A DNA stretch of 64,000 nucleotides from Deltaproteobacteria bacterium (GTDB lineage Bacteria > Myxococcota_A > Polyangia > Polyangiales > Sandaracinaceae), in the NCBI GenBank assembly GCA_017303575.1, contig JAFLCL010000018.1, positions 1 through 64,000 on the forward strand, read 5' to 3'. How positions within the stretch are numbered: the first letter of the stretch is position 1; the number at the start of each line of letters is the position of its first letter. The notes under the pieces were generated by a model. That model had not been told where the DNA came from and ran no database searches. It saw only the letters and a program-made list of their open reading frames with translations. Of the stretch, positions 1 to 64,000 are shown piece by piece. The position numbers and the translations under genes are program-made.

Positions 1-3000
1 ACGCACGCGCTCGAGGCCCGCGATCGCGCGCGCGTCGCTCGGGCGGGCGAGGAGGACGTCGGCCAGCGCCGCCTTGGCGACAGTGAGGTCGGGCTTCCGA
101 TCGAGGTGGATCTCGCCGAGGCGGAGCGTGAGATCCACGCGCTCGTTCTCGTCTGCGAGCGCGCGGCGGCGCTGGAGGACGTCGACGACCTCGTCCCAAC
201 GGCCCGCTTGCTCGGCCAGGCGATCGAGCGCCGCGAGCGACTCGCGATCCTTCGGATCGATCTCGACGGCCTTGCGGTAGAGCGCAGCCGCGGCGACCTG
301 GTCGCCCAGCTCCGACTCTTCGAGGCGCGCGAGCTCCGCGAGGAGCATCCACTTCTCGGCGTCGTCGGTCGCGAGATCGATGCGGCGTTGGTAGTGCGCG
401 CGAAGGTCGGAGTGGCGACCCGCCTTTCGCAACAAGGCGTCGAGCGCGGCCGTGGCCTCGGCGTCCGAGGGCGACTCGTCGAGCACGGCGCGGAGCGTGG
501 CTGCTGCGCGATCCACGTCGCCGAGCTGATCGGCCGCGATGCTCGCGACACGGCCGCGGAGCCATCGGCGCTCGTCTCGCGCGGCGACATCGGATCCGAT
601 CGCGGCCAGACGCGCTTCGTAGGCCTGCACGATGGCAGCGTGGCTGCCCGAGCGTTCGGCAGTGCTCTCGAGCGTCGTGCGCGTCGGGGCGCCCGTCGGA
701 TCGACCTGGAACGCCTCGGTCGCGTAGCGGAGCGCGAGCGGCGCGTCCTTGAGCCGATCCGACGCGATCTCTCTCGCCGACGTGAGGATCGCGAGCTTGC
801 CGTTCTTGTCGGGGGTGTGGCCGAGCAGCACGTCGTAGAGCGCCGGCAGGCGCGACCACTTCTCGTCCTTTTCGTAGATCGGCAGCAGCGCGCGCGCGGC
901 GCGCTCGTTCGTCGGCAGCGCTGCGAGCACACGCTCGTACGCGCGGAACGCGCGCTGCGGCTCGCCGATCTTCTGCTCGTAGACCTCGGCGGCACGGAAC
1001 GAGAGCGATGCCTTCTGCTCCGGATCCTCGGCCTTGTCGGCTGCGTTGCCGAGCACCTCGGCGAGGCCGTCCCAGTCGCTCGTCTCGCCGTAGAGCTGCT
1101 CGAGGGAGTCCCAGTCGGAGGCCTGCACGTAGCTCTCGCGCAGCGTGCGGAGCGCGCGGCCGTTCTTCGGATCGATGCGGAGGACGCGCTTCCACGCCTC
1201 GGCGGCCTTGGCGCCGTCGGCGACCTGCTCGCCGTAGAGGGTGGCCAGCTTGGTGAGGAGACGCGTGCGCTCCTTGTCGTCGTCCGCCGCAGCGACACGA
1301 CGCTCGATCACCTCGCCCAGCGTCGCCCAGTCCTTCTCGCGCTCGGACAGCTTCTCGAGCGAGTCGATCGCTTCCTTGTTGGAGGGCTCGGTCTCGAGCA
1401 CCTGCTTCCACAGCGGGATCGCGTCCGTCGGACGGTGAAGACGATCCGCCGCGAGCCGCGCGAGCTCCACGCGATGCGCCTGACGCACGTCCGGATCACT
1501 CGCGAGCGCGGCCTCCGCGGAGAGCACGTCGAAGAGCTGCTTCCACGCGCGACGCTTGGTGTAGATCTCCTTGAGGAGGTTGAGCGCCTCGCGGTGCGAG
1601 GGCTCCTTCTCGACGACGATCTCGAGCGGACGCGTGGCCTGGTTGTAGTTCGCGAACCGATCGATCCACAGCTTGGCGACGCGCATGTAGAGCGCGACCT
1701 GATCGCCCGCGTCCTCCGTCGCTTCGGCCTTCTTCGTGAGCACCTGGATGAGGTCGTTCCAGCGCCCCATGCCCTCGTAGGTCGAGGCGAGTGACTCCAA
1801 GGCGTCGCGGTCCGACGGCCGGAGCGCGAGGATCGCGCTCCACGTGTTCACCGCCATGACGTCGAGCTTCAGCTGGTCGCGGTAGATGGCGACCATCTCG
1901 CGGAGCTTCTCGATCTTCGCGTCGACGTCCTCGGGCCCGCTGCCCATCGCGTCGACCTCGGCCTTGAGGATCTCGACGAGGGCGTTCCACTTCTGCGAGC
2001 TGCGGTAGAGCTCGCGCAGCGCGGGCAGCGCCTCCGCGTTCGTCGGGTCGACGCGCTGCACGGCCTTCCACGCGTCCACGGCCTTGTCCGATGCGCCGCT
2101 CTGCTGCGCGGAGCGCGCGAGCTCGACGCCGAGCGCGGCCTTCTGCTTCGGGTCCTGGGTGATGCGCTGCGCATCCGTCAGGATCGTGAGGAGCTTCGCG
2201 TGATCGCCCGTCGTGCTCAGGTAGTCGCGATAGAAGCCGAGCATGCCCGGGTGGATGGGATCGAGCTTGCGCAGGCGCGCGAAGTACGGCTCGGCATCCG
2301 CGGGCGCCTGACGGAAGCGCCAGTGCACCATGCCGATCTGGAGGAGGATGCCCTGCTCGGCCTCGGGCTTGAGGCGACCGCGGAGCGCATCGTCGTAGAG
2401 CTGGACCAGGTGGTCCCAGCGCTCGTGCGCCATGAAGTGCTCGACGAGGTACGCCATGCCCTCGGAGTGGCCAGGCGAGAGCGACACGACCTGGTCGTAG
2501 ACCGCCGCCGCACGGTCCTTCTGCTCGAGCTTGCGCGCCAGCACCCGCGCCGCCTGCAAGAAGAACGACAGGCGATCCTCGCGCTGCTTCGTCTTCTCGG
2601 CCGCCTCGAGCAAGACCGCCGCGAGGTCGTCCCACTTCTCGCGCAGCGTCAGCGTGTGTGCGTAGAGCCGTGTCGCGCGCGCGTCGCTCGGATCCGCCTC
2701 GAGCGCCTGCTTGAAGACGCGATCGGTGTCCTTCTCGCGGCCGCGCTTCTTGTACTTCCACACGAGCGAGCCAGCGCTCACGAGCAGCGAGCACTTGAGC
2801 GATGCGTCGTCTGCAGCGTCCGCCTCGTCGACGAAGCGCTTCGCGATCTCTTTCCAGTTCCCTTCGGCAGCGACGATCTGCTCGATCGCTTCCTTGATCG
2901 ACTCGTCGCCCGGCCGGAGCGTCAGCGCGGACTCGAAGCTCGTCTTGGCCGCCTCGTCGTCGAGGAGCTCCTCGCGCTGGAGACGTCCTGCCTTGACGAG

Positions 3001-3252
3001 GAGCGCTGCACGCGCGTCGGGATCGCGCGCCTCGCGCTCGAGCTCGGCGACCTCGGCCAACAAGAGGCCCACGGTCGCGACGTGCTCCGACCGCAGCTCG
3101 TGCTGCTCCCGCGCGAGCTGCACGAGACGGAGCGGCGCATCACCGGTGCGCGCGGCATCGCCGCTCGCGAGCGCGTCCCGAAGATCGCTCACGATCTTCG
3201 TGTTGTCCGGATCCTCCTGCAGGGCGCCGAGCAGATGGGAAACAGTGAGCAC
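1..3252 (-). CDS. Giant tetratricopeptide-repeat protein (partial, C-terminus outside window)
   Basis: An open frame of 1084 codons reaches the window edge with no stop, so the C-terminus is missing. It begins at a GTG preceded by AGGAG at a good spacing, which fixes the start. The protein is a run of degenerate TPR-like helical repeats of about 35-45 residues. Each has an A-W-K/R-x-V-L-x-x-x-P-x-x-x-A-L core and W-D-x-L type helices, with phrases such as RPGDE, DPTNAEAL and DPKNGRAL recurring at regular spacing. No signal peptide, membrane segment or enzymatic domain is seen in this part. Very large TPR proteins of this style are common in myxobacteria, some linked to gliding or predation. 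The function here is unknown and probably a protein-protein scaffold. Confidence 0.85.
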   Translation of the reverse strand, partial: MLTVSHLLGALQEDPDNTKIVSDLRDALASGDAARTGDAPLRLVQLAREQHELRSEHVATVGLLLAEVAELEREARDPDARAALLVKAGRLQREELLDDEAAKTSFESALTLRPGDESIKEAIEQIVAAEGNWKEIAKRFVDEADAADDASLKCSLLVSAGSLVWKYKKRGREKDTDRVFKQALEADPSDARATRLYAHTLTLREKWDDLAAVLLEAAEKTKQREDRLSFFLQAARVLARKLEQKDRAAAVYDQVVSLSPGHSEGMAYLVEHFMAHERWDHLVQLYDDALRGRLKPEAEQGILLQIGMVHWRFRQAPADAEPYFARLRKLDPIHPGMLGFYRDYLSTTGDHAKLLTILTDAQRITQDPKQKAALGVELARSAQQSGASDKAVDAWKAVQRVDPTNAEALPALRELYRSSQKWNALVEILKAEVDAMGSGPEDVDAKIEKLREMVAIYRDQLKLDVMAVNTWSAILALRPSDRDALESLASTYEGMGRWNDLIQVLTKKAEATEDAGDQVALYMRVAKLWIDRFANYNQATRPLEIVVEKEPSHREALNLLKEIYTKRRAWKQLFDVLSAEAALASDPDVRQAHRVELARLAADRLHRPTDAIPLWKQVLETEPSNKEAIDSLEKLSEREKDWATLGEVIERRVAAADDDKERTRLLTKLATLYGEQVADGAKAAEAWKRVLRIDPKNGRALRTLRESYVQASDWDSLEQLYGETSDWDGLAEVLGNAADKAEDPEQKASLSFRAAEVYEQKIGEPQRAFRAYERVLAALPTNERAARALLPIYEKDEKWSRLPALYDVLLGHTPDKNGKLAILTSAREIASDRLKDAPLALRYATEAFQVDPTGAPTRTTLESTAERSGSHAAIVQAYEARLAAIGSDVAARDERRWLRGRVASIAADQLGDVDRAAATLRAVLDESPSDAEATAALDALLRKAGRHSDLRAHYQRRIDLATDDAEKWMLLAELARLEESELGDQVAAAALYRKAVEIDPKDRESLAALDRLAEQAGRWDEVVDVLQRRRALADENERVDLTLRLGEIHLDRKPDLTVAKAALADVLLARPSDARAIAGLERVR

Positions 3253-3419
3253 GCGGACTCCTCGCCAAGGTTGGGGAGTTGAGCAGCTGGAGATGTGCAG
3301 CTGGGGAGATGAACGAGCGCGCCGCCGAGGGAGCGGCACGCGTGAGCGAGAGGGCTCGTCGAAGTGCGAGCTGGGCACGACGACCATCGCCCGAGGGCGG
3401 TGGGGGTGCCCATCGAGAA

Positions 3420-3459
3420 ACCCCAAGAAAAACAAGGAAATAACGCGGAAATTCCCGCG
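3420..3459 (-). terminator. Probable intrinsic terminator after the cytochrome gene
   Basis: On the minus strand, 91 nt past the cytochrome stop, the stem CGCGG/CCGCG (3444-3459, with an extra G-T pair and an AATT loop) is followed by a T-rich run (3425-3443) that includes five consecutive T. This is one of the few AT-rich patches in the window and fits a rho-independent terminator for the 6695-3550 operon. The rest of 3253-3549 holds only the upstream region of the TPR gene. Confidence 0.55.
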
Positions 3460-3549
3460 AGGACGACCGATGGTACGCAGGGGTCGCTCGGGGTTTCAAG
3501 CGATCTATTTCGCCGGCCCGAACGTGGAATTCCGAAGGGTTTCGGAGCG

Positions 3550-4839
3550 TCAGCGGCAACGTGGGCGGAGCGCTTCGGGGTCGCCGTGACAGCGGACGCA
3601 GGCCGCAGGTGCGGACGTCAGGAGCGTCGCGCAGCCCTGCGCGAATCCCGGGGGGTGGGGGCTCACGCCGCCACCTCCGACGCCGCTCGTTCCGTGGCAC
3701 GCGACGCAGTCGTCCTCCGCGTGACACGACACGCAGGTCTGCATGGATCGGCGTGCCTCGACGCCATGGAGGTTGGGGCCGCGGATCCACATCGCGGAGG
3801 GTGGGTGGAAGCGCTCCCCGCTGCGGGTGACGGGCGCGGCGAACGTAGCGAGGCCCAGGCGTGCGTGGCACTCGCTGCAGAACGTCGCGACCGCGTGGCA
3901 GCTCGTGCACCGCGTCTCGTCGCGCCGAGCCATCACCGAATGCGTGGTGAGGAAGTCGCCGGGATGAACGCGTCGGGGGCGCACACGACCGTCGTGACAG
4001 GCCGTGCACTCGCTCTCGACGTGGCACTGCGCGCAGAGCCCACCCGCGTCGGCCGCGACCCATCGATGTCGCACGAGCCACTCGTGATCGTGGCGCATGC
4101 CTGCCATCCACGGCGGCGGGTTCATCCAGCCGTCGGGCGTGTGCGCGCGGATGCGTCCGTCGGGCAACGCCTCGTGGCAGCCCGTGCACGCCATCACCTG
4201 CGCGCCCTCTCGCACGGTGCCGCCGCGTACCACGTCGCCCAGGCCTTCGGTCACGTGACAGCCGAGGCAGTCGCGCATCGTGGGCAGGTGCGCGCGTGTC
4301 GCCAGCGAGGACTGTCGGACGCCAGCGTGGCATCGCTCGCAGCCCCCTTCGGTCGAGGCATGGGTCGCGTGGGAGAAGCGAACGCGCGGCGGAGGCAGGC
4401 GCGAGGACGGGATGAAGATGCGGCCTACGAGATCCCCCGCGCCCGTCTCGCGATCGGGAAGACGCGCACCGAGGTGGCAGAGACCGCAGCGCTCGACGCT
4501 CGGGTGTGCGCGGTCGGTCTCGTCGTGGCAGCCCGCGCACGACGCCTCGGTCGGCAGGAGGAGGTCCGCGCTCGAGGTGCTGCTCGCCGCGCGCTCGTGG
4601 CATCGGGTGCAAGCCAACGCCGCGTGCGCGGGGTGCGCGTGATCCATACGCAGCGCGATGTCCTGCGGCGGATACACGATCGTCGACCGGCCTGCGCCTG
4701 GCCGTGAGAGCGGCGGATCCTCGCGCAGCTGGCTCGACGCACGATCGCTCGCGAGGAGGCCCAGCGCCGCGCAGGCGACGAGCGTCGTGAGCGCGACCGC
4801 GAGCACGGCCATCCGGTGGGCGAGGACGTTCAGCGCCAC
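3550..4839 (-). CDS. 13-haem c-type cytochrome
   Basis: A multihaem cytochrome with thirteen CxxCH haem-binding motifs (CTRCH, CAGCH, CGLCH, CERCH, CLGCH, CTGCH, CAQCH, CTACH, CTSCH, CSECH, CVSCH, CVACH, CVRCH) spread along about 430 residues. There are many extra His residues that could be distal ligands. The N-terminus is a hydrophobic stretch (AVLAVALTTLVACAALGLLA) that acts as a signal peptide or membrane anchor, so the haems lie outside the cytoplasm. The GTG at 4839 overlaps the end of the upstream porin gene by 10 bp and suggests translational coupling. An ATG at 4812 is an equally possible start. The family of periplasmic or outer-surface multihaem proteins moves electrons across the envelope. 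The exact partner and direction of flow are not visible. Confidence 0.9.
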   Translation of the reverse strand: MALNVLAHRMAVLAVALTTLVACAALGLLASDRASSQLREDPPLSRPGAGRSTIVYPPQDIALRMDHAHPAHAALACTRCHERAASSTSSADLLLPTEASCAGCHDETDRAHPSVERCGLCHLGARLPDRETGAGDLVGRIFIPSSRLPPPRVRFSHATHASTEGGCERCHAGVRQSSLATRAHLPTMRDCLGCHVTEGLGDVVRGGTVREGAQVMACTGCHEALPDGRIRAHTPDGWMNPPPWMAGMRHDHEWLVRHRWVAADAGGLCAQCHVESECTACHDGRVRPRRVHPGDFLTTHSVMARRDETRCTSCHAVATFCSECHARLGLATFAAPVTRSGERFHPPSAMWIRGPNLHGVEARRSMQTCVSCHAEDDCVACHGTSGVGGGGVSPHPPGFAQGCATLLTSAPAACVRCHGDPEALRPRCR

Positions 4840-6251
4840 GTCATCACCTGGAGAAAGACCATGCCGCGGAACCGATGTCCCACGCTGCGCGAGTGCGCGT
4901 GCTGCACCTCGAGGAGGATCACGCTCTGCGGGGTGATCGCCCAGCGCCCGGAGAGGATCGTGCTGACGACGGTCCCGTACGACTCGGCGCGCAGCGGATC
5001 GTCGAAGTGCCACACGCTGAGCTGCCCCTCGAGCGAGATCCCCTCGACCAGCGTGCGCGACGCCTCGAGCGCGACGCCCGCGACGGGGCCGAGCGCGCCG
5101 CTCCACGCGAAGCCGCTCGCTCCGATGCGCAGCCCCTCGATGCGCGTCTGGGCATGGAGCTCGAGGCCTGCGTCGAAGTCCTCCTCGGGGCTGCGGTCGA
5201 CGCGGCGACCTCGCAGCGAGCCGCCGATCTCGAGATCCTCCGTGACGCGTCCCGTCGCCCCGAGCCGAACCTGCTGCACCGGAGCGGCGTCGAACCACGC
5301 CCAGATCGTGCTCGGATCGAAGCGCGGAACCTGGTGATCGAACGAAACGCGCAGCGTCACGGGCGCGAGGCGAACCTCGGCCGACGCCAACGCCGAGATG
5401 AGCTCGAGGTCGAGCAGATCGAGCGTGCCTTGGGCGTCGAGCCGAACCTGCTCGTGCGGCACGGAGGAGAGCGCGAGGCCCGCGCGACGCATGAGCTCAC
5501 CGCGCCCGTCCCACGCGTACCGCGCGTCGATCGAGGCGCCGAAGATCGGGCCCGCGCTCGCGCGCATCGCTGCGCCCACGACGAACGCGTCGCTGTGCGG
5601 ATCGACGATGGCGGGCCCCAGCACCGCGTTCGCGGAGGGGACGTAGCGTGTGCCTTGCAGGTCGAACTGGGAGGTCCCCGCGAGGCTCGTCCCACGCACG
5701 AGCGTGCCCCCGAACAACTCGGTGCCGAGCGTGGGCAGCGGCTGCACAGCGAGCGCGAGGCCATCGAAGCGCGTGAAGCCGATCGTGTCGACGCGCAGCT
5801 GACGACCGAGGCGAACGCTTCCGTCGAGCGGGAGACCCGTGACCTCGGCGCTGAGCGCGGGGACGTCGACGCGAGTGTCGGCGGCGAGCGGCTGGTACTC
5901 GACGCGCGCCTCGCGATCGGTCGCGCGCACACACATCGAGCCGTCGAGCAGGCAGTCGTCGGAGAAGCCCTGGTCGAGGCGCAAGCGCGCGCCGACGACC
6001 AAGCGCACACGGCGTCCCAGGGCGTCGGGCTCGGTGAGAGGCTCGACCAGCCGCACGCCGTGGTTGCCCACGAAGCGACGCCTCGCGAGGAACACCGATG
6101 CGTCGGGCGCCCGCACTTCGTAGACCTGGAAGGAGAGGTCGGAGTCGACCTCCACGTCGAGGGCACGCAGCGAGGCGGGGGCGAGCCACGTCGCCACCAT
6201 CACGAGCAGTGCACAGACAACCTCCCCCGTCCCTTCGCGTGACAGATTCAC
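4830..6251 (-). CDS. Predicted outer-membrane beta-barrel protein, partner of the cytochrome
   Basis: 473 residues. The N-terminus has a signal peptide (VVCALLVMVATWLAPASLRA, cleavage after about residue 30). The remainder is a series of alternating-residue amphipathic strands such as VRLGRQLRVDTIGF, LRVSFDHQVPRF and EQVRLDAQGTLDL, typical of outer-membrane barrels. It ends in an aromatic-rich strand (MVFLQVMTW) but with Arg rather than Phe at the very end. The gene lies 6 bp after a YbjN-like gene and overlaps the cytochrome gene, so the three are likely co-transcribed. No named family was recognised. By position it could be the sheath porin of a porin-cytochrome conduit, as in MtrB/PioB-type systems. 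That is inference from context, not homology. Confidence 0.75.
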   Translation of the reverse strand: MNLSREGTGEVVCALLVMVATWLAPASLRALDVEVDSDLSFQVYEVRAPDASVFLARRRFVGNHGVRLVEPLTEPDALGRRVRLVVGARLRLDQGFSDDCLLDGSMCVRATDREARVEYQPLAADTRVDVPALSAEVTGLPLDGSVRLGRQLRVDTIGFTRFDGLALAVQPLPTLGTELFGGTLVRGTSLAGTSQFDLQGTRYVPSANAVLGPAIVDPHSDAFVVGAAMRASAGPIFGASIDARYAWDGRGELMRRAGLALSSVPHEQVRLDAQGTLDLLDLELISALASAEVRLAPVTLRVSFDHQVPRFDPSTIWAWFDAAPVQQVRLGATGRVTEDLEIGGSLRGRRVDRSPEEDFDAGLELHAQTRIEGLRIGASGFAWSGALGPVAGVALEASRTLVEGISLEGQLSVWHFDDPLRAESYGTVVSTILSGRWAITPQSVILLEVQHAHSRSVGHRFRGMVFLQVMTWR

Positions 6252-6257
6252 GCGCGC

Positions 6258-6695
6258 TCAGTCCGACGATCGCTTCACCCCGAAGCGCTGCGCGAGCGCG
6301 TCGTCGTATCGATCGCCGATGCGACCGACGTTGCGGATCGCAGCCTCGACCTCGGAGGCATCGAGGTCCTTCACGCTGCGCTCCGCGACCACCACGACCT
6401 CGTCGCCGAACACGCCGAACGCCGCGCCCACCAGTTCGCGCGCGTTGAGCTCGAGGAGGTGCTTGTAGAGGTCGGGCGAGGTCGCGGCCTCGATGCGCAC
6501 GCACGGCGAGAGCACGCGGAACGTGCCGCCCGATTCCGTCTTGTGCACGGCGACCACGACCCGCGCGCTGCCCCGCTTGAGCGCATACGCCTTCGTCGTG
6601 GCGTCTCCTGGGATCGTCGCGCTCGTGGGATCGAGGCCCAGGCCCTTGATGACCGACTCGATCAACCGCGTTGCCTCGTCGACGTCCGCGCTCAT
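6258..6695 (-). CDS. YbjN-like / type III secretion chaperone-like protein
   Basis: A small cytoplasmic protein of 145 residues with the alpha-beta pattern of the YbjN/T3SS-chaperone-like fold: an N-terminal helix (DEATRLIESVIKGLGL), central strands (SARVVVAVHKTESGGTFRVLS), a helix ending in LLELNARELVGAAFGVFGDEVVVVAERS, and a C-terminal helix. The ATG at 6695 is chosen because AGAAGGAG lies just upstream; a longer in-frame extension to 6758 has no such site. It is the first gene of the operon with the beta-barrel and the 13-haem cytochrome. The family binds or chaperones other proteins, but the partner here is unknown. Confidence 0.75.
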   Translation of the reverse strand: MSADVDEATRLIESVIKGLGLDPTSATIPGDATTKAYALKRGSARVVVAVHKTESGGTFRVLSPCVRIEAATSPDLYKHLLELNARELVGAAFGVFGDEVVVVAERSVKDLDASEVEAAIRNVGRIGDRYDDALAQRFGVKRSSD

Positions 6696-6855
6696 GCTCG
6701 CTCCTTCTCTCTCGTCGAGCGCCTGCCGCGTCCCGCGGTCTGCCCGACAGCGCTGCATTCGACTCGGGCGGCACGGTCGCCGTCAAGTCCGACCGGGCTC
6801 GCCCGGTCTGGTTGCGTCGAGACCTCGCCAGCGGCACGAACGCCGGCCGAGGCAC
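6696..6855. promoter_or_regulatory. Divergent promoter region with an 18-bp palindrome
   Basis: The 160-bp gap separates the minus-strand YbjN/porin/cytochrome operon from the plus-strand gene at 6856. It contains GACCGGGC-TC-GCCCGGTC (6791-6808), an 8-bp perfect inverted repeat with a 2-bp centre, suited to a dimeric repressor or an RNA hairpin. No convincing -35/-10 pair was found. Confidence 0.4.
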
Positions 6856-7593
6856 GTGACCGAACGTCGAGCCCGCTCTGCACCCCGAGACGTGCCCCTG
6901 CCCGAGGCGCCCGCGCCGAGCTTCGTCGAGGGGCTGATCGACACGCTCGTGGCGCGCGCTTCCTCGGGGGAGCGTGACGCGGCGCGCGCCGCGTTCGAGG
7001 CACGAGGGGGCGCGTTCACCACCGCCGATGCCTTTCACGAAGAGCGCATCCGCGCGTTCTCCGACGATCTGGTGTGCGCGTTCCGAGGCGTCGACGGGCT
7101 CACCCTCGCCGAGCGCGCGGCGCGGGAGATCCCATCGGGCGATTCGAGCGAGGTCGCCGTCTGGCTGCGCGCACTCACGCGTAGCGAGCGGAGCGTCTAC
7201 CGCGTCGAGATCGCAGCGAGCGGCCCTGCGCTTCGATGCCTGCTCGGCGGCAGTGTGCTCGTCGTTCGTCTCGACGCCGATCCGCGAGAGCCGTCCGCCC
7301 GCCTGCGCGAGGGAGACGTGTTCGACGGTCGCGCCCTCCCCGTGCACGACGAGATCCGCGTGCTCCCTGGCATGGTGTTCCATCGCGAGGAGGCCCACGA
7401 CGCGCTCTTCGCGCTCGTTCCGCAGGCGCTCGAGCGAGGTCTGTCGCGCGACGCGATCCTCGACGGCCTCCTCCGCATGCGCATGCGGCACGACCGCTTC
7501 ACCAGCATGCACGCGCGGCACCTCTACCGCGTGGAGGCGCTCACTACGCGCGAGATCCAGGCCGCTTCGTGGAAGGGCCCGAAGGCGCGGTGA
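6856..7593 (+). CDS. Conserved-looking hypothetical protein
   Basis: 245 residues from a GTG start; no family was recognised. The protein looks soluble, with no signal peptide or membrane segment. The first half is helical (FVEGLIDTLVARASSGERDAARAAFEARGG). The middle is strand-rich, with VYRVEIAASGPALRCLLGGS and LVVRLDADPRE. The last third is helical and His/Arg-rich (MVFHREEAHDALFALVPQAL, then LLRMRMRHDRFTSMHARHLY). It is divergent from the cytochrome operon and convergent with the AurF-like gene, meeting it with no spacer: the two stop codons form the palindrome TGATCA at 7591-7596. Strong third-position GC supports coding. Confidence 0.7.
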   Translation: MTERRARSAPRDVPLPEAPAPSFVEGLIDTLVARASSGERDAARAAFEARGGAFTTADAFHEERIRAFSDDLVCAFRGVDGLTLAERAAREIPSGDSSEVAVWLRALTRSERSVYRVEIAASGPALRCLLGGSVLVVRLDADPREPSARLREGDVFDGRALPVHDEIRVLPGMVFHREEAHDALFALVPQALERGLSRDAILDGLLRMRMRHDRFTSMHARHLYRVEALTTREIQAASWKGPKAR

Positions 7594-8526
7594 TCAGAGC
7601 TCGGGCTGCGAGGCGAGCATGCCCGTGCGGAGGAAGTAGTTCACCAGCTTGCGCGAGGCCTTCTCGCGATGCTCTCGCGTGATCGGGCTGGCCAACGCCA
7701 TCTGTCGGAGCGCGTAGCCGTCGCCGACCCCCGCGTCCTTGTACATCGTGGGGTTGTAGAAGTCGGCCCAGCTCGACTTGATGTACGCAGCCAGCCACGC
7801 CTGGAAGCGCGCGAGCACCTCGGGCGACCACGTCGGCGACCACTTCTGCCAGAGCTCGGTCGTGAACTGACGACCGAAGCCGAGGTGTCGGCTCTCGTCG
7901 CGGTGGTGCACGAAGTTGATCTCCTGCACGAGCGAGTGCAGGCGCTTGTCGCGCATCATCACGACGTTGTAGTAGTCGCCCAATTCCTCGACGACCATCA
8001 CCTTGCAGAAGAACGCCATGTCTTCCTCGCCCTTCGCGTACTCGCGCGGCAAGGAGATCTTCTTCTCCGGGTAGACCTTCCCGAGGTAGCGCCGGCAGAA
8101 CGTGCCGAACATCACCATGTGCTTGTTCTCTTCATCCATGAAGTGATGGAGGTACTCGGTCTGCGAGGCCGCCAGCTTCGAGGAGTAGAGGAGGTCGCTC
8201 ATGCCCGCGACGAGCGGTCGCTCGCCCTGCAGCGTGAGGGAGAAGAAGTTCCCGATCTCGTAGAGGCTCAGGCGCCTCTGCTGCGTCTCGGACAGGGCCG
8301 TCCACGCCTCGGTGCCGTAGATCGAGCAGAGCTCGGGGCTCATGCACCACGTGTCCTCGGGCAGCGCGTCCGGCCACGCGAAGTAGGAGTACACGTCCCA
8401 GAGATCACGCCGCGACGCCTTCGTCAGCTGCTCGGCCAACGTCACGCTGCTCGGCGAGGTGGCGCTGCTCGCCCGAGTGGGGCTCTCGGACGGCGTGGGC
8501 GACTGCGGGGTGACGTGCTGCGACAT
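7594..8526 (-). CDS. AurF-like non-haem diiron oxygenase
   Basis: 310 residues that match the p-aminobenzoate N-oxygenase (AurF) family of ferritin-like diiron enzymes. A full ligand set is visible: Glu102, Glu133 and His136 in the ExxH motif EENKH, Glu180 or Glu181 in VVEELGDYY, and His207, Glu211 and His214 in HxxxExxH (HHRDESRH). The spacings agree with those of AurF. The first 30 residues are Ser/Thr/Pro-rich and probably disordered. AurF oxidises aryl-amines to nitro groups, and related proteins have varied amine or fatty-acyl substrates. The gene follows a GNAT-like gene by 33 bp at the edge of a polysaccharide locus. An amino-sugar or amino-acid-derived substrate is possible but unproven. 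Confidence 0.85.
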   Translation of the reverse strand: MSQHVTPQSPTPSESPTRASSATSPSSVTLAEQLTKASRRDLWDVYSYFAWPDALPEDTWCMSPELCSIYGTEAWTALSETQQRRLSLYEIGNFFSLTLQGERPLVAGMSDLLYSSKLAASQTEYLHHFMDEENKHMVMFGTFCRRYLGKVYPEKKISLPREYAKGEEDMAFFCKVMVVEELGDYYNVVMMRDKRLHSLVQEINFVHHRDESRHLGFGRQFTTELWQKWSPTWSPEVLARFQAWLAAYIKSSWADFYNPTMYKDAGVGDGYALRQMALASPITREHREKASRKLVNYFLRTGMLASQPEL

Positions 8527-8559
8527 GGGTCCGAGGTGTAGCAGCCCGAAGGGCGCGAG

Positions 8560-9702
8560 TCAGAGGCCCTGGGGTCCGTGACCGTCCATGTTCGTGAGGA
8601 AGAGGCCGCCCTCTCGCTCGAGCTCGCTCACGGGCTCCATCGCTTCCTTCAGCGCGGGGGCCGCGCAGAACAGCCGACGGCCATGGAGGATCACGAAGCC
8701 CGTCGCGCGCAGCGCCGCCACCCACCGGCGATCGCTCTGGTTCGCGAGCACCACGTCCGCGCCTTGGTTCCGGAGGGCCCGGAAGCCCGCGTGGATGACA
8801 TAGGGTGCCTCCTCCGGCTCGGCGAAGTAGTCCACCAGACACCCGACGGTCAGATCGCCGAAGCGGTGATCGTCCTCGAGCCGACGACAGGTCGTGATGA
8901 TCCAGCCGACCGTCCGCTCGGCACGCCGCACGCGATAGCGACGCGGCGTCGACCACTCGCGCTGCGTCTCACCTGGCGGAAGGAGCGTGTTCATCGCGTC
9001 CGAGTCTCGGACCGCCAGCACTCGATAGTGACGCTTGGTCCGCTCCCAGAGGTCGTCGGCCCACGGTCCGAAGGCGGGAACCTCTTCGTAATCTGCGCGG
9101 TACAGGCGCCCGGAGCCGACGCGCATGAGGCTGTGCATGCCGCTGATCCCGAGCGTGCCCAGGCCCGTCATCGCGAGCACGTCCAGCGCCGCCGCGCGCT
9201 CGGGCCGATCGCGCAGGATGCGGTTGCGGCGGAGGAACGCGTACGGGTTCACCACCCGCAGCGCGACCGGGGTCGGCATCACCAGCCAGCCCAGCGCCGT
9301 CACCATCTGCACGATGGGCGTGTCGTTCGCGCCGTGCCCCCACGAGAACAGCAGCGGGCGCTTCCTCAGCATGTCGCGCACGAGTCGCATGCCGAGGGCC
9401 GCGTACTTCGTGTCGATCGCGCCCTCGGTGAACGGCCCCTGCCAGTCCGTGACGAGGACCTCCTTCCCGTGCACGAGCCACTTCTGGGGCTTGAGCGCGT
9501 AGCCGCCGCGCACGGTCTCGCCTCCCTCGACGCACAGCCAGTACTCGCGCCAGCTCGCCTGATCCTCGCGACGCTTGGGGATCCAGGTGGGCTCGGCGTC
9601 GACGTAGAAGCCCCAGTGCGACCCCGCGTCGTGCATGCGCTGGTTGAACGCCTCGACCCCGGCCTTCCACCCGCTCGCGTGCGCCACGATCTGGATCGTC
9701 AT
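8560..9702 (-). CDS. GNAT/FemAB-like acyltransferase
   Basis: 380 residues with the look of an N-acyltransferase-fold protein found in polysaccharide loci. An N-terminal module has a W-x-Y/E-Y-W-L pattern and the strand VRGGYALKPQKWLVHGKEVLVTDWQGPF. There is a central helical part (LGTLGISGMHSLMRVGSGRLY) and a C-terminal half with strands and a helix typical of acyl-CoA binding (YFAEPEEAPYVIHAGFRALRNQGADVVLANQ). No signal peptide or membrane segment is present. It probably transfers an acyl or aminoacyl group to a sugar amine. It is divergent from the 2OG-oxygenase gene and upstream of the AurF-like gene in the same direction. The family assignment rests on overall pattern only. Confidence 0.6.
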   Translation of the reverse strand: MTIQIVAHASGWKAGVEAFNQRMHDAGSHWGFYVDAEPTWIPKRREDQASWREYWLCVEGGETVRGGYALKPQKWLVHGKEVLVTDWQGPFTEGAIDTKYAALGMRLVRDMLRKRPLLFSWGHGANDTPIVQMVTALGWLVMPTPVALRVVNPYAFLRRNRILRDRPERAAALDVLAMTGLGTLGISGMHSLMRVGSGRLYRADYEEVPAFGPWADDLWERTKRHYRVLAVRDSDAMNTLLPPGETQREWSTPRRYRVRRAERTVGWIITTCRRLEDDHRFGDLTVGCLVDYFAEPEEAPYVIHAGFRALRNQGADVVLANQSDRRWVAALRATGFVILHGRRLFCAAPALKEAMEPVSELEREGGLFLTNMDGHGPQGL

Positions 9703-9788
9703 GAGGGGTTCATACCAGGCCGCTGGCGGTGCGCTCTCGGAGCCCGGTGCGCATGGCGGTACGCCGGCCTCGGGCTATAGGCTCCTCG

Positions 9789-10607
9789 ATGACCACGAAC
9801 GAGGTGGTGCGACCGATCGACGTCGAGAGCGTGCGCGCGCAGTACCGCCGCGCGCGGCCCTACCCGTTCTTCGTGATCGACGACTTCCTCGAGCGCGACT
9901 TCGTGCGCGACGTCGTCGCGGAGTATCCGCGCTTCGATCAGGCGACCTCGATGGGTCGACACTTCGATCGCCTCAACGAGACGGGCAAGGTGCAGATCAC
10001 CGAGACCTCGTTCTTCGGCCCGAGCGTGCGTCGGCTGAACGAGGCGCTCGCATCACGCACGTTCCTCGACACGCTCAGCGAGATCACGGGAACGCCGGAC
10101 CTCCTCGCGGACTCGAAGCTCCACGGCGGCGGCATGCACATCACGCGGCGCAGCGGACGGCTCGACGTGCACGCCGACTTCAACTGGCTCGAGGACCAGA
10201 ACCTCTACCGTCGCTTCAACATCCTCGTGTACCTGAACCCCGTGTGGGATCCGGCGTGGGGCGGTGGCCTCGAGCTGTGGGATGCCGAGGTGACACGGCG
10301 CGAGTTCTACTGCCTGCCGAAGCTGAACCGGTGCCTCGTGTTCGAGACGACCAAGACGAGCTTCCACGGGGTCGAGAAGGTCGCCTGCCCTCCCGATCAG
10401 CAGCGCCAGAGCTTCGCGGCCTACTACTACACGAAGGCTCCGCCGCCTGGGTGGGACGGCACGCACTGGAGCACCATCTTCCGCGCGCGCCCCGACGAGC
10501 AGGTGCGCGGTCGTGTGCTCATGCCCGCCGAGCGCGCGATCGAGGGCGCCAAGAAGCTCGCGGGCCGTGTGCGCGGCCGCCTCGACAAGCTCCGTGGGCG
10601 CGCGTGA
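9789..10607 (+). CDS. 2-oxoglutarate/Fe(II)-dependent oxygenase
   Basis: 272 residues with the prolyl-4-hydroxylase-like double-stranded beta-helix signature. His128-x-Asp130 lies in DVHADFN and the distal His193 in SFHGVEKV, the three iron ligands. YLNPVWDPAWGGGLELWD is a typical core strand pair, and a Tyr-rich strand (AAYYYTKAPP) follows. The ATG at 9789 gives the N-terminus found in this family (an Arg-Arg-Ala-Arg-Pro-Tyr-Pro-F-FVIDDF start). Such enzymes hydroxylate amino-acid or sugar-linked substrates. In a surface-polysaccharide locus a decoration role is plausible. Translation of the downstream flippase starts 7 bp after its stop. Confidence 0.85.
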   Translation: MTTNEVVRPIDVESVRAQYRRARPYPFFVIDDFLERDFVRDVVAEYPRFDQATSMGRHFDRLNETGKVQITETSFFGPSVRRLNEALASRTFLDTLSEITGTPDLLADSKLHGGGMHITRRSGRLDVHADFNWLEDQNLYRRFNILVYLNPVWDPAWGGGLELWDAEVTRREFYCLPKLNRCLVFETTKTSFHGVEKVACPPDQQRQSFAAYYYTKAPPPGWDGTHWSTIFRARPDEQVRGRVLMPAERAIEGAKKLAGRVRGRLDKLRGRA

Positions 10608-10614
10608 CCCGCAC

Positions 10615-12078
10615 GTGAGCAACGCCTCGATCCAGCCCGCCGGCGAGACCGTCGCGCCCGCGCGCGACGAGGCGGGCGAGGTCCGCGGCCGCGCGCTCCG
10701 AGGATCGGTGTGGACGCTCGTGGGCCACGCGTTCAACAACGCCGTGCGGCTCGGCTCCAACCTGATCCTCACGCGCCTGCTCTTCCCCGAGTACTTCGGC
10801 GTGATGGCCCTGGTGAACATCTTTCTCCAGGGCCTCCACATGTTCTCGGACGTGGGGATCGGAACGAGCATCATCCAGCACGCGCGCGGCGAGGATCCCG
10901 CGTTCGTGAACACTGCGTGGACGGTGCAGGCGCTGCGAGGCGTCTATCTGTTCCTCGTCTCGTGCGTGCTTGGATGGCCGCTCGCGTGGTTCTACGAGAT
11001 CCCCGACCTCGCGTGGATGGTCCCGATCGCAGGCTCCACCGCGCTGCTCGACGGCCTCACCTCGACCTCGCTCTTCACGCAGAACCGCACGCTCACGCTG
11101 GGCAAGCTCACGATGCTCGAGAGCGCGGCGACCCTGGCGGGCTCGCTCACGAACGTCGCTGTCGCGTACGCCACACGCTCGATCCTCGCCCTGCTCGTCG
11201 GGGGCCTCGCGGCGGGCCTGGTGCGCCTGATGCTCAGCCACCTCTATCTGCCGGGCATCCGCAACCGCTTCGCGTGGGAAGCGGACGCGCGCAAAGACCT
11301 GCTCGGCTTCGGTCGTTGGGTGTTCCTGTCGACCGCCGTCACGTTCGTCGCGCTCCAGATCGATCGCCTCGTGCTCGGCAAGCTCGTCAGCGCGGAGGAG
11401 CTGGGCGTGTACTCGATCGCGCTCATGCTCGCGGCGATCCCCCGCGAGATCGTGAGCCAGCTCGCGCAGCGCGTGTACTACCCCGTGGTCGCGCGCGAGA
11501 TCCGCGAGAGGCCCGCGAGCCCGCTCGTGCGAGCGCTGCGACAGAAGCTGGTGTGGCTCCTCGTCGTGCCCGTCGCCTGCACGATGGGCGTCGCGCTGCC
11601 CGTCATCACGTTCCTCTACGACGATCGCTACACGCTCGCCGGCCCTCTGATGGCGTGGCTGACGCTCGGCACGTGGCTCTCGATCCTCGAGACGACCTAC
11701 GGCGCGATCGCGCTCGCGTTCGGCGAGCCGAGGTGGATCACCTACGGCACCGTCACCAAGACCTTGATCTTCGGCGCGGCGGTGGCGCCCGTGTTCGCGA
11801 CGTGGGGGATCGAGGGCGTGGCGATCCTCGTCTCGCTCTCCACGCTGGCGCTCGTGGTCACGAACGGCTGGGCCGTGCACCGACGTGCGCTCGCGTCCCT
11901 TCCCGTCGACGTGGGCGCGACGATCGCGATGTTGGCGCTCGCGCTCGGTGCCTACCACCTACACGGCCTGATCACGCACCTCACCGGCGCGTCGCTGGTG
12001 GGGATCGTCGTCCTCGCAGCGCTCGCCATCGGCGTGCCCGCTGCCCTCCTCGTGACGCGCACCGTGAAGCTCCTCTGA
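10615..12078 (+). CDS. Wzx-type oligosaccharide flippase
   Basis: 487 residues with about 12-14 predicted membrane segments, matching the polysaccharide_synt (MOP/PST) flippase family. The N-terminal motif R-G-S-V-W-T-L-V-G-x-x-F-N-N-x-x-R-L-G-S-N-L-I-L-T-R-L-L and the following FPEYFGVMALVNI are characteristic. A GTG at 10615 is used; a GTG at 10594 is also in frame but overlaps the oxygenase gene. The protein would flip lipid-linked repeat units from the cytoplasmic to the periplasmic face of the inner membrane before Wzy-type polymerisation. It is the only flippase candidate in the window. Confidence 0.9.
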   Translation: MSNASIQPAGETVAPARDEAGEVRGRALRGSVWTLVGHAFNNAVRLGSNLILTRLLFPEYFGVMALVNIFLQGLHMFSDVGIGTSIIQHARGEDPAFVNTAWTVQALRGVYLFLVSCVLGWPLAWFYEIPDLAWMVPIAGSTALLDGLTSTSLFTQNRTLTLGKLTMLESAATLAGSLTNVAVAYATRSILALLVGGLAAGLVRLMLSHLYLPGIRNRFAWEADARKDLLGFGRWVFLSTAVTFVALQIDRLVLGKLVSAEELGVYSIALMLAAIPREIVSQLAQRVYYPVVAREIRERPASPLVRALRQKLVWLLVVPVACTMGVALPVITFLYDDRYTLAGPLMAWLTLGTWLSILETTYGAIALAFGEPRWITYGTVTKTLIFGAAVAPVFATWGIEGVAILVSLSTLALVVTNGWAVHRRALASLPVDVGATIAMLALALGAYHLHGLITHLTGASLVGIVVLAALAIGVPAALLVTRTVKLL

Positions 12079-12090
12079 ACGACGCACACC

Positions 12091-13188
12091 ATGCGAATCA
12101 CCTTCTGCCACAAGACCGCGAACCGATCGGGCGGCAACAAGGTCGTCGCTCAGTACGCGGATCGACTCGCGCGCCGCGGTCACGAGGTGACGGTGGTGAC
12201 AGGCCCCGAGGAAACGCCCTCGCCACGTCGTCGCGCCCGCGAGGCGATGCAGAGCGTGCTCGCGGGCCGCGGTCTGCCTCGCTTCGTGCGCTACCCGAGC
12301 TCGATGCTGGACGAGCTCCCCCACGTGCGGCACTTGCGTGTGCCGGAGGCACGCCCCTTCGTCGACGCGGACTTCCCCGACGCGGACGTGGTGGTCGCGA
12401 CATGGTGGGAGACGGCGGAGTGGATCGCGCGCCTCTCGCCTCGCAAGGGCAAGAAGGCCTACTTCATCCAGGGCCACGAATCGACGATCGACGGAATGCC
12501 GGCCGCGCGTGTGGAAGCGACGCTCGACCTTTCGCTCCATCCCATCACCATCGCGGAGTTCCTCGTCGCGCACCTGCGTGACGTGCACGGACGACGCGAC
12601 GTCAGCCTCGTGCCCAACGCCGTCGATCTGTCTCGCTTCGATGCGCCCGCGCGGGGCAAGCAGCCTCGTCCCACGGTCGCGTGTCTCCACACGGGCGACT
12701 CGCGCATCAAGGGCTTCGACGTCACCCTCGCGGCGCTGTTCGAGCTCTCTCTCCACGTGCCTGATCTGCGCGTGGTGTGCTTCGGCACGCAGGCTCCCAC
12801 ACGAGGATCACTCCCTAGCTTCGTCGAGCACCACTGCGATCCTCCGCAAGACGAGATCCCTCGCCTGTACGCGAGCGCCGACGTGTTCGCGCACGGCTCG
12901 CGCGTCGAGGGGTTCGGCCTCCCCATCCTCGAGGCGATGGCGTGCCGCACGCCCGTGGTCTCCACACCTTCGGGCGCGGCGCCCGAGCTCCTGCGCGACG
13001 GGCGTGGTCGCATGATCGAGGCGATCGATCCGAGCGAGATGGCCCGTGCGCTCGAGGACGTGCTCCGCGCGCCCGACGCGGAGTGGCGTGCCTTGTCCGA
13101 TCGGGCGTACGCGCACGCGCACGCCTACACGCTCGAAGACGCGACGACCCGCTTCGAGGCCGCGCTCGAGCAGGCACGAAGCGCCTGA
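12091..13188 (+). CDS. Glycosyltransferase family 4
   Basis: 365 residues with the GT-B layout of GT4 enzymes. The N-terminal Rossmann half begins MRITFCHKTANRSGGNKVVA, with the Gly-Gly acceptor-side loop. The C-terminal half has the sugar-nucleotide signature EGFGLPILEAMACRTPVVST followed by a Gly-rich loop (EX7E motif). It is cytoplasmic with no membrane segment. It follows the flippase gene by 12 bp and likely adds one sugar of the repeat unit; donor and acceptor cannot be read from sequence. It ends at a TGA that shares the palindrome GCGCCTGATCAGGCGC (13181-13196) with the convergent gene. Confidence 0.9.
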   Translation: MRITFCHKTANRSGGNKVVAQYADRLARRGHEVTVVTGPEETPSPRRRAREAMQSVLAGRGLPRFVRYPSSMLDELPHVRHLRVPEARPFVDADFPDADVVVATWWETAEWIARLSPRKGKKAYFIQGHESTIDGMPAARVEATLDLSLHPITIAEFLVAHLRDVHGRRDVSLVPNAVDLSRFDAPARGKQPRPTVACLHTGDSRIKGFDVTLAALFELSLHVPDLRVVCFGTQAPTRGSLPSFVEHHCDPPQDEIPRLYASADVFAHGSRVEGFGLPILEAMACRTPVVSTPSGAAPELLRDGRGRMIEAIDPSEMARALEDVLRAPDAEWRALSDRAYAHAHAYTLEDATTRFEAALEQARSA

Positions 13189-13196
13189 TCAGGCGC
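13181..13196. terminator. 16-bp perfect palindrome containing both stop codons of a convergent pair
   Basis: GCGCCTGATCAGGCGC reads the same on both strands. It contains the TGA of the GT4 gene (plus) and the TGA of the O-antigen ligase-like gene (minus). It could act as a two-way terminator stem, though there is no T-run on either side. Confidence 0.35.
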
Positions 13197-14616
13197 GAGC
13201 ACGGCGTCGGTCCGCGTGCTGCTGCGCGATCTGATCGCGCTTGGCGGTCGACCAGTGATCGCCCTCGAGGACGCCCATCAGCACACCGGCGAAGAAGTAC
13301 GGGAGGTAGCTGAAGAGGCCGTTGGGCAAGAGATCCGTCGCGTTCAGCGCGACGATCAGCGCGAGCGCGGCGACGAGCCACCGATCGGCGGCCTCGGGGA
13401 TGGTCTTCAGCTTTCGCGCGGCGACGAAGACGGGGATCACGAGCATCCCGTAGAGGCACAAGAAGCCGACGACCCCGCGGGCCCCGAGGTCGATGATCCA
13501 GGCGCCGTCGGTGACGGAGAGATCCTCGCCCGTCGAGGGATCGTAGACCCGGTAGCGCCCGTATCCGCTCCATCCGAACCACCGGCGCTCGCTCGCGCGC
13601 TCGAGCAGCTGGTCCTCGTTGAAGAAGCGGAACCAGATCGAGAGCGCGCGCTCTTCGCTCAGCGACTCGGCGGCCTCCACGATGGCGTCGGTGGGAAAGA
13701 TCTGCGTCGCGCGGAGCAAAGGGAACGTGAGCACCAGGACGGAGAGGACCACCGCGAGCTTCGTGCCCGGCTTGCGCCAGATCCCCACGAGCGGAAGGGC
13801 GACGAGGCCGTAGAGGATCGCGCCCGTGCTCTTCACGATCACGAGGATGCCCGAGAGGTAGAGGCCGGCTGGAGTCGCGCTCAGCGTCGGCAGCCCCGGA
13901 AGCGCGATGCGCATGCGGGCCTTGCGCATCGCGAGCACGCCGATCGCTGCGCTCAGCACGAACATCGCGAGCGCGAGGCCGCCGCTCATGAAGACCATCG
14001 GTCGATAGCCTCCGCCGCGGACGGTCATCTCGTAGTCGGTCTGCATGAAGCCGTACACGTCGTAGTGACAGCGAGGGCTCATGCGGATCTCGAAGAGCGC
14101 GAGCAGAGAGTAGAAGAGCGCCGCGGCCGCGAGGACCTGGAAGAACACGCGGAGGTCCGCGGAGCTGCGGAACATCGCGCGACCGAGGAAGAACGGCAGG
14201 AAGATCGCGAGCGTGTCCTTCACCGTGCCGGCGAAGGAGTCGTAGGTCGTGGTGCCTTGGATGTGGAGCGGGCCGAAGACCTGCTCGTCGGTGTTCAGCA
14301 TGTTGGTGACGAACAGGCCGGCACAGGCCCCGACGAAGAGCAGGTCGATCCCGCGCAGAGGCTTGGCGGCGCGCAGCTTTCCGGGGGCGCGGAGGAGACA
14401 GCCGATCAGCACCCAGCACGTCGCGATCGACTGCTTGTCGATCGGCGGCAGCACCGGCGGGTCGACCTGCACACGCTCGGGCAAGAAGAGGATCGCGCCG
14501 AGCAAGAGCCACGTCGTCGCCACCACGGGGCGCGCGGTGAAGAACGTGACGATCGCGACGGGCAGGAAGAGGAACAACGCGAAGTACGAGAACGCGTTGG
14601 GCTCGCCGCCGAACAT
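13189..14616 (-). CDS. O-antigen ligase/polymerase-like membrane protein
   Basis: About 475 residues with roughly ten to twelve membrane segments and a large soluble loop around residues 270-370 containing the W-F-G-x-x-G-Y-G-R-Y segment ([12 protein letters not shown]). This is the pattern of WaaL/Wzy-C superfamily proteins, where the loop holds the active site. The ATG at 14616 is chosen because the next segment ([20 protein letters not shown]) begins the first membrane helix. An upstream in-frame start at 14685 would add an untypical basic leader. It would join the polymer to lipid A or polymerise repeat units. It is divergent from rmlB, with 114 bp between. Confidence 0.8.
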
Positions 14617-14730
14617 CAGAGCGCGAGCATACTCGCTGCGCACCGCGGAGCCCGCGATCGTTGACCCGCGACGTTCCCGTGACACGGTCCGCGTCCGGCC
14701 GGCCCACGCCGTGCGGGAGCGAGGTCACGC
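14617..14730. promoter_or_regulatory. Divergent promoter region between the ligase-like gene and rmlB
   Basis: This gap must hold the promoters of both directions. A TTGACC at 14661-14666 could be a -35 box for rmlBACD, but the -10 position after a 17-bp spacer (ACGGTC) is poor. Low confidence. Confidence 0.3.
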
Positions 14731-15816
14731 ATGATCGTCTGGGTCACAGGAGGCGCGGGGTTCATTGGCTCCAGCTTCCTCCTCCGCTACGTGCCGCGCG
14801 CACCGCAGCTCCGCTTCGTGAACGTCGACAAGCTCACGTACGCGGCGAACCCGCTGTCGCTCGAGCCGATCGCGCGCGCGCCCAACTATCGCCTGTCGCG
14901 CACCGACATCTGCGACTTCGACGCGCTCGATCGGCTCGCGGGCGAAGAACCGCCGGATGCCATCGTGCACTTCGCCGCGGAGTCGCACGTCGACCGGTCG
15001 ATCCTCGGGCCGCGCGAGTTCGTGCGCACCAACGTGGAGGGCTCGTTCAACCTCCTCGAGATCGCGCGCAAGCACTGGAAGCCCAGCAAGGACGCCGCGT
15101 GTGTGGATGGCAGCGGCAGGCCGCGCGTGTTCCATCACGTCTCCACGGACGAGGTCTACGGGTCGCTGGGCGACGTCGGCTACTTCACCGAAGAGACCCG
15201 CTACGACCCCTCGAGCCCGTACTCGTCCACCAAGGCCGCGAGCGATCACATCGTGCGCGCGTACGCGCGGACCTACGGGCTTCCCATCCGCGTCACCAAC
15301 TGCTCGAACAACTACGGCCCGCGACAGTTCCCCGAGAAGCTCGTGCCGCTGATGATCCTCAACCTCCTCGCGCGCAAGCCACTGCCCATCTACGGCAAGG
15401 GCGTGAACGTGCGCGATTGGCTCTACGTGGACGATCACGCGGACGCGATCTGGACGGTGCTCGAGCGCGGCAAGGACGGCGAGACCTACAACGTCGGGGG
15501 CCACAACGAGAAGAAGAACGTCGAGGTCATCGACACGCTCTGCTCGCTCGTGGCCAAGCACACGGCAACGCCGATCGACGAGCTCCTCGCGCTCAAGACG
15601 TACGTCACCGATCGGCCGGGGCACGACATGCGCTATGCGATCGACGCCTCGAAGATCGAGCGCGAGCTCGGATGGCGTCCTGCGCACACGTTCGACACGG
15701 GCATGGAAGAAACGGTGCGCTGGTATCTCGAGAACCAGGCGTGGGTGAGCGCGGTGCAGAGCGGCGAATACCGCCAGTGGATCGAGACGAACTACGGAGA
15801 GAAGGCGGGACGATGA
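14731..15816 (+). CDS. rmlB: dTDP-glucose 4,6-dehydratase
   Basis: 361 residues, the usual length for RmlB/RfbB. The Rossmann motif [11 protein letters not shown] is at the N-terminus, and the catalytic Tyr-xxx-Lys lies in [13 protein letters not shown] after the T-D-E-V-Y-G-S strand ([11 protein letters not shown]). [15 protein letters not shown] is family-typical. It converts dTDP-glucose to dTDP-4-keto-6-deoxyglucose, the second step of dTDP-L-rhamnose synthesis. It is the first gene of a compact rmlBACD operon and overlaps rmlA by ATGA. Confidence 0.96.
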
Positions 15817-16700
15817 GCACCTCCATCACGAAGGGGATCGTCCTGGCGGGGGGCAGCGGGACACGCCTCCATCCGCTGACGAAGGCCGTGAGCAAGCAGC
15901 TCATGCCCATCTACGACAAGCCGATGGTCTACTTCCCGCTCACCACGCTCATGCTCGCGGGCATCCGAGAGGTGCTGGTGATCACGACGCCGCACGAGCA
16001 GGTGCTGTTCGTGCAGCTGCTCGGCGACGGCAAGCAGTGGGGCATGGACATCCAGTACGCAGTGCAGCCGAGCCCCGATGGGCTCGCGCAGGCGTTCTTG
16101 ATCGGCGAGCGCTTCATCGGCGGCGATGCGTGCGCGCTCGTGCTGGGCGACAACATCTTCTACGGCCATGGCCTCCAAGGCTTGCTCGAGGAGAGCGCGC
16201 GCCAGACGGATGGCGCGACGGTGTTCGGCTACTGGGTGAAGAACCCTCAGGCGTATGGCGTCGCGGAGTTCGACACGAAGGGCACCGTGATCGGCCTCGA
16301 GGAGAAGCCCGAGAAGCCACGCTCGAACTACGCGGTGGCTGGCCTCTACTTCTACGACGCGGAGGTGGTGTCGCTCGCACGCTCGCTCAAGCCGAGCAAG
16401 CGCGGAGAGCTCGAGATCACCGATCTCAACCGCCTCTACCTCGAGCAGAAGAAGCTCCGTCTCGAGAAGTTCGGTCGTGGCGTGGCGTGGCTCGACACCG
16501 GCACGCCCGACTCGCTGCTCCAGGCCGCGCACTTCGTGCAGACCATCCAGCAGCGGCAGGGTCTCCAGATCGCGTGCCCCGAAGAGGTCGCGTTCCGCAA
16601 GGGATGGATCGGGCAGAACGAGCTGCTCGGGCTCGCCGAGCCGCTGAAGAAGACCGCGTACGGGCAGTACCTCTTCGATCTCGTGGGCGAAGCGCGGTGA
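15813..16700 (+). CDS. rmlA: Glucose-1-phosphate thymidylyltransferase
   Basis: 295 residues. It contains the nucleotidyltransferase signature [11 protein letters not shown] followed by [16 protein letters not shown], the LGDNIFYG metal-binding segment, and the [20 protein letters not shown] stretch of RmlA. It makes dTDP-glucose from dTTP and glucose-1-phosphate, the first committed step to dTDP-rhamnose. Its ATG overlaps the rmlB stop, implying coupled translation. In this family dTDP-rhamnose typically feeds back on RmlA. Confidence 0.96.
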
Positions 16701-16722
16701 GCGTTCTCGAGGACCAAGCGCG

Positions 16723-17283
16723 ATGAACGTGATCGAGACGGAGCTGCCGGGTGTGCTCGTCGTGGAGCCGAAGGTGTTCGGCGACGCGCGCGGATGGTTC
16801 ACCGAGACGTACAGCGTCGAGCGCTATCGCGCGGCGGGCATCGCGCTGCCGTTCGTGCAGGACAACCTCTCACGCAGCGCGCGCGGGATCCTTCGTGGCC
16901 TCCACCTCCAGAGCCCCAACGCGCAGGGCAAGCTCGTGTGGGTGCCCGAGGGGGCTGTGTTCGACGTCGCCGTCGACGTGCGGGTCGGCTCACCGACGTT
17001 CGGTCGTTGGGTCGGCGTCGAGCTCTCGAGCGAGAACCACAAGCAGCTGTGGATCCCGCCCGGCTTCGCGCATGGCTTCATGGTCACGAGCGAGCACTGT
17101 CTCTTCTCGTACAAGTGCACCGAGCTCTACGTGCCGGCGGCCGAGCTCGGGATCGCGTGGGACGATCCCGCGATCGGCATCCGCTGGCCGCTCGCGAGCG
17201 CCGTCCTCTCCGCGAAGGACCAGCAGAACCAGCGGCTCTCCGACATCGATCCCGCGCGCCTGCCGCGCTTCGAGGCTGCGTGA
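16723..17283 (+). CDS. rmlC: dTDP-4-dehydrorhamnose 3,5-epimerase
   Basis: 186 residues with the RmlC cupin core: GVLVVEPKVFGDARGWFTETY, then FVQDNLSRSARGILRGLHLQ with the catalytic His, then VFDVAVDVRVGSPTFGRWVGVELS, then WIPPGFAHGFMV with the other key residues. It epimerises C3 and C5 of dTDP-4-keto-6-deoxyglucose. The ATG has CGAGGA upstream. It is third in the rml operon; its stop overlaps the rmlD start (GTGA). Confidence 0.96.
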   Translation: MNVIETELPGVLVVEPKVFGDARGWFTETYSVERYRAAGIALPFVQDNLSRSARGILRGLHLQSPNAQGKLVWVPEGAVFDVAVDVRVGSPTFGRWVGVELSSENHKQLWIPPGFAHGFMVTSEHCLFSYKCTELYVPAAELGIAWDDPAIGIRWPLASAVLSAKDQQNQRLSDIDPARLPRFEAA

Positions 17284-18137
17284 CCGCGCGCGTGCTCCTC
17301 GTGAGCCCCGACGGAATGCTCGGCCGCGCCTTCGAGAGTGAGCTCTCCGGGGACGCGGCGGTCGAGCTCCACTGCCTGCGGTATCCCGCGATCGACCTGA
17401 CGCGACCCGACACGCTGGAGGCGATCACGCTCCTCGAGCCGCGCGTCGTCATCAACTGCGCCGCGTACACGGACGTCGATGGCGCGGAGTCGAACGAGGC
17501 GCTCGCGACGAGCATCAATGGCGATGGCGTCGGCGCGCTCGCGGCGCGCTGTCGATCGATCGGCGCGACGCTCGTGCACTTCGGCACGGACTACGTCTTC
17601 GATGGACACGGCAGCTCGCCCTATCCCATCGACGCACCGGTCGCGCCCGCGGGCGCGTACGCGCGCAGCAAGGCGCGCGGTGAGGTGCTGCTGGGGGAGA
17701 GCGGCGTCGATCACCTCTACGTGCGCACGAGCTGGCTCTATGCGCCGTGGGCCAAGAATTTCGTACGCACGATCGCGAGGCACGCGAAGACTCGCGCCGA
17801 GCTGAAGGTCGTCGACGATCAACGCGGAAGGCCCACGAGCAGCGAGCACCTCGCGCGGACCGCGCTCGCGCTCCTCGAAGGCGGTGCGCGAGGGACCTTC
17901 CACGTGACCGATGGGGGCGAGTGCACGTGGTTCGAGCTCGCGCGCTTCGTGGTCGCGGAGCTGGGCCTCGCCGATCGATGCACGGTGCTCCCGTGCACGA
18001 GCGCCGAGTACCCCACGCCGACGAAGCGGCCGCCCTACAGCGTGCTCGACCTCTCGAAGACCGAGGCGCGGGTCGGCCCGATGCCGGACTGGCGCACGCA
18101 GGTCCGCGACGTGCTCGGTCGTCTCGAGCCGCTCTGA
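17280..18137 (+). CDS. rmlD: dTDP-4-dehydrorhamnose reductase
   Basis: 285 residues. The GTG start overlaps the rmlC stop. Visible marks are the N-terminal VSPDGMLGRAF variant of the Gly-rich loop, NCAAYTDVDGAES, GTDYVFDGHG and the Tyr-xxx-Lys in GAYARSKARGE, all typical of RmlD. It reduces the 4-keto group with NAD(P)H to give dTDP-L-rhamnose. Its last two codons and stop lie inside the first copy of a 47-bp direct repeat (18132-18178), so the repeat may have replaced the original 3' end. Confidence 0.94.
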   Translation: MTARVLLVSPDGMLGRAFESELSGDAAVELHCLRYPAIDLTRPDTLEAITLLEPRVVINCAAYTDVDGAESNEALATSINGDGVGALAARCRSIGATLVHFGTDYVFDGHGSSPYPIDAPVAPAGAYARSKARGEVLLGESGVDHLYVRTSWLYAPWAKNFVRTIARHAKTRAELKVVDDQRGRPTSSEHLARTALALLEGGARGTFHVTDGGECTWFELARFVVAELGLADRCTVLPCTSAEYPTPTKRPPYSVLDLSKTEARVGPMPDWRTQVRDVLGRLEPL

Positions 18138-18484
18138 GTTTGCCTGGGTCGAGGGACCTCTGGCCCCTCGAGCTCCCCGTCGTTCGATCGTCGATGACTC
18201 CTCCTCACTCCCGCTCCAGGGGTCTGCTGCGCAGACCCCGCCGCGTGGCGCCCCAACCAATCCTGCGACCGAGAGCGATTGTTTCTCGGTCTCTGAGTTT
18301 GCCTGGGTCGAGGGACCTCTGGCCCCTCGAGCTCCCCCGGGTTCTCCCGTGCTCGCTCACTCCGTGAGCTGCGCGCGTGTCCGATCGCCGGCTCGCCTCG
18401 TCGCTTCGCTCCTCGACTCGACTCCTGCTCCAGGGGGAGCTGCGCTCCCCCGCCGCAAGGCGCCCCCAGTTCTTTCTCGGTCCC
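18132..18484. repeat. Tandem pair of about 159-bp hairpin-bearing non-coding repeats
   Basis: A 47-bp perfect direct repeat occurs at 18132-18178 and 18291-18337. Each copy contains the stem TCGAGGG/CCCTCGA (18149-18171 in copy 1). Further on, each unit has a block ending TGGCGCCCC or AGGCGCCCC, with a second hairpin: GGGGTCTGC-TGC-GCAGACCCC (18219-18239) in unit 1 and GGGGGAGC-TGC-GCTCCCCC (18433-18451) in unit 2. Both units end with a TTTCTCGGTC-TCTGA or -CCTGA box. The stems differ in sequence but stay paired around the same TGC loop. The region fills the gap between the convergent rmlD and molybdenum hydroxylase genes. No ORF is supported here. Confidence 0.8.
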
Positions 18485-18489
18485 TGAAT

Positions 18490-20613
18490 TCAGCGCAGCG
18501 TCAGCGGAAGGCCTCGCTGTACGTGCCCCGTGAGCGCCAAGAGGGCGTTCGCGACGGCGGGCGCGACGCACGGAACCGCGAGCTCGCCTGCGCCCGTGGG
18601 ATCCGCATCGCTCTGGACGAGGACGGTCTCGATCGTCGGTGCCTCGCCGATTCGGAGCAGCGGGTAGTCGAGGAACGAGCGCACCTGCGCCTCGCCATCG
18701 ACGATCGGCACGCGGCCGTGGAGCGCCGCGGTGAGACCGAAGAGGACGCCGCCTTCCATCTGCTGCCGCACGAGATCGGGATGGATCACGGTGCCCACGT
18801 CGACGGCGACGACCACGTGGTGGACCCGGACGCGACCTTCCTCGATCGACACCTCCGCGATCTCCGCCACGAAGCTGTGGAAGCACGCGTGCACCGCAAC
18901 CCCGCGTGCCCTGCCGGGCGCGAGCGGACGCGCATTCATCGAGGCGTCCGCGCGATCGAGCACCGTGAGCAAGCGTGGCTGCTCGGCCAGCAGCCGACGC
19001 CGGATCGCGATCGGATCCGCGGACGCGCGATGCGCGAGCGCGTCGAGCGTGTGCTCCTTCACGAACGCCGTGTACGAGTGCGCCACCGATCGCCAGATGC
19101 CCGTGCGCACGGGCAGGCGAACGCCGCTCCAGTGCACGCGCTGCACGTCGAGGCCCGCGAGCGGATCGAGCAGGCCCTTCACCATCGGCTCGGCATACGT
19201 CGACGGGTCGGCCGATGGCGTGCCGACGGAGATCTCGAGCACGCGCGGCGAGCCATCCTCGCGGCCGACGGCGCGGACCTTCGCGAAGGCGGCGTCGCGG
19301 AACGTGTCGAAGCGGAGGTCGTCGTCGCGTGTCCACACCAGCTGGATCGCGGCGTCCGTCTGCATCGCGCGCGCGACGTGCGCAGCCTCGCGGATCTCGT
19401 CGCCCTCGGCACGACGCCCGAAGCCGCCACCGAGGTGCGTGACCTCGAGCGTCACGGCCTCGGCGTCGAGCTCGAGGACGGAAGCCACCTCATCGCGGTG
19501 CGCGATCGGGTTCTGCGTCGGCGCCCACACTCGCGCGCGACCCGCCGTGCGGTCGAACGCGATCGTGCAGCTCAGCGGCTCCATCGCTGCGTGCGCGAGG
19601 TAGGGGAACGAGAACGCGAGATCGACGGCGTGCTCGCCCTCTCCCGCCGCATCGTGCGCGTCCGGCACGGAGACATCCAGGCCCGTGTGCTCCCGACGAT
19701 CCGCGGCCTCGCGCAGCGCGTGCTCGATCGACGCGTCATCCAGCCCGGCGTGCACCGACCGCGTGAACGAAGGCGCGAGCGCGTCGCGCCCGCGGATCGC
19801 TGCCCAGGTGCTCGTCGCGATCACGGCCCACGCGCCGAGCGCTTCGATTGCGATCACCTCGATCACGCCGGCCACGGCACGCGCAGCCTCGTCGTTCACG
19901 CGCTCGATGCGTGCACCGTTCGGCGGTCGCGCGAGCACCGCGTAGCGCTGCCCGGGCACGCGAACGTCGAGGCCGAATCTCGCGCGGCCGCGGACCTTGT
20001 CGGGCACGTCGACGCGCGCAACGCCGACGCCCACGAGGCGACGCGGTCCCGCCCGGAACACGGGCGTCGATGGCGCGTCGATCGACATCGCATCGGCCAC
20101 GAGCTCGCGAAACGGGAGAGACCGAGAGCGATCGTGCGTCACGATCGATCCGGGCTCGGTGTCGAGCTCGTCGATCGGCAGGCTCCATCGCGCTGCGGCC
20201 GCGAGCAGCAGCACCTGCCTCAGCGTGGCGCCTGCCTCTCGAAGTGGTGCGTGGGTCGAGCGCACGCTCGCGCTGGCCATCGTCGCCATCTCGCCGAAGC
20301 GCGGATCGATCGGCGCTTGCTCGACACGCACGCGATCGAAGCCGACGTCGAGCTCCTCGGCGACGATCATCGCGAGGCCCGTGCGGACGCCCTGCCCCAT
20401 CTCGCTCTTGGGGACCCAGATCGTGACGAGGCCGTCGCCATCGATCGCCACGAACGCGCTGGGCGAGAGCATCCCTTCGCGCTCGATCGCCTCCCCGACG
20501 CGCGGACGCGACAGACGTCGGTACGCCACCACGCCGAGGCCACACGCAGCGAGGGCGGCCCCGCCGAGGCGAAGCAGCTCGCGGCGTCCGAGCTTCTCGA
20601 TCGAGGGGCGCAT
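18490..20613 (-). CDS. Molybdenum hydroxylase large subunit (IorB-like, xanthine dehydrogenase family)
   Basis: 707 residues of the molybdopterin-binding subunit of two-subunit Mo hydroxylases such as isoquinoline 1-oxidoreductase. A Tat-type twin-Arg leader (GRRELLRLGGAALAA) precedes the mature part, so export to the periplasm or membrane is likely. Conserved pieces include KSEMGQGVRTGLAMIVAEEL, TQNPIAHRDEVA, THLGGGFGRRAEGD and, near the C-terminus, VVVAVDVGTVIHPDLVRQQMEGG followed by GAGELAVPCVAPAVANAL with the catalytic Glu region. The [2Fe-2S] subunit is encoded at 22483-22992 on the same strand, separated by mocA and an opposite-strand glycosyltransferase. The substrate is unknown, probably an aldehyde or N-heterocycle. 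Confidence 0.9.
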   Translation of the reverse strand: MRPSIEKLGRRELLRLGGAALAACGLGVVAYRRLSRPRVGEAIEREGMLSPSAFVAIDGDGLVTIWVPKSEMGQGVRTGLAMIVAEELDVGFDRVRVEQAPIDPRFGEMATMASASVRSTHAPLREAGATLRQVLLLAAAARWSLPIDELDTEPGSIVTHDRSRSLPFRELVADAMSIDAPSTPVFRAGPRRLVGVGVARVDVPDKVRGRARFGLDVRVPGQRYAVLARPPNGARIERVNDEAARAVAGVIEVIAIEALGAWAVIATSTWAAIRGRDALAPSFTRSVHAGLDDASIEHALREAADRREHTGLDVSVPDAHDAAGEGEHAVDLAFSFPYLAHAAMEPLSCTIAFDRTAGRARVWAPTQNPIAHRDEVASVLELDAEAVTLEVTHLGGGFGRRAEGDEIREAAHVARAMQTDAAIQLVWTRDDDLRFDTFRDAAFAKVRAVGREDGSPRVLEISVGTPSADPSTYAEPMVKGLLDPLAGLDVQRVHWSGVRLPVRTGIWRSVAHSYTAFVKEHTLDALAHRASADPIAIRRRLLAEQPRLLTVLDRADASMNARPLAPGRARGVAVHACFHSFVAEIAEVSIEEGRVRVHHVVVAVDVGTVIHPDLVRQQMEGGVLFGLTAALHGRVPIVDGEAQVRSFLDYPLLRIGEAPTIETVLVQSDADPTGAGELAVPCVAPAVANALLALTGHVQRGLPLTLR

Positions 20614-20693
20614 CGCGCGAATGTACCGCTGCGCGCGGCTCGTTCAGCGACCCTCGATCGTGAGCCGTCGGTGCTCCCGTGGTAGAGGCCGCC

Positions 20694-21914
20694 ATGCGCA
20701 TCGGCTACCTCGTCACCGAGTACCCGGCGGTGAGCCACACCTTCATTCGTCGCGAGATCCACGCGCTCGAGGCGATGGGCGTGGACGTGGTGCGCTACAC
20801 CGTCCGGAGGCAGCGCAGCGGTCCTCTGAAGGATCCCCTCGATCTCGCCGAGGCCGACAAGACCAGGGTGATCCTCGAGGTCGGCGCACGCGGTCTCGCG
20901 CTCGCGAGCTCGCGCGTCGGCGCGCGCGATCCGGCGCGCTTCGCGAAGGTGGCGCAGCACGCGAGCGCGATGGGTGCGCGATCGGAGCGCGGGCTCGCGT
21001 ACCACGGGGCCTACCTCGCGGAGGCGTGCGTGCTCCGAGAGTGGATGGAGGCCGATGGTGTCGAGCACCTCCACGCGCACTTCGGCACCAACTCGGCGAT
21101 GGTCGCGCTGCTCGCGCACGAGCTCGGCGGCCCTTCGTTCTCGTTCACCTGCCACGGCCCCGACGAGTTCGACAAGCCGCAGCTGATCCACCTCGGCGAC
21201 AAGGTGCGTGGCGCCTCGATGGTCGCGGCGGTCTCGAGCTTCGGTCGCAGTCAGCTCTATCGGTGGGCGCGCAAGCAAGACTGGTCGAAGATCGACGTCG
21301 TGCGTTGCGGCGTCGACGACGCGTACCTCACGCACGTCGCCACCCCTGTCCCTTCCACGCCTCGTGTCGTGTCGGTGGGTCGCCTGTCCGAACAGAAAGG
21401 ACAGATCCTCTTGGTGCGCGCGGTGGCGGCGCTGGTGAAGAGGGGGATCGCGATCGAGCTCGTGCTGGTGGGCGATGGGCCGATGCGCGCCGACATCGAG
21501 CAAGTGATCGCGGACGAGGGCATCGCCGGCTCGGTGCGCATCACGGGCTACGTGTCGGGCGACTCGGTGAAGAGAGAGATCCTCGAGGCGCGCGCGTTCG
21601 TCTTGCCGAGCTTCGCCGAAGGCCTGCCTGTCGCGATCATGGAGGCGCTCGCCCTCGCGCGCCCGGTGGTGAGCACCTACGTGGCCGGTATCCCGGAGCT
21701 GGTCGTCCCCGGTCGAACCGGATGGCTGGTGCCTGCAGGATCGATCGAGGCGCTCGTGCCCGCGATCGAGGCCGTGCTCGCCACCGATCCCGAGCGGCTC
21801 ACGGCGATGGGCAGGAACGGACAGGCCGCCGTGCGCGCACAGCACGACGTGCGTGTGTCCGCGGCCCAGTTGCGCGATCACTTCGCGAAGGCGATCGCGT
21901 CGGGCGCGCGCTGA
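20694..21914 (+). CDS. Glycosyltransferase family 4
   Basis: 406 residues with the GT-B fold. The N-terminal start is MRIGYLVTEYPAVSHTFIRREI, typical of colanic-acid type GT4 enzymes (WcaL-like). FSFTCHGPDEFD follows, then VSVGRLSEQKGQILLVRAV and the donor-site motif EGLPVAIMEALALARPVVST. The ATG at 20694 has AGAGG upstream. It stands alone on the plus strand between two parts of a molybdenum hydroxylase locus, and its 3' end overlaps the mocA-like gene by 37 bp. It probably works with the neighbouring polysaccharide genes. Confidence 0.88.
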   Translation: MRIGYLVTEYPAVSHTFIRREIHALEAMGVDVVRYTVRRQRSGPLKDPLDLAEADKTRVILEVGARGLALASSRVGARDPARFAKVAQHASAMGARSERGLAYHGAYLAEACVLREWMEADGVEHLHAHFGTNSAMVALLAHELGGPSFSFTCHGPDEFDKPQLIHLGDKVRGASMVAAVSSFGRSQLYRWARKQDWSKIDVVRCGVDDAYLTHVATPVPSTPRVVSVGRLSEQKGQILLVRAVAALVKRGIAIELVLVGDGPMRADIEQVIADEGIAGSVRITGYVSGDSVKREILEARAFVLPSFAEGLPVAIMEALALARPVVSTYVAGIPELVVPGRTGWLVPAGSIEALVPAIEAVLATDPERLTAMGRNGQAAVRAQHDVRVSAAQLRDHFAKAIASGAR

Positions 21915-22486
21915 TCACGCGAGGGCGTCGGGCCATCGAGGTCCTGGAGCACCCCGCCGTCGGCGACCTCGAGCGAGTCGAAGACGCCCACGCGCGAGAG
22001 CGCGTGCTTCAGGGTCACGCGGGTGTCCGCGCCCGTGAGGTCATGCGCAGCGCCAGCGCCGATCACGATCGGATGTCCGTGTCGCGATCCGAACCGCGGG
22101 CGAACGATGCATCGCGCGTCCATCGACGACGCGCGATCGATCAGTGCGCGGAGCGTCGAGGCGTGCACGTCGGGGTGATCGATCAAGGAGAGGACCAGGA
22201 GCCCGTCGACGCGGCCGAGCGACGCGAGGCCCGCGCGGACCGAGCCCAGCATCCCCAGCTCGGGCCGTGCGTTGGTCACGAGGGTGATGTCGGACCGGTC
22301 ACGAAGGTGACGACGGATCGCGCGCTCCCAGGGAGCCGCGAGCATGACGACGATGCGCTCGATGCCTGCCGCGCGCTGCGTCTCGATCGTCTGCTCGAGC
22401 CGCGTCGATGTCGCGTCGTGCGCGAACAGCGCCTTGCATCCGGCCGCGCGACGCGAGGCACCTGCTGCCAAGACGAGGCCGTTCAC
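21878..22486 (-). CDS. MocA-like molybdenum cofactor nucleotidyltransferase
   Basis: 202 residues from a GTG that overlaps the stop of the [2Fe-2S] subunit gene (GTGA). The start [19 protein letters not shown] is the MobA/MocA nucleotidyltransferase P-loop, though the usual Arg-xx-Gly-xx-Lys is somewhat altered. [22 protein letters not shown] replaces the common DQP segment (DHP here), and [14 protein letters not shown] is the family G-x-x-G-H-P motif. Members cytidylate molybdopterin for xanthine-dehydrogenase type enzymes. Its place next to the small subunit fits maturation of this hydroxylase. The last 12 codons are antisense to the 3' end of the GT4 gene. Confidence 0.82.
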
Positions 22487-22992
22487 GGAGCGTCCTCGCT
22501 CGCGCCCCCGTCCGGCCTCTCTCGATCGTGCGCGCGGAGGAGGCGCGCGGCGTCGTGGATCGCTCGGCGGATCCGCGGATACGTTCCACAGCGGCACAGG
22601 TGCCCGTGCAGGGCGTGGTCGATGTCGGCGTCGGAAGGGTGCGGCTTGTCCCGCAGGAGAGCGACTGTCGCGACGATCTGGCCCGGCTGGCAGTAGCCGC
22701 ACTGCGGCACCTGCGCGTCGATCCACGCCTGTTGCACGGGGTGAAGCGTCGCGTCGTGCGCGAGGCCCGCGATCGTCGTGATCGCGCCGCGTACCTCGCT
22801 CGCGGGGAGCTGACAGGACCGAACGATCCGGCCGTCCATCAGCACAGCGCACGCGCCGCACTGGCCCACGCCACACCCGTACTTCGTGCCCGTGAGATCG
22901 AGCACGTCGCGCAGCACCCAGAGCAGCGGCATGTCGGGCTCGACGTCGACCACGTGCTCGCGACCATCCACCGTGAGGGCGATGCGTGTCAC
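22483..22992 (-). CDS. Molybdenum hydroxylase [2Fe-2S] small subunit (IorA-like)
   Basis: 169 residues with both iron-sulfur signatures. The plant-ferredoxin type motif [15 protein letters not shown] with a following Cys (SCQLP) is at about residues 40-60. The second cluster is CGYCQPGQI with CRCGTYPRI in the helical C-terminal domain. This is the electron-transfer subunit of IorAB/nicotinate dehydrogenase-type enzymes. It partners the large subunit at 18490-20613. No FAD subunit is present, so electrons likely go to a cytochrome or quinone-linked acceptor. It lies between an unrecognised gene (start 23992) and the mocA-like gene. Confidence 0.93.
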
Positions 22993-22999
22993 GCGTTGC

Positions 23000-23992
23000 T
23001 CAGCGCAGCTCGATCGCCAGCAGCTCGGAGGGCGAGTCGGGATCGTCGCGATCCGTCACCGCCCAGAAGCGTCCATCGCCCACATCGGATCGCTGCGGCG
23101 CGAGCCCCTCGGCCTTGCCCAGAAAGGGCGAGCCATCGAGCTCGCGCACGCGACCCCACCGTACGTCGCGTCCGTCGATCCCCATCGTGCCGAGCGCGAC
23201 ACCGAACACGACCCCATCGTCGATCGCGTTGGGCGAGGCCTCCGCGCCGGCGAGGAACGCGAGCCCATCGCGGCTGCGTGTCGCGTCGGTGAACGTGAGG
23301 CGCACGCCTTCGATCGAGCCGAGCTCGAACGGTGTGATGCGCTCGAGCGGAGGCAGAGGCGCGCCGTGGAGGAGATGGCCGAGGAGGGCCGCGAGCTCCA
23401 CGCTGCACGTCGCGTCGGTCGGCGTGCGCGTCTCGCTCGCCGCGCCGTTGCCGCGCTGGAAGAGGACGAGACGACCGTCGATCGCGACAGCGCCCTCGAG
23501 GTTCAGCTCGCTGCCTGCGAAGCTCACGTTCGCGCGCAGCGAGGCGTAGAGCTGCGGCGCGGGGAGGACACGCACGCGACCCTCGGGGTCGAGCAGCACC
23601 AGGCGCTCACGGATCGGGAGCGACCCCGAGCCAACGACGAGCGCGTGCTCGCGACCCTCGATCGCGAGGGTGGTGCAGGCCTCGAGATCGAGCTTCTGCT
23701 TCTTGTTGCCCAAGCGCTGCTCGAACACGCGACGCCCGCCCACCACGTGATCGAGGGCGATCGCGCGCACCCGAGGCTCGATCGGCTCGGGATCGATCAC
23801 CGCCAGGAACGACGTGTCGTCCTGCGCGACGACGAGGCGTGGTGCGCCGTCGAGCGTCATCCACGTGAGGCCGGACGCGGCGCGCACGTGCGCCGTGCGA
23901 TCGTGCGTCGGGTCGCCGCCGTCGGCATACCGCAGCGCGCGCCGGGAGGTGACGACGGGTCGAAGCGCGGGATCCTCGTGCGCCCGCAGCAC
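23000..23992 (-). CDS. Hypothetical protein, beta-propeller-like
   Basis: 330 residues, GTG start placed directly after the stop of the queuosine transporter gene. Rich in short beta-strands with repeated patterns such as [43 protein letters not shown] and [15 protein letters not shown], ending in [20 protein letters not shown]. This suggests a propeller of the SdiA-regulated/phytase-like sort, but no family was firmly recognised. There is no signal peptide. It is cotranscribed with the hydroxylase small subunit (7-bp gap); a functional link is not evident. Confidence 0.7.
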
Positions 23993-24697
23993 TCAGCCGT
24001 CCTTCGTCGACGCCGCGGGCTTGGCCTCATCGGGCTCATCGCCGTGCGGATGGGGATCGATGCCGAGACGACGCGTGATCACGTCGTGGGCGATGTAGCA
24101 GAGCGGTGTGAGCGCGATCGCGACCAGGATCTTGTAGAAGTACTGCGTCGCCGCGACGCTGGCGATCTCACCGAAGCCGCGGCTCCCGACCATGACGCCG
24201 AACGTGACGACCGCCGTGTCGACGATCTGGCTGATCAGCGTCGAGCCGATCGCACGCGCCCAGAGGTGCTTGCTCTCCGTGATGCGCTTGAACGTCGCGA
24301 ACGTGTGGATGTCGACGATCTGCGAGATGAGATACGCGGTGAGCGAGGCGAAGATCAGGCGCGGCGCCATGCCGAAGACGGCCTGGAACGAGTCTTCTGG
24401 GATGAACGTGCCCGGCGAAGGCGGAAGCACGCGCGCCATCGCGATGAGGAGGAACGCGAGCACGAGCATCGCCATCCCGACGCCGGTCATGAACCGCGCG
24501 CCCCGCTTGCCGTAGTACTCGTTGACGATGTCGGTGAGGATGAACGCGACGGGGAACGTCACCGTGCCCGCGGACATCTCGTAGCCCGCCATCACGAAGT
24601 ACTTGCCCGCGACGAGATCCGCGACGATCAGCGACGTGACGAAGACGCCGACGAGGGCCACGTAGATCTGCTCGCGGAGGTCCAGGGTGAACGGCAT
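23993..24697 (-). CDS. yhhQ: Queuosine precursor transporter (YhhQ/DUF165 family)
   Basis: 234 residues with six to seven membrane segments. The family hallmarks are visible: LIVADLVAGKYFVM, TFPVAFILTDIVNEYYGKRGAR, and helix 5-6 with LISQIVDIHTFATFKR. YhhQ imports queuosine precursors (preQ0/preQ1) across the inner membrane for tRNA modification. The ATG at 24697 is used because the upstream extension (to 24733) is basic and atypical. No preQ1 riboswitch was recognised upstream. Confidence 0.9.
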   Translation of the reverse strand: MPFTLDLREQIYVALVGVFVTSLIVADLVAGKYFVMAGYEMSAGTVTFPVAFILTDIVNEYYGKRGARFMTGVGMAMLVLAFLLIAMARVLPPSPGTFIPEDSFQAVFGMAPRLIFASLTAYLISQIVDIHTFATFKRITESKHLWARAIGSTLISQIVDTAVVTFGVMVGSRGFGEIASVAATQYFYKILVAIALTPLCYIAHDVITRRLGIDPHPHGDEPDEAKPAASTKDG

Positions 24698-24879
24698 CGG
24701 CCCGTGCCTATGAGAAAGCCGAGGTGACCGCAAGGTCCCTTCGAAGGTGGGACGCGAGGCGCGAGGTACGAGGTTGCCGGGCCTGGGCGCCGTGCGATGG
24801 TTGCGCGCCCCGCGAGCCCCTCGGATTTCCCGAAGGTTCCGCGCACGCCCTCACCGCCGAGGGGGCCGTCCGAGCGAAC
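24698..24879. promoter_or_regulatory. Divergent promoter region of yhhQ and the TerC-family gene
   Basis: 182 bp shared upstream region. It contains short GC-rich inverted pieces such as GTCCC/GGGAC, but no convincing promoter or riboswitch fold could be assigned by eye. Confidence 0.25.
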
Positions 24880-25935
24880 ATGCCCGAGATCAGCGAGACA
24901 ACCCTCTGGATCGGCTTCCTCGTCTTCCTCGTCACCGTGCTGACGGTCGACCTCTTGGTCTTCCATCGGAAGACGCGGGTCGTCTCGTTCAACGAGGCCG
25001 TGCTCTGGACGGTGGTGTGGGGCGTGTTCGCGGCGGGCTTCGCAGGTCTCTTGTACGTCATCCCGAACATGGGCCCGGCGCGCGCCCAGGAGTTCGTCAC
25101 GGGCTACGTGCTCGAGCAGGCGCTCTCCGTCGACAACCTGTTCGTGTTCGTCCTGATCTTCGCTGGGTTCTCGGTGCCTGCCGCGTACCAGCACCGTGTT
25201 CTCTTCTGGGGCATCCTCGGCGCGATCTTCCTGCGCGGCACCTTCATCCTCGCAGGCGCTGCGATCGTGCACCGCTTCGAGTGGGTGCTCTATCTCTTCG
25301 GTGCCTTCCTGCTCTTCACTGGCGCGCGCCTCTTCTTCAAGAAGGACGACGACGACGACGACGAGAAGATCGAGGACAGCCGCATCGTGAAGTTCGTGCG
25401 GCGCTTCCTCCCGGTGACGGCGGGCTATCGCAAGGAGCACTTCTTCGTGCGCGAGGGCGGCAAGTGGATGGCGACGCCGCTCTTCCTCGTCCTCATCGTG
25501 GTCGAGCTCTCCGACCTCATCTTCGCCGTCGACTCGATCCCCACCATCTTCGGCGTGACGACGCACGGTCTCATCGTGTTCACGTCGAACATGTTCGCCA
25601 TCCTCGGCCTGCGATCGGTCTACATCGTGCTCGAGCGCCTGCTCCCGATGTTCCGGTTCCTCGAGCGGGCCATCGCGATCATCCTCGTCTTCATCGGCAT
25701 CAAGATCCTGATCCGGATGGAGAGCTTCTTCGGGATCCCGGTGCCGCTCGGGATCCACATCGGCGAAGGCGTCTCGCTCGGCATCGTCATCGCGCTGCTC
25801 GTCGGATCCATCGTGCTCTCGCGTGTCTTCCCCGCGAAGGAAGAGCCCGGAGGCCACGAGAAGAAGGATGGGGAGAGCGCGGACGCCGACGCGACGAAAG
25901 ACACGAAGGACGAAGCTGGCACGAGCGGCAGCTGA
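24880..25935 (+). CDS. TerC/Alx-family integral membrane protein
   Basis: 351 residues with about nine membrane helices. Diagnostic TerC segments are VLEQALSVDNLFVFVLIFAGF and the mirrored LIVVELSDLIFAVDSIPTIFG, each with the buried acidic residue. A cytoplasmic loop of six Asp then Glu (about residues 160-170) and a charged, Gly-rich C-tail follow. The family includes Mn2+ exporters such as Alx and MeeF/MeeY and tellurium-resistance proteins. Export of Mn2+ or loading of exported metalloenzymes is the likely role. ATG at 24880 has no strong Shine-Dalgarno sequence. Confidence 0.92.
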   Translation: MPEISETTLWIGFLVFLVTVLTVDLLVFHRKTRVVSFNEAVLWTVVWGVFAAGFAGLLYVIPNMGPARAQEFVTGYVLEQALSVDNLFVFVLIFAGFSVPAAYQHRVLFWGILGAIFLRGTFILAGAAIVHRFEWVLYLFGAFLLFTGARLFFKKDDDDDDEKIEDSRIVKFVRRFLPVTAGYRKEHFFVREGGKWMATPLFLVLIVVELSDLIFAVDSIPTIFGVTTHGLIVFTSNMFAILGLRSVYIVLERLLPMFRFLERAIAIILVFIGIKILIRMESFFGIPVPLGIHIGEGVSLGIVIALLVGSIVLSRVFPAKEEPGGHEKKDGESADADATKDTKDEAGTSGS

Positions 25936-25947
25936 TCCGGGCGGCCC

Positions 25948-27999
25948 TCAGCGATCGATGGTCTCGTCGGCGATGATGGCGAGCACGTCGAGCAGCGCGT
26001 CCGCCGCCCGCTCGTGACCCGTGCACGCGAGCACCTGGCCTTCCATCGTGCACAGGCCTCCACGGAGCGCACCGACACGATCGCCGACTACGCGTGATGC
26101 CACCCGTGCACGCAGGGGCTCTGCGAGCGTGAGCCGCAGGGTCGGTGGGGGGAACGTGGTGCCCGGGATGGCGAGCGCGGGACGGAACACGTCCCGCACG
26201 AGGCTCGTCCACACGGCAGGCGCGAGGGCGACCGAGGCCGCGATCACGTGCACGCGTGCAGGCTCGACACGGAGACGGAGGCTCAGCGCGAGCCGCTGAT
26301 CGTCGAGGTCGGCGAAGGCGTCGAGTTGGATCTCGCCGTGATCGGGGAGCTGCGCGGCGATCGACTGCGACATCCATCGCAGACGGGAGAGCGGCACTGG
26401 GGCGCTCACGGTCGTGAAGCGCATCTGGTGATCCGAGGTCCAGCGCACGCCGAGCTGCGGGACGGCGCGGGCAGCGTCCGCACGCAGGGGTCCACCGACT
26501 CGCATCGCGAAGCGCACGACGGGATGGTTCGCGACCTCGGCGCGCAGGAGCAGCAACGCTGTCTCGGCGAGCGCGTCGCGAGGGATCTCGATCGCCGAGA
26601 CGCGCGCGCCGGCTCGGGGAGCCGGGAGGCGCTCGACGTCGAAGCTCGCCTCGACCGTGGCGAACGACGCGCCGTTCTCGCGGCCTGTGAGGACCGCGTC
26701 CGAGAGCGCGGAGCGCGCGGCGGCATCGAGATCCGGTCGAAGCGAGCTGAGCGTCGCGGCGAGGGTCGTCGCATCCGCGGTCTCGACGAACGCTTCGCGC
26801 ACGGCGAGGTCGTCGGGTACCAGCTCTCGTGCGCGCGCAGCGAGCGCGTGGGCCGCCTCGTTCGCGCCGAGCTCACGAAGCAAGCTCACGGCCTCGAGCA
26901 GCGCGCGCACGTCCTCGGTCAGCTCGAAGAGGCGCTCGAGCAGGTGCGCCCGCTCGGTGCTCCACGCGAGCCGACGCTCCGTGTCGCGTGACACGCGGAC
27001 CGCGAGCGCACGCGCGCCCGCTTGCCGTCGAACGGCCTCGGGCTCGTCGAGGTCGATCTGCGCGATCGGGAGGATGCGATCGCGCGCAGCACGGCGGACG
27101 CGCATGCGCCGCTCGAGATCGACATCGGCCACGCTCGCCTCGACCGACGACCAAGGCAGCTCGAGGTATTGCTCGAACGCGTCGCCGCGCAGACGAAAGC
27201 CCAGGTAGTCGGGGCCCACCGTGGGAGCGAGGTGGTCGTGCGTGCGCTGGAGCGCTTGCGCTTCGCCTTCGTCGAGCTGCTCGGCCCCTTCGCGGGTGGC
27301 GATGTCTCGGCGCACCCGCGCGATGCCGCGTGGGATCCTCTCGAGCGACGAGAGCACCACCACGCGCGTCGACTCGGCCCGCATGACCGTGATCTCGAAG
27401 CTCTCGGGTCGCGACGCGAGCTGCGAGGCGAGGAGACGCCTCACGTCCGGCTGCGAGGTGTCGATGCCAGGTCGCGGCAGCCCTTCGATCAGCACGGTGT
27501 CGGGCTGGACGATCCGGATCGCGCGCCAACCACACGTGAGCGTGTCGCAGGGCTCGTCGTCCCACCGCGCATCGAAGGGCAGCGCCTCCGCGATGCTGAC
27601 GCGATCGCGCGGATCGAGCGGACGCGAGAACCGCACGAGCGTGTGCTCCCGCGAAGCGTGCTCGTCACCGACCACACACCGCGCGAACGCGAGCGTGCGC
27701 GGCGCGTTCGGATCGTCGGCATCGAGCGTGTAGCCGAGCGCGAGCTCGGGACGAAAGCGCGCGAGCAGAGAACGACGCGCGTCGGAGAAGAACGTGGGGC
27801 GCGTGACCGAGCAGCTCGCGGCGTGACCTTCGATCGTCCACACCAACGCGAGCGCGGCGCCGACGTTGGTGTGTGGATCGCCGTGGCCGCGCGCGCGCGA
27901 GGCGCCGGTCGATCCACAACCGTGCGCCAGCAGGACGCCGATCGCGACGAGCCCGAGTCGTCCGATCTCAGCGAAGCTCTGCGTCGAAGGTGATCGCAC
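25948..27999 (-). CDS. Hypothetical lipoprotein
   Basis: 683 residues from a GTG start. The N-terminus is a lipoprotein signal ending in the lipobox VLLAHGC, so it is acylated and anchored in the envelope. The rest has no recognised domain. There are long alpha-helical stretches (residues about 320-440, LLEAVSLLRELGANEAAHALAARA) suggesting helical repeats, and a strand-rich C-terminal third. It starts inside the end of the upstream lipoprotein gene (32-bp overlap), so the two are probably translated together. Convergent with the TerC gene, 12 bp apart. Confidence 0.72.
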   Translation of the reverse strand: MRSPSTQSFAEIGRLGLVAIGVLLAHGCGSTGASRARGHGDPHTNVGAALALVWTIEGHAASCSVTRPTFFSDARRSLLARFRPELALGYTLDADDPNAPRTLAFARCVVGDEHASREHTLVRFSRPLDPRDRVSIAEALPFDARWDDEPCDTLTCGWRAIRIVQPDTVLIEGLPRPGIDTSQPDVRRLLASQLASRPESFEITVMRAESTRVVVLSSLERIPRGIARVRRDIATREGAEQLDEGEAQALQRTHDHLAPTVGPDYLGFRLRGDAFEQYLELPWSSVEASVADVDLERRMRVRRAARDRILPIAQIDLDEPEAVRRQAGARALAVRVSRDTERRLAWSTERAHLLERLFELTEDVRALLEAVSLLRELGANEAAHALAARARELVPDDLAVREAFVETADATTLAATLSSLRPDLDAAARSALSDAVLTGRENGASFATVEASFDVERLPAPRAGARVSAIEIPRDALAETALLLLRAEVANHPVVRFAMRVGGPLRADAARAVPQLGVRWTSDHQMRFTTVSAPVPLSRLRWMSQSIAAQLPDHGEIQLDAFADLDDQRLALSLRLRVEPARVHVIAASVALAPAVWTSLVRDVFRPALAIPGTTFPPPTLRLTLAEPLRARVASRVVGDRVGALRGGLCTMEGQVLACTGHERAADALLDVLAIIADETIDR

Positions 28000-29998
28000 G
28001 CGTGCCGACCAGCATGACCGCAGAACCGATGTCGAGCCGCTCGTAGCGTCGGACGGTGCGCGTCAGGTTGATGGTCACGAGCCCGCGGAGGGTGGGGAAC
28101 GCGGAGAGCGAGAGCGTCTCGCTGCCATCGTCCGTGAGCTCCGCATACGCGGCAGTGCTGGGGTCGCCGCGGCTGAACACGAGCAAGCTGACCTCGGCAT
28201 CCTCGCCGGCCACGGTCTCCCACGTGATCGGGATGCCGCTCGCGGCCTCGAACGAGCGTGGGCTGTCGAGCGGAGGAGAGGTCACGGCGAAGCTCGACGG
28301 CATCCGCAGCGCGGCAGGCAGCGTGGTGAACGGGATGGTGCCGGCTGCCCCTCGGATCTCGACGTCGAAGCGCGCGGTCTCGGGCAGCGTGGTGCCGAAC
28401 ATGGTGCCGTAGGCGACGAGCGTGCTGCCTCGGCGCTGACGGAAGAGATCGGTCGTGGTCGCGCCGTTCGTGAGCCGCACCGGGCTTCCCACCTCCAGGC
28501 TCGGCGTCACCTCGGTGGCACCGGTGGGGTTGGGGCCGAACGTGTCGCGCGCGAGCGCATCGCACGTGAGCGTGAACGGAAGCGGCCCGCGCTCGAAGTC
28601 CCAGAACTGCGCGGCACCACCGCTCGTCGTCGTCACCGTGTCGCGCACGCCGTCGTAGCTGCGCGTCTCGCTGCGGCTCGCGCGCACGAGCCCGCTCACG
28701 TAGCGGAACGGGAACGCGAGCGTGGGGGCGGGCGTGCATGCGTCGCCGCCGTTCACGAAGTCGGTCTGCTCGACGAACGTGTCGCCGCCGGCCTGTGCGC
28801 GGCCCTCGATGATCGCCCCGACGCGCGCCGCGCCCGTCACGGTGTACGTGCCGTCGGCGGCCGTGCGCGTGGTCGTGCTCGAGGTGACGCTTCCGCCGGT
28901 CAGCGTGATCTCGACGCCCGGCATCGGGAGGCCCGAGCAGTCGGTGACGAGGCCCGTGTAGCAGACCGGAACGACGGGCCGATCGCAGTTCCAGGTGCCC
29001 GGTCGACCCACGTTGCCCGTGAGGATCAAGCCACCACCGGGACCGCGCACCGCGCACGCTTCGCCCTCTTCGACCCAGATCGCGCGGATCGGATCGAACC
29101 ACCACAGCGGCATGCACTCGCCTTCCAGCAGCGGCGGATCACCGGCGGGCAGCGTGCCGACCGGGACCTCGATCGTCGCGCTCGTACCCTCGGCGAAGTC
29201 GCCAGGGCCCGTCGAGGTCGTGATCTGGATGTCGAGCATGCCGTAGCTGACGAGGGGATCCTCGTCGCCATCGGCGGATTCGCCCACGAAGTCACCAGGG
29301 GCACCGTCGAGATCGTCGACAGGATCGATCGGCGTGACCGCGATCTCCGCTTCCTCGACGGGCGTGCCCGTGGCGTCGACGAGCGAAGTGCCGAGCACGT
29401 TCACGCGCGTGCCGTCGGTCGCGACACTGCCGCCCATCGTGCCATCGACCATGACGCCGGCCGCCGCCGGAAGGAGCGAGACGTTCACGATCACGCGCTC
29501 CCAGCCATCGACGTGCACGCGACGGTGCACGGAGAGGAAGCCGTCCGCCGTGTAGTGCGCGACGTAGTCGCCCGGCGCGATGGGCAGCGCGTAGTTGCCC
29601 GCGGCGCTCGTCGATGCCTCGCGTGCGGCAGGCGTCAGCGACACGCGAACGTCGGCGAGCGGCACGTGCGTGTCGGCGTGCGAGACGACGCCGATCAAGA
29701 GGCCCTCGATCGGCTCGAGGAACGGCGGCGTCTCTGCGAGATCGTCGGGGCCGGCGTCCGTGGGCTCGAACGCATCGGGCGGTTCGACGAAGGCATCGCG
29801 ATCACCTGGGCGCGGCCCCGAGTCCTCGCTCGTGACGACGAACGCGTCGTCGTCGTCGACGGTCGACGTGGCATCGCGTCCTGCGTCACGACGAGGTGCC
29901 GGAGGATCACTCGGCCCGGGACAGCCCAGCGTCGCGAGGGACGAGACGCCGATGAGCGCGGCGAGGCAGACAGAGCGAGCGATGCGGGGTCGTTCCAC
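27968..29998 (-). CDS. Lipoprotein with carboxypeptidase-regulatory-like repeats
   Basis: 676 residues. A GTG at 29998 with GGAG upstream begins a lipoprotein signal that ends in the lipobox LATLGC. An Asp-rich tether follows (DAGRDATSTVDDDDAF). A carboxypeptidase-regulatory-like beta-sandwich is seen at EGLLIGVVSHADTHVPLADV to VIVNVSLLP (about residues 80-160). A second such unit lies near VCYTGLVTDCSGLPMPGV. The remaining sequence is strand-rich, ending with a fibronectin-like stretch (PITWETVAGEDAEVSLLVFS). It is probably a surface-exposed lipoprotein of unknown ligand. Confidence 0.8.
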   Translation of the reverse strand: MERPRIARSVCLAALIGVSSLATLGCPGPSDPPAPRRDAGRDATSTVDDDDAFVVTSEDSGPRPGDRDAFVEPPDAFEPTDAGPDDLAETPPFLEPIEGLLIGVVSHADTHVPLADVRVSLTPAAREASTSAAGNYALPIAPGDYVAHYTADGFLSVHRRVHVDGWERVIVNVSLLPAAAGVMVDGTMGGSVATDGTRVNVLGTSLVDATGTPVEEAEIAVTPIDPVDDLDGAPGDFVGESADGDEDPLVSYGMLDIQITTSTGPGDFAEGTSATIEVPVGTLPAGDPPLLEGECMPLWWFDPIRAIWVEEGEACAVRGPGGGLILTGNVGRPGTWNCDRPVVPVCYTGLVTDCSGLPMPGVEITLTGGSVTSSTTTRTAADGTYTVTGAARVGAIIEGRAQAGGDTFVEQTDFVNGGDACTPAPTLAFPFRYVSGLVRASRSETRSYDGVRDTVTTTSGGAAQFWDFERGPLPFTLTCDALARDTFGPNPTGATEVTPSLEVGSPVRLTNGATTTDLFRQRRGSTLVAYGTMFGTTLPETARFDVEIRGAAGTIPFTTLPAALRMPSSFAVTSPPLDSPRSFEAASGIPITWETVAGEDAEVSLLVFSRGDPSTAAYAELTDDGSETLSLSAFPTLRGLVTINLTRTVRRYERLDIGSAVMLVGTRAITFDAELR

Positions 29999-30054
29999 GT
30001 GGGCTCCGGAGCGAGCGAGAAGACATCTCGCGAACGCAGTGTCGTGCGGGGTTT

Positions 30055-30090
30055 GGGGCAAAGCCCCCATCTCGCGGCGCCTGCGCCGCG
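30055..30090. repeat. Two adjacent intergenic hairpins
   Basis: GGGGC-AAA-GCCCC (30055-30067) is followed by the perfect CGCGGCGC-CT-GCGCCGCG (30073-30090). They lie in the 169-bp gap between wecB and the lipoprotein gene, both on the minus strand. Neither orientation has a T-run, so they may be an attenuator, an mRNA-stability element or a REP-like sequence rather than a simple terminator. Confidence 0.5.
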
Positions 30091-30167
30091 GAGCGGAGGG
30101 TCGAGGGCTCGGAGCCAGCATCTCAGATGGAGCCGCTCGTGGGTATGGCGGCCACGTGACGTATCGA

Positions 30168-31292
30168 TCAGGCGCGCGGGAGCACGCCGCGATCGGAGAG
30201 AAACACGCGGAACACCTCGGCGATCCGCTCGCTCGCACGTCCGTCCCACAGCTCCGGCACCCTGCCGTCGCGGATCTCGGTCGCGAGCGCGCGGTCGGCC
30301 TCGCGTCGGATCACCGCGGGGTCGGTGCCGCAGAGAACGTTCGTTCCCTCGGTGATCGTGACCGGTCGCTCGGTGTTCTCACGCAGCGTGAGGCACGGCA
30401 CCGAGAGCGCCGTCGTCTCTTCTTGGATGCCGCCCGAGTCGGTGAGGACGAGGCGCGCTTGCGACGTGAGCGCGAGGAACTCGAGGTAGCCGAGCGGGTC
30501 GACGAGGCGCAGGCCCTTCATCGCTGCCAGGCGCGGTCCGAGCCCGAACGTCTCGAGCTGCTTGCGGGTGCGCGGGTGCACCGGGAACACGATGGGCAGC
30601 GCGCGCTCGACGGTCTCGATGCCATCGAGCAGGCGCGCGAACACTGCGGGATCGTCGACGTTCGAGGGGCGATGCAGCGTGAGCACGGCATAGCCGCGCG
30701 ATGCGAGGCCGAGGTCGGCCAGCGTCGAGGTCGCGCGTGCACGCGGAAGGTGCTGGAGGAGCGAGTCGATCATCGTGTTGCCGACGAAGAAGATCCGCTC
30801 CTTCGGGGTGCCCTCGCGAAGGAGGTTCCCGTCGCCATCGCGCGAGGGCGTCAGCAGGATCTCGCAGAGGCGATCGGTGACGACGCGGTTCACCTCTTCC
30901 GGCATCGCCCAGTCGTGGGAGCGGAGGCCCGACTCCACGTGCGCGCAAGGGATCCGAAGCTTCGCGCAGTCGATCGCTGCTGCCATCGTCGAGTTGACGT
31001 CGCCCGCCACCACGACCAGCGCGGGCTTCTTCTCGAGCAGGACCTTCTCGATCTCGATCATCACCTTCGCGGTCTGCTCCGCGTGGCTGCCCGACCCGAC
31101 GCCCAGGAAGTGGTCGGGACGCGGCATGCCGAGGTCGGTGAAGAAGACGTCGGACATCGCCGCGTCGTAGTGCTGTCCGGTGTGCACCAGCGCGACGTCG
31201 GCGAAGCCTGCGCGCTCCACGGCGCGCATGACGGGCGCGATCTTCATGAAGTTGGGGCGTGCGCCCACGACGTGGAGGATGAGCGGCTTCAT
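30168..31292 (-). CDS. wecB: UDP-N-acetylglucosamine 2-epimerase (non-hydrolysing)
   Basis: 374 residues, normal for WecB/MnaA. Typical segments are HVVGARPNFMKIAPVMRAVE at the N-terminus, HTGQHYD, GDVNSTMAAA, HVESGLRS, EEVNRVVTD, LTLHRPSNVD and, at the C-terminus, DSGGIQEETTALSVPCLTLR then NTERPVTITEGTN. It interconverts UDP-GlcNAc and UDP-ManNAc in the cytoplasm. The ATG overlaps the stop of the upstream GT4 gene (ATGA). No wecC dehydrogenase is present in the window. Confidence 0.96.
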   Translation of the reverse strand: MKPLILHVVGARPNFMKIAPVMRAVERAGFADVALVHTGQHYDAAMSDVFFTDLGMPRPDHFLGVGSGSHAEQTAKVMIEIEKVLLEKKPALVVVAGDVNSTMAAAIDCAKLRIPCAHVESGLRSHDWAMPEEVNRVVTDRLCEILLTPSRDGDGNLLREGTPKERIFFVGNTMIDSLLQHLPRARATSTLADLGLASRGYAVLTLHRPSNVDDPAVFARLLDGIETVERALPIVFPVHPRTRKQLETFGLGPRLAAMKGLRLVDPLGYLEFLALTSQARLVLTDSGGIQEETTALSVPCLTLRENTERPVTITEGTNVLCGTDPAVIRREADRALATEIRDGRVPELWDGRASERIAEVFRVFLSDRGVLPRA

Positions 31293-32587
31293 GACGTACG
31301 AGTCTCCGTGGGGCTGCCGGCGGGCGGGCGCACGATCAGATCCGCGCGTCGCTTTCGCCCTGGGGCGCGCAGAACGATGTCCCTCAGGACCTGCGCGTAG
31401 CGCTTCGCGAGCACGCCGCGATCGAACTCCGTGGTGGCCACCTGATGACCTGCGCGGCCCATGCGATCGCGCAGCGCGGGATCGTTCGCGAGCGCGCGGA
31501 TGCCCTCGAGGAGCGCCCGCGGATCGCTGGGGACGAAGTAGCGCCCTGCTTCGGCGCGCTCGACGAGGCGGCGCGCCTCGCCGTCGACGCCCAGCAACAT
31601 CGGTCGCGCGCACCCCATCGACTCGAACAGCTTCGAGGGCAGCACGGTCTTGAAGAGCGGATCGTCCTTGAGCATCACCAGGCTGATCTCGGCGCGCCGC
31701 AAGAGGTCGGGCACGCGCTCACGCGGGACCCGGCCGGTGAACACCACGTTGTCGAGCCCCTCGCGCTGCGCGCGCGCCTCGAGCTCCTTGCGCTCCGCGC
31801 CCTCGCCGACGACGAGGAACAACACCTCGGGCATCTCGCGCTTCGCGATCGGCGCCGCATCGAGCACGGTGCCGAGGCCGTGCGCCATGCCCACGGTGCC
31901 TGCGAAGCACACCACGAAGCGCCCTGGGTACGGATCGGGATCGGGCCCGGGCCCGGGCACGAAGAGATCACGATCGACGCCGTTGGGGACGAACGAGAGC
32001 TTGTCCTTCGCCACGCCTCGCTCGGCGAGGATCTCGCGGAACGACTCGGTGACCACGACGATGTGATCGGCCTGGCGGTACAGCGACTCCTCGATCACGT
32101 GCAGGCCTCGCACCACGGGATGATCCTCGGTCATCGCGCCGACGGCCACCACGGAGTCGGGCCAGAGGTCACGCACCTCGAGCACGAACGGCCGGCGCAG
32201 GAGCTTCGCGAGGTACGCGCCCGCGACGCCCACCAGCAGCTGAGGGCTCGTCGCGATCACGACGTCGGGACGGTCGACGAGCCACGGCCCGAGCGACGAT
32301 GCGCTCGTGCAGAACGAGGCGTACGCGAGTGATCGCTTGAGCACGCCTGCGTTCGCGGCGGCATAGATCGGAGCGCGAACCACCTTCACGCGACCATCAC
32401 GCTCACGCAGGGGCCTGCGCGCATCGAAGCCCGGGTAGACGCGCCCCTCTGGGTGGTTCGGGAAGCCCGTGAGGACCGTGACGTCGAAGCCTTCTTCCTC
32501 TGCCCACGCGCGCGCGAGCCGGGAGACCCGATTGGCCGGGGCGTTGGACTCGGGTGGGTAGTACTGCGAGACGAAGAGGACCTTCAT
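31289..32587 (-). CDS. Glycosyltransferase family 4 (WbuB-like)
   Basis: 432 residues with the WbuB-type layout: MKVLFVSQYYPPESNAPANR at the N-terminus, then the long acceptor lobe with FVLEVRDLWPDSVVAVGAM and FVPNGVDRDLFVPG. The donor lobe follows, with FAGTVGMAHGLGTVLDAAP and FESMGCARPMLLGVDGEA. Such enzymes transfer amino sugars, often fucosamine or N-acetyl sugars, during O-antigen assembly. It is coupled to wecB by an ATGA overlap, so a ManNAc-related donor is plausible. Confidence 0.9.
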   Translation of the reverse strand: MKVLFVSQYYPPESNAPANRVSRLARAWAEEEGFDVTVLTGFPNHPEGRVYPGFDARRPLRERDGRVKVVRAPIYAAANAGVLKRSLAYASFCTSASSLGPWLVDRPDVVIATSPQLLVGVAGAYLAKLLRRPFVLEVRDLWPDSVVAVGAMTEDHPVVRGLHVIEESLYRQADHIVVVTESFREILAERGVAKDKLSFVPNGVDRDLFVPGPGPDPDPYPGRFVVCFAGTVGMAHGLGTVLDAAPIAKREMPEVLFLVVGEGAERKELEARAQREGLDNVVFTGRVPRERVPDLLRRAEISLVMLKDDPLFKTVLPSKLFESMGCARPMLLGVDGEARRLVERAEAGRYFVPSDPRALLEGIRALANDPALRDRMGRAGHQVATTEFDRGVLAKRYAQVLRDIVLRAPGRKRRADLIVRPPAGSPTETRTS

Positions 32588-32625
32588 CGAACCGATCTCG
32601 TGGCGCGCGAGGCGCGCGTCGTGGC

Positions 32626-34302
32626 CTATGGTGGCGCGAGGACGAGCGTGTATTCGACACGGCCGGGGCCGTGCAAACGAAGACGCAGTGCGGGAACGCG
32701 AGCGCCGAACCGATGGGAGACCTCGGCGCGCTCGATCGTGATGCGTCCCTCGGAGAGGAGCTGAACCGACAAGACGCTCTCCCCGTGGCGGGTGACCCGC
32801 ACGGCTCGCGCGCCCTCCAGCTCGGCGTCGAGGTCGGGCGCGAGAGGCAGGGCCGAGCTCATCTCGGAGGCGTCGTCGATCGCATCCTCGAGGCGAAGGC
32901 TTTCTGGCGTGATCTGGAGCGCGCGCCGCAGCGTCGTCGCGTGGTGCGGGCCGAACGCCCGCGCCTCGCAGATCACGCGGTCGTCGGTCCAGCGCGCCTC
33001 GATCGAGCGTGGTCGCCACCCGCAACGGAAGCGGCTCCAGATCTCGGCCTGCTCGCGTCCTTCGACGGTCGGCGTGGCGTGCGAAGCGCTCGTGCGCGTG
33101 TGCGATCGCCAGGTCGGGTCGTGGTAGGCGTGCACGCCCGGATCGACGATCACCCTTCGCCCGTCCACGTCGAGCTCGAACGCGAAGAGGTCGCAGTGGG
33201 CGTGGCCGGGCTGTGATGGCGCGCCGAACGGACCGTGTGTGAGGAGCACGTCCATCCGCTCGCCCGTGACGCGACTGAAACCCGAGCGCGGAAGGGTCCG
33301 TCGACGCATCGCTCCTGCGGCGTGCTCGACGACCCGGCTCGCGAGAAGGCCCATCGAGCGAGCCCACGCCGCGATCTCGCTCGTGCGCGGCGCGGAGCGG
33401 GGCGCGCTGTCGCCGAACGCTGCGACGTGATCGTCGGCGTGCGTCACCACCTCGAGCGCGGCGACGGCGTTCTCGGCGTGCCGCGCGATCACCTCGCGCG
33501 CACGTCCGATCGCAGGATCGCCGAGCGGCCCCGCTGCGATCGCGTCGAGCGCGAAGAGCAGGTCCATGCTCGCATGCGCGTGGTAGGCGGGGCAGCGCTC
33601 CTCGTGCATGCCCTCGGGATCGAATTGCGCGTCGCACTCCGAGGCGAACGCCCGCGCCGCTCGCGCGCGAACGGCCTCGCCCATCGCACCGGCGATCCAG
33701 GCGCTGCCCACCACCAGCGCCGCCCGATCGCGGAGCAAATGATTCGCGAGGAGGTGGGTCTCGCTCAGCCCGACGAGCAGCCGCGTGGCCTCGACGATCG
33801 GCGCGCGCATCGCGCCCGCGTCGAGGAGCCCGAGCTGCACCAGCCCCTGCCACTGGAGGAGTCTCGTGGCGAGCGGGTACGGATCGATCGCCACCGATCC
33901 ACGTGGCGCCGCCATCCGCGCGTAGCGGAGGAGCCACGCGTGCAGGCTCGGCCGAGCTGCGCTCGACCGCGTCATCGCCTCGCGCAGCCATGCGTGCTCG
34001 TGGAGCTGGTAGCGATAGAGCGGATCAGGCGCATCGGGCTCGAACGGCGCATCGTCGGGCAGACGCGCCTCGTGACCTGCGAGGCGTAGCGATCCGCGCT
34101 CGATCGCGTGCAGATCCTCGTCGTCGAAGGGACAGCTCGAGGGCAATGCGTCGCGCGAGGGCAGCGCGGGGATCTGCGAGGGCCACGAGGGCGTCGATCG
34201 GACCAGCGGCCACAGCGCGCGGCGCGCACGAAAGCCGACCCTCCCCACGACCTGCCGAGGATCGAGCTCCCAGATCGTGCGCGCGAAGCGGCCGATCGCC
34301 AT
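32626..34302 (-). CDS. Heparinase II/III family protein
   Basis: 558 residues. An N-terminal alpha-helical toroid is followed by a C-terminal beta-sandwich (from about residue 350, LPRSGFSRVTGERMDVLLTHGPFG), and the motif GHAHCDLFAFELDVDGRRVIVDPG is the characteristic heparinase II/III core. YRYQLHEHAWL in the helical half is also typical. No signal peptide is visible. Proteins of this type next to WecB and GT4 genes occur in many capsule or exopolysaccharide loci. They act as polysaccharide lyases or handle uronic-acid polymers; activity here is unproven. Confidence 0.88.
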   Translation of the reverse strand: MAIGRFARTIWELDPRQVVGRVGFRARRALWPLVRSTPSWPSQIPALPSRDALPSSCPFDDEDLHAIERGSLRLAGHEARLPDDAPFEPDAPDPLYRYQLHEHAWLREAMTRSSAARPSLHAWLLRYARMAAPRGSVAIDPYPLATRLLQWQGLVQLGLLDAGAMRAPIVEATRLLVGLSETHLLANHLLRDRAALVVGSAWIAGAMGEAVRARAARAFASECDAQFDPEGMHEERCPAYHAHASMDLLFALDAIAAGPLGDPAIGRAREVIARHAENAVAALEVVTHADDHVAAFGDSAPRSAPRTSEIAAWARSMGLLASRVVEHAAGAMRRRTLPRSGFSRVTGERMDVLLTHGPFGAPSQPGHAHCDLFAFELDVDGRRVIVDPGVHAYHDPTWRSHTRTSASHATPTVEGREQAEIWSRFRCGWRPRSIEARWTDDRVICEARAFGPHHATTLRRALQITPESLRLEDAIDDASEMSSALPLAPDLDAELEGARAVRVTRHGESVLSVQLLSEGRITIERAEVSHRFGARVPALRLRLHGPGRVEYTLVLAPP

Positions 34303-34305
34303 CGC

Positions 34306-36471
34306 TCAGACCGCGCTGCGCGCGAGCGTGATCGTCTCGCCCGTTCGGATCGACTCCGCCATCGCGAGGGTCGCGCGCGAGACCTCGAGGATCTCGTCGG
34401 CTGGAATCGGTGCGGGCCCGCGTCCGCGCAGGGCGTCGAGGAATCGCGTGACCTGGGCCTCGTGGCCCTTGTCCTTCTCGAGCGCGCGCGTCGTCTTCTC
34501 CTTGCTGCCCCGCACCCACGAAGCGCGCATGAAGTCGTCGACGATCGCGCTCGCTCCACCTGCGTGCAGCTCGATCCGCTCTTTGGGAAGGAGCGTGTTT
34601 CCGAGCGACGTGTAGAGGAGGCTCGCGACGCTGCCATCGGCGAAGCTGAAGGTGGCGACGAAGTTCTCGTGCGCGTGCACGTTGCCTCCCGTGCCGACAC
34701 CGCTCGCGGCGGCGCAGTGCACCTTCACGATGGGTTGGCCCACCAGGTAGCGCGCGAGATCGACGAAGTGACAGCCCTCGCCCACGAGGCGCCCTCCCCC
34801 TTCGGCGGCGTCGACGGTCCAGTGCCCCGCGGGGATCGCGCCCGCGTTCACTCGGATCTGGAGCGTCGCTGCGTGTGGGCTCGCATCGCGGAGCGCTCGC
34901 GCCTGGATCGCCATCGGCGCAAACCGACGGTTGAACCCGACGTGGATCACGCCGCCCGAGCCCGCCAGCGCGGCCTCCACTTCGTCGAGGCCTGCGGCAT
35001 CGATCGCGAGCGGCTTCTCGACGAACACGTGCTTACCCGCGCGGAGCGCGGCCGCCACGAGCGACGCGTGCGAGTCGTGGCGCGTGACGATCACGACGGC
35101 GTCAGTCTCGCGGTCCTCGAGGATCTCGCGGCTGCTCTCGGCGACGTGCGCGAACCCGAAGCGGTCGGCGACGCCGCGCGCCGTGAAGCCGCGGCCCGTC
35201 GCCACCGATCGCAGCACGCACTTGCTCTGGAACGCGGGCAGGAGCACCGAGCGCGCGAACGCGCCGGCCCCGATGAACGACACGCGAGGTGCGCCCGCGA
35301 GCTTCGTCGACGGAGCGCGCGGCGCGCTCTTCGGCATCGGTGTCACGCGCGACGGGTACTCGAGCACGATGCCCATCGACGTCGTGCCCTTGCGCATCAG
35401 CTCGCTGTAGGCGTCGAGCACGCGATCGAACGAGAAGCGATGCGTGACGAGCGGTCCGAGCTTCACGCGTCCGTCGGCGACGAGCGCGAGGAACGAGCGG
35501 AGGTTCTCGGTCTCGGTGAAGCGCACGTAGCTGCGCGGGTAGCCGTAGCCGCGCTCTTCGTACGCGGGGTCGTAGCGGCCGGGCCCGTAGGAGCGCGAGA
35601 GGCGGACCTCGAGCTCCTTCATGTAGTAGGCGTTGCGGTCGTACTCCATCTTGACCGCACCGACGACGACCACGCGCCCGCGATCGCGCGCGATCTCTCC
35701 GGCGAGCACCATGGGCGCGTTGCTGTCGGACGATGCGCACACGAGGACGGCGTCGAGGCCGTAGCCGCCGGTCGCGTCGAGGAACCGATCCTTGGCATCG
35801 CCCTCGTCGAGCGTGAACGCATCGTCGGCGCCGAGCTCCTTGGCGAGCGCGACGCGCGCGGCGTTGAAGTCCGCGCCGATCACGCGACAGCCATTGGCCT
35901 TGAGGAGCTGCACGGTGAGGAGCCCGAGCAGGCCGAGGCCGAGCACGGCGACCTCCTCGCCCAGCTCGGGCTTGGTGATGCGGACGCCCTGGAGCGCGAT
36001 GGCGCCCAGCGTTCCGAAGGCAGCCTGCTCGGCGCTCACACCCGCCGGCGCACGCACGACGAGGTTCTTCGGCACCAGCACTTCTTCGGCGTGGCTCGCG
36101 TAGCCTGCGCCCGCGCACGCCACGAGCATCCCGGGCGCGAAGTCTTCCGCGTCGGTGCCCGCGGCGACGACCTCGCCCGCGCACGCGTAGCCCACCGGCA
36201 CTGGCTCGTTGAGCTTCGAGGTCACCGCCCGGTAGGCGGCCCCGAGGCCATCGCGCTGCACCTTGTCGAGCACCTTGCGGACGAGGTCCGGGCGCGCGCG
36301 CGCCTTCTCGGCGAGGTTCTTCTGCGCGAGCTCGAGGATCATGCGCTCGGTGCCCGGCGACACGATCGAGGCCACGTTCTTCACGTGCACCATGCCCTCG
36401 CGGGCGCGAGGCGAAGGGACGTCGACCACGGTGAGCGCACCGTCGTTGAGCGATTGGAGGAGCTGACGCAT
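34306..36471 (-). CDS. Bi-domain oxidoreductase: zinc-type alcohol dehydrogenase fused to Gfo/Idh/MocA
   Basis: 721 residues in two parts. Residues 1 to about 370 are a medium-chain dehydrogenase, with GYACAGEVVAAG, VAVLGLGLLGLLTVQLLKANG as the Rossmann fold, and a family-typical RSYGPGRYDPAYEERGYGYP segment. From about residue 390 a second Rossmann fold starts (RVSFIGAGAFARSVLLPAF). The Gfo/Idh motif follows (VFVEKPLAIDAAGLDEVE), then RFAPMAIQARALR. The fused form is known from polysaccharide loci together with heparinase II/III and asnB. Likely a two-step NAD(P)-linked conversion of a sugar nucleotide, perhaps oxidation and reduction at one carbon. Confidence 0.9.
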   Translation of the reverse strand: MRQLLQSLNDGALTVVDVPSPRAREGMVHVKNVASIVSPGTERMILELAQKNLAEKARARPDLVRKVLDKVQRDGLGAAYRAVTSKLNEPVPVGYACAGEVVAAGTDAEDFAPGMLVACAGAGYASHAEEVLVPKNLVVRAPAGVSAEQAAFGTLGAIALQGVRITKPELGEEVAVLGLGLLGLLTVQLLKANGCRVIGADFNAARVALAKELGADDAFTLDEGDAKDRFLDATGGYGLDAVLVCASSDSNAPMVLAGEIARDRGRVVVVGAVKMEYDRNAYYMKELEVRLSRSYGPGRYDPAYEERGYGYPRSYVRFTETENLRSFLALVADGRVKLGPLVTHRFSFDRVLDAYSELMRKGTTSMGIVLEYPSRVTPMPKSAPRAPSTKLAGAPRVSFIGAGAFARSVLLPAFQSKCVLRSVATGRGFTARGVADRFGFAHVAESSREILEDRETDAVVIVTRHDSHASLVAAALRAGKHVFVEKPLAIDAAGLDEVEAALAGSGGVIHVGFNRRFAPMAIQARALRDASPHAATLQIRVNAGAIPAGHWTVDAAEGGGRLVGEGCHFVDLARYLVGQPIVKVHCAAASGVGTGGNVHAHENFVATFSFADGSVASLLYTSLGNTLLPKERIELHAGGASAIVDDFMRASWVRGSKEKTTRALEKDKGHEAQVTRFLDALRGRGPAPIPADEILEVSRATLAMAESIRTGETITLARSAV

Positions 36472-36717
36472 GGGCGGCGGGTACCCCGGTGAGAAGCTGT
36501 TCGCAAGCGAGGAGCGTCTCGCGAAGTGTTGGTGTCGCCGTCGGCCGCGACGTTCGACTGAACGTCCATCCCCTCCCTGCAACCAAGCTGCGGCCACAGT
36601 CGATCGCACCCGGCCGGTCCCGTGTACGTCGGGGTAGCGAATCGCGGTCGACTTGGTAGCGTCTGCCCCCCCGACGCCTGCGCACGGTGCTCGGAACACT
36701 CTGGAGATGACCCTCTC
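36472..36717. promoter_or_regulatory. Divergent promoter region with an 18-bp inverted repeat
   Basis: 246 bp between two divergent sugar-metabolism genes. GACGTTC-GACT-GAACGTC (36549-36566) is a perfect 7-bp inverted repeat with a 4-bp centre, suited to a dimeric regulator. It lies about 80 bp upstream of the fused oxidoreductase start and 150 bp upstream of the epimerase start. Confidence 0.4.
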
Positions 36718-37650
36718 ATGGCGAAGATCCTGATCACCGGTGGCGCCGGCAACATCGGCTCGGCCCTCGCGAAGCGCCTCGTCGAGCACCCCGAGCACGA
36801 CGTGCTCGTGGTCGACAACCTCTCCACCGGGTCCCTGTCGAAGCTGCCGACGGGACGGCCGAACCTCCGCTTCGTGCGCGCGGACGTGAACGACATCCAC
36901 ACGGTCACCTCGATCGTCGTTCGTCACGCGCCCGACTACATCTTTCACTACGCGGCGGTGGTGGGCGTGCAGCGCACGCTGCAGAACCCCATCGCGGTCC
37001 TCAACGACATCAAGGGGATCCAGAACATCCTCGAGCTCGCGAAGAACACGGGCGTGAAGAAGGTGTTCTACTCGTCGTCGTCCGAGGTCTACGGCGAGCC
37101 GGTGGAGATGCCGCAGCGTGAGGACGTCACCCCGCTCAACGCTCGGCTGCCCTACGCGGTGGTGAAGAACATCGGCGAGTGCTTCTGCCGCTCCTACCAG
37201 CAGGAGCACGGGCTCGAGTTCGTCATCTTCCGGTTCTTCAACACCTACGGGCCCGACCAGACGCCCGACTTCGTGCTCCCCCGCTTCCTCCAGAAGGCGC
37301 TGCGTCACGAGCCGATCGGCGTGTTCGGCGATGGATCGCAGACGCGGACGTTCTGCTACGTCACCGACAACGTCGATGCGTGCGTGGCCGCGATGCAGTC
37401 CGACAGCTGCGCGGGTCAGGTCATCAACATCGGCAGCGACATCGAGATGACGATCCTCGACTTGGCGAAGATGATCATCGCGCGCACGGGGTCGCGGTCG
37501 CGCATCGAGCACCTGCCCCCGCTCGCCGAGGGCGACATGCGCCGTCGCTGCCCCGACGTGACGAAGATGCGCCAGCTGATCGGCCGCCCCTTGGTCTCCG
37601 TCGAGGAGGGCATCGACCGGATGGCGGCCCACTACCGCACCGCGAGCTGA
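36718..37650 (+). CDS. NAD-dependent sugar-nucleotide epimerase/dehydratase
   Basis: 310 residues of the extended short-chain dehydrogenase family. The NAD-binding Gly-rich loop is ITGGAGNIGSALAKRLVEH, the substrate strand is FHYAAVVGVQRTLQNP, and the catalytic pair is Tyr-xxx-Lys in LPYAVVKNIGE, preceded by YSSSSEVYGEP. It is UDP-glucose 4-epimerase- or UDP-glucuronate decarboxylase-like. RFFNTYGPDQTPDFVLPRFL and IGVFGDGSQTRTFCYV fit that clade. The ATG has GGAG nearby. Precise substrate is not readable. Confidence 0.9.
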   Translation: MAKILITGGAGNIGSALAKRLVEHPEHDVLVVDNLSTGSLSKLPTGRPNLRFVRADVNDIHTVTSIVVRHAPDYIFHYAAVVGVQRTLQNPIAVLNDIKGIQNILELAKNTGVKKVFYSSSSEVYGEPVEMPQREDVTPLNARLPYAVVKNIGECFCRSYQQEHGLEFVIFRFFNTYGPDQTPDFVLPRFLQKALRHEPIGVFGDGSQTRTFCYVTDNVDACVAAMQSDSCAGQVINIGSDIEMTILDLAKMIIARTGSRSRIEHLPPLAEGDMRRRCPDVTKMRQLIGRPLVSVEEGIDRMAAHYRTAS

Positions 37651-37654
37651 GCCG

Positions 37655-38743
37655 ATGGCCAAGCGCCGCGTTCTCATCCTCTACGCCAACGTCACCGGGT
37701 ACCTCCTCCGTTGCATCGACGCGCTCGTCGACAACCACGACACCGAGGTGCTGTTGGTCCACTGGAAGCTGTGGAACCAGACGCCGCTCGAGCTCGCGCA
37801 GCGCGCGTCGGTGGAGCGCGTCGTCAAGCAGGACGTGGACTTCGCGACGCTGCGCGAGCGCTGCGTCCGGTTCGATCCCGACATCGTCGTAACCTCGGGG
37901 TGGATGGAGCGCGACTACCTCCGCATCGCCAAGGAGCTCCATCGGGACCGCGGCGCGACGACTGTGTGCGCGTTCGACGGGCACTGGAACGGCACGCTGC
38001 GTCAGCGCGCGGGGCGGATCTGGTTCCAACTCCTTCAGAAGCCGCACTTCGACTACGCGTGGATTCCCGCGCAGGGCCTGCTCCAGTACGAGCTCGCGCG
38101 CCGGCTGGGCTTCCCGAAGAACCGCATCCTCACGGGCGTGTACTCGGGCGATCAGGCAGCGTTCCGCGCTGCGTACGAGCGCGGTCGGCCAGCGCGCGGC
38201 GTGGCGTATCCCAAGACGTTCTTCTACGTCGGTCGTTTCTCTCCGGAGAAGGGCACCGTCGAGCTCTACCAAGCGTTCAAGGCCCTCAGCGCGCGGGGAG
38301 CCGCCCACGGGTGGCGCCTCGTGCTCGTCGGCGCCGGGCCCACTGCCGATCAGATGCCGCCGACCTCGGACATCGAGGTTCGGCCGTTCGTTCAGCCGCA
38401 CGACCTTCCCAGCATCGTTCCCGAGGTCGGTTGCCTGGTCCTGCCGAGCCATCGCGACCAGTGGGGTGTGGTGGTGCACGAGTTCGCGGCCGCGGGTGTC
38501 CCGCTGCTCGTGACGGAGGTCGCGGGCGCCGTGCCCGGCTTCGTGAAGGACGGGTACACGGGCTTCACCTTCGATCCGCGCCGCGCGGGTGATCTCGAGC
38601 GTCGCCTCGAGCAGCTCACGCGCTGCTCCAACGATCAATTGCTCGCGATGGGTGACCGCGCGACGGCCCTCTCCTTCGTCGCGACACCGGACCTCTGGGC
38701 CGCCACCCTCGGCTTCCTGCCCACCCGACACGACCGGCGATGA
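37655..38743 (+). CDS. Glycosyltransferase family 4
   Basis: 362 residues; begins 4 bp after the epimerase stop. It has the C-terminal donor lobe of GT4 enzymes, with FFYVGRFSPEKGTVELYQAF, LVLVGAGPTADQMP and a PSHRDQWGVVVHEFAAAGVP donor-site motif containing the second Glu. The N-terminal lobe is shorter than usual. It is overlapped by the next gene (ATGA), giving a tight three-gene plus-strand unit with the epimerase and CgeB-like gene. Confidence 0.87.
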   Translation: MAKRRVLILYANVTGYLLRCIDALVDNHDTEVLLVHWKLWNQTPLELAQRASVERVVKQDVDFATLRERCVRFDPDIVVTSGWMERDYLRIAKELHRDRGATTVCAFDGHWNGTLRQRAGRIWFQLLQKPHFDYAWIPAQGLLQYELARRLGFPKNRILTGVYSGDQAAFRAAYERGRPARGVAYPKTFFYVGRFSPEKGTVELYQAFKALSARGAAHGWRLVLVGAGPTADQMPPTSDIEVRPFVQPHDLPSIVPEVGCLVLPSHRDQWGVVVHEFAAAGVPLLVTEVAGAVPGFVKDGYTGFTFDPRRAGDLERRLEQLTRCSNDQLLAMGDRATALSFVATPDLWAATLGFLPTRHDRR

Positions 38744-39798
38744 CCTCTCCTCGCCCCGTCGTGCTCGTGGCGGGCGACTTCCAGCACGACATCTACGAGC
38801 CCGCGTTCTGTCGCGGCCTGCGCGCGTCAGGCGCGATCGTGCACGAGCTGCACGCTCGACGCTGGCTCGGGCCCACCGACCTCCTCTTCCGTGCGCAGAG
38901 TCGCCTGGTGGCCGGGCCCGGCGTGCTGGCGCTCCGAGCGGCGTTCGTGGCGCGCTGCGCGTCGGAGCGTCCAGACGTCGTGCTCGCGTGGCGGGCTCCG
39001 TGGCTGTCGCCGCGGACCCTCGAGCTCGCGCGACGCGCGGGCGCGCGGCGCATCGTGCTCTACAACAACGACGATCCCTTCGGGCCCGATCGTGATCTCC
39101 GCATCTGGCGCCGCTTCCGACGCAGCATTCCCGCCGCCGATGCCGTCTACGTCTACCGCCGCGTCAACCTCGACGAGGCGCGCGACGCGGGTGCGCGTCG
39201 GGTGGGCCTCTTGCGCTCGTACTTCGACCCGGCCGTGCATCGACCGCTGCCGAGCGAAGACGCGGCTCTGTCGTCGTTCGCCAGCGACGTGGTGTTCGTG
39301 GGTCACTACGAGCCCGACGGTCGCGCCGAGGCGATGGAGGCGCTCGCTCGAACGACGCTGCGCGTGCGTCTCTTCGGCACTGGATGGGACGCTGTGGCGG
39401 ACCGCCCGGCGCTGGCTCCGCTCCTCCCCGCGCCACGCGTGGGAGGGGACGACTACGTCCGTGCCATCCAGGCGAGCCGCGTCGCGCTCGTCTTCCTCTC
39501 CGGACGAAACCGCGACGAGTACACGCGGCGTTGCTTCGAGATCCCCGCCATCGGGACCGCCATGCTCGCCCCGCGCAACGACGAGATGCGTGAGCTCTTT
39601 CGCGACGGCGAAGAGGTCGCGCTCTACGGCACGGTCGACGAGCTCGTGAGCCGCGCCCGCGCGTTGTGTGAAGACGACACGCTCCGCGAGCGCATCGCGC
39701 TCGGAGGTGCGGCTCGTTGCCGGATGGACGGGCACGACGTGGTCTCGCGCGCGGCGTCGTGGCTGCGAGCGGAGCTCGAAGAGCCGGTCGCGGGCTAG
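38740..39798 (+). CDS. CgeB-like glycosyltransferase
   Basis: 352 residues. It resembles the CgeB/DUF3880 group of GT-B transferases: LYNNDDPFGPDR, DVVFVGHYEPDGRAEAMEAL and a C-terminal donor lobe with RCFEIPAIGTAMLAPRNDEM and LFRDGEEVALYG. CgeB itself glycosylates spore outer surface in Bacillus; the myxobacterial members sit in surface-polysaccharide clusters. Its TAG stop overlaps the TAG of the convergent asnB gene, both read from the palindrome CTAG at 39795-39798. Confidence 0.8.
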   Translation: MTSPRPVVLVAGDFQHDIYEPAFCRGLRASGAIVHELHARRWLGPTDLLFRAQSRLVAGPGVLALRAAFVARCASERPDVVLAWRAPWLSPRTLELARRAGARRIVLYNNDDPFGPDRDLRIWRRFRRSIPAADAVYVYRRVNLDEARDAGARRVGLLRSYFDPAVHRPLPSEDAALSSFASDVVFVGHYEPDGRAEAMEALARTTLRVRLFGTGWDAVADRPALAPLLPAPRVGGDDYVRAIQASRVALVFLSGRNRDEYTRRCFEIPAIGTAMLAPRNDEMRELFRDGEEVALYGTVDELVSRARALCEDDTLRERIALGGAARCRMDGHDVVSRAASWLRAELEEPVAG

Positions 39799-41669
39799 AG
39801 CGACCGCAACCACGCCTGCGTGACGAGCACCGCCCAGACGTGGAGGGATACGTCGCGTCGTCCGCCACGCAGCTCGGCGAGGAGGGCAGCGACGGCGTCG
39901 GGCTGGAAGAGCCCGGTGTCCTTCAGCGCGCGCGGCGAGAGATAGGCATCCACCAACGCGCCGAGGTCCCGCGTGATCCAGATGCCCATCGGCGGGTTGA
40001 AGCCGAGCTTGGGTCGGCCGAGGATCCGCTTCGGCAAGAGATCGCGCACCGCGTCACGGAAGAGGCTCTTCATCGAGAGCATGGGCATCCGCATCGGCGC
40101 CGGGATCTTCGCGACGAGCTCGACGAGGACGTGATCACAGTACGGCACGCGGAGCTCGAGGCCGTGCGCCATGCTCATGCGATCACCGTATGCGAGGATG
40201 TTGTTCGGGAGAAACGAGCGGAGGTCGGCGTACGACGCACGCTCGACGTCATCGCCTCGGGGACGCGAGTGGAAGATCGACGCGAGGTAGGACTCGGGCG
40301 GCTCCTCCGCGAGGTGCTCGGGCCGGAGCAGCGCCGCGCGCTCGCTCGGTTCGAAGTAGCCAATCCAGCGCTGGTAGCGCGCCTCGAGTGGCAGCGTGGT
40401 CGTGCTGAGGAATTCGCGGGCGCGTCGGTAGCGATGGTTGCCCGAGACGGACTCGCGGATGCGCGGCGCCACAGCGTCGGCGACGAGCTGCCGCGCCGAG
40501 CGCGGGATCCATCGGGAAGCCGAGGCCAGCGCCAGCCCCGCGTAGCGCGGATACCCGAGGAACAGCTCGTCGCCGCCGTCTCCTGCGAGCGCCACGGTCA
40601 CGTGCTCGCGCGTCAGCCGAGACAGCTCGTACGAGAGGAGCGCCGTGGGGTTGCCGAAGGGCTGATCGAAGTGGGCGAACATCCGCGGCAGGAGCTCGAC
40701 GAGCTGCGGCCTCACGGCGATCTCGGTGTGCTCCGTCCCGAACCAATTCGCGACCTCGCGGGCGTAGCCGCGCTCGTCATAGAGCTGCTCGCCTTCGCCG
40801 AAGGTCATGCAGAACGTGCGCAGCGGCGTCGAGGAGCGCTGCTGCATGAGGCCGACGATGGTGCTCGAGTCGAGCCCTCCCGAGAGGAACGCGCCCACCG
40901 GAACGTCGGCGATCGCGTGCTGCGCCATCACCACCTCGAGCTCCGCGCGGATCTCCGCAGCCAGCTCGCGCCGATCGCGCCTCGTCTCTTGGGGCTCCGG
41001 TACGTCCCAGTACCGTGCCTCCGTCACACGGCCCTCCCGATCGACGAGGAGCTCGTGTGCCGGCAGCACCTCACGCACGCCTTCGAAGGCGGTCTCGGGG
41101 CCCGGCACGTAGAGGTACGTCAGGTACCGATCGATCGCGCCCCGGGCGATGGTGCGCGGGATGCCGAGCGCGAAGAGGCCCTTCATCTCCGAGGCGAACG
41201 CGAGCCCTCCCGGCACGCGCGCGACGAAGAGCGGCTTGATCCCGAGGCGATCACGGACCAGCCACGTCGAGCCGTCGCGCCGATCCCAGATCGCGAACGC
41301 GAACATCCCGCGCAGCTGGCGAAGCACCTCGTGTCCCCAGCGCAGGTAGCCCTCGAGGATCACCTCGGTGTCCGACGTCGTCCGGAACACCACCCCCAGT
41401 GCCTCGAGGCGAGTGCGCAGCTCGAGGAAGTTGTAGATCTCGCCGTTGAAGACGATCACCACGTCGCCCGCGCGGCTCTGCATCGGCTGCACGGCGCGCT
41501 CGGAGAGGTCGAGGATCGCGAGACGCGCATGGCCGAGCGCGACGAAGCGTGGCCCGTCCTCGGTGCACCACGTCTCACGCGCGTCGGGCCCTCGGTGCTT
41601 CAGCGCAGCGAGGCCCGCCCCGATGTCGGGCGCCCGGCCCGTGCCGATCCAACCGATGATGCCGCACAT
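39795..41669 (-). CDS. asnB: Asparagine synthase-like amidotransferase, polysaccharide-locus copy
   Basis: 624 residues. The N-terminal class-II glutamine amidotransferase starts MCGIIGWIGTG with the catalytic Cys2, followed by FNGEIYNFLELR. The C-terminal ATP-binding half carries the PP-loop SGGLDSSTIVGLM and [15 protein letters not shown]. True asparagine synthesis is possible, but in polysaccharide loci paralogues (WbpS-like) amidate uronic acids. It is coupled to an upstream GT4 gene by TGATG. A second AsnB is encoded at 51370-53202. Confidence 0.92.
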   Translation of the reverse strand: MCGIIGWIGTGRAPDIGAGLAALKHRGPDARETWCTEDGPRFVALGHARLAILDLSERAVQPMQSRAGDVVIVFNGEIYNFLELRTRLEALGVVFRTTSDTEVILEGYLRWGHEVLRQLRGMFAFAIWDRRDGSTWLVRDRLGIKPLFVARVPGGLAFASEMKGLFALGIPRTIARGAIDRYLTYLYVPGPETAFEGVREVLPAHELLVDREGRVTEARYWDVPEPQETRRDRRELAAEIRAELEVVMAQHAIADVPVGAFLSGGLDSSTIVGLMQQRSSTPLRTFCMTFGEGEQLYDERGYAREVANWFGTEHTEIAVRPQLVELLPRMFAHFDQPFGNPTALLSYELSRLTREHVTVALAGDGGDELFLGYPRYAGLALASASRWIPRSARQLVADAVAPRIRESVSGNHRYRRAREFLSTTTLPLEARYQRWIGYFEPSERAALLRPEHLAEEPPESYLASIFHSRPRGDDVERASYADLRSFLPNNILAYGDRMSMAHGLELRVPYCDHVLVELVAKIPAPMRMPMLSMKSLFRDAVRDLLPKRILGRPKLGFNPPMGIWITRDLGALVDAYLSPRALKDTGLFQPDAVAALLAELRGGRRDVSLHVWAVLVTQAWLRSL

Positions 41670-42811
41670 CAGCGCGCCTCCTCGAACACGCGCAGCAGCT
41701 GCCGTGCGGTCCTCTCCCACGAGTACCGCTTCACCCGCTCGATGCCGCGCCTGGAGAGCGTCTCGCGCAACGCCTGATCGTTGGTGGCCCGCTCGATCGC
41801 GCGCGCGATGTCGTGGGTGTCGTAGGGATCGAAGTAGGTCGCCGCGTCGCCAGCGATTTCGGGCATGGGGCCGAGCTTGGAGGCGAACGTCGGCGCGCCC
41901 GAGGCGAGCCCCTCGACCAGGATGTTCGGGAAATTCTCTACCGTGCTGGGGAACAAGAACGCCATCGCGCGCGCGTAGATCATCGGAAGTTGCTCGTACG
42001 GAACGGCACCGAGCAGCCGCACGCGGTCACCGAGACCGTGGCGCGCGATCCGTGCGCGCACGGCCGCAGCGTAGTCCTGTTGGTGCTCGGCGCCTGCGAT
42101 CACCAGCGACACATCCGAGGGCAGGGTTGGCAGCGCGAGCGCGAAGCCATCCACGAGCTCGACGAAGTTCTTGTAGAAGTAGAACTGCGAGACGCTGAGC
42201 AGGTAGCGCGCGGGAAGGCCCAGCTTGTCCGACAAGGCCTGCGCCTGCGGATCCGACGCCGCCTCCGGACGGAAGGCGGGATCGCGGCCGAGGTAGATGC
42301 ACTCCGAATCGAGCGCGCGTCCCCCGATCTGAGGGAGAATCGAGCGCTGCGCGTAGCGCGAGATGAACACGATCCGCCGCGCGATGCGGCCCGACAACGC
42401 GCCGAGCTCGCGGAGCAGGAAGAAGCGACGACGCTCGTGCGCCGGCACGCGCGCCATCACCCGCGGCTCGAACGGGGCCATGTTCTGGTACATCAGCACC
42501 TGAGGCTTCGGTGCCGTCAGCACCGCGAGCCCGCCGGGGGAGAACACGATGTCCGCTCGGTCGAGCACGCTGCGCACGGGCAGCTCGAGCTGCTCCCACA
42601 CAAGGCGAGAGACGAGCGACTCACCCCGCTGAGCGACCTCGAAATGGACCCGTGGATGGTGGGGATCCATGGCGGCGGCCGAGTCCTCGTGCGCGACCAC
42701 GATGTACTCGTGCGCACCGCCATCGGCATCGACGAACGCCGGAAGGAGGTTGCGCATCACCGTGATGCCGCCGCCGAGACGGGCCGACGTCGCGTTCACC
42801 AGGACTCGCAT
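41669..42811 (-). CDS. Glycosyltransferase family 4
   Basis: 380 residues. The N-terminal lobe begins MRVLVNATSARLGGGITVMR, the Gly-Gly-Gly loop of several GT4 mannosyl/rhamnosyl transferases. The C-terminal lobe has LLSVSQFYFYKNFVELVDGF, AEHQQDYAAAVRAR and the donor motif PSTVENFPNILVEGLASGAP. The ATG at 42811 sits immediately beside a 26-bp inverted repeat (42812-42837). Coupled to asnB downstream by overlapping stop and start. Confidence 0.9.
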   Translation of the reverse strand: MRVLVNATSARLGGGITVMRNLLPAFVDADGGAHEYIVVAHEDSAAAMDPHHPRVHFEVAQRGESLVSRLVWEQLELPVRSVLDRADIVFSPGGLAVLTAPKPQVLMYQNMAPFEPRVMARVPAHERRRFFLLRELGALSGRIARRIVFISRYAQRSILPQIGGRALDSECIYLGRDPAFRPEAASDPQAQALSDKLGLPARYLLSVSQFYFYKNFVELVDGFALALPTLPSDVSLVIAGAEHQQDYAAAVRARIARHGLGDRVRLLGAVPYEQLPMIYARAMAFLFPSTVENFPNILVEGLASGAPTFASKLGPMPEIAGDAATYFDPYDTHDIARAIERATNDQALRETLSRRGIERVKRYSWERTARQLLRVFEEAR

Positions 42812-42911
42812 GGGCCGCGGAGTATAGTCCGCGGCCCTCCGTCGGCCCGGCCCATGAGGACCGTCGTCCGGGGGCGAACGCCAGGACCCCGACTCGCATC
42901 GAAGAAGCCCC
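42812..42911. promoter_or_regulatory. Divergent promoter with nested -10 boxes in a 26-bp inverted repeat
   Basis: GGGCCGCGGA (42812-42821), the spacer GTATAG, and TCCGCGGCCC (42828-42837) form a perfect 10-bp inverted repeat. TATAGT (42823-42828, plus) and TATACT (42826-42821 read on minus) both resemble -10 boxes and overlap within it. If the minus box is used, the GT4 mRNA would have a leader of only a few bases. No clear -35 boxes were found at 17 bp. Confidence 0.45.
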
Positions 42912-43970
42912 ATGACTCACACCGTCCGCCGCCGCGCCTTCGTCACCGGGATCACGGGACAGGACGGCTCCTACCTCGCCGATCTCCTCGTCGCGAAAGG
43001 CTACGAAGTCCACGGCGTGATGCGGCGCGCCTCGACCTTCAACACCGGGCGCATCGATCACCTGTATCGAGATCCTCACGATCCGGAGGCACGGCTCTTC
43101 CTCCACCACGGCGACCTCGCCGATGGCTCGGGCCTCCGCCACGCGCTCGAGCAGGTCCGTCCCGACGAGATCTACAACCTCGGCGCGCAGTCCCACGTGC
43201 GCGTGTCGTTCGACGCCCCCGAGTACACGGCCGACGTGACCGGCAGCGGCACGCTTCGGCTCCTCGCGGCGTACCGCGACTACGCGCGCGGGGCGGGCAA
43301 GGACGTGCGCTTCTACCAGGCCGGCAGCTCGGAGATGTTCGGCGCCGCGAAGCCGCCGCAGCTCGAGACCACGCCGTTCCATCCTCGCAGCCCTTATGCC
43401 GTCGCGAAGGTCGCCGCTCACTGGTACGCGGTGAACTACCGCGAGTCCTACGGGCTCTTCATCAGCAACGGGATCCTCTTCAACCACGAGTCTCCACGTC
43501 GCGGCGAGACGTTCGTGACGCGCAAGATCACGCGCGCCGCGACCCGCATCAAGCTCGGCCTCCAGAAGAAGCTCTTCCTCGGCAACCTCGACGCCAAGCG
43601 CGACTGGGGCTTCGCGGGCGACTACGTCGAGGCCATGTGGCGCATGCTCCAGGCACCCGCGCCCGACGACTACGTGGTGGCCACGGGCGAGGCGTACTCC
43701 GTGCGCGACTTTCTCGAGGCGACCTTCACGCAGCTGGGCCTCGACTGGCGCGCGTACGTCGAGACCGATCCCCGCTACCTCCGTCCTGCGGAGGTGGATC
43801 ACCTGCTCGGGGACGCGAGCAAGGCGCGCGATGCGCTGGGATGGAAGCCGCAGGTCAGCTTCGCCGGGCTCGTCGCGATGATGGTCGAGCACGACCTCGA
43901 GCTCGCACACCGCGAAAAGACGCTGCGCGAGGCCGGTCACTCCTCCGCCCTGGAGCGACAGCATGACTGA
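42912..43970 (+). CDS. gmd: GDP-mannose 4,6-dehydratase
   Basis: 352 residues, normal for Gmd. The N-terminus has the signature [24 protein letters not shown], then [36 protein letters not shown], and the catalytic region with [22 protein letters not shown]. It converts GDP-D-mannose to GDP-4-keto-6-deoxymannose, first step toward GDP-L-fucose or GDP-rhamnose. It overlaps fcl by 8 bp. Confidence 0.97.
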
Positions 43971-44901
43971 CGTGCTCACGCCCTCGAGCCGCGTGTACGT
44001 CGCGGGTCACCGCGGCCTCGTGGGCTCGGCGATCGTTCGACGTCTCGAGCGCGAGGACATCCGTGCGATCGTTCGTACGCGCAAAGAGCTCGATCTGACG
44101 CGCCAGTCGGCGGTCGAGGCGTTCTTCGCCGAGACCAAGCCTGATGTCGTGTTCGTCACCGCCGCGCACGTGGGCGGCATCCTCGCGAACGACACGCGGC
44201 CCGCAGACTTCATCCGCGAGAACCTCCTGATCCAGACGAACGTGATCGACGCGGCCCATCGATCGGGCGCGAAGAAGCTCGTGTTCCTCGGTTCGTCGTG
44301 CATCTACCCGAAGCTCGCGCCTCAGCCGATGCGCGAGGACGCGCTGCTCACCGGGGCGCTCGAGCCCACGAATCAGGCGTATGCCGTCGCGAAGATCGCG
44401 GGCATCGAGATGGTCCGGTCCTACCGGAGGCAGCACGGGTTCCACGGCATCAGCCTCCAGCCCACGAACCTCTACGGCCCGGGTGACAACTTCGATCTCC
44501 AGAGCTCGCACGTGCTCCCTGCGCTGATCCGGAAGTTCCACGAGGCCATGCGCGCGAGCGCGCCGACGGTGACGCTCTGGGGCACGGGCACGCCACGGCG
44601 CGAGTTCCTCCACGTGGACGATCTCGCCGATGCCTGCGTGCACCTCACGCGCGTGTACGACGAGGCCGAGATCGTGAACGTCGGCGTGGGCGAGGACATC
44701 TCGATCCGAGAGCTGGCGGAGCTGGTGCGCGAGGTGGTCGGCTACCGCGGCGAGATCGTGCTCGACACGTCCAAGCCCGACGGAACGCCGCGCAAATTGC
44801 TCGACGTGACCAAGCTCCACGGCCTCGGCTGGCATGCACGCATCGGTCTGCGCGAGGGCATCGCGTCGACGTACGCCTGGTACCTCGCTCAGGGTTCGTG
44901 A
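43963..44901 (+). CDS. fcl: GDP-L-fucose synthase
   Basis: 312 residues. [19 protein letters not shown] at the N-terminus is diagnostic for Fcl/Wca[20 protein letters not shown] and the catalytic Tyr-xxx-Lys in [14 protein letters not shown] follow. [20 protein letters not shown] is typical. The enzyme epimerises C3/C5 and reduces C4 to give GDP-L-fucose. Gmd and Fcl overlap, showing a dedicated fucose-supply unit. Confidence 0.97.
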
Positions 44902-44917
44902 CCGCTCAGCCCGCGTC

Positions 44918-45766
44918 TCACGCCTTCATCCATCGAGGCGGCACATCGACGTGGCAAGAGCGACGAGGCACGGTGCGAAGGTGCGTGTAGTCGAGGCGTC
45001 CGCCGTCGAGGAAGCGCTCGTTCAGCTCCGCGGGTGAGCCCCCCGCGTGCGGGTACACCGAGCGCGTGTCGACTCGGTTCAGCACGAGATTCACGATGCG
45101 CGCCTTCGCGCAACAGACCACACGGTCGCCTCGCAGCGGGTTCTCCAGCATGACCTGCTCGATCTGCGTGACGTGCGAGAAGTCGGGCAGGCGTCGGAAG
45201 TAGTCGACGAGCTCGGGATGGCGAAAGACATAGCCGTCGATGAACATCGATCCCGCCCAGTCCCCGAGAGGAAGCGTGCCGCGCAGACGCGCCAAGAGCC
45301 GCCCGGGGCGGGTGCTCGGTCGTCGGTATCGCCACGTGGAGTCGACGTCGAGGGTCGGCGGAGGCGTGTCGATGCCCAGCGGCTGACAGTGATCGATCGA
45401 GCGATCGAGACGCAGCGCGATCGAGGTCACGTCGGCGCGCTCGCGGAGCGTCTCGAACGGCGCATCGAAGAGGTCGATCGGACGAATGACCACGATGTCG
45501 TCCGTGAAGAACGTGAAGAGCTCGCAGAGCGGCTGTGCGACCAGCGCACCGATCTGCTCTTTGATCGGCGACGACGTCTGCGGCACCAGATCGACGGCGG
45601 GGAAGCGTCGACGCACTTCCTCGTAACCGGCGGCGAAGCGCGCGTCGCTCGCCTTGTAGAGCACGGCGATTCGCAGGCGCTCGCTCTGCCGACACTGCTC
45701 ATGGAGGCTTCGGAGCAGGAGCTCGAGCTGACACGCACGGTCTTTGGAGAAGACGACGACTCGCAT
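44918..45766 (-). CDS. GT-A-type glycosyltransferase-like protein
   Basis: 282 residues. It starts MRVVVFSKDRACQLELLLRS, the first beta-alpha unit of a GT-A fold, and has an acidic D-D-I motif in FFTDDIVVIRPIDLF, consistent with metal/sugar-nucleotide binding as in family 2-like enzymes. No membrane segment. The acceptor is unknown. It lies between fcl (opposite strand) and the polymerase gene on the same strand (7-bp gap). Specific GT family not assigned. Confidence 0.7.
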   Translation of the reverse strand: MRVVVFSKDRACQLELLLRSLHEQCRQSERLRIAVLYKASDARFAAGYEEVRRRFPAVDLVPQTSSPIKEQIGALVAQPLCELFTFFTDDIVVIRPIDLFDAPFETLRERADVTSIALRLDRSIDHCQPLGIDTPPPTLDVDSTWRYRRPSTRPGRLLARLRGTLPLGDWAGSMFIDGYVFRHPELVDYFRRLPDFSHVTQIEQVMLENPLRGDRVVCCAKARIVNLVLNRVDTRSVYPHAGGSPAELNERFLDGGRLDYTHLRTVPRRSCHVDVPPRWMKA

Positions 45767-45773
45767 GATCAGC

Positions 45774-47156
45774 CTACTTCGCGGGAGCCAGCGCGACCGG
45801 GCGAGAGAGGGCGTGCTTCTTCTTGCTCCGCTCCCACTCGACGTAGCGGAGGTAGGCCAGCACGGGCAGCACGAACAAGGCGCCGTTCGAGAAGCCGCGG
45901 AAGATCTGGGCGAAGCCGTACCCGTAGCCCTGGACGAGGTTCGGGATCACCGCGCACGACATCGCCAGGGCCACGGTCGACCAGCGCGACGCCACATCGA
46001 GCCAGAAGAGCGCGCCGATCAGCAGAAAGCTCATCACGAAGAGACAGAGGAACCCGCCGTTCCAATAGAACTCGCCGAACGTGTTGATGCCGCCGAGGTG
46101 GATGAAGTAGTCCATCAGCTCCCACGCCGCTTCGGGTGATCGCGTCAGGTTCAGCCACCGCATCAGGAGCGAGGGCTTGAAGGTGTACTCGAAAGGTCCC
46201 CACACGGAGCGCCACTCTCGGGAGATGCCACCATCGTAGAGGGCCGCACACATGAGGACGTGCACGGCGCCCTGGTCGCCGTTGGCTCGGCTCTCGATGC
46301 CGACCACGTCGTCGTCGGCCGCCAAGGTCTCGGTCGCGGCCGCGAGCGCGTCGACGACGCCGACGCGGGACATCTCTGCGCGCGAGCCGCGGATCAAGAC
46401 GACCAGCGTCACGAGCGCGACGACGATCACGGCCGCGATGCCGAGCACGCGTGCGGTCTGACGTGGCGTCGCGCGTGGCTCCGACGCTGCGGAGGTGTCG
46501 GCCGACGTTCGCGGTTGGGTCGCGGCCGCGTCCCGCAGCATGCCCGGCACGTACACGAGGAGAAGCGCCGCGACGAAGACGCCCGCCGCGAGGCCCGTCG
46601 ACCCCTTGGAGAAGTCGAGGACCACGAGGAGCGCCACGACCCCCGCGAACGCACGCGAGGGACGGATGGCCCCGGCATCGATGCGCTCTCGCATCGCCAA
46701 GAGCACGAAGGCCCACGCCAGCGGGTAGATGCCGCCCGTGAGCCCTCCCGAGCTTCCCTGGTCGACCGACGTGTAGCTGGCCTCGAAGATCGTGCGTGAC
46801 GACGCGGCGATGAGCAGGAGGTAGCCGCCGATGATCACGAGGAGCGGGGTCGGAATCCGCGGCAGCGATCGGCGTGGCGGGGGGTTGGTCGGCCCCGGAA
46901 CGAGGGCCGCGCACGCGAGGAGGATCGTGGGGACGAGACAGATCTCGAGCGCTCGCGCGACAGTGTCGGTCTCGAACAAGAACTGGGGGTTGTACGCGTA
47001 CCGAAGCGGGCGCCCACCTTCGTCGATGTGCATCAGCCCGAGCACCACGGCTGCATGGTTCGCGCTGAATACCAAGATGGCCGGGCGCATCCGCACGAAC
47101 GCGAACGCCGCCGCCACCGTGAGCAGCGTGAGCTGCAAGACCGCGCTACCCGGCAC
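45774..47156 (-). CDS. Wzy-like O-antigen polymerase
   Basis: About 460 residues from a GTG that overlaps the upstream gene by 11 bp. Roughly ten to twelve membrane helices are seen, with a long periplasmic loop (about residues 240-360) that includes the GGINTFGEFYWNGG segment. The pattern resembles oligosaccharide repeat-unit polymerases, which vary greatly in sequence. It would join flipped repeat units in the periplasm. A second candidate of this type lies at 13189-14616, so one may be the polymerase and the other a ligase. Confidence 0.75.
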   Translation of the reverse strand: MPGSAVLQLTLLTVAAAFAFVRMRPAILVFSANHAAVVLGLMHIDEGGRPLRYAYNPQFLFETDTVARALEICLVPTILLACAALVPGPTNPPPRRSLPRIPTPLLVIIGGYLLLIAASSRTIFEASYTSVDQGSSGGLTGGIYPLAWAFVLLAMRERIDAGAIRPSRAFAGVVALLVVLDFSKGSTGLAAGVFVAALLLVYVPGMLRDAAATQPRTSADTSAASEPRATPRQTARVLGIAAVIVVALVTLVVLIRGSRAEMSRVGVVDALAAATETLAADDDVVGIESRANGDQGAVHVLMCAALYDGGISREWRSVWGPFEYTFKPSLLMRWLNLTRSPEAAWELMDYFIHLGGINTFGEFYWNGGFLCLFVMSFLLIGALFWLDVASRWSTVALAMSCAVIPNLVQGYGYGFAQIFRGFSNGALFVLPVLAYLRYVEWERSKKKHALSRPVALAPAK

Positions 47157-48606
47157 AGCGCACCTGCCAGATCCCCACCTCTTCGGCGGGCGTGGGCTCA
47201 CTGCCGAGCGACTCGACGGAGCATCGAGCCTCGAGGGCATGCAGCCAATCGCTCGCTTCTTCCCAGCGCGCGCGATGGTAGTCGCTGTCGGTGCGGTGGT
47301 AGAGCACCACGAAGAACGTCGGGTGTGCCTGCGAGAGCGCGGCCCACGTGGCGTCGTCGAGCGCTTGGTAGTCCACCACGGTGCGCGCGCCGAACACGAC
47401 CGCCAGGTACTTGGCCGTCGAGCTGGGCTGCGTCACGACGACCGTCCCCTCGGGTACCGCTTCGTCGATCCTCGCGACGACACGCGCCTGCTCGCCTTCC
47501 CAGCGCGAGAGGAACGGGTGGACGCCGAAGGCTGCGCAGGAGAGGCCGACGATCCCGATCCGCATCGCCCACTCCCGCATGCTCTCCCAGCGGTCGTCGG
47601 TGACCATCGCCGCCCAGGCCTGAGCCACGAGCGGCGTCAGCGGAGCGAAGTAGCGAGGCGCCACGATCAAGCGTCTGAGGGTACCGCTCTCGGCACCCCC
47701 GTACGAATAGACGAGAAAGAACACGGCACAGCCGAACACCGCCGTGAGCAGCTCGGGGGCGCGAGGCCCGCGGTAGCGCGCGGCGACGACCAACCCTCCG
47801 GGGACGAGCACGAGCAGCGCGAGCACGTAGAGAACGAGGTTCTGAGGGATCGCGGCGAGCGAGAATGGGTACGAGGACTTCGCGAACAGCGGGTCTCCGA
47901 ACAGAAACCAGGAGGAGCCGAGCCGGGCGGCCACGCCCATCCCCAGCCCAACCGCCAACGACGCGCGCCCGGGGTCGCGCCGTACGAACACGCCGGCCAA
48001 GAACGGCCCCATGATCACGAGGTTGGTCTCCCGAAACAGGAGCGCCGCGCCCGCGACCAGCCCGGCAAAACCCAGTGAGCGGACGGACCCGTGCTCGAGG
48101 AGCGCGAGGAAGCCGGCGACGATGAGGACGCTCGGGCAGTCGCTCATCGTGACGCGGCCCAGCACGAGCGAAGGGAGGTAGCCCAAGACGAGCAGCGCGT
48201 AGCGGGGGTCCTTGCCACGCCGACGCAGCACCCACGCCGTCAGCGCCGTCGCACCGAGCAACGAGACCAACGAAGGCAGGCGGCCCCACGAGAGGCCGCC
48301 GAGCGCGACGAACGGTGCCGCCAGGAGCGAGGTGCCGACGGGGTAGTCGGACACGGGCTCCGACACGGGCTCGCCCCCGCCGAGCGCGGGCAGGCTCGCC
48401 TCGAGCTGCCCCCTCGCGAAGAGCGCGGCCTGACCGAGGTAGCTCGCCTCATCGCTCGTCGCGACTGCGTGCGCCGATGGCAACCACAGGAGGAAGCCCA
48501 GCGCGTAGAGGCCAGTGGGAACCAGCCACGCGTTGTCTCGGGTGAGGAGACTCGCTCTCGAGCGCTGGGTCACTGACCTCACCGTGTCCGCGGGCACACG
48601 GCCCAT
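47146..48606 (-). CDS. GT39/ArnT-like membrane glycosyltransferase
   Basis: 486 residues with eleven or so membrane segments in the first 340 residues and a soluble C-terminal domain. The motif ATSDEASYLGQAALFARGQ, with an acidic pair in the first periplasmic loop, is the DD/DE-type catalytic loop of lipid-linked GT-C transferases (PMT_2/GT39-like). RETNLVIMGPFLAGVFVRRD follows. It would use a polyprenyl-linked sugar to modify a periplasmic acceptor. Confidence 0.78.
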   Translation of the reverse strand: MGRVPADTVRSVTQRSRASLLTRDNAWLVPTGLYALGFLLWLPSAHAVATSDEASYLGQAALFARGQLEASLPALGGGEPVSEPVSDYPVGTSLLAAPFVALGGLSWGRLPSLVSLLGATALTAWVLRRRGKDPRYALLVLGYLPSLVLGRVTMSDCPSVLIVAGFLALLEHGSVRSLGFAGLVAGAALLFRETNLVIMGPFLAGVFVRRDPGRASLAVGLGMGVAARLGSSWFLFGDPLFAKSSYPFSLAAIPQNLVLYVLALLVLVPGGLVVAARYRGPRAPELLTAVFGCAVFFLVYSYGGAESGTLRRLIVAPRYFAPLTPLVAQAWAAMVTDDRWESMREWAMRIGIVGLSCAAFGVHPFLSRWEGEQARVVARIDEAVPEGTVVVTQPSSTAKYLAVVFGARTVVDYQALDDATWAALSQAHPTFFVVLYHRTDSDYHRARWEEASDWLHALEARCSVESLGSEPTPAEEVGIWQVRCAG

Positions 48607-48622
48607 TCAAGAGGCTGCTGGC

Positions 48623-49042
48623 TCAGCCGACGTCGTAGCCGGGGAAGAACCAGCCGATCTCGAACTTGGCCGTCTCCGGGCCATCCGAGCCGTGCGAGGC
48701 GTTCTCGCCGACGCTGGCGCCATAGAGCTTGCGAACCGTGCCCTCCGCGGCCTTCTCGGGGTTCGTCGCGCCCATGAGCTCGCGCCACTTCGCGATGGCG
48801 TTGTCGCCCTCGAGCACCATCACGACGCAGGGACCGCGCGTCATGAAGTCCACCAGCTCGCCGAAGAACGGACGCTCTTTGTGCACCGCGTAGAACCCCT
48901 CCGCGATCGGCCGCGTCATGTGCATCATGCGCAGGGCCTTGACCTTCAAGCCGTTCTTCTCGACGAGGCTGATGATCCCGCCGATGTGGTTCTTCTCGAC
49001 GGCGTCGGGCTTGCAGATCGCAAAGGTCTTCTCGATGGCCAT
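48623..49042 (-). CDS. ndk: Nucleoside diphosphate kinase
   Basis: 139 residues, the full family length. [18 protein letters not shown] at the N-terminus (after AGAGGAG) and [20 protein letters not shown] near the C-terminus with the catalytic His are diagnostic. The enzyme transfers the gamma-phosphate of ATP to NDPs and supplies nucleotides for sugar activation. The gene follows sucD but a terminator-like hairpin lies between. A 9-residue extension to 49069 is in frame but lacks a ribosome site. Confidence 0.97.
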
Positions 49043-49099
49043 GGGCTCCTCTGTACTGATGAAAGGCACTGCGCCGCTGCGCGGAGTGCGGCCGTGTAG

Positions 49100-49148
49100 C
49101 GCAAAAGACTCGGCCCGTCACGGATGCGCGGAGCGATCCGGACGGGCC
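49100..49148 (-). terminator. Rho-independent terminator after sucCD
   Basis: GGCCCGTC (49112-49119) pairs with GACGGGCC (49141-49148), and the stem continues with CGGAT/ATCCG inside after one bulged A. On the minus strand the hairpin is followed by GAGTCTTTTGCG, a short T-run. It starts 31 nt past the sucD stop and 70 nt before ndk, so ndk may need its own promoter or rely on read-through. Confidence 0.6.
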
Positions 49149-49178
49149 TGAACAAGCGTCGAGTCGACGCGGCGAGCG

Positions 49179-50081
<903 letters not shown>

Positions 50082-50090
50082 GTTCTCTCC

Positions 50091-51287
<1,197 letters not shown>

Positions 51288-51369
51288 CGCGTCTCCGGGA
51301 GGGGCCGCGAGGCTAGCGGCCCGCGGCGCGAGAGACAATGCCGATCCGCCGCCCGCGAGCGGCCACGAC

Positions 51370-53202
51370 TCATCCGTGTGCGCGCGCCCAGCGCTCGAGC
51401 GCGAACAGCGCCCAGCCTTGGTGGCCGTTGCCGCGTCCGCTCGCGACGCTCGCGTGCACGGTGTCGACGGCGCGGGGATCGAGCTCGCGTCGGACGAAGG
51501 AGTCCGACGACAGCAGCGCGTCCTCGAACGCACGACGCAGAGGGCCGCGCAGCCAGGTCTCCACGGGGCTTCCGAAGCCGCGCTTCTGACGCGAGAGGAT
51601 CGAAGGTGGCAACAGCTCGCGGGCGACGTCCTTGAGCAGCGTCTTGCCCTCGGACTGCGTCTGCTTCGTCGCCCACGGCAGCGGCACCACGGCGCGCGCG
51701 AGCTCGGGATCGAGGAACGGACTGCGCGACTCGACGCTCGCGGCCATCGCGGCGATGTCGGTCTTCTGCATCAGATCGTCGGGCAGATAACGATGGAGGT
51801 CTTCGGCGATCGCGCGATCGGGCGCCTCGAGATCGAGGCGCTCGATCTCGGCGACCGCGTCGAGCGCGCGAAGCTCCGTGCCCAACAGGCGGGCACGCTC
51901 GCCGGGGCCGAAGACCTCGACCAGCGCACGGGTGCGGGATGCGGGATCGCGCGCCGCGAGAAGCGATGCGCGCCGCGCACGCGCGAGCATCCGGGCGCTC
52001 GCGCCGAGGCGCGCGAGTCGATCGATCGACCGCGCGACGTGCCGTGCCCCAGGCACGTTCGCCATGCGCAGGACCTCACGGTAGCGGCCGTAGCCCGCGA
52101 AGAGCTCGTCGCCCCCATCGCCCGTGAGCACGACCTTGGCGTGCTTCGCGACAGCCTCGAACACCGCGACGGTCGGCACCGCGCTCGAGTCGCCGAACGG
52201 CTCCGAGTAGGCGCGCAGCGCGCGATCGACGCGTGCCTCGAGATCATCGGTCAGCACGATCTCGGTGTGCTCGGTGCGGTAGCGATCGGCGACGACGCGC
52301 GCGTGGGGCAGCTCGTCGTCGTCGCGTCCGAAGCCCACCGAGAACGTACGCACGGGCTGATCGAGCTCGCGCGCCATCATCGCGACGACGAGCGAGCTGT
52401 CGATGCCTCCCGAGAGCAGCGCGCCGACAGGCACGTCGCTCCGGAGCTGCAGACGCACGGCCTCTTCGAGCGCACGACGCGTGTCGGTCACCACGCTCAC
52501 GCCCGCAGTGCGCGCGCTGCCCGGCACGGGGACGTCCTCGTAGCGAACGACGCGCAGGCCCCGCGCTTCGTCGAAGCTCAGCGCGTGCGAGGCCGGCAGC
52601 TTCTTCACGCCCGCGAAGATGCTGCGCGGCGCAGCGACGTAGAGGAGGCCGAGGTAGCTGGCGAGCGCGTCGCGATCGAGGCGCGTGTCGATCGCGTCTC
52701 GTCCGAGCGCGCGCAGCGCCGACATCTCGGACGCGAAGAAGAGCCGGCGCCCCACCTGCGCGTAGAGAAACGGCTTCTCGCCGTAGCGGTCGCGCGCGCA
52801 GAACAGCGACTGCTTCTTCGCATCCCAGATCGCGAACGCGAACATCCCGCGCAATGGCGCGAGCATCGCTTCGCCGCGATCTTCGTAGAGCCGTAGCAGC
52901 ACCTCGGTGTCCGACGAGGTGCGGAACGCGTGTCGAGGCGCGAGCTCCGCCGCGAGCTCTCGGTAGTTGTAGATCTCGCCGTTGAAGACGATGGCGATGC
53001 TCCGGTCCTCGTTGAACATCGGCTGCCCGCCACCGCCCAGATCGATGATCGAGAGGCGTCGATGCGCGAGCCCGACCGGACCTTCGACGTGGAAGCCGTC
53101 ACCGTCGGGACCCCGGTGCGCCATCTCCCGCGCAGCGGCCTCGAGCGCCTCTCGATGAGGCGCGGCTCCGCTCCAGTCGACGACGCCCGCGATGCCGCAC
53201 AT
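51370..53202 (-). CDS. asnB: Asparagine synthase (glutamine-hydrolysing), second copy
   Basis: 610 residues: [12 protein letters not shown] with catalytic Cys2, then [27 protein letters not shown], a PP-loop [15 protein letters not shown] and [15 protein letters not shown]. It is separated from the mdh lipoprotein gene by one base and by 82 bp from sucC. It differs from the 39795-41669 copy in length and sequence, so it is probably not a recent duplicate. As an ordinary enzyme it makes asparagine from aspartate and glutamine. An amidation role in surface glycan synthesis cannot be excluded. Confidence 0.92.
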
Positions 53203-53203
53203 G

Positions 53204-54856
53204 TCAGTGGGCTCGTTCGGTGCGCGGAGCCGTCGCCGCGTTCGCGTCGTCCATGCCCTCGGGCAGCGCGGCGACGATGGCGTGGAAGCTCTGGTGCACG
53301 ACGCCGTCCGGATCCGAAGGGCTGCGTGTCGGCGCGAGGCCCACGATCACGATCGGAAAGCCGCGATCGGGTGGCGCGAAGACCTCCAGCAAGCTCGGCG
53401 CCGACACAGCGTCGTCCATGAGGAGCGCGGGCACGCGCGCGATCTCGGCCCACGTGTCTCCGCGTCCCCAGCGGATCACGTACTCGCCCGCGTCGACATC
53501 GATCGAGACCTGCGCGCCCACGTGTGGCGCTCGGAGCTCCACGCGCGCTGCAGAGGCGAGGCCTGCCGTCGACGCGATCGCCTGTCGGGCGACGAGCGCC
53601 CTCCCCTCGGCCGTCGGCGCGTCGGCCAGCGTTCGACCGAGGATGCTCGCGCGGGCCTCGTCGTCGGGGGCCTGATCGAGACCGAGCACTTCGAGCCCCG
53701 AGGCATCGGGCCCGGGCACGAAGACGCGCGACGCGAGGACCTCGCCGTGCGTGATCCGCGTGGGCCTCACGATCCAGGCGTCGCCGTTCTCGCGGTAGAG
53801 CGCGCAGCCACGGAGACAGCGCGCGTCACGCGAGGCGGCGGGCTCCTCGAGCGCGAGGAAGGGTGTGGTGCGCGCGCCCGGTGCGCGCATCGATCGCTCG
53901 AGCTCGGCCGAGCGCGCGGCCTCGTCGTAGAGCGTTGCAAGCGCGCTCGCGTCGTCGAGGCCGGCGCTGACGAGATCGTCGCTGCCCTCCCCGTGGCCCG
54001 CGGCTGGATGACCGACGAGCACGTGCAGCGTCCGGCCATCGGGTGAGAGCAGGACGCCATCGATCGACATGGGCGCGATGCACGCGTGATCGGTGAAGTC
54101 GCCGTCGCAGGCCGTCGCGAGCAGAGGCAGCGTCGCGAGCAGACGATCGACGCTTCGATCGGCGCGCAACAGATGAAGCCGATACGCGGTGGGACCGACC
54201 TCGGCGTAGAGCCAGCGGTCGGCGAGCGGTGCGCGCAACGCCACCAGAGGCGCGTACTCGTCGAGCGAGAAGATGGTCCGCGCACGAGCGGCGACGAGAT
54301 CGGGCGCAGGTCGGTACGGCCCCGCACCCAGGGCGCGACGAACGATCGACGCCCAGGGTGGCGGCCCACCTTCGTCGAGAAAGGCCTCGAGCGCGTCGGC
54401 ATCGACGTCGTCGATCGAGACGTCGCGTCGTTCCACCTCTGTGCCTCGCAGCGTCGCGATCTCGATGCGTGACGGCAGGCCGTCCTCCTCGACGCCCCGC
54501 GGTCGGACGAGGATCACGTGACCGTCGTCATCGACGAGCGCGCAGCCGCGCGCACAGCGGAGCCCGAGATCCTCGTCGGCCGCAGTCGCCGACGCGCTGG
54601 GCTCCGAGGCGTTGGGCGACTCGAGCTGTCTCAGAAGCGTGGGCGCGATGTCGACGCCGTCTCGCGTGCGTACCGGCTCGGGCTCGACCGGCGGCGGAAC
54701 CTCCACGGGTGTCGTCGCCGTGGGCTCGGTCACCGCGGCCGCGGGCCTCGGCGCCTCCTCGCACCGACAGCCCGCGAGGGGCGAGGCCGACACGAAAAGG
54801 CCGACGGCGATCGCTCCCGCGATCGCACCGTCGGCCTTCGTCGTCGTTCTCGTCAC
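53204..54856 (-). CDS. Hypothetical lipoprotein
   Basis: 550 residues from a GTG. The N-terminal signal ends at the lipobox SPLAGC. A Pro/Glu/Thr-rich tether follows, then two similar segments, one at about residues 90-135 with LRCARGCALVDDDGHVILVRP and one at about 335-380 with ARCLRGCALYRENGDAWIVRP. They share C-x-x-G-C-A-L and suggest an internal duplication. No enzyme family was recognised. It lies 16 bp after mdh and directly before asnB, all one direction. Confidence 0.75.
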   Translation of the reverse strand: MTRTTTKADGAIAGAIAVGLFVSASPLAGCRCEEAPRPAAAVTEPTATTPVEVPPPVEPEPVRTRDGVDIAPTLLRQLESPNASEPSASATAADEDLGLRCARGCALVDDDGHVILVRPRGVEEDGLPSRIEIATLRGTEVERRDVSIDDVDADALEAFLDEGGPPPWASIVRRALGAGPYRPAPDLVAARARTIFSLDEYAPLVALRAPLADRWLYAEVGPTAYRLHLLRADRSVDRLLATLPLLATACDGDFTDHACIAPMSIDGVLLSPDGRTLHVLVGHPAAGHGEGSDDLVSAGLDDASALATLYDEAARSAELERSMRAPGARTTPFLALEEPAASRDARCLRGCALYRENGDAWIVRPTRITHGEVLASRVFVPGPDASGLEVLGLDQAPDDEARASILGRTLADAPTAEGRALVARQAIASTAGLASAARVELRAPHVGAQVSIDVDAGEYVIRWGRGDTWAEIARVPALLMDDAVSAPSLLEVFAPPDRGFPIVIVGLAPTRSPSDPDGVVHQSFHAIVAALPEGMDDANAATAPRTERAH

Positions 54857-54872
54857 CGAGCCCGAGGATCGA

Positions 54873-57609
<2,737 letters not shown>

Positions 57610-57636
57610 TCGGAGATCGCGCTCACTCGAAGGGCC

Positions 57637-60015
57637 TCACTCGAACGGGTTGAGGATGCCGGGCATCGCGACCGGCTCCTCGGACGACGGCGGCGCCGAC
57701 GACATCGTCACAGGCTCCGGAGTCCTGGGACGCATCGAGGGCTCGCCGCCGCGAGGTCGCGAGGGACGTGCGCCGAGCGTGGTCAGCGGCCGCTCCGATG
57801 TCACCGGAGGCGGGTCGATCGCGACCGGCAGCGTGCTCGGTGGCTCGGCGCGCGCGATCGGTGGCGTCGTCGACGGGGGCGGCTGCGGGGGAGTCACGAC
57901 GCCCGCGGTGGTCGGCGGCGCCTGCGCGAGGACGGGGGCTTCGATGGGGGCGGCTGGCGTGGCCGGGGCTCGTCGCGTGATCACGAACGCCAGGGTCATC
58001 AGCGCGAGCGCCACGAGCGCGAGCGCGACGATCCACGCCGTCCGAGACGAACCACCGAGGCCGATGCGGGCCATCGTGCCAGCCCCCACGCGCGCGTCCT
58101 CCGCGCGGATCGCGGGGGCAGTGTCGAGATGGGTCGGAGCAGCGAGCGCCGGCACCACCGAGCCATCGCGAATCGCCGTCGCCGTGGGACGCCCCGTGGG
58201 CTTGAGCTGCACGAGCGCGTCGCGCATCGCGCCTGCGTGTGGGTAGCGGCGGGCTGGATCGCTCGACATCGCCTGCGACAGCATCTTCGCGAGGCCCTCG
58301 TTGCCGATCGCGCTCGCGTGGAGCGGCGGCAGGATCATCGGGCGCCCGAACGGCAACGTGTCGCTCGTGGGCAGCGCGCCGGTCAGCATCTCGTAGAGCG
58401 TCACGCCCACCGCGTACACGTCGGCGCGCGCGTCGACGCCCTCCATGCGCAGCTGCTCCGGGGGCATGTAGGCGGGTGTGCCGATGGCCGTGCCGCGGTG
58501 CGTGAGCTTGGGGCCCGCGAGCTCCTCACGGAGCTTCACGATGCCGAAGTCGAGCACCTTGACGAGGTGGGCGCCGCTCGCGAGCGGCACGAGGAAGATG
58601 TTGGCCGGCTTCACGTCGCGGTGGGTCATGCCTGCCGCGTGCGCCACGGCCAGACCGTCGAGCACCTGAAGCGTGACGTCGATCGCCTCGGAGGAGGAGA
58701 GCGCTCCCTTGCGTCGCAGCCTCGCGAGCAAGGACTCGCCCGCGAGGAGCTCCATCACGAGGTACGCGCCGTGGGTCGCATCGATCCCGAGGTCGAGCAC
58801 GCCCACGACGTTCGGGTGTCCGAGGCTCGCTGCCGCGCGCGCCTCGCGCTCGAGCCGGGCGAACACGATGCGATCGATGTCCACGCCGCCGCGCGCGACC
58901 TTCACCGCCACGCGTCGCGCGATGTGCTCGTCGGTCGCCTCGTAGACGTCGCTCATGCCGCCGCTGCCGATCGGCCGGAGCAAGCGATAGCGGCCCCCGA
59001 TCAGCGTGCTGGGGGACAAGGTGCTGGTGGGCGCGCGGGGCTCCGCGTCGCGCTCCTGGCTGTGCGTGAGCGGGGCGTCGGGCTCCCCGATGGGCATCAC
59101 ACCGATCGGCGGGGGCGGATCCATGGCGGGCGCGCCGAGCAAGGTGCGGGCCGAGATCAGGGCGTCTGCGAACGCGCGCGCCGAGGCGAAGCGTCGGGAG
59201 GGATCGCGGTCCATCGCCCGCTCGAGGTGCGCGACCAGCGGCGACGGCAGATCGGCCCGCAGCGCCACGAGCGACTCGGGGCTCGTGGTGAGGATGCGGG
59301 CGCGCAGCGCGACGGGGCTCGGCGCCTCGAAGGCGGGCTTGCCCGCGAGCGCCTCGTAGATCGAGAGCGCCGCCGCGTACACGTCGCACCGCACGTCGCT
59401 CCGGCTCGCGCCTTCACGCAGGCACTCGGGCGGCACGTAGGCGGGCGAGCCCACGACGACGCCCGCAGCGGTGAGGCGTGCGGCATCGGCCTCGAGCAAG
59501 CCGAGCGTGCCGAAGTCGAGCAGCTTGAGCGAGGTGCGACCGGTCGGGAGCAGCGCGAGCATCACGTTCGCGGGCTTCACGTCGCGGTGCACGATGCCCA
59601 CCGCGTGGGCGGCCGCCAGCGCCTCGAGCAGCTCGAGCGCGAGATCGACGACGTCGAGCACCGGCAGGGGCCCTTCGCGCGCGATCCTCTCCGCGAGCGT
59701 CTCTCCCCGCAGTCGCTCCATCACGACGCACGGCGTGCCATCCGCTAGCTCGGTGACGTCGAGGATCTGCACGATGTTCGGGTGACCGATGGCGCCTGCG
59801 GCTCGCGCTTCTCGCTCGAAGCGGGCGCGCGCCTTCGTGTCGGCCTGGAGGTCGAGGGTCTTGATCGCGACCTCGCGCTCGAGCTTCGCGTCGTGGGCCA
59901 CGTGGACTGTCCCCGCGCTCCCGCGCCCGATGATCTCGCCGAGCGTGTAGCGGCCGTCCGAGAGCGTGTCGTCGCGCTCGGCGGGCTCGGGCAGCGGCTC
60001 CGCAGTGGCCGTCAT
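57637..60015 (-). CDS. Membrane protein with two Ser/Thr kinase domains
   Basis: 792 residues with two complete Hanks-type kinase domains. Domain 1 (about residues 22-290): IIGRGSAGTVHVAHD, VAIKTL, HRDVKPANV, LLDFGTLG. Domain 2 (about 345-615): IGSGGMSDVYEATDE, VAVKVA, HRDVKPANI, VLDFGIVK. Both keep the Gly loop, Lys, HRD, DFG and APE-like (VPPE, MPPE) residues. A linker rich in Pro lies between. A single membrane helix (about residues 659-680, TAWIVALALVALALMTLAFV) follows domain 2, then a Pro/Thr-rich extracellular tail of about 110 residues. ATG at 60015 is used; a much longer in-frame extension upstream is antisense to the next gene and rejected. Confidence 0.93.
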   Translation of the reverse strand: MTATAEPLPEPAERDDTLSDGRYTLGEIIGRGSAGTVHVAHDAKLEREVAIKTLDLQADTKARARFEREARAAGAIGHPNIVQILDVTELADGTPCVVMERLRGETLAERIAREGPLPVLDVVDLALELLEALAAAHAVGIVHRDVKPANVMLALLPTGRTSLKLLDFGTLGLLEADAARLTAAGVVVGSPAYVPPECLREGASRSDVRCDVYAAALSIYEALAGKPAFEAPSPVALRARILTTSPESLVALRADLPSPLVAHLERAMDRDPSRRFASARAFADALISARTLLGAPAMDPPPPIGVMPIGEPDAPLTHSQERDAEPRAPTSTLSPSTLIGGRYRLLRPIGSGGMSDVYEATDEHIARRVAVKVARGGVDIDRIVFARLEREARAAASLGHPNVVGVLDLGIDATHGAYLVMELLAGESLLARLRRKGALSSSEAIDVTLQVLDGLAVAHAAGMTHRDVKPANIFLVPLASGAHLVKVLDFGIVKLREELAGPKLTHRGTAIGTPAYMPPEQLRMEGVDARADVYAVGVTLYEMLTGALPTSDTLPFGRPMILPPLHASAIGNEGLAKMLSQAMSSDPARRYPHAGAMRDALVQLKPTGRPTATAIRDGSVVPALAAPTHLDTAPAIRAEDARVGAGTMARIGLGGSSRTAWIVALALVALALMTLAFVITRRAPATPAAPIEAPVLAQAPPTTAGVVTPPQPPPSTTPPIARAEPPSTLPVAIDPPPVTSERPLTTLGARPSRPRGGEPSMRPRTPEPVTMSSAPPSSEEPVAMPGILNPFE

Positions 60016-60195
60016 TCGAGCGTTCGAGCCTATCACCGGCGTCCGCGGCGCGGGGGCCGTCCGGTGCGTGCGGCGCACACGCGGTCGCGTGTCGCGGGCA
60101 CGCGCGCGTGCCCTCCGCAGCAGCCAATCGCGCGGATCGGGGTCGGCACGGAAACGGCTAACCTGCGGCCGCATCCCCACCCTCGGAGGAGCTCG
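60016..60195. promoter_or_regulatory. Divergent promoter region with an 18-bp perfect palindrome
   Basis: 180 bp between the kinase operon (minus) and the beta-propeller gene (plus). GGGCACGCGCGCGTGCCC (60096-60113) is fully self-complementary and lies about 80 bp from each start codon. No clear promoter hexamers were identified. GGAGGAG directly precedes the plus-strand ATG. Confidence 0.4.
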
Positions 60196-63100
60196 ATGCG
60201 CTCGAGAACGAACCTTGTGACCCTCGTGCGATCGCGGTGGCTCGGCACGCTGTGCGTCGGCGCGCTCGGGCTGGCGTCGCTCGTGCTCCCGCGCGGGGTC
60301 GAGGCGCAGGCCACCCTCCTCCACTCGCTCGATGGGCCCGCCGCGAACGCGAGGCTCGGCAGCAGCGTGTCGATCTCGGGCACGCGTGTCGCCGTCGGTA
60401 GCGCCGGCAGCGGTGGCAGCGTCCGCGTCTACGACGTGGAGTCCGATCGCCTCGTCCACCGGGCGACGCTGACGATGCCTGCGGGCGCGACGTCCGCCTT
60501 CGGACAGCAGGTCACGATCGACGGCGATCGCCTGTTCGTCTGCGACACGGACTACGACAGCGAGGCTGCGGCGATCTTCGCTTACCGCCTCGCCGCCGAC
60601 GGAACGTGGACGCTGCGTCAGACGATCCAGCCGACCGAGCGCAGCAACGGACAGTTCTGCGTCGGCGGGATCCAGGTGCGCGGCGATCTCTTGGCGACCT
60701 CGGCGTTCTACTTCGATCGCTTCAGCACGCGGATGGGCCGCGTGTTCCTGTTCCGGCGAGGGAGCGACGACGTGTGGCGGCAAGCGCTCAACGTCCCGCC
60801 GCCGATGACGAGCGCGGGCTGCAGCGAGTGTCAGTTCTTCGGGATCGGCCTCGCCTTCGACGGTCGTCGGCTCGCCGCGAGCGATCTCTCGCGCAACACG
60901 GTCTACGTCTGGGATCTGGTCGTCACGCCGACGGAGGTCACGCTCGGCACGATGCGCGCGTACCCGGGCGCCACATGGCGCTCGGAGCGGTGGGGCTCGG
61001 CGCTCGCCCTCGTCGGACCGAACCTCGTCGTGGGCAGCGACGCACGCGTCGACGGCGTCGCCAACGCGGGCGCGGTCGACTTCCTCGTCGACGATGGCAC
61101 CGCGACCGCCGCCACGCGCATCGCCAGCCACGACGCGCCCACGCCGCACGGCGTGAACGACTTCTACGGACAGCGGCTCGCGCAGCACGGCGAGCACGTG
61201 GTGGCCGCGAGCAACAACGGCTTCGTGTACCTGCATCGTCGCGGGCTCGACGGCAGCTGGACGAGCCCGAGCCGCATGGTTCCCCCTGGCGGCTCCACCA
61301 CCACCTCGTTCGGAGCGAGCGTGGCGCTCCACGGCGAGTACCTCGTGATCGGCGAGTCGGGCTACGACAGCCCGGCCACCAACGCCGGTCGTCTGCACCT
61401 CTACCGCGTGCCGGTGAGGCAGTTCGTCGTCGAGGAGATCGAGCTGCCGCGCCCGCCCGGTCCGCCGGTCAGCGCCTTCGGCGTCGACGCGTCCGTCGAC
61501 CGCGCCGGCTCCGTCGCAGCCGCGGCCGATGATCGTGGCACCAACCTGTACGCGCTCGATCTGCGCACGCGCAGCGCCGAGCTCACGCAGGTGGTGACGC
61601 ACGTCCATCCCGCGAGCAGCTACCTCGCGCACAGCGTCGACGTCGCGAACGGCACCCTCGCCGTCGCCGATCAAGACGTGGGCGGCGGCCGCGGTGACGT
61701 GACCTTCTACGAGCGGGCGGGCGACACGTTCGACTACACGTCGACGAGCGTGCACGGCCTCGCGCGCATGGGAGGCCTCTGGGGCTACGACCTCACACGC
61801 GACGGCGACCGCATCGTCGTCGGAGCGCCCTACGCCGGGCTCGACGCGTGGATCACGGTGCTCTCGCGCACGAGCCCAGGCGGCGCCTGGTCCACGGCCG
61901 CAACGATCGACGCGCCCGACGACGGACAGCTCTTCGGCTTCGGCGTCGACATCGAGGGCGACACGGTCGTCGCCGGCTGCATCGATCGCGGATGCCCGGG
62001 CGGCAACACCGGCGCTGCGTTCGTCTTCCGCCTCGAGGGCGGGACCTTGCGCGAGGAAGCGCGCATCGTCCCACCCGCGGTCTCGAGCGGCGGCGTCGTG
62101 CAGTGTGGTGCGCGCCTCGCGCTCGAGGGCGAGCGGCTCGCGATCGGCTGCCGCTACGACTCCGGCCTCTCGCTCACGCGCGCGGGCGCGGTCTTCGTCT
62201 ACGAGCGCACGGGCACGCGCTGGAGCGAGCAGCCGACGCGCATCCTCCGGCCGACGACGCGCGCGAGCAACGCCGCGTTCGGTGACGGCGTGGAGCTCGA
62301 GGGATCGGTCGTGGCGGTGACGCAGCTGATCGGCGCAGGCGTCGCGGCCCCGCTGTCTGCGTACATCGATGGCACCGAGGTGCTCCGCCACACGCTCGCG
62401 TCGGGCGAGTCCGCGCAGATCCTTCAGGTCGACGGAAACCTCTACGCGGTCGGCTCGATCTTCGCGCCGGTCGGAGGCATCCCGATGGCCGGCCGCGCCT
62501 ACGTGCTGCGCGCCGGATACCCCGACGGCGCGCTCTGCGGCGCCGGCGCGGAGTGCCTGCACGGGCGCTGCGAGGGCTTCGTGTGCGTCGGACCGAGCCC
62601 GCTCGGCGCGGCGTGCACGACGGATGACACGTGTGGAAGCGGCGAGTGCAGCGACGGTGTCTGCTGCGATCGCGCGTGTGATGGAACCTGTGAGGCGTGT
62701 GGTGCCATGGGCGTGTGCGAGCCCATCCCCGGCGGGCTCGATCCGGCGGAGGAGTGCATGGACTCGTTGTGCGGCGTGGTCTCGTGCAACGGGGCCAACG
62801 CGTGCGGCGCCACGCCGACGTGCGATGCGGGCAGGGACTTCGACGCAGGAACGGACGCCGCCATGACGACCACGGACGCTGGCCCCGAGCCCGATGCGTT
62901 CGTACCGCCGGGTGTCGACGTGGGCGCGCGTGATGCCGCGACGGTGGGCAGCGACGTCTCGTCCCCGCCGGGCGTCGATGCCGCGGCGACGGGGGCCACG
63001 GTCCCGCGTGTTCCGCTCTCCTGCACGTGCACCGCGGCAGGCTCCGATCGTGCTCGCGACGATGCGCCAGCGCTCTTGGGTCTCGCCGCGCTCGGTCTCG

Positions 63101-64000
63101 CGCTCGCGTCGCGTCGTCGTGCTGGCCGTCGTGCGCGCGCCGCGTGCCAGACGATCGGGCTGTCGCTCGCGCTGGTCGTGGCGTCGTTCGGTGCCCACGT
63201 CACGCAAGCTCGCGCGCAGAGCACCGCGCCCTCCACCGACGATGCCGAGGCGCAGCGCGAGGCGCGCGCGCGCTTCGAGCTCGGCCACGCGCACTACGAT
63301 GCGGGTCGCTATGTCGAAGCGGCCGCAGAGTTCGAGCGCGCGTACGCGCTGACCCACCGCGCAGGCCTGCTCTACAACCTGCACCTCTCGTATCAGTTCG
63401 CGGGCAACATGCCGGAGGCGACGCGCACGCTGCGGCTCTACCTCGCGAACGCGACCGACATCGAGGCGAGCGTGCGACGCGCGCTCGAGCGGCGGCTCGC
63501 GACGGCGGAGGCGACCCTCGCGGCGCAGACGCCGACGCCAGCGCAGCCCGAGCCCACCGAGACCACCCAGCCGCTCGAGCCCGAGCTCGTGGATCCGACG
63601 ACTCCCGAGCCCGTCGACGTCGTCGTGACCCCGCCCGATCAGGGCGATCCGGTCGACGACACGGCATCGTCAGGTCTGGGCCTCGAGCCCGGCATCGCCG
63701 TGATGGCGGTGGGCGCAGCGACGTTGATCGGCGCGGCCGTCACGGGCGGCCTCGCGCTCGGTGCGCAGTCCGAGCGCGACGCAGCCTGCACGCTCGGCGC
63801 CTCGATGACCGAGTGCGCCTCCACGTACGATCAGCAGAGCGTGGTGGGCCGCTTCACCACGATGCGCGACACGGCGTGGGCCCTCGGCATCGTCGGTGGA
63901 ATTGCGCTCGCAGCAGGCGCGGTCCTCCTCGTCGTCGGGGCGACGGACGACGCACCGGCAGTCACACCGCAGGTAGCGTGCGGACCCGACGGCTGCATGG
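60196..64000 (+). CDS. Beta-propeller/MYXO-CTERM protein fused in frame to a TPR/two-TM protein (partial)
   Basis: One frame stays open for 1268 codons to the window end. Residues 1-37 are a signal peptide. About 38-775 form FG-GAP-like repeats (SAFGQQVTIDGDRLFVCD, TSFGASVALHGEYLVIGES, FGFGVDIEGDTVVAGC). About 776-880 are Cys-rich (CSDGVCCDRACDGTCEACG). At about 941-980 lies a MYXO-CTERM-like anchor (CTCTAAG, a hydrophobic helix, then SRRRAGRR). Instead of a stop, the frame continues into a second hydrophobic signal-like helix (IGLSLALVVASFGAHVTQA), a TPR module (about 1015-1090), a Pro/Glu linker and two membrane helices (about 1160-1250). The start has a perfect GGAGGAG. The first part would be surface-exposed. 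Whether the second part is made as a fusion or from an internal start is unclear. Confidence 0.8.
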   Translation, partial: MRSRTNLVTLVRSRWLGTLCVGALGLASLVLPRGVEAQATLLHSLDGPAANARLGSSVSISGTRVAVGSAGSGGSVRVYDVESDRLVHRATLTMPAGATSAFGQQVTIDGDRLFVCDTDYDSEAAAIFAYRLAADGTWTLRQTIQPTERSNGQFCVGGIQVRGDLLATSAFYFDRFSTRMGRVFLFRRGSDDVWRQALNVPPPMTSAGCSECQFFGIGLAFDGRRLAASDLSRNTVYVWDLVVTPTEVTLGTMRAYPGATWRSERWGSALALVGPNLVVGSDARVDGVANAGAVDFLVDDGTATAATRIASHDAPTPHGVNDFYGQRLAQHGEHVVAASNNGFVYLHRRGLDGSWTSPSRMVPPGGSTTTSFGASVALHGEYLVIGESGYDSPATNAGRLHLYRVPVRQFVVEEIELPRPPGPPVSAFGVDASVDRAGSVAAAADDRGTNLYALDLRTRSAELTQVVTHVHPASSYLAHSVDVANGTLAVADQDVGGGRGDVTFYERAGDTFDYTSTSVHGLARMGGLWGYDLTRDGDRIVVGAPYAGLDAWITVLSRTSPGGAWSTAATIDAPDDGQLFGFGVDIEGDTVVAGCIDRGCPGGNTGAAFVFRLEGGTLREEARIVPPAVSSGGVVQCGARLALEGERLAIGCRYDSGLSLTRAGAVFVYERTGTRWSEQPTRILRPTTRASNAAFGDGVELEGSVVAVTQLIGAGVAAPLSAYIDGTEVLRHTLASGESAQILQVDGNLYAVGSIFAPVGGIPMAGRAYVLRAGYPDGALCGAGAECLHGRCEGFVCVGPSPLGAACTTDDTCGSGECSDGVCCDRACDGTCEACGAMGVCEPIPGGLDPAEECMDSLCGVVSCNGANACGATPTCDAGRDFDAGTDAAMTTTDAGPEPDAFVPPGVDVGARDAATVGSDVSSPPGVDAAATGATVPRVPLSCTCTAAGSDRARDDAPALLGLAALGLALASRRRAGRRARAACQTIGLSLALVVASFGAHVTQARAQSTAPSTDDAEAQREARARFELGHAHYDAGRYVEAAAEFERAYALTHRAGLLYNLHLSYQFAGNMPEATRTLRLYLANATDIEASVRRALERRLATAEATLAAQTPTPAQPEPTETTQPLEPELVDPTTPEPVDVVVTPPDQGDPVDDTASSGLGLEPGIAVMAVGAATLIGAAVTGGLALGAQSERDAACTLGASMTECASTYDQQSVVGRFTTMRDTAWALGIVGGIALAAGAVLLVVGATDDAPAVTPQVACGPDGCM

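Follow-up and report, generated by a model that had tools for sequence, protein, structure and literature searches.

An open reading frame in a Sandaracinaceae genome reads as a probable two-unit secretory polyprotein with an internal MYXO-CTERM-like motif

Introduction

To our knowledge, the processing of secreted proteins from polyproteins is familiar in viruses and regarded as exceptional in bacteria. Viral envelope polyproteins carry exported units in a chain, separated by a stop-transfer helix and an internal signal. In Bradyrhizobium, the fbcH product, a cytochrome b/c1 precursor, is split at an internal signal sequence. The gene described here differs from both: the viral polyproteins are of unrelated origin, and a bacterial sorting protease with signal peptidase (SPase) I or II would act on the bacterial chain; fbcH has no sorting tag and is a single respiratory case. 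A search of the literature outside subscription journals returned no on-point precedent for bacterial polyproteins with internal signals.

The MYXO-CTERM/myxosortase system (TIGR03901; MrtX, NF040593) shares with this gene a Cys motif, a hydrophobic helix, and an Arg cluster, and an MrtX-like gene is present in the genome; canonical tags are C-terminal, whereas the tag here leads straight into a second export signal. According to the accessible sections of Guo, Haft and Wall 2025 (PMC11980579), MrtX of Myxococcus xanthus cuts MYXO-CTERM proteins and Cys residues are required; internal MYXO-CTERM motifs are termed rare. For one of these, MXAN_5598 of M. xanthus, the authors propose a gene fusion whose N-terminal part is processed (PMC11980579). 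Like the gene described here, MXAN_5598 places an internal MYXO-CTERM between a surface part (an adhesin) and an envelope part (a barrel plus OmpA), but its description in those sections includes neither a second signal nor a shared Arg tail (PMC11980579). The units also differ (FG-GAP and TPR here), and the present joint recurs, in versions for SPase I and for SPase II and also in a chain of three units. A further parallel in the same sections is TraA/TraB of M. xanthus, in which a surface MYXO-CTERM protein has its envelope partner encoded directly downstream, though by two overlapping genes rather than in one frame (PMC11980579).

Results

The fused gene and its parts

The window (the whole 64,000-nucleotide stretch analyzed) ends within a plus-strand gene. 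Reading of the sequence and of the contig beyond it (66,735 bases in total) gives one open frame of 1275 codons at 60196–64023, of which 60196–64000 lies in the window; the TGA stop (64021–64023) falls just past its end. A probable ribosome-binding site, GGAGG (60185–60189, plus strand), precedes the ATG at 60196. The predicted first signal peptide (60196–60306) reads MRSRTNLVTLVRSRWLGTLCVGALGLASLVLPRGVEA, with a cleavage site before Q that was placed by eye. It is followed by an FG-GAP repeat region of the surface β-propeller type (60313–62520, outer limits approximate), which FG-GAP_2 (PF14312) matches in three stretches at 3.3e-19, and then, in the translation, by a Cys-rich segment (62527–62820) and a low-complexity linker rich in Asp, Ala, and Pro (62830–63006). 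An internal MYXO-CTERM-like motif (63022–63120; CTCTAAG...ALLGLAALGLALASRRR), placed by TIGR03901 and codon reading, runs into an Arg hinge, RRRAGRRAR (63112–63138), and a second signal (63148–63216), whose hydrophobic core ends in TQARA before Q, with predicted cleavage at 63216/63217. The remainder comprises a TPR domain of five helices (63217–63528), a disordered linker rich in Pro, Glu, and Thr (63529–63684; low pLDDT), two long hydrophobic helices (63685–63942; model and alignment of relatives), and the beginning of a C-terminal β-hairpin (63964–64000; CGPDGCMAGLSGRF-stop in translation and model) that extends beyond the window. Judged from the frame, translation of the gene as a single chain is well supported.

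A divergent gene on the minus strand, from 57640 to about 60009, encodes a protein with two Ser/Thr kinase domains, matched by Pfam Pkinase in two stretches. A minus-strand open frame of 1915 codons (57637–63384) runs antisense to the fused gene; its 3' part alone is the kinase gene, and the rest, upstream, resembles a shadow frame of high G+C.

The joint

The SCTC sequence at 63019–63030 supplies Cys codons at 63022 and 63028, and a hydrophobic helix, ALLGLAALGLALAS (about 63067–63111), precedes RRRAGRR. The MYXO-CTERM identity of this motif appears real but borderline: an isolated 44-residue segment scored 22.5 bits against TIGR03901 (curated cut-off 20), the same motif scored 15.2 bits in a genome scan (cut-off 20), and the model gave no match to the whole protein at E≤1. 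The MYXO-CTERM scores of the window gene and of one fused relative (G001:C595, below) lie at or under the curated cut-off. With about 294 residues beyond the Arg cluster, the motif is internal; because of this location, it is treated as acting like a canonical MYXO-CTERM without being filed as one.

From the Arg cluster the frame stays open through the second hydrophobic segment to an AxA site followed by Q. Since the cluster abuts the second core, the tail of the first tag would also be the n-region of the second signal. The AxA-Q site is present in all three fused copies known (ARA in the window, AQA and ASA in relatives), while the signal cores differ, and CxC is present in both fused relatives; the processing signal between the units, Cys motif plus AxA-Q, is therefore retained. 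From these motifs, the gene product looks like two exported proteins linked by a membrane hairpin that is seemingly cuttable at both ends.

The TPR module

TPR matches to the second half of the protein were below threshold in Pfam. AlphaFold2 nevertheless modeled a clear five-helix TPR, with pLDDT mostly 95–98 over these helices, followed by the disordered linker, the two long helices, and the C-terminal β-hairpin; Foldseek with this unit returned generic TPR proteins as its only solved relatives. Two cysteines (63787 and 63814) sit in the loop that connects the C-terminal helix pair; of 45 relatives, at least 90% keep them. These cysteines and a C-terminal CxPxGC...GxF motif are kept across the standalone TPR family, and the window module has all of them.

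The family is large: most genomes from the taxonomic family yield tens of matches. Its members are nearly always standalone, with their own start and signal. In several relatives, standalone TPR genes adjoin genes for MopE-type or repeat-rich surface proteins (MopE-type in L013 and L064, for example), which fits a role of the TPR unit as an envelope partner of surface proteins; this role is a lead only.

Relatives of the fused gene

The sister genome (G001, Sandaracinaceae bacterium isolate SSF7) contains the same modules in the same order and in frame at two loci, C595 and C162. Both copies are about 40% identical to the window gene, and the surroundings differ among the three loci. When a profile built on the fused region was run against 183 genomes from the order, it spanned the joint at these three loci only (272–273 bits); the next-best match (117 bits) begins behind the joint. 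All three copies share the signature PRx..CxCxAxG ahead of the helix.

A tree of 68 TPR modules places the window, C595, and C162 modules (L094, L093, and L024) in one genus clade of five (support 87/93). One standalone gene pairs with the C595 copy (100/87) and another pairs weakly with the C162 copy. The shared clade, together with the shared signature, suggests one fusion followed by later fissions; two or three separate fusions are an admissible alternative history. That a standalone gene nests beside a fused copy indicates that the TPR unit can manage without the fusion. Long open frames ahead of other TPR modules (for example L054 and L081–L085) were rejected as fusions: the upstream G+C pattern is non-coding and a start codon precedes the signal.

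The earlier note on this DNA had described a frame that continues from the Arg cluster into a second signal-like helix and then a TPR module, and had named an authentic fusion among its options. The translation and the two homologues bear out the open frame, and the fusion option gains from the sister-genome copies and from the dozens of comparable joints found across the phylum (below). The comparison of homologues that it proposed showed the FG-GAP/TPR fusion recurring in one frame, though most TPR genes are standalone. It had caught the in-frame fusion and missed both the part of the Arg tail as an n-region and the recurrence of the architecture.

An unrelated amidase fusion with the same joint

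Nearly all of the roughly 90 MYXO-CTERM matches in the two genomes of the genus end within about 20 codons. One exception in the source genome (G000:C6; L215:5767-7833) joins an Amidase_3 domain and a MYXO-CTERM (22.8 bits) through RRRR and the lipobox VSSC to a C-terminal propeller-like domain. Four other genomes, one of them a single contig, keep this fusion in one frame (L249–L252); three genera are represented overall. The joint is only 23–52% identical, and every pair agrees less there than in the amidase domain; the Cys, the helix, the Arg tail, and the lipobox are nevertheless retained. In a distant lineage (L223), an amidase is joined to a PD40 propeller through a type I signal instead of the lipobox type.

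Recurrence across Myxococcota

Junction profiles (A3, then A4) were searched in 377 Myxococcota genomes and recovered dozens of unrelated proteins in which the Arg tail leads into a second signal with an SPase I site or a lipobox. Further spanning matches, when read, were without exception a MYXO-CTERM entering a second signal (30 of 30). Second units included outer-membrane barrels with OmpA, MopE-type lipoproteins, a second metalloprotease, and TPR modules. Matches to only the first 40 positions of the junction model were set aside as ordinary MYXO-CTERM ends, and two candidate joints (L238 and L242) proved false. A strict SPase I motif (AxA then Q/D) or SPase II motif (lipobox) was present in 40 of 49 junctions against 11.2 ± 2.9 in shuffles, a count that is partly circular, since 18 of the 49 trained the profile and the profile covers that stretch.

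Because of this dependence, a joint-independent census was made of all 57 MYXO-CTERM matches in a complete single-contig genome (G308), a selection not biased to joints. Forty-seven stop within 12 residues, one stops at 14, and nine continue for at least 230 residues. All nine enter a second signal immediately (five type I, four lipoboxes), and two of them lie within a single frame of three successive units. This chain (L380; G308:C1:4103500-4114500) reads unit 1, MYXO-CTERM, lipobox, unit 2, MYXO-CTERM, lipobox, unit 3, with a coding G+C pattern throughout the frame.

Some of the chains contain related units. Units 1 and 2 of the three-unit chain are tandem duplicates, FG-GAP plus cadherin-like. 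Fused tandem duplicates also seem to make up L224 (G388:C165), in which a Matrixin domain and a MYXO-CTERM lead through a second signal to another metalloprotease-like domain. In L301 (G403:C213), a MopE-type surface part, a MYXO-CTERM, a signal, and a TPR module follow one another, the logic of the window gene in another lineage.

Discussion

Proposed processing

The observations on the window gene are one frame without a usable internal start, a conserved fusion, and retention of both processing motifs. In sequence terms, these support translation into one product and selection acting on both motifs, and we consider it likely that the gene encodes a two-unit secretory polyprotein that is cut by myxosortase on one side and by signal peptidase on the other. 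The first signal peptide would export the FG-GAP ectodomain; the MYXO-CTERM-like helix would halt transfer, leaving the Arg tail in the cytoplasm, where it would serve as the n-region with which the second signal re-inserts and exports the TPR unit. A myxosortase (a CPBP protease) would then cleave at the Cys motif and provide the FG-GAP unit with an anchor for surface transport, and SPase I would cut between AxA and Q, freeing the TPR unit. The helix-Arg-helix hairpin would be discarded after both cuts, and the outcome would be two envelope proteins in a 1:1 ratio from one start. The topology, the two cuts, the stoichiometry, and the final location of the products are what we infer. A candidate protease is encoded in both genomes of the genus, where the MrtX-like homologue scores 95 bits, under the family cut-off of 180 (NF040593).

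Alternative readings

The main competitor, which we consider unlikely, is an authentic fusion that remains uncut, one protein whose two exported domains stay connected through a hairpin of two helices in the inner membrane. The support for the cuts consists of sequence motifs, with which a hairpin-linked uncut protein is compatible; the fusion is conserved; and a hairpin with its Arg residues inside agrees with the positive-inside rule. Against it, most junctions keep SPase I or lipobox motifs while the remaining joint diverges, lipobox and type I signals interchange within the same amidase pairing, which an uncut linker would not need, and the Cys motif required for MrtX cleavage is retained.

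A second product from the same frame, in which ribosomes would begin the TPR unit at a start codon within the Arg region, is very improbable. The earlier note had listed such a start, which is unsupported for the window gene because no ATG, GTG, or TTG leaves a working signal peptide: the first helix holds a TTG and the second hydrophobic core a GTG, with no such codon in frame between them, and this GTG is only 13 residues away from the cleavage site. At some other junctions an in-frame GTG or ATG does occur close to the Arg cluster, including both sister-genome copies with a GTG just ahead of it, but the GTGs of these two copies lack a well-placed ribosome-binding site, and 15 of the 27 distinct junctions tested have no ATG, GTG, or TTG at least 16 residues ahead of the cleavage site. 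By contrast, nearly all standalone TPR genes have a correctly spaced start codon.

The earlier note had also raised a base error at 63118–63150. Such an error, a fault of assembly, or a single recent stop loss can be practically dismissed: the source genome is a draft in 540 contigs and the frame 0 coding score dips at 63100–63160 (the Arg/Leu-rich stretch), but frame 0 is best or tied across 62800–63370 in codon usage with no frame switch at the joint, relatives in another genome independently keep the fusion, and analogous joints occur in a complete single-contig genome.

Significance

Internal MYXO-CTERM motifs as such, and MXAN_5598, are already known. What appears new, with earlier notice in subscription journals possible, is the sharing of the Arg tail with the second signal in every internal MYXO-CTERM of the unbiased samples; also new are the abundance of such joints (9 of 57 in one genome), their occurrence in both an SPase I and an SPase II form, and the chain of three units. 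On balance, we lean toward the view that Myxococcota routinely place an excisable hairpin of MYXO-CTERM, shared Arg tail, and signal between two or three exported units, to be cut by myxosortase and by SPase I or II.

On this view, annotation pipelines miscount MYXO-CTERM proteins and overlook the second signals, and the fused pairs indicate functional partners: FG-GAP with TPR, amidase with propeller, and adhesin with OmpA barrel. Collectively, these results suggest that myxobacteria produce some envelope proteins as polyproteins. If the joints are cut, myxosortase would handle mid-protein tags as a matter of course, and a whole phylum would produce surface proteins and their envelope partners linked in one chain, at 1:1 dosage.
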